A stretch of 40,505 bases of DNA. Origin: Candidatus Zixiibacteriota bacterium (GTDB lineage Bacteria > Zixibacteria > MSB-5A5 > UBA10806). The position numbers and the translations under genes are program-made. The notes beneath the pieces were generated by a model. The model saw only the letters and a program-made list of their open reading frames with translations. It did no database searches and was not told where the DNA came from. Positions 1 through 40,505 of this stretch are shown here, one piece after another. Each line of letters begins with the position of its first letter. Within the stretch, counting starts at the first letter, position 1. The stretch spans positions 2,761,366 to 2,801,870 of the forward strand of contig CP070742.1 of the NCBI GenBank assembly GCA_020348065.1. The letters are read 5' to 3'.

Positions 1-1071
1 AACGATGATGCCTTAATAAAACTAATGAACGAAATGCTTCGAGAGTTGAAGGTGTCTCATTACTCGGTGTTCCGAATGGACAAAAGGGCTGGCTCCGGAT
101 CACCGTTGTTATCCGGGGGGAGCATCGGTATCGACCTGAGGCTTTTGGGCGATGATGCGGTTGTCACTTATATGGATCCGGACTTCCCGGCAGCGAAGGC
201 CGGGATGAAGCCGGGCTTTATCATTAAGAGTATTAACGGGGTGCCGGTACAGGAAATGATAGACGAGGCGACGGCCGGGGAGGTTCCTCATTCCAATGAC
301 CGGGCCAGGATAAGCAATATATGTGACGAAGTTGTCAAGTGTTGTTTCGGGCAACCCGGGGATACAGTCGCAATTTCGTATGAAGACGAAGCCGGAATCT
401 CCCACGATGTGACGCTTCAAATGAAACAGAGGCCGAACGGCACCAAGATTGCGGAGGAGTTTCCCACGGTTTATGTTGATTTTAAATTCAAAAAACTAAA
501 CGACGATATCGGCTATGTTTACTTCAATGCGGTCATACCCCCGGCCGATTCCCTGTTTGTGGAAGCGATGAAGGCTATGGGTAATATACGGGGTCTGATC
601 ATCGATATACGCGGCAATCCCGGCGGGATGCATGAGATAGGAGAAGCGATCGCGTCGAAGCTGCTGAGCGAAAGCACCCTGTTTTCCTTGTTCCGTTATC
701 GGGACAGCACGGTGCAGGTGACCGTCGATCCGGATCCGCCCATATTTGAGGGGCCGGTAGCGATCCTGATCGATGTTATGAACGGGTCGGCCAGCGAACG
801 GTTTTCAGGGTGTATGCAGGCGATCGGTCGGGCGACAATTATCGGCGAGCGCAGCCCTGGCGTGGTGGGACCATCAGAAATGAAGAAACTTCCCAACGGC
901 GCTTCCCTGATGTATCTGGTGGCGCAGTCTCTGACCCCCGACGGAATTGTGCTGGAAGGCCGCGGCGTTATTCCGGATATCTCGGTATCGCTGGACAGGG
1001 CGGCATTGCTGGAAGGCAGGGACACACAGATCGAACGGGCGATTGACTACCTTGAGAGCGAATTGGATTAA
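1..1071 (+). CDS. S41-family peptidase-like protein (C-terminal processing protease fold), 5' truncated by window edge
   Basis: The reading frame is open to the first base, so the true start lies upstream; the ATG at 25 is probably internal. A PDZ-like segment (about residues 35-100, with 'GMKPGFIIKSINGVPV') precedes a tail-specific-protease core with 'GLIIDIRGNPGG', 'NGSASERF' and the family's usual ending 'GVIPDISVSL...G.D.QIERAIDYL'. Members cleave C-termini or unfolded proteins in the periplasm or cell envelope. The Ser of the Ser-Lys dyad is present in NGSAS, but where CtpA/Tsp proteins carry the catalytic Lys ('GKG' after 'GE.T') this protein reads 'GERSPGVVG', without Lys. It may belong to an S41 branch using another catalytic set, or be inactive. 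It is a single gene here, convergent with the following minus-strand genes. Family assignment is secure, activity is not. Confidence 0.85.
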   Translation, partial: NDDALIKLMNEMLRELKVSHYSVFRMDKRAGSGSPLLSGGSIGIDLRLLGDDAVVTYMDPDFPAAKAGMKPGFIIKSINGVPVQEMIDEATAGEVPHSNDRARISNICDEVVKCCFGQPGDTVAISYEDEAGISHDVTLQMKQRPNGTKIAEEFPTVYVDFKFKKLNDDIGYVYFNAVIPPADSLFVEAMKAMGNIRGLIIDIRGNPGGMHEIGEAIASKLLSESTLFSLFRYRDSTVQVTVDPDPPIFEGPVAILIDVMNGSASERFSGCMQAIGRATIIGERSPGVVGPSEMKKLPNGASLMYLVAQSLTPDGIVLEGRGVIPDISVSLDRAALLEGRDTQIERAIDYLESELD

Positions 1072-1154
1072 TTCCGATCCCGACAATCAATCATGGCGAG
1101 GTTGGATTCTGCCCAATTATTATTAAATCTAATATTGATATTGTTATGCGTATT

Positions 1155-1532
1155 TTACGTAGGCGAAGTCGGCGTGCCTTGGTGAAAGATCAATTGCCAG
1201 GTGTCACCAGCCAATTTCCAGATTGAACTTCTTAGAGAATGGTGTGCCGGTTCTCCCTCGCCCTCGGAATAAACTGCGCGGTATGTAACAAGCGCCACGT
1301 TTGATGCGAGCGAAACCATTTCAAAATCCGTCATAGAAATCCGAACGTTAGATTCTTTAGCAAGCTCCTCGATGATCGATTGTATGTTATATATCCGACC
1401 GCCACTTCCGAACTCCACGAATTCTTCGGCCAGCAGCTTTTCCAACTCCTCGCGGGAATGCCTGACCTCCGGTTGCAGCAAGCGATTCTCAAGATCGTAG
1501 AGCAGTTGCTTGGTCGATTCTTTGTTGCGCAT
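1155..1532 (-). CDS. DUF4440 / SnoaL-type NTF2-like small protein
   Basis: A 125-residue protein with the DUF4440 pattern: an N-terminal helix ('LLYDLENRLLQPEVR'), 'LEKLLAEEFVEFGSGGRIY', then beta strands ending 'SSIWKLAGDTWQLIFHQGT'. The NTF2-like fold forms a cone-shaped pocket that binds small ligands or acts as an isomerase-like enzyme; no specific function can be given. It starts 8 bp after the stop of the upstream O-methyltransferase gene on the same strand, so the two are probably co-transcribed. It is full length for the family and lacks a signal peptide, so it is cytoplasmic. Confidence 0.8.
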   Translation of the reverse strand: MRNKESTKQLLYDLENRLLQPEVRHSREELEKLLAEEFVEFGSGGRIYNIQSIIEELAKESNVRISMTDFEMVSLASNVALVTYRAVYSEGEGEPAHHSLRSSIWKLAGDTWQLIFHQGTPTSPT

Positions 1533-1539
1533 GACGATT

Positions 1540-2556
1540 CTATTTCTGGCTTTTCCGGCCCGTGATCAAACCGAACGCGGAATCGATTTTACGGTATTTT
1601 GCCGATTTGAAACCGGCTTCCTTCAATGAACGCATAATGCTGTCCCTGGATTGGCTTTTGGGTCGGACCGACATATACCCATGCAGAAACCTCCCCGGCG
1701 ACGGCGTTTTCGACCTCGAGGGTGGAGTGCATTCCCTTACTATCATACCACCGTCCGGCAGGCTCTCGTAAGCCATCTTCATCACGCGGGTATCGATATG
1801 ACCTATATTCCAGAACATTATGACGTCAAACCCTTGCGGTATTGCCCTGTTCATATCGCCGACCAGGGTTCTGATTCTGCGTGACATACGCTCTTTGCGA
1901 ATAATCTTCTTTGCAGCTTCACGAACATACTTATAATCGAGGATACAAGCTTTTATATGCGGATTTTTCCGGGCCAGGGCGATAGACATAACGCCCGATC
2001 CGCCGCCGACATCCAATAGCGATCGATATTCCGACAGGTCAAGATTATTCGCCAGGGTTTCCGCGACTGGCTTATCTACGTCGTATAGCGCGTAAGTGAA
2101 ATCGCGCGCCCACTGGCGGTCTTTAAGAGCGAGCTCATAATCGGGCGAGCGCTTTTTGCCGAGTATCTTCCGCCAATCCCTGCCGCTCGTTATCACCTGC
2201 TCCATGACTGCCAGAGCCTCATAATCTTTAATGCATTCGTTCGACCAGAACCGGGTCCAATCGATTGATCGCGCCTGTATAAAATGCCTGTCTGCCAGCG
2301 CGGAGTTTCGGTACAGGTTATTTCTCTTCTTTAAAAGCCCCAGGAAAACAAAAAAATCGAGGAAATGCTCGCAATGTTTATGATGAATCCCAACTAGTCT
2401 GCCGATGGCAGCCGAAGACAATTCTTTTCCACTGAGCTTACGAAAAAACAGGAGTTTTTCCGCGGCAATTACACAACGAGATGCCATGAAAACCGTTTCC
2501 AAATCCAGTTTTTCCAATACCCTCCGGGGAAGCTTATCCAAAGTCAAATTTCTCAT
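1540..2556 (-). CDS. SAM-dependent O-methyltransferase (AcetylserotoninO-MT/CrtF-like), paralogue 1
   Basis: A 338-residue two-domain methyltransferase. Residues 1-100 are a winged-helix dimerisation domain; residues 165-335 are a class I SAM fold with motif I 'LLDVGGGSGVM' (about 180-190), an acidic residue after beta2 ('ACILD') and 'VGDM' after beta3. Relatives methylate hydroxyl groups of small molecules (plant-type O-methyltransferases, hydroxyneurosporene methyltransferase); the substrate here is unknown. His253 in 'FWNIGHIDT' sits about where the family's catalytic base lies. An AGGAGA ribosome site precedes the ATG. The gene lies 72 bp downstream of a close paralogue, with DUF4440 downstream, so a three-gene operon is likely. 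No signal peptide. Confidence 0.88.
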   Translation of the reverse strand: MRNLTLDKLPRRVLEKLDLETVFMASRCVIAAEKLLFFRKLSGKELSSAAIGRLVGIHHKHCEHFLDFFVFLGLLKKRNNLYRNSALADRHFIQARSIDWTRFWSNECIKDYEALAVMEQVITSGRDWRKILGKKRSPDYELALKDRQWARDFTYALYDVDKPVAETLANNLDLSEYRSLLDVGGGSGVMSIALARKNPHIKACILDYKYVREAAKKIIRKERMSRRIRTLVGDMNRAIPQGFDVIMFWNIGHIDTRVMKMAYESLPDGGMIVRECTPPSRSKTPSPGRFLHGYMSVRPKSQSRDSIMRSLKEAGFKSAKYRKIDSAFGLITGRKSQK

Positions 2557-2628
2557 TAGATTGATCTCCTATGGCTACTGATCCGGTTGCGCCGTTTTAC
2601 CTGTTTTTGCAGTTGCTCCATCTTTTAC

Positions 2629-3669
2629 TCATGTCTTTGACAGGCCGCGCTTACGTGCGTTGCCTTTGCGGCCGGTAATTAGCCACGTGTCCCCGTAGAT
2701 TCTACGGCTTCTGACGGCTTTGAATCCGCAATCTCGAAGCATAGTAACCATTTGATTTTTATTCTTCAGCCAGAATGAGTTCGACCTGAGTTGCCACATC
2801 AACCTGTATAACGGAACAGTCCAGTCATCTGTACTATAGTCCTCACATAGGACCACCAAACCGCCTTCCGGCAGGCTTTCATAAGCCAGTTTCAACGTGC
2901 TGCCGCCGCCAATCTCCGCATCACAGAACATAATGACATCATAACCACCGGGAATATGTTCCTTCATGTCACCGACCATGGTATCGATTCGACCTTGCAG
3001 TTTTTCTCTACGGATGATCTTTTTGGCAACGTTGGCTACCGGCTCGATTTCCAGCACACACGCTTGCAGATGTTTATACCTGCGCAGCAAGGCTATAGAC
3101 ATCACTCCCGATCCTCCACCGGCGTCTAAAACGGAAGAATAATCCGAGAGATCCAAATTGTCTGCCAGCGCCTTTGCGTGCGGCAAATGATAATAGTAGA
3201 GCATATGCGTGAAATCATGCGCCCACTGAGAATTCCTCTTCATCTCCTTAATGTAATTTCCACTTTTTATGCCAAGGATCGACGCATAACTCCGTTCGGT
3301 AGTGAGCATCTCCTCCAAGACAGAAAAAGCCCGGTACTCCCGGCAACATTCATCGGAGAACAGCCTGGTCCAGAAGATTGACCTCTCACGAACATAGTAC
3401 TTATCGGCCAGGGCTGTATTGCTGTATAGCTTGCCGGTTTTTTTCAATAATCCAATTGAAACGAGAGCCGCCAGGAATGCTTCTGCACGCCAGCCGCGTA
3501 CTCCGATTTTCCTGCCGATTGTTGCGGCAGACAGTTTCCTGCCATGAAGTTTACGAAATACCTGCAGTTTCTCTGCCGCAACAACGCATCGGGATATCAT
3601 AAAGGCTTGTTGGAGGTCTATCCTGGCAAGAACCTTTTCGGGCAATTTGTCTAATGTGAATTCAGACAA
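2629..3669 (-). CDS. SAM-dependent O-methyltransferase (AcetylserotoninO-MT/CrtF-like), paralogue 2
   Basis: A 346-residue tandem paralogue of the next gene downstream, alignable over its whole length almost without gaps: 'TLDKLP' start, 'SRCV.AAEKL', motif I 'LDAGGGSGVMSIAL' (181-194) and 'VGDM'. The start is TTG, chosen because a strong GAGGAGG site lies 8 bases upstream. At the position of the first paralogue's candidate catalytic His253 this protein has Ile ('FCDAEIGGGS'), so it may use another base or have lost activity. The C-terminus carries an extra basic tail ('GNARKRGLSKT'). It looks like the first gene of the O-methyltransferase/DUF4440 operon. Substrate unknown. Confidence 0.88.
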   Translation of the reverse strand: MSEFTLDKLPEKVLARIDLQQAFMISRCVVAAEKLQVFRKLHGRKLSAATIGRKIGVRGWRAEAFLAALVSIGLLKKTGKLYSNTALADKYYVRERSIFWTRLFSDECCREYRAFSVLEEMLTTERSYASILGIKSGNYIKEMKRNSQWAHDFTHMLYYYHLPHAKALADNLDLSDYSSVLDAGGGSGVMSIALLRRYKHLQACVLEIEPVANVAKKIIRREKLQGRIDTMVGDMKEHIPGGYDVIMFCDAEIGGGSTLKLAYESLPEGGLVVLCEDYSTDDWTVPLYRLMWQLRSNSFWLKNKNQMVTMLRDCGFKAVRSRRIYGDTWLITGRKGNARKRGLSKT

Positions 3670-4016
3670 GTGATTATCCTCCTCTCAATTTATATTGTCT
3701 TCCAGTCCCGACTTCGCGCTTGGGTGAACCGATTAAAATCTAAGCCTCCAGGCCGAATTCCGCCGGGTTTTCCTGTTAGAATAACTTCCCCCGACAAAAT
3801 GAATCCTTTGTTTTGCGATGTCAAGAGAATCAATGGCGGCCCCGATCTCGCTCTCAGCAAACTTTGGCTGCCATAAGCTTTCCGATTCGGATACACTATA
3901 TCAGAATTGATGGAAATCGATGGAAGGCAATAAAACGCGTAAAGAGCAACTGACGGATTTTTCTCGAATCCGAGCATTACTCCGATAAACCGCCCCCGAA
4001 TCGACTGTCAATTATA
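3670..4016. other. Gene-poor spacer with dispersed element A
   Basis: No convincing gene. An open frame at 3690-3977 on the minus strand exists but runs through a dispersed repeat (3835-3870) and has no family-like features. The region joins the 3' end of the hydrolase gene to the promoter side of the O-methyltransferase operon, so it should carry that operon's promoter; I cannot identify the -35/-10 boxes with confidence. Confidence 0.6.
3835..3870 (-). repeat. Dispersed 3' element A, copy 1
   Basis: Read on the minus strand this has the core AAA.TTTG..GAGAG.GA followed by T.GGGGC.GC, shared with copies at 5907-5941 and 17528-17562. It lies about 145 bp after the stop codon of the hydrolase gene, in the same orientation as that gene. 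Confidence 0.6.
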
Positions 4017-5564
4017 TTATCGGTTTTTCAGGTCGTTAAGTATTTTACTTGCGTTCTGGTTCTCAGGATCCAGTTTCAGGGATTTCTCATAGTTTTCAAT
4101 AGCTTCTTCAACCCTATCCAGAGCAAGCAGGGCTTCGGCGTAACTATCGTAAACATTACCTGATTGCGGATTCATTTCCATATTTAGCCTGAATATTTCC
4201 AGAGCAATCTGCGGCCTATTAAGGGCGTACAGAAATCGATAACCGATATCGTTGACGACACTCTCTGAGTAGAATGACCACGAGGGATTGGTTTTCTTGT
4301 ATAGCCTTGCCTGTCCAACAGCCTTCTCAATATCACCGCTGATAATCTGGTTTAGAAACTGATCAAGAGTGGGTCCCGGAGTCACCCCCTGTTTATTCTC
4401 CAGCGTGAACCCTCGGTCCGGGTTCTGACTATCTATTTCATCTATCAGTCTGCGGAGGTCTTCCTGATTGTTTTTCAGATAAGCATTCATGAAAGTCAAT
4501 CCGATCCTGCAGATGGTACTGTAGACCGGCACGTTGGGCAATATGTTATCCCCCCAGTAGGCAATCAATGGCGCCGGTATGTTCAATAGCCCGTATGATG
4601 TGAAATTGACATGTTGCACGTCGTCGAAAAGCAAAAGGTATCTATCGGCCGAGATCTTCCCCCAAACTGATTGATCAAGACGCTCCCGGTATGCTTCGAT
4701 AAATTTAGTCTGCGTCATGTGCAGCCAGGGAGAGGTCATCAGCTGAAGGTCGAACGAGGGATGGTTGCCGGGAAGTCCCGAAAAATGTGAAAAAACTATA
4801 CCGGCGTCCAGAGTCATAATGGCATCGACTCGGCTGTTTCTCATCTGGAGAGGTTGCGCCGCCATTCCTCCCATGTCAAAGCCGATTATACCTATTCGAT
4901 CCCTATCCACATATGGTTGATCCAGAGAAAATTCGAGGACAAACTCAAGATCCCGCACAATCGATTCCAAATCCCGAACCGTAAGCATCACCATGGGGGA
5001 ATTAGTCCCCACAAGCGGGCAGCTGGTAATCACAAATCCATGGCTGGCAAAGTATTCGCAGAGGGCAAAGTGAGTGATCGGATTTTCGTAGTACAAACCC
5101 TGTCCGAATACTATAAGGGGGAACTGTCCCTTCGCCGGTTCCGCGTTCTCGAGGGCATTCGTGCTAAGCATCACCATTGCGCTCAATTGTTCATCTGAAA
5201 GAGCTCTCGCCAGGGGGAGTTTATCAGGTATGATGACCGAGTGCCTGCCGACATGAAAATCCCCTTTGGAGATTTCAATGTAGCGACCGAGTGTCATCTG
5301 CTCCGCTTCCTCTTCTATCGCGGCAGGGTACCAGGTATATATCCGTATGGCCCTGCCACCCCGCCCAAATTCGGCAGAGGTTCTCTCTTGCCCGGGATAA
5401 GCATAAGTTCTGGATTTATCAACAAGATCGTCAAATCTGAGCCCTACGTGCATTTCTCCAAAATCTCCGGCAAAGTCGTCCGAATATACAGTACCCGGAC
5501 CGGATTCGGAGAACGCGTTCCCCTCCATCAGGAAGACAATTGCAATTAATACTCGCAGTATCAT
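4017..5564 (-). CDS. Secreted alpha/beta-hydrolase (PAF-acetylhydrolase/dienelactone-hydrolase-like) with C-terminal TPRs
   Basis: 515 residues: a signal peptide (1-19), an alpha/beta-hydrolase core (about 70-370), then TPR-like helices ending 'AEALLALDRVEEAIENYEKSLKLDP'. The core shows 'QFPLIVFGQGLYYE' (oxyanion region) and 'CEYFASHGFVIT', as in PAF-acetylhydrolase-like esterases. The nucleophile elbow is 'GIIGFDMGG', so the usual Ser of G-x-S-x-G is Asp230. Asp253 ('TLDAG') and a His in 'DVQHVNF' could complete a triad. An Asp nucleophile is normal in haloalkane dehalogenases and epoxide hydrolases but not in esterases, so this may be a different hydrolase or a non-enzyme. Export to the periplasm is expected. 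The ATG follows an AAGGAGGT site by 6 bases. It appears to be a single-gene unit. Confidence 0.8.
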   Translation of the reverse strand: MILRVLIAIVFLMEGNAFSESGPGTVYSDDFAGDFGEMHVGLRFDDLVDKSRTYAYPGQERTSAEFGRGGRAIRIYTWYPAAIEEEAEQMTLGRYIEISKGDFHVGRHSVIIPDKLPLARALSDEQLSAMVMLSTNALENAEPAKGQFPLIVFGQGLYYENPITHFALCEYFASHGFVITSCPLVGTNSPMVMLTVRDLESIVRDLEFVLEFSLDQPYVDRDRIGIIGFDMGGMAAQPLQMRNSRVDAIMTLDAGIVFSHFSGLPGNHPSFDLQLMTSPWLHMTQTKFIEAYRERLDQSVWGKISADRYLLLFDDVQHVNFTSYGLLNIPAPLIAYWGDNILPNVPVYSTICRIGLTFMNAYLKNNQEDLRRLIDEIDSQNPDRGFTLENKQGVTPGPTLDQFLNQIISGDIEKAVGQARLYKKTNPSWSFYSESVVNDIGYRFLYALNRPQIALEIFRLNMEMNPQSGNVYDSYAEALLALDRVEEAIENYEKSLKLDPENQNASKILNDLKNR

Positions 5565-6035
5565 TATGATACCTCCTTAAGTTTATATGTTTCGCCAACC
5601 TGGCCCGCTTTGCTATCCGAATAGCCCGGGACGCCGCGGTAACCGATATACCTTCCTCCTAAATCAATATGCACGTTCGATTGCGTAACAACGACCGGCC
5701 CATTTAGAATTGTTGATAAATCAAATCGCACGGTATTCTCCAGTCATTTAGATATTACTTACGAGATTTTTTCATGTCAAGAACATAACAATTTTTATTC
5801 AGTTGGCAATAGAATACTTAAATCAACTGTACTTAGGCAATCGGCGGCGGAATGATAATGAGACAGATAAGTTCCCAAATTTATACGGGAGCGATACAAA
5901 AGAATAGCCGCCCCGACCTCACTCTCGGCAAATTTTTGTGACTTTTGAATTTGGAATTTCCACAAGTCTTAAATATGTAAACGGAACTTCGGTGTACAAT
6001 TGCAGGTAGTAGCCAATGAAATTTAATCTCAAAAA
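5565..6035. other. Gene-poor spacer, 471 bp
   Basis: No gene seen in either strand. It holds the ribosome site of the hydrolase gene at its left end and dispersed element A (5907-5941). The middle part (5740-5860) is AT-rich and may contain the hydrolase promoter. Confidence 0.6.
5907..5941 (-). repeat. Dispersed 3' element A, copy 2
   Basis: Same core as the copies at 3835 and 17528 (minus strand AAA.TTTG..GAGAG.GA, then T.GGGGC.GC). It begins about 95 bp after the stop codon of the small methyltransferase gene and is oriented with it. Confidence 0.6.
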
Positions 6036-6653
6036 TCAGCGTTTATGGGCCAGTACCCAATGATGGGTTTCGCCGCCCGACTCGACCGTGCAGCCAAATT
6101 CTATTTCAAAGCCGGCAGCGGTGATCAGCGATTCGTTTCTGTCGGAGTCGTAGTGGCTCCAGAACATGTCGACACCCATGTAGTCGGCGAATTCCTCCCA
6201 CTCCCAACTGGCGACTGAGACCAGCATCGTTCCCCCGCTTTTGAGGACCCGGTAGAACGATTCAAATAACCCGGCGTGTGTTTCACGCGGGACATGGATG
6301 ATGGCATAGGTAGAAATTACTCCGTCGAACGATGCCGGCGGGAAATCGAGCCTGGTCATATCCATCTGTAGAAACGTCGTTCCCGGAATGTTCTTGCGCG
6401 CGGTTTCTACCATCGCTGGCGAAATATCGATACCGACAACCTCAAAACCGGATCTGACCAGAAACTCCGCGATAGGCGTACCGGTACCGGAGCCGGCGTC
6501 TAGAACGCGCGCGGCCTCGGGCAGTTTCGAGGTAAACGCTTTCACTTCGGCCCAGTTATCGAACTTCTCCCTTTCGGTGGCGTATAATTCGGCCAGCTTA
6601 TCGTATCCGGCTCTTACTACCTCGATAGCCTGATGGCGGGAATGCTCTTTCAT
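6036..6653 (-). CDS. Class I SAM-dependent methyltransferase (Methyltransf_25/11 type)
   Basis: A 205-residue single-domain methyltransferase. Motif I is 'VLDAGSGTGTPIAEFL' (about residues 50-65), the acidic tip of beta2 is 'VVGIDISPAMVETAR', and post-motif strands read 'FLQMDMTRLDFPPASFDGV' and 'LKSGGTMLVSVASWEWEEF'. It is a typical small-molecule or unknown-substrate methyltransferase without a targeting signal. No Shine-Dalgarno site is visible before the ATG. It stands alone between two gene-poor spacers carrying dispersed repeats, which suggests an acquired or shuffled gene rather than part of a pathway operon. Confidence 0.88.
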   Translation of the reverse strand: MKEHSRHQAIEVVRAGYDKLAELYATEREKFDNWAEVKAFTSKLPEAARVLDAGSGTGTPIAEFLVRSGFEVVGIDISPAMVETARKNIPGTTFLQMDMTRLDFPPASFDGVISTYAIIHVPRETHAGLFESFYRVLKSGGTMLVSVASWEWEEFADYMGVDMFWSHYDSDRNESLITAAGFEIEFGCTVESGGETHHWVLAHKR

Positions 6654-6987
6654 AATAAATCTAATGTAACGGCCAGTACTTTATTTTCCAAGAGGAAACG
6701 TCTGGTTATTATGATTAACATTTGAGTATAAATAATTAATATCTGATTTGGCTGTTAATCTGCCGGGTGCATACCTTTGCCAATGGTGCGGGGATCCTTT
6801 TTGTAAAAAGCGTTCCACCAGCCTGGATTCTATGTAAAGATCGGAAATCGCAATCTCATGTTGATCGGGGGCAAAAATTTTTAAATTGTCAAACCAAATC
6901 CAGAAAGCGTGGTAGCCCACAGCTTGCCGTGGGATCCGATCCCGTAACGCTATTTTCGACTCTTCGCTACGCTATCCCGACGCGGCT
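6654..6987. other. Gene-poor spacer with palindromic repeat
   Basis: No supported gene. A 79-codon open frame on the minus strand (6681-6920) shows no recognisable domain and overlaps a dispersed palindrome at its 5' end. The spacer should contain the promoter of the small methyltransferase gene. Confidence 0.55.
6911..6933 (-). repeat. Dispersed palindromic repeat, copy 1
   Basis: Contains GGTAGCCCACAGCTTGC, identical over 17 bases to 18582-18598. The inner part (6916-6933) is one base away from a perfect 8-bp-stem palindrome with a TT loop. It lies about 55 bp beyond the stop codon of the decayed ankyrin/TPR gene. Confidence 0.65.
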
Positions 6988-7500
6988 CTACCTGAGCGCA
7001 GCTAACTTTGCTCTTGCTTCATCCAATTTCCCAATGCCTGGATCTGCCTCCCGCCACAGGTCGACAGACCGTTGATAGCTGACGACAGCGGCGCTCTTGT
7101 TACCCATTGCTCATAGGACCGGCCTAAGTAGTAGTACGCCATTGTCCTGTCCAGCGCAAAGAAAAATGCCATAAGTCATGCCTTTCAAGCAGGTCACGGT
7201 ACAAATCATTCGCTTTATGGTATTGACCAGATTCGACGAAAGCTCTGGCCAACAGCATTCCCAACTGAAAGTTGCCCGTTCCGGAGCCGATTTGTTCCAG
7301 GCGAAGTGCAGCGCTGGTCGCGTGACCTTTGGCCAGGTCCAGAATTCCCGCCGCCCATTCCTCGTAGAAACGCCCCGATTGAGTTGATGACGCTTCCGAA
7401 CGCAATTGCCCCCGGGCTTCTTCTGCGCTTCCGATCTCACCAAGACGGCAATACAACTCGACCATATTCAACGGCAGTAAGTTCAGTCCTCTGGAGTTCG
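6988..7500 (-). pseudogene. Frameshifted TPR-repeat C-terminal region
   Basis: TPR-like coding sequence is spread over three frames. From about 7500 one frame reads 'GPNSRGLNLLPLNMVELYC' then 'GEIGSAEEARGQL' and 'GNFQLGMLLARAFVESGQY', up to 'LLERHDLWHF'. At a run of T (about 7165) homology jumps frame to 'FALDRTMAYYYLGRSYEQW', and near 7110 jumps again to 'GNKSAAVVSYQRSVDLW' and 'KLDEARAKLAALR', ending at a stop at 6988-6990. Together the pieces make a normal C-terminal TPR tail, so this is a real gene broken by at least two indels, or sequencing errors. A further frame change near 7500 separates it from the ankyrin frame upstream, with which it probably once formed a single gene. Confidence 0.75.
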
Positions 7501-7875
7501 GTCCTTTACGATTTTCATATATGCCTGTAATTCGGCGGAGACTTGATGGACATCCCTTTGCTCTGCATAGATATGAGTCTTTATCAAATGCTTATAGGCT
7601 CGGTCACCCTCGTCGCCATGAGTAGCCCCTCCCAGTCGGTCGGCCCCGGATTCCAATAGATATTTTGCAACCTCCAGCTGATTCGAGTATGCCGCCACGT
7701 GCAACGGCGCTAATCCAGATTCGTCCTTCTGGTTAATACCTTCGGGGGCGCTCGCAAGTAGCCCCTTGATCTGATCGATATTGCCGGACTCAATGGCCGC
7801 TGTTAGATCGCTTTCCGCTACCGCAAACGAGACCGTCAGCAAAACCATAGTAAGACAAAGCAACACTTTGTCCAT
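7483..7875 (-). CDS. Secreted ankyrin-repeat protein, probably a truncated gene remnant
   Basis: 130 codons starting with a signal peptide ('MDKVLLCLTMVLLTVSFAVA') and one to two ankyrin repeats ('DLTAAIESGNIDQIKGLL' and 'SGLAPLHVAAYSNQLEVAK'). The repeat stops abruptly after 'LLESGAD', where a next repeat would be expected, and continues into a helical stretch ('AYKHLIKTHIYAEQRD') before a stop. The downstream sequence resumes in another frame as TPR repeats. I read this as the 5' part of a formerly longer periplasmic ankyrin/TPR protein that suffered an internal deletion and frameshift. A GAGG site precedes the ATG by 5 bases. It might still give a short protein; no function can be assigned. 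Confidence 0.6.
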   Translation of the reverse strand: MDKVLLCLTMVLLTVSFAVAESDLTAAIESGNIDQIKGLLASAPEGINQKDESGLAPLHVAAYSNQLEVAKYLLESGADRLGGATHGDEGDRAYKHLIKTHIYAEQRDVHQVSAELQAYMKIVKDRTPED

Positions 7876-8049
7876 ATTGCCTCGTGCTCATATCCCCGCT
7901 GGTTAGACCATGTTCTTTTCTCGTAGTTATACTCCCTGCTCTACTATGGACGGATCTTCATCCAGAATGTATCGAGAATATTCCTTTGTCAGACTTGACT
8001 AATTATGAGCAATGTATTACCGGATGGGCTGTTGTGCTGCTTTATCTGA

Positions 8050-8078
8050 AGAAAAAAAGCCCGACCAAATCGGGCTTT
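8050..8078 (-). terminator. Rho-independent terminator
   Basis: Perfect 9-bp stem AAAGCCCGA / TCGGGCTTT with a 5-base loop, followed on the minus strand by a run of seven T. No gene ends close by (the response regulator stops at 8601), so it may be the relic of a lost gene. Confidence 0.75.
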
Positions 8079-8098
8079 CAAGATCTATGGCGGGGTTG
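8079..8098 (-). repeat. Terminator-linked repeat piece (element B end)
   Basis: The minus strand reads CCCCGCCATAGATCTTGA directly before a terminator hairpin; at 18680-18700 the minus strand reads CTCCCGCCATTGATATTGA directly before another terminator. The two are clearly related although the hairpins differ. Confidence 0.5.
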
Positions 8099-8571
8099 AC
8101 TGCACAAAACACAGAACTTTTCACCTCAGATTTTGCCCGGATTGAAATTGGTAAAGATTAAATCCTTTCCGATAATCGATTCTATTTCAGAAGTTTTTCT
8201 CTATTATCAAGTTCCCGATTCGGTTCGTTTTCCGAAAGTTATATATATTCGGGCTGCACAATTATAATGAGTACTTTTGATGTCAGAATACCTAAGACTA
8301 CGATTCTTGTTTGGGGAGGTTGAACAGTCTTATATCACTCCATTTTTGAATGAACAGGTTCTATTATCCGATTAAATTTGTGATATATCTTATTATCGGA
8401 AATTTCTGATTCTAAAAATGCTTGTTTTCGACATGCCATATTTAGAACATCTATCGGGAAACCGGGGCTCGACGAATTGTATCTTATTCAATTAGCTTCC
8501 CCCCATTGTTTGGACAGTTTTTGAGCTAAAATAAGGTGGTTTTTCCGCAAGTTGGGCTATATGAAAAAATT

Positions 8572-8604
8572 CTGAGACTCTCTTGAAAAAGATATCTTTC
8601 TCAG
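8572..8604 (-). terminator. Possible terminator after the response regulator gene
   Basis: On the minus strand CTGAGA and TCTCAG can pair around a long loop that itself can fold, followed by AATTTTTT. It overlaps the stop codon of the response regulator gene. The stem is short, so this is only a candidate. Confidence 0.35.
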
Positions 8605-9284
8605 TTTACCAGGAGCCTGTAACCTTTGCCATGAATTCCCATTATTTCAATGTTTTCATCGTCTTTGAGATATTTCCGTAACTTCGATATGAAAACATCC
8701 ATGCTACGGCTGCTGAAATAACTGGTATTGCCCCAGATTTCATGCAACGCTCTCTCCCTCGCCAAGGTCTGACCTTTGTGAACACAAAGGAGGAGCAAAA
8801 GATCTGATTCTTTTGGTGTGAGCTTAATCCTGCGTTGGGAGTTTTCCAGAATCTGCTTAACGTAATCGAATTTATATTTGCCTATTTTAAAACTGGACGG
8901 GGATATATTTTTATTCTCTACGCTTTTGCCTCTTTTTAGGACGGCGTGGATTCTCAGAAGCAACTCCTCCATGCTGAAGGGCTTGGTGATATAATCATCG
9001 CAGCCGATTTTAAAGCCCTCGATTTTGTCTTCTTGCATGGATTTGGCGGTGAGAAAAATAATAGGTAACAATTGATCGCTTTTTCTGATCTCTCTGGCAA
9101 AGGTGAAGCCATCCATTTTAGGCATCATGATATCCACCAGGCAAAGATCAAATTTTCCGGAATTGAATTCCTTCAATCCCTCAACGCCGTTGGTACAGAC
9201 AGTGACCTCGAATTCCCGCATGCGCAGATGCTCCTGCAAAAGAGCGCCGAGGTTGGGATCATCCTCCAGAAGCAGAATTCTCAT
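8601..9284 (-). CDS. OmpR/PhoB-family response regulator
   Basis: A receiver domain (residues 1-115) with acidic pair 'LEDD', phospho-acceptor Asp51 in 'CLVDIMMPKMDGF' and conserved Lys in 'YITKPF', followed by a winged-helix DNA-binding domain (about 130-227: 'KLTPKESDLLLLLC' through 'MGIHGKGYRLL'). The ATG at 9284 is preferred to one five codons upstream because it opens directly on 'MRILLLEDD'. It lies just downstream of the kinase gene, so the two are one transcription unit and almost certainly partners. OmpR-type regulators bind tandem direct repeats as dimers; such repeats occur at 11042-11077 upstream of the divergent ABC-export operon, the likely target. Confidence 0.95.
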   Translation of the reverse strand: MRILLLEDDPNLGALLQEHLRMREFEVTVCTNGVEGLKEFNSGKFDLCLVDIMMPKMDGFTFAREIRKSDQLLPIIFLTAKSMQEDKIEGFKIGCDDYITKPFSMEELLLRIHAVLKRGKSVENKNISPSSFKIGKYKFDYVKQILENSQRRIKLTPKESDLLLLLCVHKGQTLARERALHEIWGNTSYFSSRSMDVFISKLRKYLKDDENIEIMGIHGKGYRLLVN

Positions 9285-9300
9285 AGGAGTAAAACCCATT

Positions 9301-11001
9301 CTATCTCCCCACCGGGAGATGAATCGAAACCTTCGTTCCCTTCCCCGGATTGCTTTCCATATTTACGGTGCCGCCATGAGCCTCGACAATCAGTTTCACA
9401 TAGCTCAAACCCAGTCCGAACCCCTTGACGTCATGTTTGTTTCCTGTAGGCACCCGGTAATATTTATCGAACACCATTTTAGCCGCGGCGGGATCGATGC
9501 CGGGGCCTTTATCCTCAATACTTATGATGATACCGTTATTGATGTGCGCGGTTGTAATGGTTATTTCCGGAGCATCCTCGGAATATTTTACGGCGTTTTC
9601 GAGAATATTATGAATGACGTTGGATAGATGCACCCTGTCCGCCTCGATCATCGGGCTTCCCGACTCTAGATAGGTTCTGATAATGCCATTTCGATTCTCA
9701 ACCATGAGCGAAATATTCCCAACGGATTTACGGAGTAGATCGTGAATATCGATAGCGGTTTTTTCAAGTTTGAAATCTCCCTTTTCCAGGATCGCCATCT
9801 GCAGAATCTTATCCACCTGTTTTTTCATCCTGTCGGTTTCATCGCGGACAATGGAATTGAACCGCGATACCTCCTGTTTGTTGGAGATAATCTCCGGCCT
9901 TTCTATAGCCTCGCCTGCCAGCGATATGGTGGAGATGGGGGTCTTAAACTCATGCGTCATATTATTTATAAAGTCAACCAGCCGCACCGCGAAACGCTTT
10001 TGATAAATCATGGTTCGGACGGTATAGACAAAACATGCTACAACCACCAACATAAATAATATGGTCGATCCCAAGAGCGGACCGGCCTTTTTCAGCAGAT
10101 ATATATCTCTCCCCGGGAAAAACACCAAGAGCTCGTTTTGTGGAGCGATTATATCCCGGGGAAACAAACTCGCTTTGAACTCGGTATCAAGTAGTTCATC
10201 TTCGCTATCCGAGGGATCCCTTATCCGCAAAGTATCCTCTCCCGCGGTCCTGACGCCGAAACTGAAATCCAGATCGATGCCGGATTCATTCAGGGTATTT
10301 TCTAAAGTAGATCGAAGTTTTTCCGTGTCCACCCGTTTTTCTATCGGCTCCTTTTCGGATGTAGTAAGACGGTTTAAAATAGTCATCACCATTATGCTTT
10401 TTTCATCTCCGGTGATCCCCGGTTTATTCACCACCAAAGGCACTCCATCGACAATCTTGATATCGCATTGAATGCTGTCGGTGTTGAACTTATACATAAT
10501 ATCGGTATTACCCTGTATATAATCTTCCAGTACGAGTTGATGTTCTCCCGATGTTTTGAAAGTGTCCAACAGGGTTTTTTTGCCGCTGCCGTCGGCGACA
10601 AAAGCATAAACCGCCACATGCTGGGGGGTTTTGAGGTTATAGCTCAATACTCCGTCCTCAACCTTTACGTTACCCGAATCTTCCTCCGTGATTGAGTACG
10701 CCAATTTGTTTCCTATAGCCATCAATGAATCAACTTCGCAGTTAGGACTGCCGGCGGTTACCCATTTCTGCTTTTTCAATATTCCATCGGATGAGCTCAG
10801 TTGATTCAATGATTCGGATAGTTCATCCGATTCCAACTTCCCCACCACCGAGTTCAGGGCCACCATTACGTTGCGGTCAAATGCCTGACTTTTCTGTTCC
10901 AGCGCGAGGTTTATCAGGTAAGCTTGAAGCAGAACCAGGCCCACCATAGACATGACGATAAGCATAATTATCGTCCCGACAGCTTTTCCGGAAAGTTTCA
11001 T
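9301..11001 (-). CDS. Membrane sensor histidine kinase
   Basis: 566 residues from the ATG at 11001. A transmembrane helix near residues 9-32 and another at about 308-331 enclose a periplasmic sensor region of about 275 residues that I do not recognise. The HisKA box has His350 in 'NNMTHEFKTPISTIS'; the ATPase domain has the N box 'NVIHNILENAVKYSE', G1 'DKGPGID', and G2 'GFGLGLSYVK'. The layout (two TMs, no HAMP, kinase immediately after TM2) is common in Bacteroidetes-type kinases paired with OmpR-family regulators. A start 19 codons upstream is open but would lie inside the TTAACAT operator array, so it was rejected. It should phosphorylate the regulator encoded immediately downstream. Confidence 0.93.
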   Translation of the reverse strand: MKLSGKAVGTIIMLIVMSMVGLVLLQAYLINLALEQKSQAFDRNVMVALNSVVGKLESDELSESLNQLSSSDGILKKQKWVTAGSPNCEVDSLMAIGNKLAYSITEEDSGNVKVEDGVLSYNLKTPQHVAVYAFVADGSGKKTLLDTFKTSGEHQLVLEDYIQGNTDIMYKFNTDSIQCDIKIVDGVPLVVNKPGITGDEKSIMVMTILNRLTTSEKEPIEKRVDTEKLRSTLENTLNESGIDLDFSFGVRTAGEDTLRIRDPSDSEDELLDTEFKASLFPRDIIAPQNELLVFFPGRDIYLLKKAGPLLGSTILFMLVVVACFVYTVRTMIYQKRFAVRLVDFINNMTHEFKTPISTISLAGEAIERPEIISNKQEVSRFNSIVRDETDRMKKQVDKILQMAILEKGDFKLEKTAIDIHDLLRKSVGNISLMVENRNGIIRTYLESGSPMIEADRVHLSNVIHNILENAVKYSEDAPEITITTAHINNGIIISIEDKGPGIDPAAAKMVFDKYYRVPTGNKHDVKGFGLGLSYVKLIVEAHGGTVNMESNPGKGTKVSIHLPVGR

Positions 11002-11041
11002 ACTACCAATATACCTTATACGGAGGAATAAGTCACAGGTC

Positions 11042-11077
11042 TTAACATTTATTAACATTCCTTAACATAGATTAACT
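11042..11077. promoter_or_regulatory. Four direct TTAACA(T) boxes at exact 10-bp spacing (probable response-regulator operator)
   Basis: TTAACAT occurs at 11042, 11052 and 11062, and TTAACT at 11072, so the boxes fall on one face of the helix. They lie between the divergent histidine kinase and PDZ/ABC operons. OmpR-family dimers bind tandem direct repeats with one half-site per helical turn, and such a regulator is encoded next door, so autoregulation plus control of the export operon is the obvious inference. A -10-like TATGAAT lies at about 11110 before the PDZ gene. The array itself is seen directly; its function is inferred. Confidence 0.7.
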
Positions 11078-11148
11078 ACTCTATTTGATTCGTCACACGT
11101 ATACATTCCTATGAATAAAAAATTCTAATCCAAAGGAAGGATGTGAAA

Positions 11149-11988
11149 ATGATCAAAAAAATCGGATTTTGCGCTATCTGCCTGACCCTATTGCTATCGG
11201 GAGATATTCTTGGTGAAGGCGATTGTTCCGGTACATCGAAGGGATCGTCGGAAAAAGCCGGGGGTGTCGGGATGGTGGCATTTGAAAAGGGAAGCGTTAC
11301 CATTCTAAAGGAAACAGGATCTATCGTAGTCGGAGATAATGATGGCCTGGTAATCCAGGTTGCCGGGCCTAAAGAGGCCCGCACGAAAAAATATCAGGAC
11401 GTCGATCTCAAAGACAGCGACAGGGTCATCATGCTTAACGGCGACAGAGTGACTACCATAAAGGATTTCGAAGAGGGTTACAAGGCGATAGAAATCGGCA
11501 ACGACATAGAGCTGGGTGTCAAAAGGGATAAAATCATGATGATCGTTTCGTTTCCCAAGGCATCCCCGGACGATCTCCCCAAACTGCAGGCCATGATGAT
11601 ATCGGAGGAGGACGGCCAAATCAGGTCGGTCGAAACATCGGGCGATAACACAAACATCACCGCCATATCCTCCGAGGGATTAACCGCGATAAAGCCGGTG
11701 CCGGGCGCCGGCCTTGTGGTCGCGGAAAAAGAGGGTAATGTAACCGTCATGATGATCCTTCCCAACGCCGGGGAGTTGATGAAAGAAAATCAACTCCAGG
11801 AAGGCGATATCATTATATCATTGCAGGGCCGCGAGGTATCCTCATCTGAGCAATTTGCCGGTGAATATGAGGAGATTCCGGTGGGATCGAAAATATCGAT
11901 AAAGTATTCCCGTGACGGTGAAACCGGCATGTCGACGTCTACAAAACAGGAAACCTCCGGGGCCATGGAATTGAAAATTGAAAAATAA
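11149..11988 (+). CDS. Secreted tandem PDZ-domain protein
   Basis: 279 residues with a signal peptide ('KKIGFCAICLTLLLSGDILG') and two PDZ-like domains: about 70-135 ('DSDRVIMLNGDRVTTIKDFEEGY') and 180-255 ('LQEGDIIISLQGREVSS'). No protease domain follows, so it is likely a periplasmic binding or scaffold protein that grips peptides or partner proteins. The ATG at 11149 lies 7 bases after AAGGAAGGA; a GTG at 11143 is too close to that site. It opens an operon with a NEW3-domain protein, an ABC ATPase and two permeases, and lies just downstream of the TTAACAT array, so it is probably regulated by the divergent two-component system. Confidence 0.82.
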   Translation: MIKKIGFCAICLTLLLSGDILGEGDCSGTSKGSSEKAGGVGMVAFEKGSVTILKETGSIVVGDNDGLVIQVAGPKEARTKKYQDVDLKDSDRVIMLNGDRVTTIKDFEEGYKAIEIGNDIELGVKRDKIMMIVSFPKASPDDLPKLQAMMISEEDGQIRSVETSGDNTNITAISSEGLTAIKPVPGAGLVVAEKEGNVTVMMILPNAGELMKENQLQEGDIIISLQGREVSSSEQFAGEYEEIPVGSKISIKYSRDGETGMSTSTKQETSGAMELKIEK

Positions 11989-13504
11989 AAAATTATTTAA
12001 CGGCGCAATGAGAACATTCGCGACATATCTCTTTCTGTTAACCACTTTTTTACTTTCCGATACGATCTTTGGCCAGATCGGGCCTAATTTCAACCAGCGG
12101 GACGATACCTATCCCTTGCTGGGTTTAAAACGGGCCAAGGAAGCTTACGAAACGGCCAGGGGCGATTTTGAGAGAAGCAAAGAACTCCATGACAAACACC
12201 TGATATCGTCCGTCGAATTCGAACAGGCCAAAAACATGCTGGCCAATGCGGAGGTCAATTATCACCAATCGCTTCTAGCCGTACTTTTCGAAAAGCAGTA
12301 TGTCTCGGTTTCCCGGGCGGTCAAATACCACGCTCCCGACGGTTCAAGGCATGTTCGCCTGACGGTCGATAACACTTCCGGCGGAACGGCGGAATTTCAA
12401 AAGTTGCTGAATATAGAAGACGAGCTTTTCAAGTCTCTGCAGCCGGATATCATTAATAACGTCTATATTTCTCTGTTAAACGACGACCAGACCATCATCA
12501 GCCAGCCCTACGAGGCCAAGGTTGACGTTCTTCGCTGGGGAAAGCCTCAAAAAGTAGATTTCAGGCTTTTAGAGGATCTCGATGCCGTGACCGTATCGAT
12601 AATCTACGGCAACGGGACTCAGCGATTGATGAAGATTTTCCTGCAAAAAGACGCCACCGTCGATAAGGTGGCGGTTAGTTCGGAGCAGTTTTCGCAGGAG
12701 ATCGAGCTGGGGAAAAGCGCCACCTTCGATTTGTCGCTGGAGCTGTTCAGCGGCGCCAATAAGACCTACAGCTTCCTGGTGTTGAATCTGCCCAGGCAGA
12801 TCGGGCGGTTTTTCAAAGATCCGGCGGGCGATGCCAGGCTTAGCAGCGTAAAATTTACCGAAAGCTCTCACACCAAAAAAGCCGCCCTGGAAATCACGCT
12901 TCCGGATAGGCCCACAAATGATGTGCTTATGGATATCCCGATTGCGTTCTTCGTGGTCGTTGCACCGCGGGATTTGCTGGAAAAGTTCAACAATCCCGGC
13001 CAGGATAATTGGAATGAGGAAGATTTGAAAAAACTCGAGGTCGGTTATGTCCGGCTGGAGATGATCCCCCGAGGTAAAGGGCGTCTATTGGTCCGGACAC
13101 CTCAACTGTATCACGCCATCAATCCCGGCGAGAGCGCCAGGATGTACATCGAGATAATGAACGAGGGAAGTCATCGATTGGACAATATCGAGATCAGCGC
13201 CGATCTTCCCTTCAACTGGCGGAAAGACCTGAGCGACGAGGTTATCTCATCTCTGGATATCGGGGAGGAGATCCGGGTGGAGCTGGAATTTATCCCCCCC
13301 TCGGACGTCGCGGTCGGCAAATACGATATCCGTCTGAAGATAAGCGCCGTCTCCAACAATCAGCCGGTGTTAAGCGAAGACAAGAATTTTACAATTGAAA
13401 TACAGGCATCCGCCAACGTTTTTGGAACGGCGCTATTGACAATATTGATCGTGGGACTGGTGGCGGGAATAGTGGTGTTCGGCGTTCGCCTTTCGAAAAA
13501 ATAG
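11978..13504 (+). CDS. Membrane-anchored NEW3-domain protein with adaptor-like helical hairpin
   Basis: 508 residues from a TTG start that overlaps the previous gene by 11 bp; an ATG at 12008 is the alternative. It has a signal sequence (about 11-32), then a helical stretch (50-105, 'AKEAYETARGDFERSKEL' and 'LISSVEFEQAKNMLANAE') that resembles one strand of the coiled-coil hairpin in membrane fusion (HlyD-type) adaptors. A long beta-rich middle follows, then a NEW3/COG1470-type domain (about 375-475: 'INPGESARMYIEIMNEGSHR', 'LEFIPPSDVAVGKYDIRLK') and a C-terminal transmembrane helix (478-503). It is probably a periplasm-facing accessory subunit of the ABC system encoded downstream. The exact role is unknown. 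Confidence 0.78.
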   Translation: MKNKKLFNGAMRTFATYLFLLTTFLLSDTIFGQIGPNFNQRDDTYPLLGLKRAKEAYETARGDFERSKELHDKHLISSVEFEQAKNMLANAEVNYHQSLLAVLFEKQYVSVSRAVKYHAPDGSRHVRLTVDNTSGGTAEFQKLLNIEDELFKSLQPDIINNVYISLLNDDQTIISQPYEAKVDVLRWGKPQKVDFRLLEDLDAVTVSIIYGNGTQRLMKIFLQKDATVDKVAVSSEQFSQEIELGKSATFDLSLELFSGANKTYSFLVLNLPRQIGRFFKDPAGDARLSSVKFTESSHTKKAALEITLPDRPTNDVLMDIPIAFFVVVAPRDLLEKFNNPGQDNWNEEDLKKLEVGYVRLEMIPRGKGRLLVRTPQLYHAINPGESARMYIEIMNEGSHRLDNIEISADLPFNWRKDLSDEVISSLDIGEEIRVELEFIPPSDVAVGKYDIRLKISAVSNNQPVLSEDKNFTIEIQASANVFGTALLTILIVGLVAGIVVFGVRLSKK

Positions 13505-13524
13505 AAATCAAAAAAGAGGAAATC

Positions 13525-14304
13525 ATGAAAATGGAAAATGAAACCACTGACCGCCCCATGCTGGAAGCGGTCAATTTATCAAAAAGATATGATGACGGGG
13601 TCCTGGCCCTCGACGGTGTTTCCTTCGAGGTAAAACCGGGTGAGATATTCGTTATGCTGGGAGGTAACGGGGCAGGCAAAACCACCGCCCTAAACATATT
13701 CCTGAATTTTATAGATCCCACGGAGGGTGAGGCCAAAATAAACGGCATAATGACCCATTTCGATCCCTTAAAGGCCAAAGAACTGGTAGCGTTTGTTTCC
13801 GAAAACGTTATGCTTTATGAGAATTTTACCGCCATGCAGAATCTTGACTTCTTCGCCAGTATAGGGGGGAAAAATGTATACGGCGATAAGGACTATCGCG
13901 ACGCCCTGCTGCGGGTGGGATTGTTGGAAGAATCACACCATAAAAAGTTGAAAAACTTCTCCAAGGGTATGCGGCAAAAATGCGGCCTGGCGATAGCGAT
14001 AGTTAAAGACGCCCCCGCTATTCTTTTGGATGAGCCCACTTCCGGACTCGATCCCCAGGCCGGACACGAATTTATCAAGCTCCTGGATTCACTGCGGGGC
14101 GAAGGCCGGGCCATACTGATGTCCACTCACGACATATTCAGGGCCAGGGAGATCGCCGATACCATCGCCATTTTGAACCGGGGCAAAATCATTATGCAAA
14201 AAAAGGCCTCAGAAATCGCCGGACGGGATCTCGAGGACCTTTACCTGCAGTATATGGCGGGGCATAATTCCGAAGTCGAATCGCCTGCGATCGGGGGAGT
14301 ATGA
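13525..14304 (+). CDS. ABC transporter ATP-binding protein (ABC-2/GldA-like type)
   Basis: 259 residues with all nucleotide-binding motifs: Walker A 'GGNGAGKT' (46-53), signature 'NFSKGMRQK' (144-152), Walker B 'AILLDEP' (165-171), D-loop 'SGLD', and H-loop His202 in 'MSTHD'. The Q-loop position reads 'FVSENVMLYEN', as often seen in GldA-like ATPases. It energises the two membrane subunits encoded directly downstream. An AGAGGAA site precedes the ATG. The stop codon lies 1 bp before the start of the first permease gene, so translation is coupled. Confidence 0.95.
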   Translation: MKMENETTDRPMLEAVNLSKRYDDGVLALDGVSFEVKPGEIFVMLGGNGAGKTTALNIFLNFIDPTEGEAKINGIMTHFDPLKAKELVAFVSENVMLYENFTAMQNLDFFASIGGKNVYGDKDYRDALLRVGLLEESHHKKLKNFSKGMRQKCGLAIAIVKDAPAILLDEPTSGLDPQAGHEFIKLLDSLRGEGRAILMSTHDIFRAREIADTIAILNRGKIIMQKKASEIAGRDLEDLYLQYMAGHNSEVESPAIGGV

Positions 14305-14305
14305 T

Positions 14306-15721
14306 ATGCTGAGGATATTGGCTAAAAAAGAGGTGCGAGAGATACTGGGCTCCATGAAGTTCGTGATTACCTTCAGCGCCTGCGCGGTATTAATATTGCT
14401 TTCGTTCTATATGGGAGCGGAAAATTACTCCCTGAGCCGGGCACAATATGAAGCCGTTATGGCGCAAAACATGGAAAGGCTGGAGGGTTTGACAGATTGG
14501 TTCTCGGTCAGAAGCCAGCGTGTTTTTCTCCCGCCGCAGCCGCTGGCATCCCTGGTCAACGGCGTTTCCAACGATATCGGCCGCACCATAGAGGTTGAGG
14601 GCCGAGGAGAGTTAACCGCCGATGACAGCCGTTACAACGACGACCCTATATTCGCGATTTTCCGTTTTCTTGATCTCGATTTTATATTCGGGACGATCCT
14701 GTCGCTGTTCGCCATTCTTCTGGGATATAACACCATCAGCGGCGAGAAGGAACAGGGCACGCTGAGACTGGCGCTGTCCAATCCCATTTCGAGGAACCTG
14801 TATATTCTCGGTAAATTACTCGGTTCGGGAATCGCCCTTGTCGTCCCGCTGGTCATCGCCATGTTGATAGGATGCCTGCTGCTGGTCATACTTCAGCATC
14901 CCATGTCCGGCGAGGATTGGTTACGGTTAGCCATTATTATTATCACCGGCCTTTTTTACGCCGGGGTATTCCTCACCCTGTCCCTGTTCATTTCCTCGGT
15001 TACCTATAGGTCCTCCAACTCCTTTCTGCTTTTGTTATCCATCTGGATCTTCAGCGCCCTCATCATACCCAGGGCCTCTGTCCTGCTCGCCGGTCGAGCC
15101 GTAGATGTTCCTGGTATCGACGAGAACATTTCTCAAAAAGCGAAGTATAGTTCGCAGCTGTTCAAAGAGGAACTGGCAAAAATATCTCAATTCCAACCCG
15201 CTAGTTCGGGCGATCCCGAGAAAATGGTAAATGAATTCAACAGGTTTATGGAGGATATCGCCGATGAGCGCGAGAAAAAACAAAATGAATTCAACGCTCG
15301 AATAAACGAGGCTCGCAACAATAAACTCAGGAGGCGGGAGAGACTTTCCTTCAACCTCGCCAGGATTTCCCCCTCGACATCTATGACACTGGCCGCCACC
15401 GCCATGGCCGGAACCTCTCTGGATCTGAAGGATCATTTTGTGGACGAGGTTTCAAAATACCAGAAGGCCTTTGGCGATTTCATGGTTAATAAAACAGGAT
15501 CAAAACCAGGCGACAGAATGATGATGATGAAAATAAAGTTGGGCGACGAGGAAGAACCCGAACAGATCGACCCTAACGAACTGCCCGTATTCCGGTATCA
15601 ATCCGTTTCACTGGCTCAATCCGTCAAATCGTCATTACCCGACCTGGGCTTGCTGGCGATTTATAACCTTTTATTTATCGCCGGTTCATTCCGGGCCTTC
15701 GGGCGGTACGATCTTAGATAA
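14306..15721 (+). CDS. ABC-2 type permease, subunit 1
   Basis: 471 residues: an N-terminal transmembrane helix ('FVITFSACAVLILLSFYMG'), a long extracytoplasmic loop, a cluster of five membrane helices (about 125-260) with the ABC-2 hallmark 'ISGEKEQGTLRLALSNPISR', a second large soluble loop with a charged helical part (290-350), and a final TM helix. This is the layout of ABC2_membrane_2/DUF3526-type permeases. It begins with 'MLRILAKKEVREILGS', like the next gene, its paralogue. A GGGGGAG ribosome site lies 6 bases before the ATG. It probably forms a heterodimer with subunit 2; the substrate is unknown. Confidence 0.9.
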   Translation: MLRILAKKEVREILGSMKFVITFSACAVLILLSFYMGAENYSLSRAQYEAVMAQNMERLEGLTDWFSVRSQRVFLPPQPLASLVNGVSNDIGRTIEVEGRGELTADDSRYNDDPIFAIFRFLDLDFIFGTILSLFAILLGYNTISGEKEQGTLRLALSNPISRNLYILGKLLGSGIALVVPLVIAMLIGCLLLVILQHPMSGEDWLRLAIIIITGLFYAGVFLTLSLFISSVTYRSSNSFLLLLSIWIFSALIIPRASVLLAGRAVDVPGIDENISQKAKYSSQLFKEELAKISQFQPASSGDPEKMVNEFNRFMEDIADEREKKQNEFNARINEARNNKLRRRERLSFNLARISPSTSMTLAATAMAGTSLDLKDHFVDEVSKYQKAFGDFMVNKTGSKPGDRMMMMKIKLGDEEEPEQIDPNELPVFRYQSVSLAQSVKSSLPDLGLLAIYNLLFIAGSFRAFGRYDLR

Positions 15722-15740
15722 GTTACGAATGGAGATTGCC

Positions 15741-17195
15741 ATGTTCTCGATATTGATAATAAAAGAGTTGAGGGCCATAATATACAGCCCCAAGTTTACC
15801 GTAACCTTCGCGGTTTGCGCTGTTTTGATGCTGTTAAGCGTTTATATCGGTATAAATGAATATAACCGATCGGTTATTCAATACCGAACCGCACAGGAAC
15901 TTGCGGAACAGCGAATGACTGAAACCACCGCCTGGCCTAACCTGATCAACAAGGCCCAGAGAGAACCGAACCCCTTGCAGATTTTTGCCGGGGGATTGAA
16001 TTATGATATCGGCAGGTGGTCTTTGATAAACCGCGAAGACAGCATAAAACTGCAACATACCCATTATTCCGACAATCCCATTTACGCTGTATTCCGCATT
16101 ATCGATTTCTCATTTATAGTGCAGTTTATATTGACCCTTTTCGCCATCCTGTTTACCTTTGACGCCGTCAACGGGGAGCGGGAAAAAGGAACCCTGCAGC
16201 TGGTTTTCTCCAATCCGGTGTCCCGGGCTAAATATCTTTTGGCAAAATGCGCAGGATCGTGGTTGGGCCTGGTGATTCCCATCTCGATACCCGTTCTTTT
16301 GAGCCTGCTTTTGGTCGTTTTATTCAAAGTCCCCCTGGACGGTGGCGACTGGATAAAGATCATTTCATTTCTGGGATTATCTCTGTTTTTGTTTTCTTTT
16401 TTCATAGTGCTGGGGGTATTTATATCGACGCTCATACGGCGATCCAATATCTCTTTTTTAACTTCCCTGGTTATCTGGGTAGTACTGGTTCTCATCATCC
16501 CTCGAGCCGGGGTGCTGGCGGCCGGTCAGATAGTTTATGTACCGCGGGTGGCGGAGATCGAGGGACGGCGGAACGCCTTCGCCAAAGATAAATGGGCCCA
16601 ATTCGAAGCTAAAATGGAAAATACCTGGATAGAACGCAGCGCCGAATCCGGAGGAGGATGTTCATCGGCCAGCGACGAAAAACTCTGGCAATGGATGAAG
16701 GAGGATGACGCCGCCAGGAAGAAAGTGGAAATCGAAATCGAGGACTATTACGCTAAACTGAAAGAGGATTTGCGCAGGCGGAAGGCAGTCCGCGAGAGAT
16801 CCGCCGCAGCGATATCCAGAATTTCCCCCGCCTCCGCGTACCAGCTGGCGGCAATGTCGCTGACCGATACCGATGTCTCCTTGAAAACCAGGTACGAGGA
16901 TTCCATGAATTCCTACAGAACGCTGTTTAACGATTATATTGACAATAAAGCCGAAGATGCGGGCCCAACCGGACAAATCATGATAAAGGTATCATCCGAG
17001 GACGGTTTCGATATGTCGTCTTTTGATAGCGATCAATCACTTGACCTGAGCGGGCTCCCCCGCTTTCGGCATCCTGATAGAAGTTTCTCCGAGTCTTTTT
17101 ATCCGGCCATAATCGATTTCGGCATTCTGGGTATATATACGATACTGGCTTTCATTGGTGCGTTTTTCAGGTTTTTAAAATATGATATAGAATAA
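15741..17195 (+). CDS. ABC-2 type permease, subunit 2 (paralogue of subunit 1)
   Basis: 484 residues from the ATG at 15741, preferred over one at 15729 because GGAG lies 6 bases upstream and the protein then starts 'MFSILIIKELRAIIYSPKF', matching subunit 1. It has the same plan: N-terminal TM, extracytoplasmic loop, helix bundle with 'VNGEREKGTLQLVFSNPVSR', large soluble loop rich in charged helices (about 285-365), and C-terminal TM. The large loops, unusual in simple exporters, may contact the PDZ and NEW3 proteins on the periplasmic side. Last gene of the operon; a gene-poor spacer follows and I see no clear terminator. Confidence 0.9.
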   Translation: MFSILIIKELRAIIYSPKFTVTFAVCAVLMLLSVYIGINEYNRSVIQYRTAQELAEQRMTETTAWPNLINKAQREPNPLQIFAGGLNYDIGRWSLINREDSIKLQHTHYSDNPIYAVFRIIDFSFIVQFILTLFAILFTFDAVNGEREKGTLQLVFSNPVSRAKYLLAKCAGSWLGLVIPISIPVLLSLLLVVLFKVPLDGGDWIKIISFLGLSLFLFSFFIVLGVFISTLIRRSNISFLTSLVIWVVLVLIIPRAGVLAAGQIVYVPRVAEIEGRRNAFAKDKWAQFEAKMENTWIERSAESGGGCSSASDEKLWQWMKEDDAARKKVEIEIEDYYAKLKEDLRRRKAVRERSAAAISRISPASAYQLAAMSLTDTDVSLKTRYEDSMNSYRTLFNDYIDNKAEDAGPTGQIMIKVSSEDGFDMSSFDSDQSLDLSGLPRFRHPDRSFSESFYPAIIDFGILGIYTILAFIGAFFRFLKYDIE

Positions 17196-17476
17196 ATCTG
17201 ACTTTCACAATAGCAAGACCTGCTCAATATGTGATACGACTATCGGAGGCAGGACAGTGCCCTTGTTTGGGATGATTTTAAGTAAGCCATATTTACATGG
17301 CGGAGAGCAAGGTATATTTTTATAAAAAATTAATAAAACATACTTTGTTATGTTTGCAGATGTATTATGAAGGATATGCAGCATAAACAAGTAGAAAGCT
17401 TGCTGAGGGCAATAAGACAATACGCCCGGTGATACTTATAACGAATATATATATCAGTAACTTACAACAAAATAAG

Positions 17477-17505
17477 GGGAGTTACGAGACGAGTTTCGCA
17501 ACTGG
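17477..17505 (-). repeat. Dispersed 3' element B, copy 1
   Basis: 29 bp matching 18694-18722 at 27 positions (plus strand opens GGGAGTTACGAGA and ends CGCAACTGG). On the minus strand the order is gene stop, element A, element B. Confidence 0.7.
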
Positions 17506-17527
17506 GTGATCCAGAATGTAGCGTGAA

Positions 17528-17562
17528 GCGGCCCCAATATCACTCTCCCCAAACTTTTGTAC
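17528..17562 (-). repeat. Dispersed 3' element A, copy 3
   Basis: Minus strand shows AAAGTTTGGGGAGAGTGA, then GGGGCCGC, matching the core of the copies at 3835 and 5907. It begins about 95 bp beyond the stop codon of the lone methyltransferase gene. Confidence 0.6.
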
Positions 17563-17655
17563 AATTTGCCTTCGATGTGCAGTCTTTCTATGCGATTCTT
17601 GACGGAACGTATTGGAGGGTATTAAGATAATGAAAATGGAGCAAGGAGAGCAACC

Positions 17656-18411
17656 TCATTCATCACGTCTGAAAATATAAATTGCCCATCCTATAGTATC
17701 TCTGCCCCACTTGAGGTAAATGTTCTTGTTTGACGTAACTCGGTTCATGAGTTCAGCTATGTCCGGATCGTTGGGGTTCTGACGGGCGTATTCGTCGGCT
17801 GCCAACCACTGCAGGCCCTCGTATTGATCCCAGTCATTTTTGTTGCTAACAATGGTATAAACAAGTTGGAGCCCGTGTTTCTCTCCGACCTTGACGTTAT
17901 CGGCATGTGTTCCAAAGTTTTCCCTTTGACTGCCTGATGCATCCAGATATTCCTGTGATGGATCATGGAGCCAGAATGGCTCCCCTACGACTACCAAGCC
18001 GCCCGGGACAACCCAACTTTTCAATGTTTTTAGCGTTTCATTGTGGTCTTTGAACACCCAGCTGGCCCCAATGCAAGCGGCTAAATGTAGACTCGCAGGT
18101 TGTTCAGGCCTGAACTCGGCACCATCCATCTGCGTGAATTTGATGTTAGGCTTGGACAATCTATCGGCGGCTTTCTTTTTACAATCTTCAATGCAGTAGG
18201 GGGATATATCTACTCCGAGCCCTCTGACTTCATATTCCTCAGCCAGTCGAATCAGAAACTCTCCTTTGCCGCAGGCGATATCGACCACTCCGGCCCCTAT
18301 AGGGAGGTCCAGAAGTCTGACGAGGTGTACTAGTTTGGCCTCGCTTGTGGGATTGCAGACCAAGTGCTTTTTGTGCGTAATATCGTAGAACTTCCAAGTA
18401 TCCAAAGTCAC
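17656..18411 (-). CDS. Class I SAM-dependent methyltransferase
   Basis: 251 residues. Motif I is 'VVDIACGKGEFLIRLAEEY' (about 38-56), followed by 'VRGLGVDISPYCIEDCKKK' and 'KFTQMDGAEF', the usual SAM-binding core. The acidic loop 'CIGASWVFKDHNETL' and strand 'WVVPGGLVVVGEPFW' continue the fold, and the C-terminal part has 'WLAADEYARQNPNDPDI'. The substrate is unknown; relatives are annotated only as methyltransferase-domain proteins. The start codon is GTG. It stands alone, with dispersed elements A and B downstream and palindromes and terminators upstream, so it looks like an isolated cassette. Confidence 0.85.
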   Translation of the reverse strand: MTLDTWKFYDITHKKHLVCNPTSEAKLVHLVRLLDLPIGAGVVDIACGKGEFLIRLAEEYEVRGLGVDISPYCIEDCKKKAADRLSKPNIKFTQMDGAEFRPEQPASLHLAACIGASWVFKDHNETLKTLKSWVVPGGLVVVGEPFWLHDPSQEYLDASGSQRENFGTHADNVKVGEKHGLQLVYTIVSNKNDWDQYEGLQWLAADEYARQNPNDPDIAELMNRVTSNKNIYLKWGRDTIGWAIYIFRRDE

Positions 18412-18530
18412 TCCGTATTAGTATTGAAATATAAATTACAACATTAAGAACCATTTTGTCAATCGGGAAGTAACTCCAGAATGGTCCGGATTTGGCAGAG
18501 GCACCATAAGCGATATCATGCCCTATATAC

Positions 18531-18560
18531 AAAAAACCCTTTGATATACTTGCCAAAGGG
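18531..18560 (-). terminator. Rho-independent terminator
   Basis: Perfect 7-bp stem CCCTTTG / CAAAGGG with a 10-base loop, followed on the minus strand by six T. Confidence 0.75.
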
Positions 18561-18581
18561 GCTTTTCCAGAATTAAAGCTG

Positions 18582-18604
18582 GGTAGCCCACAGCTTGCTT
18601 TGGG
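18582..18604 (-). repeat. Dispersed palindromic repeat, copy 2
   Basis: Shares GGTAGCCCACAGCTTGC with 6911-6927. The palindrome at 18587-18604 differs by one base from a perfect 8-bp stem with a TT loop, but at a different position from the other copy. Confidence 0.65.
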
Positions 18605-18660
18605 AAATGCCGCATCATCGTCACCTCATGAATTCATAGTGGACTTCCTGACACAAAATA

Positions 18661-18680
18661 ACCCCGGCGGACGCCGGGGT
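18661..18680 (-). terminator. Rho-independent terminator
   Basis: Perfect 8-bp stem ACCCCGGC / GCCGGGGT with a 4-base loop, followed on the minus strand by TATTTTG. It lies about 130 bp after the lectin-like gene and directly beyond element B. Confidence 0.7.
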
Positions 18681-18693
18681 CAATATCAATGGC

Positions 18694-18722
18694 GGGAGTT
18701 ACGAGAAGAGTTCCGCAACTGG
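18694..18722 (-). repeat. Dispersed 3' element B, copy 2
   Basis: 27 of 29 bases match 17477-17505. On the minus strand it ends CTCGTAACTCCCGCCA, which resembles the 3' end of a tRNA T-arm, acceptor strand and CCA, and runs through TTGATATTGA into a terminator hairpin. Confidence 0.7.
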
Positions 18723-18812
18723 ATTATAAAAAATGAAGTGGCCTGAAATCGACTATGGTGGCAAATTTCACACCTTAAAAAAAACTATATTACTTGATAG
18801 CTGCTACCCGAT

Positions 18813-19571
18813 TCAGTGCTTTACAATCGCCATCCAATTGACAAAAACCGGAGATGTGTCGGAGATAGATGATCCATCGCTATACTTGGAAACGGTTATA
18901 TCAAATCCTGTCCAATTACCGATTGAACCTTTAACGTCCTCAACGGCCCTTATTGCCGATCCTTCTGTAAGACCGTTCGCGGGCCCTCTCAATACAACTG
19001 AAATATACATATGTGGTTTTTCTACGGTTGTAAAAGGGGTCTCAAATTCAATTACGGTTATACCCATCCCATACTCCACCATATCGGTGTTTACCTCCCC
19101 ATCAAATTCGCCGGCTTCGCCAATGGCAGTTACGACATTTCCAGCTGAATCAGCATACTCGGCATAATCGGCCTGCCACGCTTTGTATGCGTACGGAGCC
19201 GAACAGAGGCGGGCGCGGGGGGTAATCTCGGGATCAGATTCGACCTGTATACCAAGCCACAGGTCGACGTCGTTGGTCATTGTCCACGGCGGGAGGTTTT
19301 CTCTGGAGCCAAGCTGCCAGTTGAAAAGCCCGTTTACAACCAGCACTGTACAACTGGGGCTTATCCATTCCCTATCGGTTGGGGAAACACTGACAGAGTC
19401 ACTCCAGATAGTAAAATCAATTACATACTCACCATCAGCGACCGCATTCCCATCAGAATCGGTCAATAGGCCTTGATAGCTGATCAAATGGGGAACACCG
19501 TCAAGTACCTGGGCACCGGCAACACCGAATATTAATGACATCATCATTATAGAGATTATTATTAAACGCAT
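18813..19571 (-). CDS. Secreted protein with 'ISYQG' module and H-type-lectin-like C-terminus
   Basis: 252 residues. A signal peptide (1-20, ending 'VAGAQ') is followed by a beta-rich module (about 28-135) starting 'PHLISYQGLLTDSDGNAVAD' and ending 'ITPRARLCSAPYAYKAWQAD', a type frequent in large secreted proteins of uncultured FCB bacteria. The C-terminal 90 residues ('VIEFETPFTTVEKPHMYISV' to 'FVNWMAIVKH') have the strand pattern and closing 'W.AI' of H-type lectin domains. It could bind glycans or surface structures outside the cell; this is inference. An AAGGAG site lies before the ATG. It is a single gene ending in element B plus terminators. Confidence 0.72.
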   Translation of the reverse strand: MRLIIISIMMMSLIFGVAGAQVLDGVPHLISYQGLLTDSDGNAVADGEYVIDFTIWSDSVSVSPTDREWISPSCTVLVVNGLFNWQLGSRENLPPWTMTNDVDLWLGIQVESDPEITPRARLCSAPYAYKAWQADYAEYADSAGNVVTAIGEAGEFDGEVNTDMVEYGMGITVIEFETPFTTVEKPHMYISVVLRGPANGLTEGSAIRAVEDVKGSIGNWTGFDITVSKYSDGSSISDTSPVFVNWMAIVKH

Positions 19572-19745
19572 TTTTACAACTCCTTGATGAAGTTAATTCT
19601 TTTAAGAAATACTGACATTTGTAAATCCTCTAAGCTTAATATAAAATAACCGATCAACCTGTCAATTATATTGACGTGAATGTAGTGTTCCAACATATGG
19701 TGTGCAACTATAAGTGATTAACGATCATCGGGTTACGAAAAATAA

Positions 19746-19820
19746 CGGGGCCGAAGAGACTCGAACTCTCGACCTCCTGCGTGACAGGCAGGCGTTCTAA
19801 CCAAACTGAACTACGACCCC
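19746..19820 (-). tRNA. tRNA-Asp (GTC)
   Basis: A 75-base cloverleaf: acceptor GGGGTCG pairs with CGGCCCC, discriminator G, D-arm with TAGTTCAGTTTGGTTAGA, anticodon stem CTGCC.../...GCAGG with loop containing GTC, and T-arm GAGAGTTCGAGTCTC. CCA is not encoded. It is the intact parent of the two truncated tRNA-like repeats at 19866 and 20226. Confidence 0.95.
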
Positions 19821-19865
19821 GGAGTTTACTATTTAATTTTCAAAGTTCGTAGGGTCTAAATTGAA

Positions 19866-19923
19866 CTCTCGACCTTCCCGACCGAAGGTCGGGACGTTCT
19901 AACCAAACTGAACTACGACCCCG
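19866..19923 (-). repeat. tRNA-Asp-derived 58-bp repeat, copy 1 (anticodon arm replaced by hairpin)
   Basis: Minus strand starts with the 5' acceptor strand and D-arm of tRNA-Asp (identical to the intact gene through ...TTAGAACG). The anticodon arm is replaced by a hairpin TCCCGACC-TTC-GGTCGGGA, after which tRNA-like GGTCGAGAG returns and the T-arm breaks off (this copy keeps a few more tRNA bases, GTTC). It has no anticodon, T-arm or 3' acceptor strand, so it cannot be a tRNA. It lies 12 bp after the stop of the GIY-YIG gene and is identical over 58 bp to 20226-20283. Confidence 0.88.
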
Positions 19924-19935
19924 TAAAATTATTAA

Positions 19936-20199
19936 CTATTTTAAAAGAACCGAATTCCTATTTATTAATTCCTCAATTCTTTTTCTGCTTTTCCACTTTT
20001 TTAATTGTCTTTCCCGAGCTAAGGCTTCCGGCCTGTTATCGAATTCCTCGGTGTAGACTACCTCCCAGGGTCTCCCTGATTTTGTCGATTTCGAGCGTCC
20101 TTCATTGTGTCTTTTTACGCGATCATCAAGATCAGCCGTTGTTCCGATGTAAAACCGTTCATTAATCTTGCTTTTTAAGACGTAAAGGTAAAAAGCCAA
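19936..20199 (-). CDS. GIY-YIG endonuclease domain protein (single domain)
   Basis: 87 residues from a TTG at 20199. The fold is complete: 'FYLYVLKS' and 'RFYIGTT' form the GIY-YIG core, Arg in 'LDDRVKRHNEGRSKST', then 'PWEVVYTEEF' and the metal-binding Glu in 'EALARERQLKKWKSRKRI'. The family of short stand-alone GIY-YIG proteins (UPF0213/YhbQ-like) has nuclease activity in the few members tested. The frame stays open upstream to 20427, but that part translates the tRNA-like repeat and tRNA-Val, so it is not protein; AAAAGGG precedes the TTG closely. The gene is bracketed by two perfect 58-bp tRNA-derived repeats and by intact tRNA-Asp and tRNA-Val, which suggests a tRNA-associated mobile gene. 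Confidence 0.85.
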   Translation of the reverse strand: MAFYLYVLKSKINERFYIGTTADLDDRVKRHNEGRSKSTKSGRPWEVVYTEEFDNRPEALARERQLKKWKSRKRIEELINRNSVLLK

Positions 20200-20225
20200 A
20201 TTGCCCTTTTCGTTTATTGCCTCTG

Positions 20226-20283
20226 CTCTCGACCTTCCCGACCGAAGGTCGGGACGTTCTAACCAAACTGAACTACGACCCCG
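20226..20283 (-). repeat. tRNA-Asp-derived 58-bp repeat, copy 2 (anticodon arm replaced by hairpin)
   Basis: Identical to 19866-19923 and exactly 360 bp away from it. It lies 26 bp upstream of the GIY-YIG start codon. The tRNA resemblance ends at GGTCGAGAG, slightly earlier than in copy 1. Confidence 0.9.
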
Positions 20284-20296
20284 ACTATCTTTGCGC

Positions 20297-20322
20297 GCTG
20301 TCAGGAGCCCCTTCCTGACAGC
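20297..20322. repeat. Perfect hairpin, REP-like
   Basis: A 10-bp perfect stem GCTGTCAGGA / TCCTGACAGC with a 6-base loop. The GTCAGGA/TCCTGAC ends recur in the hairpin at 39340-39381. No T-run follows, so it is not a typical terminator. Confidence 0.75.
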
Positions 20323-20332
20323 CGCCTGGAAA

Positions 20333-20356
20333 CCGTCGGGAAAGGGTTCCCGACGG
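20333..20356. repeat. Perfect hairpin, REP-like
   Basis: A 10-bp perfect stem CCGTCGGGAA / TTCCCGACGG with loop AGGG. It shares GTCGGGA/TCCCGAC with the hairpin inside the 58-bp tRNA-derived repeats. Confidence 0.75.
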
Positions 20357-20377
20357 CTCAATATTCGATTTTCAAAC

Positions 20378-20451
20378 TGGGCAGTGCTGGAGTCGAACCA
20401 GCGACCTTCTGCGTGTAAGGCAGACACTCTAACCAGCTGAGCTAACTGCCC
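20378..20451 (-). tRNA. tRNA-Val (TAC)
   Basis: A 74-base cloverleaf: acceptor GGGCAGT pairs with ACTGCCC, discriminator A, D-arm TAGCTCAGCTGGTTAGA, anticodon loop CTTACAC with TAC, and T-arm GCTGGTTCGACTCCAGC. CCA is not encoded. Confidence 0.95.
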
Positions 20452-20467
20452 GATATCTGCAAATCCC

Positions 20468-20716
20468 CTAGCCAGCGGAACCGCTTTTACCCGATGCCGG
20501 TTTCCCCTGCTTCTTTCTGGGTAAAAGAATACCCAGGGGGATTATTACGCAATAACCCAGAACCAGAAGTATCGGAGATATGGTGATATCGCCAAAGCCC
20601 AGGAAAATAAATCCTACCACAATGAAAAGCAGTCCGATTCCCAGAATCAGGTAATTATTTTTAGTGAGATCGGGTCCCGGTTTCAGGCCCTTCTGCGATT
20701 TTTTTGACGGCGTCAT
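20468..20716 (-). CDS. Small membrane protein, DUF3098-like
   Basis: 82 residues with a charged N-terminus, two transmembrane helices ('YLILGIGLLFIVVGFIFLGF' and 'ISPILLVLGYCVIIPLGILL') and a Lys/Gly/Ser-rich tail. The spacing and sequence 'GIGLLFIVVGFI' to 'SPILLVLGY' recall the DUF3098 family of short inner-membrane proteins found in FCB bacteria, whose role is unknown. No clear ribosome site is visible before the ATG. It lies next to the tRNA-Val gene on the same strand. Confidence 0.7.
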   Translation of the reverse strand: MTPSKKSQKGLKPGPDLTKNNYLILGIGLLFIVVGFIFLGFGDITISPILLVLGYCVIIPLGILLPRKKQGKPASGKSGSAG

Positions 20717-20940
20717 ACTATTATTTTACGTCCAACCTGCAGATATTTCTTCCCGATTCGCGTTTATTTACCATACTCCAGCTAACCAGAGCAGTAAATT
20801 AAGCCAATTCAGCGTAAAGTCAAGCATTAATTACGCCTGTAGAAACCCCGGAAGTTTCAAATACTCCGCCGGTATTTAGATCGGCTGTTTTTAAAAGCCT
20901 ATAAGTGATAACTGGTTATGGAACAACAACAACAGAGGTC

Positions 20941-22329
20941 TCAATAAGCGCCGTCGCTTTTAAAAATGCTCCTTATGGTTAAAAGAATTATCTTTATGTC
21001 GAGAATCAAAGACCAGTTTTCCACATAGTAAAGGTCGTATCTTGTTCGTTCCCTTATCGAAGTATCTCCTCGCAGCCCGTTCACCTGTGCCCAGCCGGTG
21101 ATCCCCGATTTTACTTTATGGCGCTGGAAATACTGCGGTATATCGTCCTTGAATTGTCTGACGTAATCCGGCTGCTCGGGTCTGGGCCCCACTATCGACA
21201 TGTGCCCGGCGAAAGCGTTGAAGAGTTGCGGAAGCTCGTCGAGACTGTATCTTCTTATAAACCTGCCCGCGCGAGTCCGTCGGGGATCGTTTTCTACGGT
21301 CCATCCCGTGCTGTTGGTATTTTCTTTCTCGAATTTCATGGATCGAAACTTGAGCATCATGAACTCCCTGCCGTTGCGCCCTATTCGATGCTGTTTGAAA
21401 AGTACCGGGCCCTTAGAATCGAATTTTATCAAAATCGCTATGATCAACATTAACGGCGAAAGAGCGATTATCACCAGGCCGGAAAAAAGGAGATCGAACA
21501 GTCTTTTGACAATCCTGGAGTATCCCTCTATCGGCGTTCGTCCCCAACGCAACACCGGAATGCCCTCTATCTGGCCTGACGTGGAACGTGATGTAAACAT
21601 GCCCATTATGTCGGGAGTCATCATATATTCCACATTAAGGTTCTCGTTGCTTATCACAATGTTCGCGATCAGGTCTCTTTTTTCCGCCGGCAAACTAAAA
21701 ATAATCATATCCGCACGGTATTTCTTGGTTATCTCGTCAATTTGATCTATGCGGCCCAGAATCGGGTATCCCGAATTCGAATCCGATAAAAATCCTATAG
21801 GCTCGATTCCCCAGGCCGGCTGTTTTGCCAGTTTTTCGTAAAGGTCAAGGCCGCCCTTTTCGCTTCCCAGGAAAACGGCTCTTTTGGCGCCAAAGCCTTT
21901 ACGCAGCAGTGATAGCTCAAATCGGTATATAATTTCACGTATCGCGAATATTAGAAGGATATCTATCACCCATCCGAATCCCATCACCAACCGTGAAAAA
22001 CTTTCTCCCCTGAAGAAAAATGTCGAAGCGATAATGATCAACGAGCCCGCCGAAACGCCCCGGAAAACCTCGTAGAATCTATCGAATGATGAGGGCGGCC
22101 TGCGTTTATAATGGCCCATTATTCCAAATATGAAAATCCAGACCGCGCACACGAAAATTGTCGCGTATAGATACAATCCCAGTTCCGGGACCCCTTTTGT
22201 AATCGGAAAAACCCGGGTTGCGGCGCTGAAGAATCTTATTTCATACGCCAGGTAAAAACCCAGGAAAACGCCTGCCGTATCGCCGAGGATGTATAAAATC
22301 GGATAAATATATCGGACGGCATTTTTCAA
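20941..22329 (-). CDS. Exopolysaccharide initiating sugar-phosphate transferase (WcaJ/WbaP-type polyprenyl glycosylphosphotransferase)
   Basis: 462 residues: four to five N-terminal membrane helices (1-135), a Rossmann-like CoA-binding domain (about 150-250, 'RAVFLGSEKGGLDLYEKL'), then the bacterial sugar transferase domain (268-462) with 'VKRLFDLLFSG', 'GPVLFKQHRIGRNGREF', 'LKFRSM', 'SLDELPQLFNAFAGHMSIVG', 'PRPEQP' and 'KSGITGWAQVNG'. The enzyme moves a sugar-1-phosphate from a nucleotide sugar to undecaprenyl phosphate, the first step in building a repeat unit on the cytoplasmic face. TTG start overlapping the stop of the upstream glycosyltransferase (TTGA). Last gene of the polysaccharide run. 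Confidence 0.93.
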   Translation of the reverse strand: MKNAVRYIYPILYILGDTAGVFLGFYLAYEIRFFSAATRVFPITKGVPELGLYLYATIFVCAVWIFIFGIMGHYKRRPPSSFDRFYEVFRGVSAGSLIIIASTFFFRGESFSRLVMGFGWVIDILLIFAIREIIYRFELSLLRKGFGAKRAVFLGSEKGGLDLYEKLAKQPAWGIEPIGFLSDSNSGYPILGRIDQIDEITKKYRADMIIFSLPAEKRDLIANIVISNENLNVEYMMTPDIMGMFTSRSTSGQIEGIPVLRWGRTPIEGYSRIVKRLFDLLFSGLVIIALSPLMLIIAILIKFDSKGPVLFKQHRIGRNGREFMMLKFRSMKFEKENTNSTGWTVENDPRRTRAGRFIRRYSLDELPQLFNAFAGHMSIVGPRPEQPDYVRQFKDDIPQYFQRHKVKSGITGWAQVNGLRGDTSIRERTRYDLYYVENWSLILDIKIILLTIRSIFKSDGAY

Positions 22330-23495
22330 CTGATTAATCGCTCCTCAAGACCCGCTTTCCCGTTATCGCGGAAGCTATCATATGCTTTTGATATAAACTC
22401 ACGCACAGAGTAAGAAAAGTCCTTTTTTGAGAATTTTTGAGTATGTTCGGAAATAGAATCCGAATCAAACTCCATGATCGTGAAGATATCCAGAGCATGG
22501 CGTATCGAAGGCGCCGTTTGCTCGGTGAAAAATAAACCGGATTTGAAATCATTGTAACCCCTGAAATTGTCGGTTGAGGGCCCGACGACGGTATCGACGA
22601 GACCGCCTTTATTGAACGCGATTACAGGTCTGCCGCAGGCCATGACCTCAACCGGGATAATTCCAAAATCCTCGATTCCGGCGAAAATCAGCGCTTTGCA
22701 TCCTCTGTAATAATCCCGAAGTTTTTCTCTGTCCAGCCAGCCGGTAAATTCTACGTTATCCGGAGCGATGTTAACAAGTTTTTTTAAATCGGGGCCGTCG
22801 CCGGTCACTATCAACCGCTCATCGAGATTTCTGAAAGCCTCGATTATGATCTCCGTTTTTTTATAAGGTACCAGGGCTCCGGCGGTAATAAAATACTCTC
22901 TTTTGTCCGAAGGCCCCGGCGTATAAAACTCCGTATCTACGGGGGGATGAATAACCGCGGCGGATCTCCGGTAATACTCTCCTATCCTCCATTTTACGAA
23001 GTTAGAGTTGGCCACAAAAAGATCGACTCTATTGGCCGTTTTAACGTCCCATTTTCGCAGCCTGTCGGTAATCATTTTGATAAATCCGTATTTTAAGATA
23101 TTCATCCCGGATCTCGGGAAATAATCATCGAACCTGTCCCAGACATAACGCATGGGCGAATGGCAGTAACATATATGCAATGTGTTTTTTCCCGGGATCG
23201 CCCCTTTGGCGACACAGTGAGAACTTGAAATCGCAATATCGAAGCCGTCGAAATTAAACCTCTCAATGGCTGCAGGAAAGAAAGGCAGGTAATGCCGGTA
23301 GTACGATTTTCTCAGCGGAAGGTTCTGGATAAATGATGTAACTATTTTATGGCTTGTAATCTTTTCCGATATTTTGTCGGGATCGCAGAACAGGGCGAAT
23401 ATCTCGGCTTCAGGAAATAGACCGGCAATAGCTTCGAGGACATACTCGCCGCCGCGCATGCCATTCAGCCAATCGTGTATAAGCGCAACTTTCAT
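22326..23495 (-). CDS. Glycosyltransferase family 4 (GT-B)
   Basis: 389 residues from the ATG at 23495, which overlaps the previous gene's stop (ATGA) and opens on '[17 protein letters not shown]', the usual N-terminal strand and loop; a longer frame upstream lies inside the neighbouring gene. The N-domain has 'ISSSHCVAKGAI' and 'CYCHSPMRYVWDRFDDYF'; the C-domain has 'YFITAGALVPYKKTEIIIEA', 'LIVTGDGPD' and the nucleotide-sugar motif 'EDFGIIPVEVMACGRPVIAF' (E-x7-E). It transfers a sugar from a nucleotide donor during assembly of the lipid-linked repeat unit; donor and linkage cannot be read from sequence. Confidence 0.92.
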   Translation of the reverse strand: MKVALIHDWLNGMRGGEYVLEAIAGLFPEAEIFALFCDPDKISEKITSHKIVTSFIQNLPLRKSYYRHYLPFFPAAIERFNFDGFDIAISSSHCVAKGAIPGKNTLHICYCHSPMRYVWDRFDDYFPRSGMNILKYGFIKMITDRLRKWDVKTANRVDLFVANSNFVKWRIGEYYRRSAAVIHPPVDTEFYTPGPSDKREYFITAGALVPYKKTEIIIEAFRNLDERLIVTGDGPDLKKLVNIAPDNVEFTGWLDREKLRDYYRGCKALIFAGIEDFGIIPVEVMACGRPVIAFNKGGLVDTVVGPSTDNFRGYNDFKSGLFFTEQTAPSIRHALDIFTIMEFDSDSISEHTQKFSKKDFSYSVREFISKAYDSFRDNGKAGLEERLIS

Positions 23496-24580
23496 CCCGC
23501 AGCGGCGCCTCTCAGAATCTCGAAAGTTCTCCCGGCTGTGTAATCCCAGCCGAATTTCTTGGATCTTTCCAATCCCCGGGCTGAGAGTTTTATCCTGATT
23601 TCCCGATTGTCCCATACGGTTTTTAAGGCACCCAGCATTTCATCGTGATCTTCGGGGGAAAAGGTAACGGCGGCGTCTCCTACGACTTCCGGCAAAGAGG
23701 TTATATTCGAGCATACCACCGGCAATCCGCACGACATCGCCTCCAATGGCGGCAGACCGAATCCCTCATATAGCGAAGGATGAAAGAGCAGGGTGGCTGA
23801 ATTATATAGCAGCGCGATATCACGCTCGCTGTCCAGTCGTATCAGTCTTATGAGGTTCTTATCATTGGCTTTCGAAAGCAGCTTCTTTTCAAATCCTATT
23901 TGATCATTGGTGAGCGCCACCAGAGGCAGATCCAATTCATTTACCGCCACTGCCAACGCTTCCGGATTTTTATGGGATTTCAAGGTTCCTACATAAAGTA
24001 TGAATTCTTCTTTTAAAGAATTCCTTTTCTTAAAGGATTCTATATCCTCTTCCGGAAGAGGCTTGAAGACGGATCGGTCGACGCCGATATGTATTGCCTC
24101 TACCCTTCCCGAGTATTTCGGAAAGAGATCGGCGATATCGTTTCGGGTAAATTCGGAGTCTGTTATAATAACACGGCTTTTGCCGCAAGCATTATTTATG
24201 ATAAATCCCGCGTATGCGCGGCCGAAAAACCCGCCTTTAACCGGCATACGAAGATGTATCAGGTCGTGTATTGTCACAACGGAGGGACAGGGAAGGGCGA
24301 ATGGCAGTGTATAATGGGGGGAGAAGAAAACATCGATATTGTATTTCCTGAGCGGTTTTCTGAATGAGAAGAGTTCGCTGACGGAATATTTGGGGTAATC
24401 GTGTATGATGATTTCGGCGAAGTTTTTATAATCGTCAAATTGCGATAAATCTGAAGAATGGCAGAAAAGGTAAAAATCGGCCGCGACCTTTTGTTTTTTC
24501 CAGCAACGAAGCAGGTTTTTTAAGTATGTCCCGATTCCCCCGTCGGATATTTTTCTACAGTCAATTCCTATCTTAAACAT
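23492..24580 (-). CDS. Glycosyltransferase family 4 (GT-B)
   Basis: 362 residues from the ATG at 24580 ('[19 protein letters not shown]'); an in-frame TTG three codons upstream is less likely. Typical GT4 signatures: N-domain glycine loop '[12 protein letters not shown]', '[13 protein letters not shown]', then '[13 protein letters not shown]' and the E-x7-E motif '[18 protein letters not shown]'. It resembles mannosyl- or rhamnosyl-type GT4 enzymes, but specificity is unknown. It overlaps the next gene by 4 bp, and the preceding glycosyltransferase ends about 40 bp upstream. Confidence 0.92.
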
Positions 24581-24621
24581 AAGATTCAATAAAGTTCGAT
24601 TACATGTTCATTCTTGGCTGT

Positions 24622-25737
24622 TCAGCGTAAATCATTGAAAATCCTAATCAGCTTGTTGGCGGCTTTTTCCCAGGTAAATGAAGCGGCGCGGTCCCTTCCC
24701 TTTCGGGCAAGTTCTTCGCGAAGAATGTTATCGCGGTAAAGGCGTAACATTGCTTCTTCAATAGCGTCTTCACTCAAAGGATCGACGAGCAACGCGCAAT
24801 CTCCGGCCGCCTCGGGCATGGCCGAGACGTTTGATGTCAGAACAGGACATCCCGCCGACATGGCTTCCAATATGGGAAGTCCAAATCCCTCGAACAGGGA
24901 CGGGAAAACAAGAAAAAGCGCATTCTCGTATAAAACGGTTAATTCTTTTTCGGTAACGTAATCGAGCCGTATTATCCGGTCTTTGGCTTCGAGATTATTC
25001 CAGATTTTTTCAAGCTCGTCGAAACGCCAGCCGGTCGGCCCGGCGAGGATAAAGGGAATTTCCTCCGACAGACCGGACCTGTTATACGCTTGAAAAACCC
25101 TGGCGAGATTTTTCCGCGGCTCGATACATCCCACGAACAGTATATACTCTTCGGGGAGTCTCAATTTATTTTTTATTTTTGATCTCTCCGGTTCCGTAAC
25201 ATCGGCCAGCGGGATAGTCCCGGGGTAGATCACTTTTATTTTTTCCCCGTCTATTTTGAGAAATTCGACAATATCTTTGGCGGTGGCCTTGGAATCGGCG
25301 ACAATTATGTCCGCCCGATCGGCGTAAAACGTTATTCTCCTTTTGTAATGGCGCACCGCCGACGGTATGGCCAGTTCCGGGCTGTGATAAAATACGATAT
25401 CATGAATGGTCAATACGCTGCGGGATTTTTTCAACGGCGGCACCTGAAAGCTCGGGGAATAAAAGATATCGATCTCCCCGGCCAGATTCTCAAATTTCGG
25501 AAAAGCGGCGTAAGCCCAGAGAACATTCAGCACTCTGTTCGGAATATATGTCCTGACTAAAGAGGATTTTGCTCCGGCGGAATTGTAAGTCGGCGATGGC
25601 CCCGTCAGGCTGTTATAAAAAAGGATGTATTGCGTATCCTTATCGTATCGGAAAAGAGCGGGAAGTAACGTCTCGAGGTATCGCCCGATCCCGGTTCTAA
25701 GGGAATTTAAGGCTCTTATATCAATCCCTATTTTCAT
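24622..25737 (-). CDS. Glycosyltransferase family 4 (GT-B)
   Basis: 371 residues from the ATG at 25737 ('MKIGIDIRALNSLRTGIGRY'); this start overlaps the methyltransferase gene by 17 bp and a longer frame would add 20 residues without homology. It shows 'SVLTIHDIVFYHSPE', 'IIVADSKATAKDIVE', 'EYILFVGCIEPRKNL' and 'EGFGLPILEAMSAGCPVLTS', the donor-binding E-x7-E motif. It is closely related in plan to the next glycosyltransferase, perhaps an old duplication. One of three transferases expected to build the repeat unit. Confidence 0.92.
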   Translation of the reverse strand: MKIGIDIRALNSLRTGIGRYLETLLPALFRYDKDTQYILFYNSLTGPSPTYNSAGAKSSLVRTYIPNRVLNVLWAYAAFPKFENLAGEIDIFYSPSFQVPPLKKSRSVLTIHDIVFYHSPELAIPSAVRHYKRRITFYADRADIIVADSKATAKDIVEFLKIDGEKIKVIYPGTIPLADVTEPERSKIKNKLRLPEEYILFVGCIEPRKNLARVFQAYNRSGLSEEIPFILAGPTGWRFDELEKIWNNLEAKDRIIRLDYVTEKELTVLYENALFLVFPSLFEGFGLPILEAMSAGCPVLTSNVSAMPEAAGDCALLVDPLSEDAIEEAMLRLYRDNILREELARKGRDRAASFTWEKAANKLIRIFNDLR

Positions 25738-26491
25738 GTGGTACCGCAACGGCTCCGATTGAATGTTTGATGTAATTGGATAGATATAATCGTTCAAAAT
25801 AATCCCAGGCCGCGCTGATCGGTTTGGTGATAAGACGGGGGACGATCGGGCGGCCGAATCGCGTTTTGCCCAGCGTTTCTATATTGCTAAGCCAGACCAA
25901 CGGGGCGATATCGTAATCCCGTCCATAGATATCAATAACTTTCAGGCCCGCTTTTCTCAGAATCCGACGCAGTTTATTAGGAGTGTACTGCGTCTCCCAT
26001 CCCGCAAACCACCTGCCCCTCAACATGGCCAGTTTCTTTTTCAACGTATACATGGTAAAAGTCTGGGGGACATCGGCCAGGAGCTTTCCATCGGTTTTAA
26101 GGATTCTCCTGTTTTCAAATAGAAAGGGCCGGGGATTTTCGAAATGCTCCAGAAGCCCCTGGTGGTATACGAAGTCCAGGGAGCCGTGTTTGAAAGGCAG
26201 GTTCAAAGCATCTCCCATAACCGCCATTAGTTCGACTCCGGTCTCTTTTAATTTCGATTTGATAAGCCTCAGCGATTCTCCGGAAATATCCAGAATCACG
26301 ATCGAGTAACCCGCCCGGGCTATTTCCAGGGCGTCAACGCCGGAGCCCGCCCCGATCTCCGCAATTATGGAATCCTTTGATCGAACGTGCTTGAAGACGC
26401 GGTCAATCAGGATCGTATGGGGAGCATACTGCGGCTTCTCGGTATTCCAGTATCTATCCCAGGTTTCTTTTTGGGGATCGTTATCGGCCAT
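25721..26491 (-). CDS. Class I SAM-dependent methyltransferase of the polysaccharide locus
   Basis: 256 residues. Motif I 'IIAEIGAGSGVDALEIARAG', 'SIVILDISGESLRLIK', 'MAVMGDALNLPFKHGSLDFV' and 'HQGLLEHFENP' mark a Methyltransf_11-type fold. Position inside the surface-polysaccharide operon suggests it methylates a sugar or a lipid-linked intermediate, or signals chain end, but no substrate can be read. It overlaps the flippase gene by 11 bp at its start and the following glycosyltransferase by 17 bp at its end. Confidence 0.88.
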   Translation of the reverse strand: MADNDPQKETWDRYWNTEKPQYAPHTILIDRVFKHVRSKDSIIAEIGAGSGVDALEIARAGYSIVILDISGESLRLIKSKLKETGVELMAVMGDALNLPFKHGSLDFVYHQGLLEHFENPRPFLFENRRILKTDGKLLADVPQTFTMYTLKKKLAMLRGRWFAGWETQYTPNKLRRILRKAGLKVIDIYGRDYDIAPLVWLSNIETLGKTRFGRPIVPRLITKPISAAWDYFERLYLSNYIKHSIGAVAVPHENRD

Positions 26492-27920
26492 GTTTAAAAA
26501 TCTCCCTTAAAGTCTGAAAATCAGCTTTGTTCAAGCCCCTGATGGCGTAAAGCGCGGAGAAATATATAACAATTCCGGAGGGGATCCTGAGAAAAAGAGA
26601 AACGTCTCCCGCGATTTGCAGCAACACATACATCGAAATGCCGGCGACTAGCGTCCTGATCGCGATGGGCAATATGTTGACGACCCCGTTGTAATTGCGA
26701 AGAATATACAGACAGCTTGCTCCCGCCGTTATCTCGGCGAGAACGGTTGTAAACGCCGCGCCCTGCATCCCGTAACGTGGTATTACCAAAAGATTCAAGC
26801 CGATATTAACAAAAGCCGCCGCCCCGGTGATATAGGCCAGCAGCTTTTGCCTCCCCAGCGCCACCAGCATATTACCCTGCATGGAATTTATGAAAATCAA
26901 CGCCAGGGCCCAAATTAATATGTCCAACGCCTGGTAGGAAGCGGCGAACTCACCGGGATAAATAGAGGCGATCAAATCGGAGGATACCGCGAGGGTTCCG
27001 AATCCCAATCCGAAGCCGGCGAAAAAAAGATATTTGAAGATCCGCTGATAGATAATTTCAAGATTTATTTTATCGTGTTCGCTTAGATAGGATAGCCGCG
27101 GCAGGACCGTAGTTGATAAAGTAGCCGGGATAAATATCATAGCGTTGACTATAACATAAGCGGCGTTATAAAAACCGACCTCGGCGGCATCCCGGAAGTG
27201 ACCAAGAATTATATAATCCGATTTGTAGTATAATGATACCAGTATCACCGTAAGGCCTATGGGGAACGCTCCCCGTAAGAATTTCAATACCCCCTCGCGA
27301 GAGACGAATGGCGCGGGGGAGTAATGTTTTCTAATGAATACCGCCGCGATAATAAAAAAGGATAGAAGCCCCCAGCCGGAGTAGGCGTATCCTATTCCTA
27401 AAAGTTCGAATCCGGAATATATGAGCAAACAGGCGGCTCCGATATTTATGGTCTGGGAGAAAATGGCAATTAAACCGTAGAGCTTGAAGCTTTCCAGGCC
27501 TATCAGGGTCTGGGTGAAGGAGGAAGATATATTGTTAAAAAACATACCCGCTCCCAGCAGTAATATCAACCAGGTTGTTGTTTCATCGCGTCCCAGTATT
27601 TGTGCCAGAACTATAAGCGTAATAAGACCGAGTATCCCGAATCCCGTTCGAAGGATCAAAGAGCCGGTCAGAAGACGTTTTCGTTCATCGTCTCGAGATA
27701 AAACCGCGGTCTGTCTGATCTGATAAGTGTTCGCGCCGAAGTCTGCAAATGCCGCCATCAAGGTTACGATTGCCATGGCGTAGCCGTAGATGCCGAACTT
27801 TTCCACTCCCAGGGCGGAGGCGGCATACAGGGAGAAAAGCAGAGTCAGGGCGCGTCCGAAAACCTGAACCGAAATCATCCAGAAGGAATTGCGAGCAAGC
27901 TTCCCTCCTGTTGAAGTCAT
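26481..27920 (-). CDS. Wzx-type oligosaccharide flippase (MOP superfamily)
   Basis: 479 residues with about 12-14 hydrophobic helices over the whole length, beginning 'GGKLARNSFWMISVQVFGRA' and 'GVEKFGIYGYAMAIVTL', with 'RGAFPIGLTVILVSLYYKSD' in the middle, as in Wzx/RfbX-type exporters. It moves the undecaprenyl-linked repeat unit from the cytoplasmic to the periplasmic face. The start overlaps the gmhA stop (ATGA). No polymerase (Wzy) gene is recognisable in this window, so polymerisation, if any, is encoded elsewhere. Confidence 0.92.
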   Translation of the reverse strand: MTSTGGKLARNSFWMISVQVFGRALTLLFSLYAASALGVEKFGIYGYAMAIVTLMAAFADFGANTYQIRQTAVLSRDDERKRLLTGSLILRTGFGILGLITLIVLAQILGRDETTTWLILLLGAGMFFNNISSSFTQTLIGLESFKLYGLIAIFSQTINIGAACLLIYSGFELLGIGYAYSGWGLLSFFIIAAVFIRKHYSPAPFVSREGVLKFLRGAFPIGLTVILVSLYYKSDYIILGHFRDAAEVGFYNAAYVIVNAMIFIPATLSTTVLPRLSYLSEHDKINLEIIYQRIFKYLFFAGFGLGFGTLAVSSDLIASIYPGEFAASYQALDILIWALALIFINSMQGNMLVALGRQKLLAYITGAAAFVNIGLNLLVIPRYGMQGAAFTTVLAEITAGASCLYILRNYNGVVNILPIAIRTLVAGISMYVLLQIAGDVSLFLRIPSGIVIYFSALYAIRGLNKADFQTLREIFKHGR

Positions 27921-28495
27921 TTAGAAAGCCTGTTCTCCACCAGTTGTATTATTATATGGCCTATGGTAATATGGGCTTCCTGAATCCTTTGCGTGTCTTT
28001 AGACGGGACAATCACGGGGAGGTCAACCAGCGGTCCGAGTTTGCCTCCGGCATTGCCCAGCAGGCCTATTGTGATAATGCCGGTTTCCTTTGCCGTATCG
28101 ACCGCCTTCATAATATTCGGGGAGTTTCCGGACGTGGAAAGAGCGATTAATACATCTCCCTTTACGCCGTGGGCTTCAATCTGGCGCGAAAAGACATTCT
28201 CAAATCCGAAATCGTTGGAGGCGGCGGTGAGGATGGAGGTATCGGTGGTAAGCGCCATACCGGGCAGGGCGTTTCGATTTACTTTACCGGTCAGCCTGAC
28301 CACCAGTTCGGCGGCCAGATGCTGGCTGTCGGCGGCGGAACCGCCGTTGCCGCACAACATAACCTTTTTACCGTTTTTCATGGCGTTTGATACCAATTTT
28401 GCCGCTTCCGAAATCTTTTCAGTCATGGTATTGGCAACCTGCAGTTTCAGTTCGGCGGAATTTTTTAAGGCTTTTTTTATCTGTTCGATTGACAT
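27917..28495 (-). CDS. gmhA: Phosphoheptose isomerase (D-sedoheptulose 7-phosphate isomerase)
   Basis: 192 residues, the normal GmhA length, consisting of one SIS domain. Diagnostic parts are 'VMLCGNGGSAADSQHLAAEL', 'LTTDTSILTAASNDFGFENV', 'IALSTSGNSPNI' and the C-terminal 'EAHITIGHIIIQLVE', which carry the zinc and substrate residues of GmhA. It converts sedoheptulose 7-phosphate to heptose 7-phosphate, the first step of ADP- or GDP-heptose synthesis for LPS core or capsule. Its place directly ahead of the flippase and glycosyltransferases suggests that heptose enters this polysaccharide. No gmhB or hldE partner is nearby. Confidence 0.93.
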   Translation of the reverse strand: MSIEQIKKALKNSAELKLQVANTMTEKISEAAKLVSNAMKNGKKVMLCGNGGSAADSQHLAAELVVRLTGKVNRNALPGMALTTDTSILTAASNDFGFENVFSRQIEAHGVKGDVLIALSTSGNSPNIMKAVDTAKETGIITIGLLGNAGGKLGPLVDLPVIVPSKDTQRIQEAHITIGHIIIQLVENRLSK

Positions 28496-28515
28496 AACAA
28501 TAATTCTCTACTTAA

Positions 28516-31164
28516 TTAGTCTTGCCCATACATTTCCTTTAGACCATCTATTGCCATTGCGATCTTGTCTTTCGGTAACGCTCCCCGGATCGTGGGCTTA
28601 CCGCCGCCGCGGGCATTTCCCGCGCCCTTCATTATATTAAAGGCCTCTCGAGCGGATTCGCCGTCCGAGGACGTGATTGCGAAACCCCCGTTTTTATCGG
28701 ATATGGTTACAACCGTGGAATCCTTATGTAACGATTTAAATCGATCAACGAAAACCATAAGGTCGTCCGTATTTTCCGCCGGAACAAGGTAGACGAACAG
28801 CCTTCCGCCCGCAATTTTTGCGGCCGGTTCAATCGCGGAGGCGTCATCGAGGAGCTTTTCTTTTTCCAGTTTCTTTCGTTCTTTCTGAAATGTTTCTATT
28901 TTTTCAAGGAAACCATTAACAAGAGATTCCAGTTTGTTTCTTTTCAATAATCTTCGATTTATTTTTGACATGTCATTTTTAAAATCCGAAATTTCGTCCG
29001 GCGATAGATCTTTCACATTTTTATCCGCGAAGCTTTTAATTTTTAATATGAGTTCGTGCTGTCCAGCAAAGTATTTCCGCAATTCGCGGCCCGTTAAAGC
29101 CTCGATACGGCGCATGCCGGCGGCGATGGCGGTCTCCTGTATAATGAAGAAATCCTCGATTTCGGAAGTGCGGTCGACGTGAGTACCCCCGCAGAGCTCC
29201 ATCGAAAAAGGATTCGAAGGGTCGCCGGTTACAACTACTCGAACCGTTTCTCCATACTTCTCCCCGAAGAGAGCGATAGCGCCCATCTTCTTGGCTTCGT
29301 CGAAAGGTTTGATCGACCATTCGACCTCCAAATCCTCCTGGATTTTATCTTTAACAATTCCCTCTACCTTTTCGATCTCCTCATCGGTCATCGATTTTGG
29401 ATGGGTGAAATCAAATCTCAATTTATCTTGGTCGACAAGGGAACCGGACTGGTTTACATGCTCGCCGAGAACCATTTTCAAAGCCTTATGTAACAGGTGG
29501 GTGGTGGTATGGTTGCGCTTGATATCGGCGCGGCGCTTAGAATCGACTTTCGCAATAACTTCTCCTCTATACATAGTAGGGATAGAACCTTTTACCACAG
29601 ACCCTTTATGGACCCTTTCAGCACCTACAAACTGTGTATCATCTACATTAAGCGTGAAGTAATCACACTCGATTATCCCTTTATCCCCCACTTGGCCACC
29701 GCTTTCCGCGTAAAACGGAGTTTGCTCAAGTACCAATTCATCCTGCAAACCCGGAAATGCCGTGGCTGCAAGAACATTTGTGCGACAAGTGTCAGTTGTA
29801 TAACCTACAAATGGATCAATATTGAGGGTGCGTTTTATACCATTCAACATACTGGGGGAAAGATAAAACGTGCTGCTTTTCTTTGATCTTTCCCTCTGCT
29901 TCTCCAGCTCCCTCTCAAATCCCTCCAAATCTACCTGCAATTCCCGTTCTCTTGCCATCACCTCGGTGAGATCCACCGGGAAACCGAATGTGTCATAAAG
30001 CTTAAAGATATCCTCGCCCGGAATTGTCTTCGAGCCGGTCGATTCCAGCTTTTTGACAATATCCTCGAAGATCTCCAGCCCGGTATCCAGCGTCCTGCCG
30101 AACTGCTCCTCCTCGGATTTTATTACCAGCTCGATATGCTCTTTTTTTGATTTTATCTCCGGGTATTGATCGCCCATAAGCTTAACGAGCGGTTTTACAA
30201 TTTCAAATAAAAACGGTTCGTGCAATCCCAGCAACCGGCCATGCCGCGCGGCTCGCCGCAATATCCGCCGGAGGACATATCCGCGGCCCTCGTTGGTTAT
30301 GACGCCGCCGTCGGCAATGGCGAAGGTCAGCGCCCTTACATGATCGGCAATCACCCGGTGGGATACCCCTTTTTCGTCTTTAGTGTATTCCACGCCTGAA
30401 AGGTCCGAGACCCTGCCAATAAGATTTTTGAACAGGTCAGTTTCGTAGTTAGATTCGCCGTTCTGCAGAATCATGCAGAACCGTTCCAGGCCCGCGCCGG
30501 TGTCTACCGATGGTTTAGGGAGAGGGGTCATGTTGCCCGATTCATCACGATTATACTGCATGAAGACCAGGTTCCAGATCTCCATGAAGCGGTCGCCCTC
30601 GCCGTTGAGCTCCCCGGGATATGAACTGCCCCTGTCGTAATGGATCTCCGAGCAGGGGCCGCAGGGGCCGGTGTCTCCCATGGCCCAGAAATTGTCCTTT
30701 TCGCCGAACCGTAGCACCCTGCCGCCCAGTTGAGGCGCGATCTTTTTCCAGAGCTTCTCGGCCTCGTCGTCGTCAGTGTAAACGGTGGCATAGAGACGGG
30801 CGGGATCGAGCCCCAGGGTTTTGGTCACATACTCCCAGGCGTACAAAATTGCCTCTTCCTTGAAATAATCGCCGAAGGAGAAATTACCCAGCATCTCGAA
30901 AAAGGTATGATGCCGGGCTGTAAATCCCACGTTTTCGAGGTCGTTATGTTTGCCGCCGGCCCGGATACATTTCTGCGATGAAGCCGCGGTTCTGTAGCCC
31001 CGTTTCTCAAGCCCCATGAATACGTTTTTAAACTGGTTCATGCCGGCGTTGATGAAAAGCAGGGTGGGATCATCATGAGGAATTAACGGCGATGAGGGCA
31101 CTATTTTATGCCCTCTGTCCTCGAAAAACTTTAAAAAAGAAGACCGCGTTTCGTTGGAGTCCAT
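28516..31164 (-). CDS. alaS: Alanyl-tRNA synthetase
   Basis: 882 residues, normal length. The class II catalytic core occupies residues 1-240 ('FEDRGHKIVPSSPLIP', 'AGMNQFKNVFMG', 'HHTFFEMLGNFSFGDYF', 'SVDTGAGLERF'). The tRNA-recognition domain follows, then the editing domain with its zinc-site motifs 'HTTTH' (552-556) and 'CGGTH' (658-662), and a C-terminal DHHA1/C-Ala region with 'GNARGGGKPTIRGAL'. All editing residues are present, so mischarged Ser-tRNA(Ala) should be cleared. It starts the long minus-strand run and is followed 20 bp later by gmhA, an unusual housekeeping-to-polysaccharide linkage. Confidence 0.98.
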   Translation of the reverse strand: MDSNETRSSFLKFFEDRGHKIVPSSPLIPHDDPTLLFINAGMNQFKNVFMGLEKRGYRTAASSQKCIRAGGKHNDLENVGFTARHHTFFEMLGNFSFGDYFKEEAILYAWEYVTKTLGLDPARLYATVYTDDDEAEKLWKKIAPQLGGRVLRFGEKDNFWAMGDTGPCGPCSEIHYDRGSSYPGELNGEGDRFMEIWNLVFMQYNRDESGNMTPLPKPSVDTGAGLERFCMILQNGESNYETDLFKNLIGRVSDLSGVEYTKDEKGVSHRVIADHVRALTFAIADGGVITNEGRGYVLRRILRRAARHGRLLGLHEPFLFEIVKPLVKLMGDQYPEIKSKKEHIELVIKSEEEQFGRTLDTGLEIFEDIVKKLESTGSKTIPGEDIFKLYDTFGFPVDLTEVMARERELQVDLEGFERELEKQRERSKKSSTFYLSPSMLNGIKRTLNIDPFVGYTTDTCRTNVLAATAFPGLQDELVLEQTPFYAESGGQVGDKGIIECDYFTLNVDDTQFVGAERVHKGSVVKGSIPTMYRGEVIAKVDSKRRADIKRNHTTTHLLHKALKMVLGEHVNQSGSLVDQDKLRFDFTHPKSMTDEEIEKVEGIVKDKIQEDLEVEWSIKPFDEAKKMGAIALFGEKYGETVRVVVTGDPSNPFSMELCGGTHVDRTSEIEDFFIIQETAIAAGMRRIEALTGRELRKYFAGQHELILKIKSFADKNVKDLSPDEISDFKNDMSKINRRLLKRNKLESLVNGFLEKIETFQKERKKLEKEKLLDDASAIEPAAKIAGGRLFVYLVPAENTDDLMVFVDRFKSLHKDSTVVTISDKNGGFAITSSDGESAREAFNIMKGAGNARGGGKPTIRGALPKDKIAMAIDGLKEMYGQD

Positions 31165-31327
31165 GCGATGCTAAATAAACCATTTAAGGGATAAAATCAA
31201 GAATTAAAGCCTTCAGGAAGATTTATAGGGAAGGCTTGAGAAATTCTTCTTGGAATTGCAGGATACAGGTCTTAATATATTACGATTTTCAAAGGCCGCC
31301 TGCGGATCAATCTTTTGTTTGGAAACG

Positions 31328-32533
31328 ATGAGTATCCCTAAACCGTCAACAATTCGTCAACTGGCAGAGAGATATCGGGATTTTTCAGCCCGATTGTTGT
31401 CCGATCTCGTGAAGATTCCGTCAATCTCCGGAAGTGAAGAGGAGATCATCCGCTTTCTTGAAAGGGAATTCTCGAGATGCGGCGCGGATGAGGTGCAGAT
31501 AGACGGTTTTGGAAATGTCCTTGCGAGATTGGGATCACGGGGACCGGTTATCGCCTTCGACGGCCATGTTGATACGGTCGATATCGGGCAACGGGGCCTC
31601 TGGGAATGCGATCCCTACAAAGGGGATTTCAAAGGGGGTAAGATCTACGGGCGGGGGGCGGTGGATCAAAAAGGCGGGCTTGCCGCTATGGTTACAGCCC
31701 TGAAAATGCTTCGGGAGCTTTCCACCGATCTACCCTTTACCCTTTTCTTCGTGGGCTCCATTGAAGAAGAGGTATGTGACGGTTTGTGCTGGCAATATAT
31801 TATCAGGGAAATGAAGATTGTTCCCGATATGGTAATCATCTCCGAACCTACAAACAGGACCATCTGCCGCGGCCAACGGGGCAGGATGGAGATGGAAATC
31901 CTGGTGGACGGCGTTTCCTGCCACGGATCTGCTCCCGAGCAGGGAGATAACGCCATATATAAGATCGGTCCGATTATCTCCGCGCTGCAAAAACTTAACG
32001 AATCTCTTCCGGCTGATCCATTCCTGGGCAAGGGAACAATCACCGCCACCAGGGTCAGGACCAGTTCTCCATCTCTGAACGCAATCGCCGATTTCGCCGC
32101 CATATACCTGGATCGAAGATTAACGGCGGGAGAGACCCCGGAATCGGCCTGGGAGCAGATCTATTCCATGGAGGAGGTCAGGAAAGTATCAGGACGGGTG
32201 CATGTTCCCTCCTACGAGACCCCCAGTTGGCGCGGAACCATGTATCCGGCGCTGAAGTCTTACCCGTCATGGGCGCTCGATTCCGAACATCATTTACTGG
32301 AATATGCCCAGAGATGCCACAAGGATCTTTTCGGCACGATCCCCGAAGTCGGCAAATGGAACTTTTCCACAAACGGTGTGGCCACCATGGGAATGTATAA
32401 TATACCCACGCTGGGTTTCGGACCCGGTGACGAGAGGTTTGCCCACGCGCCTAACGAAGCCGTACCAGTCAATGAGGTAACCGAAGCGGCCGCGTTCTAC
32501 GCCTATTTCCCCTGGATCGTGACAAGGCGGTAA
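31328..32533 (+). CDS. M20-family metallohydrolase, YgeY-like
   Basis: 401 residues from the ATG at 31328 (GGAAACG just upstream); a frame open from 31250 adds residues without homology. All M20 metal and catalytic motifs are present: 'FDGHVDTVD' (metal His and catalytic Asp), 'GRGAVDQKGG' (bridging Asp), 'GSIEEEVCDG' (catalytic Glu-Glu), 'ISEPTN', the dimerisation-domain 'CHGSAPEQGDNAIYKI', and 'GPGDERFAHAPNEAV' (last metal His). Sequence resembles the YgeY branch, named for selenium- and purine-related clusters, though no such genes are near, so the peptide or amide substrate is open. It converges with the GH57-like gene; a small hairpin (32539-32558) covers the gap. Confidence 0.88.
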   Translation: MSIPKPSTIRQLAERYRDFSARLLSDLVKIPSISGSEEEIIRFLEREFSRCGADEVQIDGFGNVLARLGSRGPVIAFDGHVDTVDIGQRGLWECDPYKGDFKGGKIYGRGAVDQKGGLAAMVTALKMLRELSTDLPFTLFFVGSIEEEVCDGLCWQYIIREMKIVPDMVIISEPTNRTICRGQRGRMEMEILVDGVSCHGSAPEQGDNAIYKIGPIISALQKLNESLPADPFLGKGTITATRVRTSSPSLNAIADFAAIYLDRRLTAGETPESAWEQIYSMEEVRKVSGRVHVPSYETPSWRGTMYPALKSYPSWALDSEHHLLEYAQRCHKDLFGTIPEVGKWNFSTNGVATMGMYNIPTLGFGPGDERFAHAPNEAVPVNEVTEAAAFYAYFPWIVTRR

Positions 32534-32550
32534 CCGCCGGATATAGAATT

Positions 32551-33798
32551 TTATATCCTGTCTTTATAAAACCTGTCGAAAGCGATATTATTGGATTTCA
32601 GATAACCCTGCTGGGCTTTTTTCATCTCGCCCGATCTCTCGTACTGCGAAATCTGATCATATATTTTTTGCCGGAGCTGGATGGCAGCCTCCTTAGCTTT
32701 AGGCGTCGATGATAGTATGACAAATACCGCTATGGCAAGATCGTCAGCGGCCTTGAGGGCGAAAGAGCTGTTCCACCATGGTCGACAGGATATCTGATCC
32801 CAGTTTATGGCGGCGGATGCCATATCCATCATCTCCCGGGCCCTGACATACTGGGGATCACCTTTGCCCCCAGCGTTTTTTATCTCGTTCACCGCCATTT
32901 TGTACAGTTTCCACAATGACTGCTGTATCGCGTTCTTGTCGTTTTCCCACAGGTAAAACGGATTTTTGCGTTTGGCATCGCTGTTGAATGTCTCCGAGGA
33001 ACTCTCGATAGGTTTTATAAACTCCTTATGTTTAATGTAACGCTGGAGTTGGGAGACCGAAACCGATTTGATTCTGCGGTCCTGGTATAAAGCTCTTAAG
33101 AGATTCTGGCGCCCGGGAATTCTATGGCCGAAATTGCGCGCCTCGGAAACGGTAATTAGATATCTGGTGTTATTGGAAAATTTCGAGGTTATATTCTTAA
33201 CCATATCCGAGGCCGATCGGGGCGCTTTCCTGGCGCGAAATGAACCGTTCAGTTGCCATGTTATTTCGCGATTCACGGGCATAAGAAGTATTCCCCCGGC
33301 TCCCTTATCCATAAAAAGGGCGGTGCTGTCTCTGGAGCCTATAACGGACTCATCGATGAGAATCCATTTCATCGAAAAGCGCGCTCCGATCTTGCCGGAA
33401 TTCGTCCCGAATGCCAGATACGGCGAATAAAGACCCCGCGGTTTATAATAAATTCCGAAATAACGATTGCAGATTTTGTTGTGCGCCTCGATCTGTCTGT
33501 CTATATCATCGTCTTCCTGAAGCGGAATCAATAACTGATATTTGGGAGTCGCGGTGAAATCGACCTGCCCCTGCTCGGCCAGATCCCGGAGTTTTCTTAC
33601 TACCTGGCCGAATCCGGTTTTAATCAGAAGCTCGACGGTGCTGCCCGGGAGATTCAGTGTAAAAGAGGATTTAGGAGACTGCTCGAATATTTTTAAGACC
33701 GGAAGGTAACTTCTGGTCACGATTTTTTCGAGTTCCGAGCGATCGATTCCCGGCGGCTGATACATGTCTATTAAATTCGCCCATAAAAGCTGAGCCAT
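32551..33798 (-). CDS. GH57-like protein lacking catalytic residues (predicted pseudoenzyme)
   Basis: 415 residues with the full scaffold of the GH57 branch that begins 'W.N..H.YQPP': here 'LLWANLIDMYQPPG', 'FTLNLPGSTVELL', 'DFTATPKYQLLIPL', 'KPRGLYSPYLAFG', 'YLITVSEARNFGHRIPG' and C-terminal 'NPFYLWENDKNAIQ'. Compared with active members, as I recall their motifs, the first His is Asp11, the 'YHP' His is Gln, the nucleophile Glu of 'P-E' is Tyr127, and the acid Asp of 'DGE.FGHH' is changed ('SEARNFGHR'). It is thus likely a non-catalytic glycan-binding or structural protein. There is no signal peptide, so it is cytoplasmic. GGGGAG precedes the ATG. Confidence 0.78.
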   Translation of the reverse strand: MAQLLWANLIDMYQPPGIDRSELEKIVTRSYLPVLKIFEQSPKSSFTLNLPGSTVELLIKTGFGQVVRKLRDLAEQGQVDFTATPKYQLLIPLQEDDDIDRQIEAHNKICNRYFGIYYKPRGLYSPYLAFGTNSGKIGARFSMKWILIDESVIGSRDSTALFMDKGAGGILLMPVNREITWQLNGSFRARKAPRSASDMVKNITSKFSNNTRYLITVSEARNFGHRIPGRQNLLRALYQDRRIKSVSVSQLQRYIKHKEFIKPIESSSETFNSDAKRKNPFYLWENDKNAIQQSLWKLYKMAVNEIKNAGGKGDPQYVRAREMMDMASAAINWDQISCRPWWNSSFALKAADDLAIAVFVILSSTPKAKEAAIQLRQKIYDQISQYERSGEMKKAQQGYLKSNNIAFDRFYKDRI

Positions 33799-33946
33799 TT
33801 TATCTCCCCGTTATTTGTTAACAAGAATATTAAATGCGAGTTTGGAAAATGTCAAGTTTGCAGGCTCATTGATTATTCAAGATCGGATTTTCGTATAATT
33901 CTAAAGCCGTTTCCTATTGCGGCATCATCATACAACCCTTTGGAAA

Positions 33947-35224
33947 TTAACCACTCATGCCGTCAAGAAATTTCACGTTCGTCTTGGTCTTCAATATCCG
34001 TTCAAGTAAAAATTCCATGGCTTCAATGGGGCTCATCTCGTTTAGAAACTTTCTCAGGATCCATACCCGGTTAAGTTCTTCGGCCTCCATCAGGAGCTCT
34101 TCTTTCCGGGTGCTGGAACGGTTAATATCCATGGCGGGGAAAATTCTTCTGTCCGAAAGCCTCCGGTCGAGGACTATTTCCATATTGCCCGTGCCTTTAA
34201 ATTCCTCGAAAATCACATCGTCCATGCGGGAGCCGGTTTCCACCAGGGCGGTGCCGCAAATCGTAAGAGACCCGCCTTCCTCGATGTTTCTGGCGGCTCC
34301 GAAAAACCGTTTCGGTTTTTGAAGGGCGTTGGAGTCGACCCCGCCGGATAGAATTTTTCCGGAATGCGGCACCACGGCGTTATAGGCGCGGGCAAGCCTG
34401 GTAATGGAGTCCAGAAGAATGACTACGTGGTTTTTATGCTCGACCAGTCTTTTGGCTTTATCGATGACCATCTCCGCCACGGTTACGTGCCTGTCGGCGG
34501 GCTCGTCAAAAGTCGATGAAATCACCTCGGCGCTAACCGAACGTTTCATATCCGTAACCTCTTCCGGCCTTTCGTCGATTAATAAAACGATCAATTTTAT
34601 ATCGGGATGGTTTGTGGTAATGGCATTGGCAATTTTCTGCAATATAATCGTCTTACCGGCTTTGGGAGGAGAGGTTATAAGGGCTCTCTGACCCCTGCCC
34701 ACGGGCGTCAGAAGATCCATAACCCTGGTTGTAGCATCCTTGGGATCGTGTTCCAGCCTGATTTTGTCGTTAGGGTAAAGAGGGGTAAGATTATCAAAAA
34801 GCACTTTGTGTTTGGCGATTTCGGGATTCTCGAAATTTACCGCCTCGATTCGCAGCAAAGCGAAATAACGCTCGTTTTCTTTGGGGGGACGCACCTGCCC
34901 GGAGACGGTGTCGCCGTTACGCAAATCGAAACGTTTGATTTGCGACGGGCTGACATAGATATCGTCAGGTCCCGCCAAATAATTGTAATCGGGACTTCTA
35001 AGAAAACCGTAACCTTCCGGCAGTATCTCCAGAACGCCCTCGGCAAATATCAAACCGTCCTGTTCGGTTTTACCTTCGAGAATCTTGAAAATCAGCTCCG
35101 ATTTTCGCAGGCCCGATACGCCGGGAATATTCAGTTCCTCGGCAAGCTCGGTTAACTCCGCGATAGTTTTGGATTTTAATTCTACAATATCCATGTCCTT
35201 AACTGCCTCTCCTACAGTTTTCAT
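33947..35224 (-). CDS. rho: Transcription termination factor Rho
   Basis: 425 residues, normal length. N-terminal helical domain ('[18 protein letters not shown]'), RNA-binding cold-shock-like domain (about 58-130, '[20 protein letters not shown]'), then the hexameric ATPase with Walker A 'SPPKAGKT' (185-192), Walker B '[17 protein letters not shown]', Q-loop region '[20 protein letters not shown]' and R-loop. It terminates transcripts by RNA translocation. The start is either the ATG at 35224 or the one at 35194 ('[10 protein letters not shown]', the more usual Rho beginning); neither has a strong ribosome site. Confidence 0.97.
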
Positions 35225-35317
35225 CTTTTGTCCGTTCTCTTTGGGGTTATGTGCGGTTTGACAGAATCAAGCTTTCTATATTAAAATTCGGCAAATAAAC
35301 CGCGAAATCAATTCATT

Positions 35318-35659
35318 CTATTTAATTTTCTCCGCGGGGGCATCCCCCCATAGTTTTTCGAGAGAATATCTATCTCTGATTTCAGGCTGAAATATGTGGA
35401 CAACCACGGTAACATAATCAAGAAGAACCCATCCCAATGCCTGAAACCCTTCCTTATGCCAGGCTTTCACGCCCCTTTCGTTTAATCTGTCAATAATATT
35501 CTCGGCTATCGCCCTTACGTGAACGTCCACCGAACCGCTGCAGATTACGAAATAGTCAGCGACATCGGAACATTTTCTTATATCAAGTATCTGGATGTCA
35601 ATACCATTTTTATCGAGAGCGTATTTTGAGATTGCCGTGGCAAGGCGTTTAGGCGTCAA
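35318..35659 (-). CDS. rsfS: Ribosome silencing factor RsfS
   Basis: 113 residues with the RsfS/Iojap signature: 'GIDIQILDIRKCSDVADYFV', 'SGSVDVHVRAIAENI', 'WHKEGFQALGWVLLDY' and 'VVVHIF...R..YSLEKLWGDA'. It binds ribosomal protein uL14 and blocks subunit joining when nutrients are short. The start is TTG, directly after the stop of the LytR_C gene and 11 bases behind AGGAGG, so the two are translated from one message. Confidence 0.95.
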   Translation of the reverse strand: MTPKRLATAISKYALDKNGIDIQILDIRKCSDVADYFVICSGSVDVHVRAIAENIIDRLNERGVKAWHKEGFQALGWVLLDYVTVVVHIFQPEIRDRYSLEKLWGDAPAEKIK

Positions 35660-36187
35660 CTAAAGGTTTTCCTCCTTTGTTTGTCTTAAATTTTCGACAA
35701 CATCCTTATAATCGGAGCCGGCTATCACTGTGACGTCGATATCAAGAAGATTATCAGCCAGCTTTATTCGCAAGATATTTTTTTCCTTTATATTCATTCG
35801 AGACGCTATGGCCCTGGCCTTTTGCGAAATTCCACCCGACGAATCGCCTCTCCTGTCGATAACCAGGGTTCTGTCGAATCCGTAATACTCGGCGTCGGCT
35901 TTTTCGATTATGTCATAAAGCAAACCATCTTTCCCCGGCAGGAGCGCTTTTGCGAGATCCTCGCAGGCCCCGGCTATACCGCAACCGTTCAACAGCTGAA
36001 TCGTAACCGGCGTAACGGCGGGTTCGGATCTGTATGCCCGGCCCTGATTGAAAACCATCGACCCGATAAACGTAAGTATGGCAACCGACAAGAATACGAT
36101 AGCCCACCCGGAAAATCCGAGTTTGGAAAAGGAGATAGATACAGACTTTTTTCGGCCCTTTGCCCTATAACTTTTGTTTTTAGTCAT
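35660..36187 (-). CDS. LytR C-terminal-domain membrane protein
   Basis: 175 residues: a basic cytoplasmic N-terminus ('KNKSYRAKGRKKSVSISFSK'), one membrane helix ('WAIVFLSVAILTFIGSMVF'), then a LytR_C domain (about 58-160) opening 'VTPVTIQLLNGCGIAGACED'. Such domains occur after LCP domains or alone in single-pass proteins; their ligand is unknown, a cell-wall or polyprenyl-linked partner being likely. It forms a two-gene unit with rsfS, an arrangement I recall from other FCB genomes. Confidence 0.85.
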   Translation of the reverse strand: MTKNKSYRAKGRKKSVSISFSKLGFSGWAIVFLSVAILTFIGSMVFNQGRAYRSEPAVTPVTIQLLNGCGIAGACEDLAKALLPGKDGLLYDIIEKADAEYYGFDRTLVIDRRGDSSGGISQKARAIASRMNIKEKNILRIKLADNLLDIDVTVIAGSDYKDVVENLRQTKEENL

Positions 36188-36233
36188 CTGTTTTGACGGT
36201 GGAAAGCGGATCTTAGGCAGGGATGTACCCTGA

Positions 36234-36689
36234 TTAGCGATTTTCCTCCATTAGGTTATAACGTTCATAATCGTCGCCGCCGAACCATCTATATGTTTCG
36301 GCGTGTTGCCGATAATCGAGTCTTAAATTAAAGTGTTTGCTCGGACGCCAATTCAGCGAAATACCGGGCACGATAACGCCGTCGTCGGCAATGGACGTGT
36401 TCCCGGAAATTAACCGCGAGGGTGTATGAAGGAATCCCAGATCTATCCTTATCTTCAAAGGGTCGGAAAACGCGTATTCGATGGAATTCATGTACAATCC
36501 TATATTGCCGGTACGGCCCCAACCCGAATAAAATGCGAAAGAATAACTGTGTTTCATGGTCAGTTTCGACGGATCGAACAGCGAAGCGGGATTATTACCC
36601 ACGTACGATTTATTTTTCATATCCGGCGCAACTTGCGCCTGCGCGATTAACGGTATTAATAGTATGACTAATATCGTCAGCTTTTTCAT
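36234..36689 (-). CDS. Secreted beta-strand-rich protein, outer-membrane-like
   Basis: 151 residues with a clear signal peptide ('KKLTILVILLIPLIAQAQ') and alternating aromatic/hydrophobic strands ('YSFAFYSGWG', 'SIEYAFSDPLKIRIDLGFLH', 'LNWRPSKHFNLRLDYRQ') suggesting a small beta-barrel or barrel fragment. I do not recognise a named family. A GAGGTGAG site precedes the ATG. It is located between the LytR_C/rsfS unit and the pyrophosphorylase gene on the same strand. Confidence 0.72.
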   Translation of the reverse strand: MKKLTILVILLIPLIAQAQVAPDMKNKSYVGNNPASLFDPSKLTMKHSYSFAFYSGWGRTGNIGLYMNSIEYAFSDPLKIRIDLGFLHTPSRLISGNTSIADDGVIVPGISLNWRPSKHFNLRLDYRQHAETYRWFGGDDYERYNLMEENR

Positions 36690-36759
36690 TTTCTCACCTC
36701 GATAATTATACCAAATGAGGCATAATCTGTCAACCTAATTTATAATACACGGAAACAAC

Positions 36760-37509
36760 CTACTTAGTTCCATTTTTAATCAGACTTTCCATAATGGTAA
36801 GCTCTTCGGCGGAATTAATGCCGAATCCCTCGTTGGGGTCCGAGGCTGTCAGGGCGCCGACGGTTTCCCCCTGTTTCACGAATATGGAAATGCTATCGGT
36901 AAGATAATATTCTTTCTGGTCATTATCGGCTTTTAATATGCCGAGGATTTTTTCAAGTTTTTGCCAGTCGAAGCAATACGCGCCCGTATTGACCTCCTTT
37001 GTTTTTCTTATCTTCTTATCGGCATCTCTGTATTCGACTATGGCTTTCAAGAGGCCTTTTTCGTCCCGAACGATCCGGCCGTATTTACCCGGGTTATCAA
37101 GGAAAACCGTCAATACCACGGCGGCAGCGTTCAGGCGCTGTCGCTCTTCCACAAGTCGTTTTATGGTTTCCGGTTTAACTAGCGGCATATCCCCGCACAG
37201 GACAACCAGATCGCCGGAGAATCCTCTCAGGTGCTCCCCGGCCATCATAACAGCATGCCCGGTACCGAGTTGCTCGGCCTGAAGGGCGAAAAGAACATCT
37301 TTGCCGGCCATAGCCTCCCGGACCAATTCAGCTTTATGCCCGATTACCAGTACTTGCCTGTCTATGCCGGCTTTCCGGGCGGCGTCGATAACGTAATCCA
37401 CAATATATCTGCCATTGAGCCTGTGTAATACCTTGGGAAGATCGGATCTCATACGTTTCCCTTTTCCGGCGGCCAGAATAAGAGCGGTTTTGTCTGTATC
37501 CTGCGTCAA
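36760..37509 (-). CDS. UDP-N-acetylglucosamine pyrophosphorylase-type nucleotidyltransferase (GlmU N-domain only)
   Basis: 249 residues covering the GT-A pyrophosphorylase half of GlmU: 'ALILAAGKGKRMRSDLPKVL' (signature G-x-G-x-R-M with Lys), 'LFALQAEQLGTGHAVMMA', 'LVVLCGDMPLVKPETI', 'KEVNTGAYCFD' and 'KEYYLTDSISIF', ending 'EGFGINSAEELTIME'. It joins UTP and GlcNAc-1-phosphate to UDP-GlcNAc. The left-handed beta-helix acetyltransferase domain of normal GlmU (about 450 residues) is absent and no frame downstream encodes it, so the acetylation step needs another protein. TTG start behind AAGGAG. Confidence 0.87.
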   Translation of the reverse strand: MTQDTDKTALILAAGKGKRMRSDLPKVLHRLNGRYIVDYVIDAARKAGIDRQVLVIGHKAELVREAMAGKDVLFALQAEQLGTGHAVMMAGEHLRGFSGDLVVLCGDMPLVKPETIKRLVEERQRLNAAAVVLTVFLDNPGKYGRIVRDEKGLLKAIVEYRDADKKIRKTKEVNTGAYCFDWQKLEKILGILKADNDQKEYYLTDSISIFVKQGETVGALTASDPNEGFGINSAEELTIMESLIKNGTK

Positions 37510-37560
37510 ACTATAGCTCCTTACATGAAATATCGACCGCTTAATAAATTTATCAAGATT

Positions 37561-37908
37561 TCAGGCTGGTTTGTTATTGGAATCAACAATAACAATGGTT
37601 GGCTTAAACTTATCGGCTTCTTCCTTATGTATTGTGGCATAAGCGATTATAATGATCAAGTCGCCCACCTGTCCGAGCCGAGCCGCGGGCCCGTTCAGCA
37701 TGACCTCCCCGGAACCGGCTTTGCCCTCGATTACGTAGGTCTCGAACCGGGTGCCGTTGTTGAGGTTTACAATCTGTACCTTCTCATAGACCATGATACC
37801 GGCGGTATCGAGCAGGTTTCTATCGATAGAGATAGAACCCTCATAATTGAGGTCGGCGCCGGTTACGGTGGCCCGATGAATCTTCGATTTCATTACCGTT
37901 ATCTGCAT
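37561..37908 (-). CDS. panD: Aspartate 1-decarboxylase proenzyme
   Basis: 115 residues from the ATG at 37908; this start puts the cleavage site Gly24-Ser25 ('NYEGS') at the classic numbering, while the open frame up to 37986 adds nothing recognisable. Self-cleavage there makes the pyruvoyl group that decarboxylates aspartate to beta-alanine for pantothenate and CoA. The core '[19 protein letters not shown]', '[20 protein letters not shown]' and '[20 protein letters not shown]' are all present. It follows the lipoprotein gene and its terminator, and ends just before the pyrophosphorylase gene. Confidence 0.95.
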
Positions 37909-37987
37909 AACTACAGCATGGTAATCTAATGGGGTTAACCGGATTGTCAAGGGAAAACGGGGTAGGTTTATAAGATATGAGATCAAA

Positions 37988-38015
37988 AAAAGCCGGGTTG
38001 AGAGGCCCGGCTTTT
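37988..38015 (-). terminator. Rho-independent terminator of the lipoprotein gene
   Basis: Perfect 10-bp stem AAAAGCCGGG / CCCGGCTTTT with an 8-base loop and a continuing T-run on the minus strand, 20 bp beyond the lipoprotein stop codon. Confidence 0.88.
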
Positions 38016-38034
38016 GAATAATTTCAAATCGGGA

Positions 38035-39039
38035 TTACCTCAAACTGAAATAGACCAGCGGCCTGATCATCAAAGCGTCGGAGTAGGCGTCGCCGTCGGA
38101 ATCGACCTCGATATCGATATATTGAAGTTTCCGGTTGGCTCCGCGCGGAGTTATGATATTGTGTTTAATAAGGCCGTTTTCATCGTGATCCATCAGTTTC
38201 CAGTCCATAAGTTGAGTGATATCGGATGCCGTCTCGCCGAGAAACCTCAGCTGTATGGTGCCGGGCTCGTAATACCCGGTGAATTTGGGGATGCCGTATT
38301 CCACTATTATGGAATCGATCTCGGCGTTCGCGGGAAGTTCCAGCGGAATCGCTATGGTTATGGCCCGGCTGCTCTCAACCACCTTTTCCGGCCCGTGAAC
38401 ATATATCCATATTTTACCGTCGTACTCCAGCATTCTCCCGGCGGTTTCCCAGTATTTATGGTAGGGGCCGGCGAAGTATCCTCCGAACATCCTGCCGCCC
38501 CTGAATTTGAGGTCGGTGGCCTTTTCATCCTTATATGTCCATACCAGCCCGTCGGACGATTCTATCTCGTATTTTTTGATAAACTCCGACGTACCCAGAT
38601 GCAGAACTTTGTCGCCGGTCTTTAAAGCCGGATCGGTAATGGGCGGTTTGGGTTTGGGCTTCGGTTTCGGTTTTGGCTTCGGCTTCTCTTTTGGTTTGGG
38701 AGGCTCAGGGGGCGGAGGCGGTTCGGTTTTGACAATCATGATATCGACTGCCACGGTCGCCCCGGGCGCGACTTCGCCTATCAACTTTATGGTAGAATCG
38801 CTGTCGAATTTGGCCATGATGGAATACTCTCCGGGGGGGGTATCCTCCAGCACGAATATACCGGCGGTATCGGTGAGGGTGGAAACCTGCTGCGGGATGG
38901 TGAACACCGCCGCCCCGGCCAGCGGCTGACCCTCGGCGTTGGTGACCTGTCCCCTGATGGTGGCCGGTTTCTTGGCGCAGCCGGTCCATATGACCGCGAA
39001 TATCAATATTATTATGCTGAAGTATTTGGTGATTCTCAT
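38035..39039 (-). CDS. Lipoprotein with carboxypeptidase-regulatory-like domain and Pro/Lys spacer
   Basis: 334 residues. The signal ends in a lipobox ('FAVIWTGCAKK', lipidated Cys21), then a CarboxypepD_reg/TonB-dependent-receptor-like beta sandwich (about 27-100, 'TIRGQVTNAEGQPLAGAAV', 'GIFVLEDTPPGEYSIMAKF'). A long Pro/Lys repeat spacer (about 105-135, repeated KP units) can span the periplasm or cell wall. The C-terminal 200 residues are beta-rich, with no family I recognise. It is likely anchored in the outer membrane with its C-terminal domain held off the surface. GGGAGG precedes the ATG, and a strong terminator follows the gene. Confidence 0.85.
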   Translation of the reverse strand: MRITKYFSIIILIFAVIWTGCAKKPATIRGQVTNAEGQPLAGAAVFTIPQQVSTLTDTAGIFVLEDTPPGEYSIMAKFDSDSTIKLIGEVAPGATVAVDIMIVKTEPPPPPEPPKPKEKPKPKPKPKPKPKPPITDPALKTGDKVLHLGTSEFIKKYEIESSDGLVWTYKDEKATDLKFRGGRMFGGYFAGPYHKYWETAGRMLEYDGKIWIYVHGPEKVVESSRAITIAIPLELPANAEIDSIIVEYGIPKFTGYYEPGTIQLRFLGETASDITQLMDWKLMDHDENGLIKHNIITPRGANRKLQYIDIEVDSDGDAYSDALMIRPLVYFSLR

Positions 39040-39339
39040 CGTCTCCCTCCCTATGAGGCCGGATATATATTCAACGGAGGCCGGATTTAACTGGATAACC
39101 TCCGCTATTTACTTGTACCTTATATTATCAAAATCGTCAGATAATCTCAAGTCATTAATGCAAAAAAGATTGGGAAATTCTCACCTCGGCAATCAGATTA
39201 TTGACAGGATCAGAATATCCAAAAATGTCTTTCCCACTTGACTTTTTGTTAATTTTTAATATCTTAATAGAGAACCATTTTTCGGGGAGTGTTTGCGATG
39301 TAGGCTATAAAAGCCTTAACCATACCGGCATTTTATATG

Positions 39340-39381
39340 CGTCAGGATGGAGTCCCGCCAGAGGCGGGAGACATCCTGACG
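39340..39381. repeat. Two-part hairpin, REP-like
   Basis: Outer stem CGTCAGGATG / CATCCTGACG, a purine-rich internal loop, and an inner stem TCCCGCC / GGCGGGA with loop AGA. The outer GTCAGGA/TCCTGAC arm is shared with 20297-20322. Confidence 0.75.
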
Positions 39382-39390
39382 CCATTTGTA

Positions 39391-39423
39391 CCCTCATGAT
39401 GTCGCCGGGCTCCATCATGAGGG
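39391..39423. repeat. Perfect 11-bp hairpin next to the beta-helix gene
   Basis: Stem CCCTCATGATG / CATCATGAGGG with an 11-base GC-rich loop, 18 bp before the start codon at 39442. Located in the leader, it could fold near the ribosome site. Confidence 0.75.
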
Positions 39424-39441
39424 ATAACCTGAAGGGATGTA

Positions 39442-40505
39442 ATGAAAAACGCGATATGCATATTAATAATACTGGTCGCGGCCTCCCCCGCCCTGGCCGA
39501 CTACCACTACGCGAGCCATGAGGGGAGCAACGAATATCCCTATGCCTCCTGGGCCACCGGGGCGCAGTTGATTCAGGACGCTGTGGATGCCACCGATCCG
39601 CATGACACGGTATTTATAGGCTCCGGCGACTGGTACCAACATGTTGAGACGGGCGTTTATGATTCTATTGCCCTAATCGGAGCTGGAACAGATATTACCT
39701 TTTGTCATAACGATTCAAGTGACAATTACATGTTTATTATCGATTATGGATGTTCAGTTGAAAATATATCTTTTCTTGATGGCGGTCCCGGTTCTTGCGT
39801 TCGGGCACGCGTATTTGCTGGAGTATTGATAAACAACTGCAGATTTGTGAACTCGCGCTCTGGAATTGTAGCCTCCGGATATCCGACTGTAATAACGAAT
39901 TGCGTATTCGACAGTTGTGCCAAGGCAATTTTGTCTAATATCTGGGAGGGAGATTTTTACATAAGTAACAATATAATACTACATTGCTACTGGTTCTATG
40001 CAATCTTATTACAGGTTTACTCGGCCGTTGTTCAGAATAACGTAATTATCAGCCCTCCCGGCGTCGATGTAGATGCGATGCATTCGGGTCAGATTGACGG
40101 TGAGGTTGTCATCCGCAATAACGTTGCGGTCGGCGGACTGGGCGGCATTGTGGTGGACGCTGAAAGGGAATACAATAATACCATTTATAATACGGGATAC
40201 GGGGGCAGAGTTGCGATGACCATTAATTATGGCGATTCTCTTTACAACAATTCCATTACCGGGTGCGATAGAACAGTCGCCGTTTATGATTCTTCTTACT
40301 TCAGCTACAACAACCTGTGGGATAATGAGAACGATCCCTCCTTTGATCTGTTCATCAATCCGGTGGGAAATATATCGGCTGACCCCATGTTCATGTCGGA
40401 GACCGATATGCATCTGCAGGCATTTTCGCCGCTAATCGACGCCGGCCATCCGGGTTATCTGGACATTGACGGTTCGAGATCGGACATCGGGGCTTACGGC
40501 GGGCC
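39442..40505 (+). CDS. Secreted right-handed parallel beta-helix protein, 3' truncated by window edge
   Basis: An open frame of 354 codons runs to the window end. AAGGGA lies 6 bases before the ATG. It has a signal peptide ('KNAICILIILVAASPALA') and then 'QLIQDAVDATDPHDTVFIGS', the standard start of a pectate-lyase-like beta-helix, followed by many short coils with Asn ladders ('LINNCRFVNSRSG', 'VITNCVFDSCAK', 'VQNNVIISPPG', 'VIRNNVAVGG', 'YNNSITGCD') and a final 'DADPMF'-type coil leading to 'GSRSDIGAYGG', the common closing repeat of such proteins. They are secreted, and many bind or cleave polysaccharide; no catalytic set is identified here. More repeats or a C-terminal sorting tail are expected beyond the edge. 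Confidence 0.85.
   Translation, partial: MKNAICILIILVAASPALADYHYASHEGSNEYPYASWATGAQLIQDAVDATDPHDTVFIGSGDWYQHVETGVYDSIALIGAGTDITFCHNDSSDNYMFIIDYGCSVENISFLDGGPGSCVRARVFAGVLINNCRFVNSRSGIVASGYPTVITNCVFDSCAKAILSNIWEGDFYISNNIILHCYWFYAILLQVYSAVVQNNVIISPPGVDVDAMHSGQIDGEVVIRNNVAVGGLGGIVVDAEREYNNTIYNTGYGGRVAMTINYGDSLYNNSITGCDRTVAVYDSSYFSYNNLWDNENDPSFDLFINPVGNISADPMFMSETDMHLQAFSPLIDAGHPGYLDIDGSRSDIGAYGG

Follow-up and report, generated by a model that had tools for sequence, protein, structure and literature searches.

What does a solitary nuclease gene do between two broken copies of the same tRNA gene? The locus that raises this question lies in the window (the whole 40,505-nt stretch of Candidatus Zixiibacteriota DNA that was analysed), where the minus strand carries, in order, tRNA-Val(TAC), a pseudo-tRNA, a GIY-YIG nuclease gene, a second pseudo-tRNA and tRNA-Asp(GTC) (Table 1). 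The first-pass annotation had described a complete GIY-YIG gene bracketed by two perfect 58-bp copies of part of tRNA-Asp, with intact tRNA-Asp and tRNA-Val outside, and Pfam (PF01541), ARAGORN and Rfam agree on this arrangement; the copies are exact and spaced 360 bp apart. Its claim that the anticodon arm has been swapped for a hairpin with an 8-bp stem is borne out for both copies by alignment to tRNA-Asp. Each pseudo-tRNA consists, on the minus strand, of 29 nt of tRNA-Asp that run from its 5' end through the D arm and linker, a 19-nt palindrome (TCCCGACC-TTC-GGTCGGGA) where the anticodon arm belongs, and a 10-nt tail (AGGTCGAGAG) from the variable/T region of the tRNA. As single-stranded DNA, the 58 nt are predicted to fold into this hairpin alone (-10.6 kcal/mol, z = -2.6). 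The 3' half, which had been described as absent, is indeed missing from copy 1 but not from the copy beside tRNA-Asp, where the Rfam tRNA model spans 19850-19922 at 22.1 bits, a score under the cut-off, and picks up a degenerate 3' half. The 19-nt palindrome has no occurrence beyond the two pseudo-tRNA sites in the whole 3.74-Mb single-contig genome, which has 44 tRNA genes and one full-length tRNA-Asp. Pairing of tRNA-Val with tRNA-Asp is conserved among relatives, and those that share this context are Candidatus Zixibacteria. Two more perfect inverted repeats (CTGTCAGGAGCCCCTTCCTGACAG and CCGTCGGGAAAGGGTTCCCGACGG) lie between tRNA-Val and the first pseudo-tRNA (20298-20356) and may be terminators or leftovers of other palindromes.

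Table 1. Features of the tRNA-Val/tRNA-Asp locus, in window coordinates.
Feature	Position	Strand	Evidence
Intact tRNA-Asp(GTC), single-copy, host gene of the putative element	19745..19821	-	ARAGORN; Rfam 68.4 bits
Degenerate 3' half (T arm/acceptor) of the pseudo-tRNA adjoining tRNA-Asp	19850..19865	-	Rfam
Pseudo-tRNA-Asp copy 2: tRNA 5' part, hairpin, start of 3' part	19866..19923	-	58-bp repeat; tRNA-Asp alignment
Hairpin TCCCGACCTTCGGTCGGGA in anticodon-arm position, copy 2	19876..19894	-	
GIY-YIG nuclease gene, single-domain, 87 aa, probable TTG start	19936..20199	-	Pfam PF01541, 3.8e-19
Pseudo-tRNA-Asp copy 1, immediately upstream of the nuclease gene	20226..20283	-	Perfect 58-bp repeat
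Hairpin TCCCGACCTTCGGTCGGGA in anticodon-arm position, copy 1	20236..20254	-	DNA fold z = -2.6
Intact tRNA-Val(TAC), upstream member of the Val-Asp pair	20378..20451	-	ARAGORN; Rfam 72.6 bits

The encoded protein is a bare single GIY-YIG domain with the catalytic Tyr, Tyr-Ile-Gly, Arg, His and Glu of the superfamily; across 22 sequences Y12, Y23, G25 and E69 are invariant, and R33 and H37 are conserved in at least 90%. By sequence profile the closest solved structures are the single-domain UPF0213/YazA-type proteins 1zg2 and 1ywl, followed by the structure-specific nuclease SLX1 and I-TevI, and a distant plasmid match carries a yazA annotation. We know of no tRNA linkage of UPF0213/YazA-type proteins. 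The reading frame (19936-20427) is open upstream across the pseudo-tRNA into tRNA-Val, so that automatic annotation would add a spurious tRNA-derived N-terminus; the TTG at 20199 was chosen as the start based on the AAGGG box preceding it and alignment to the starts of relatives. One further GIY-YIG domain occurs in this genome, within a 620-aa frame taken for UvrC. Between the two intact tRNAs the nuclease is the sole ORF of at least 60 aa with an assigned function, and the unit contains no integrase or transposase, hence none of the tyrosine or serine recombinases found beside the tRNA in tRNA-integrating islands. Nor does any Rfam intron family match the region, and tRNA-Asp is uninterrupted, indicating that this is not a group I intron in a tRNA gene.

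Relatives of the nuclease were sought in 98 related genomes and many were found, most of the first 30 loci having a tRNA gene no more than about 200 bp away, always on the same strand. In a wider sample of class-level relatives (weak ones included, contig-edge copies left out), 45 of 69 gene copies have a tRNA within 400 bp, in all 45 cases on the same strand as the gene, where about 1.2% would be expected beside a tRNA by chance (P ~1e-68); an extra fragment of the neighbouring tRNA accompanies 38 of the copies. A second, separate collection of 80 named loci and 2 viral contigs was scanned with an alignment of closer relatives because that of distant relatives had no conserved stretch; here 60 of 82 loci fall within 300 bp of a tRNA and 59 are on the same strand, figures that convey breadth rather than a census as the loci are the best matches to one query. 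Over 108 loci the arrangement recurs in more than 10 phyla, those named being Zixibacteria, Bacteroidota, Armatimonadota, Chloroflexota, Acidobacteriota, Cloacimonadota, Fidelibacterota (Neomarinimicrobiota), Thermodesulfobacteriota, Methylomirabilota and several Patescibacteria lineages. The search for GIY-YIG genes near tRNAs in relatives, which the first-pass annotation had proposed, thus recovered such genes at tRNAs of many isotypes, along with partial copies that bear the same hairpin, and its notion of a minimal tRNA-targeting unit made of a nuclease and tRNA-derived ends is now well supported in many genomes. A phage origin was considered and rejected, as only 2 viral contigs matched, along with one phage and four plasmid matches that are all distant. 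We consider it probable that these loci represent a widespread minimal mobile element of tRNA genes, composed of a nuclease and a palindromic site, of which the insertion spares an intact tRNA.

In all, 116 tRNA fragments were identified in 70 of the 108 loci. Their anticodon-arm segment is usually a palindrome starting with TCCCG and ending with CGGGA, and stems of 6 bp or more are present in 77 of the 116 fragments compared with 4% of random 30-mers. Among 44 distinct inserts with both edges fixed by tRNA sequence, the outer stem pairs are near constant, while the inner pairs vary yet stay complementary; stem pairs 6-7 are complementary in 77%, against 45% (maximum 57%) with partners dealt anew, the former figure being possibly inflated by related sequences, and several pair types (A-T, C-G, G-C, T-A) occur. 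In Asp, Val and Ala tRNAs the hairpin takes the place of the entire anticodon arm, in Asn that of the 5' half of this arm and in Met that of the variable/T region; the Ser lineage likewise carries it elsewhere than the anticodon arm, and Gly loci have shorter palindromes. It is plausible that the hairpin marks the cut site, as first proposed from the window. The conserved palindrome, its lineage-dependent position in the tRNA and the REP-like palindromes flanking tRNA-free relatives (see below) make it more likely to be the recognition site of the nuclease than a scar. In one pseudo-tRNA (L094) a second palindrome, CCCCGAT...ATCGGGG, replaces the T loop, indicating that more than one arm is replaceable, and two palindromes are also present in L060 (Ser) and L049 (Met). 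ARAGORN calls the hairpin-arm pseudo-tRNAs of L086, L087 and L071 genuine tRNAs (Cys-GCA, Lys-TTT or undetermined), and such miscalls inflate the tRNA counts of carrier genomes.

Nuclease lineages are specialised by tRNA isotype, which requires 30 changes on the nuclease tree compared with 39 to 48 when labels are shuffled within phylum; a single class contains Gly, Met, Asn, Asp and Ser groups together with one REP-flanked group. The trees rest on ~80 columns with many forks not settled, and we use their grouping but not their deep order. As in homing endonucleases, an intron- and intein-free gene here has a phylogeny that tracks its target site, in the form of isotype clades. The REP-flanked sister lineage comprises five GIY-YIG copies away from tRNAs (L251 at G001:C1:810700-813800, L236, L238, L249 and L250), with REP-like palindromes mostly on both sides (ATTCCCG...CGGGAAT, ATCCCCG...CGGGGAT, CCTGAGC.TGTCGAAGG and GTCATTGCGAG...GCAATCTC). 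L251, from the genus of the window, is flanked by identical copies of TGTCATTCCCGAAATCTCTAATCGGGAATCCA, a family represented 21 times in that genome and 17 times in the genome of the window, and REP palindromes with the same TCCCG core number 2 to 27 copies per genome. REPs beside the sister genes are of the CGTC/TGTC-ATTCCCG type, and CGTC-tagged REPs lack a dedicated transposase (PMC3733652); we infer that the sister GIY-YIG nucleases may move or maintain them. Some related genes (L227, L228 and L246) have neither tRNA nor palindrome nearby, and a further tRNA-free gene (L224) is flanked by 78-bp direct repeats of 86% identity, also without a tRNA or obvious palindrome. REP/RAYT REPtrons similarly pair a palindrome family with a nuclease gene that its copies flank (PMC3733652), but RAYTs are HUH tyrosine transposases, whereas the present loci combine a GIY-YIG nuclease with a palindrome inside a partial tRNA; the palindrome pairing of a REPtron is present and its HUH tyrosine transposase with flanking REPs is not. 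One could suppose that the hairpins are non-autonomous repeats moved by another enzyme and that GIY-YIG genes travel with them by coincidence, as cargo or as genes of the host, which would agree with the multicopy TCCCG-core REPs and with hairpin copies that have no nuclease gene. We think this unlikely, as the nuclease tree sorts by insertion site, which is expected if the nuclease itself sets the site, and the unit has no transposase or integrase of its own.

The tRNA fragments themselves have a consistent geometry. Of 45 partial copies that precede the intact tRNA, 42 retain the 5' acceptor strand and 43 lack the 3' strand, whereas of 55 copies that follow it, 51 lack the 5' strand and 35 retain the 3' strand. 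This asymmetry fits the opening of a tRNA at the hairpin and the restoration of a complete tRNA between the two parts. Copies usually match the local intact tRNA perfectly in their 5' part, even where tRNA-Asp differs between genera, suggesting that the duplicate is made or corrected locally. The TAG box of the tRNA supplies the stop codon of the nuclease in L068, L094, L102 and L125. Exact substitution of the anticodon arm, this local 5' identity and same-strand placement in tRNA operons could also be accommodated by functional RNAs, with the pseudo-tRNAs acting as decoys or antitoxins, the GIY-YIG protein as a tRNA-directed toxin or processing enzyme and the hairpin blocking decoding. However, one acceptor-stem strand is missing in nearly all copies, indicating that a tRNA-like fold is not kept, the hairpin lies elsewhere in the Met, Asn and Ser lineages, the sister nucleases are paired with REP palindromes that have no tRNA sequence, and GIY-YIG enzymes are generally known as DNA nucleases, all of which makes an RNA function quite improbable.

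Comparison with orthologous tRNA-Asp loci, also proposed in the first-pass annotation, identified Val-Asp loci that lack the nuclease, the pair being unoccupied in about 20 relatives. Between the congeners G029 and G049, the former has a clean insertion that duplicates the tRNA-Asp 5' part and bears the hairpin but no nuclease gene, and in another genus the nuclease unit is present in G019 and absent from G010. Presence and absence of the gene at the same site among relatives, congeners included, is a further feature shared with homing endonucleases. The same-genus genome G001 was rejected as an empty site, as a full tRNA-Asp match was not found and the syntenic match is near a contig end. In a family relative (G002) the nuclease gene follows tRNA-Asp and has two stop codons, and nuclease pseudogenes are common. 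Tandem arrays of units occur in L100, L102, L125 and L094, and tandem nuclease genes are also seen. Hairpin-bearing copies without a nearby nuclease gene were found beside the matching tRNA, and either were moved in trans or have lost the gene. At L180 (G009:C23), tandem hairpin-bearing tRNA-Asp units lie between tRNA-Val and tRNA-Asp in a locus without a nuclease gene, a possible non-autonomous derivative. Insertions, empty sites, arrays and pseudogenes are the traces that a mobile element would leave. The anticodon arm of the intact tRNA-Asp beside the element is that of empty relatives, and we therefore rejected cleave-and-rescue by a recoded tRNA. An arm that is not recoded favours the hairpin, rather than the tRNA arm, as the actual substrate; were the tRNA arm a target, it would still be cut, and our model has no protection step. 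The obvious tandem duplications might instead mean that the nuclease gene is passively carried along by duplication of recombination-prone tRNA pieces, but this leaves unexplained a conserved palindrome in the same arm of different tRNAs and phyla, co-orientation in 45 of 45 cases and isotype specialisation, and is very improbable. A direct repeat of 58 bp without a mismatch, in a genome assembled as one contig, could reflect an assembly or annotation artefact or chance, the probability of which is next to nil given the same architecture, with different sequences, in dozens of unrelated isolate genomes and MAGs from many phyla.

In the mobile element that we favour, two parts would be essential. 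One is the UPF0213/SLX1-like nuclease with its single GIY-YIG domain; the other is a short palindrome, in most cases TCCCG...CGGGA, that the nuclease probably reads as a single-stranded hairpin or cruciform. The nuclease would cut the hairpin (donor) and/or the tRNA arm (target), and the cut ends, bearing tRNA-identical sequence, would recombine with the tRNA gene. The missing tRNA half would then be copied from the chromosome by recombination or gap repair, producing tRNA-nuclease-pseudo-tRNA or the reverse order. The outcome is a tRNA gene divided in its anticodon region, where the hairpin sits, with its outer pieces persisting as pseudo-tRNAs; a single intact tRNA is restored inside the insertion or next to it, so that an essential tRNA survives the event. 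Repeated cuts may give rise to tandem arrays. Co-orientation suggests that the nuclease gene may be transcribed from the tRNA operon. The loci themselves show the parts, their architecture and orientation, hairpin conservation, split geometry, isotype specialisation, filled and empty sites, tandem amplification and decay; cleavage specificity, recombination route and expression are in each case predictions from sequence.

Several known systems share parts of this arrangement. T-even phages carry at their tRNA genes a free-standing GIY-YIG homing endonuclease, SegB, which is implicated in cutting within tRNA-containing DNA and drives tandem amplification by homologous recombination; the SegB-tRNA association is described as widespread in phages and without isotype preference (extract of PMC13096335, citing Brok-Volchanskaya 2008). 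The likeness lies in a GIY-YIG nuclease adjoining tRNA genes and in tandem amplification, but SegB is phage-borne and the extract reports no hairpin-substituted split tRNA (PMC13096335). By contrast, the present family is chromosomal, is scarcely represented in phage and viral collections and consists of lineages that each specialise in an isotype. Integrative elements with tRNA att sites also insert in a tRNA gene and restore an intact copy, whereas the present unit is integrase-free, spans ~350 bp and has a foreign palindrome for an anticodon arm. Ssn enzymes, reportedly described by Chenal and colleagues in Nature Communications in 2025, are said to be site-specific single-strand GIY-YIG nucleases that act on a high-copy intergenic repeat affecting transformation, the NTS repeat of Neisseria. 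On that description they are comparable in combining a small GIY-YIG nuclease with a repeated cognate sequence, and we know of no tRNA-embedded sites of Ssn nucleases. Among the openly licensed papers searched, none was found to describe split tRNAs with a substituted hairpin in association with GIY-YIG genes, an absence that is not proof, and the tRNA-parasitising minimal element looks undescribed.

Genes for tRNAs are among the most conserved DNA in genomes, and an element that targets such genes usually brings an integrase with it. In that context, a ~260-bp gene and a 19-bp palindrome seem to be enough to target tRNA genes across many phyla, individual lineages being devoted to one tRNA each, and each locus provides a testable enzyme-site pair. 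The element also explains likely annotation errors, namely GIY-YIG proteins whose N-termini derive from tRNA sequence and pseudo-tRNAs annotated as tRNA-Lys or tRNA-Cys. More tentatively, these loci may belong to a class of mobile elements found throughout bacteria and smaller than any other known, in which a nuclease of ~90 residues and a palindrome jointly enter the anticodon arm of essential tRNA genes and restore the tRNA on insertion, with tRNA-dedicated lineages and with sisters that are the missing mobilisers of CGTC-type REPs, offering a candidate answer to the question of what moves such repeats.
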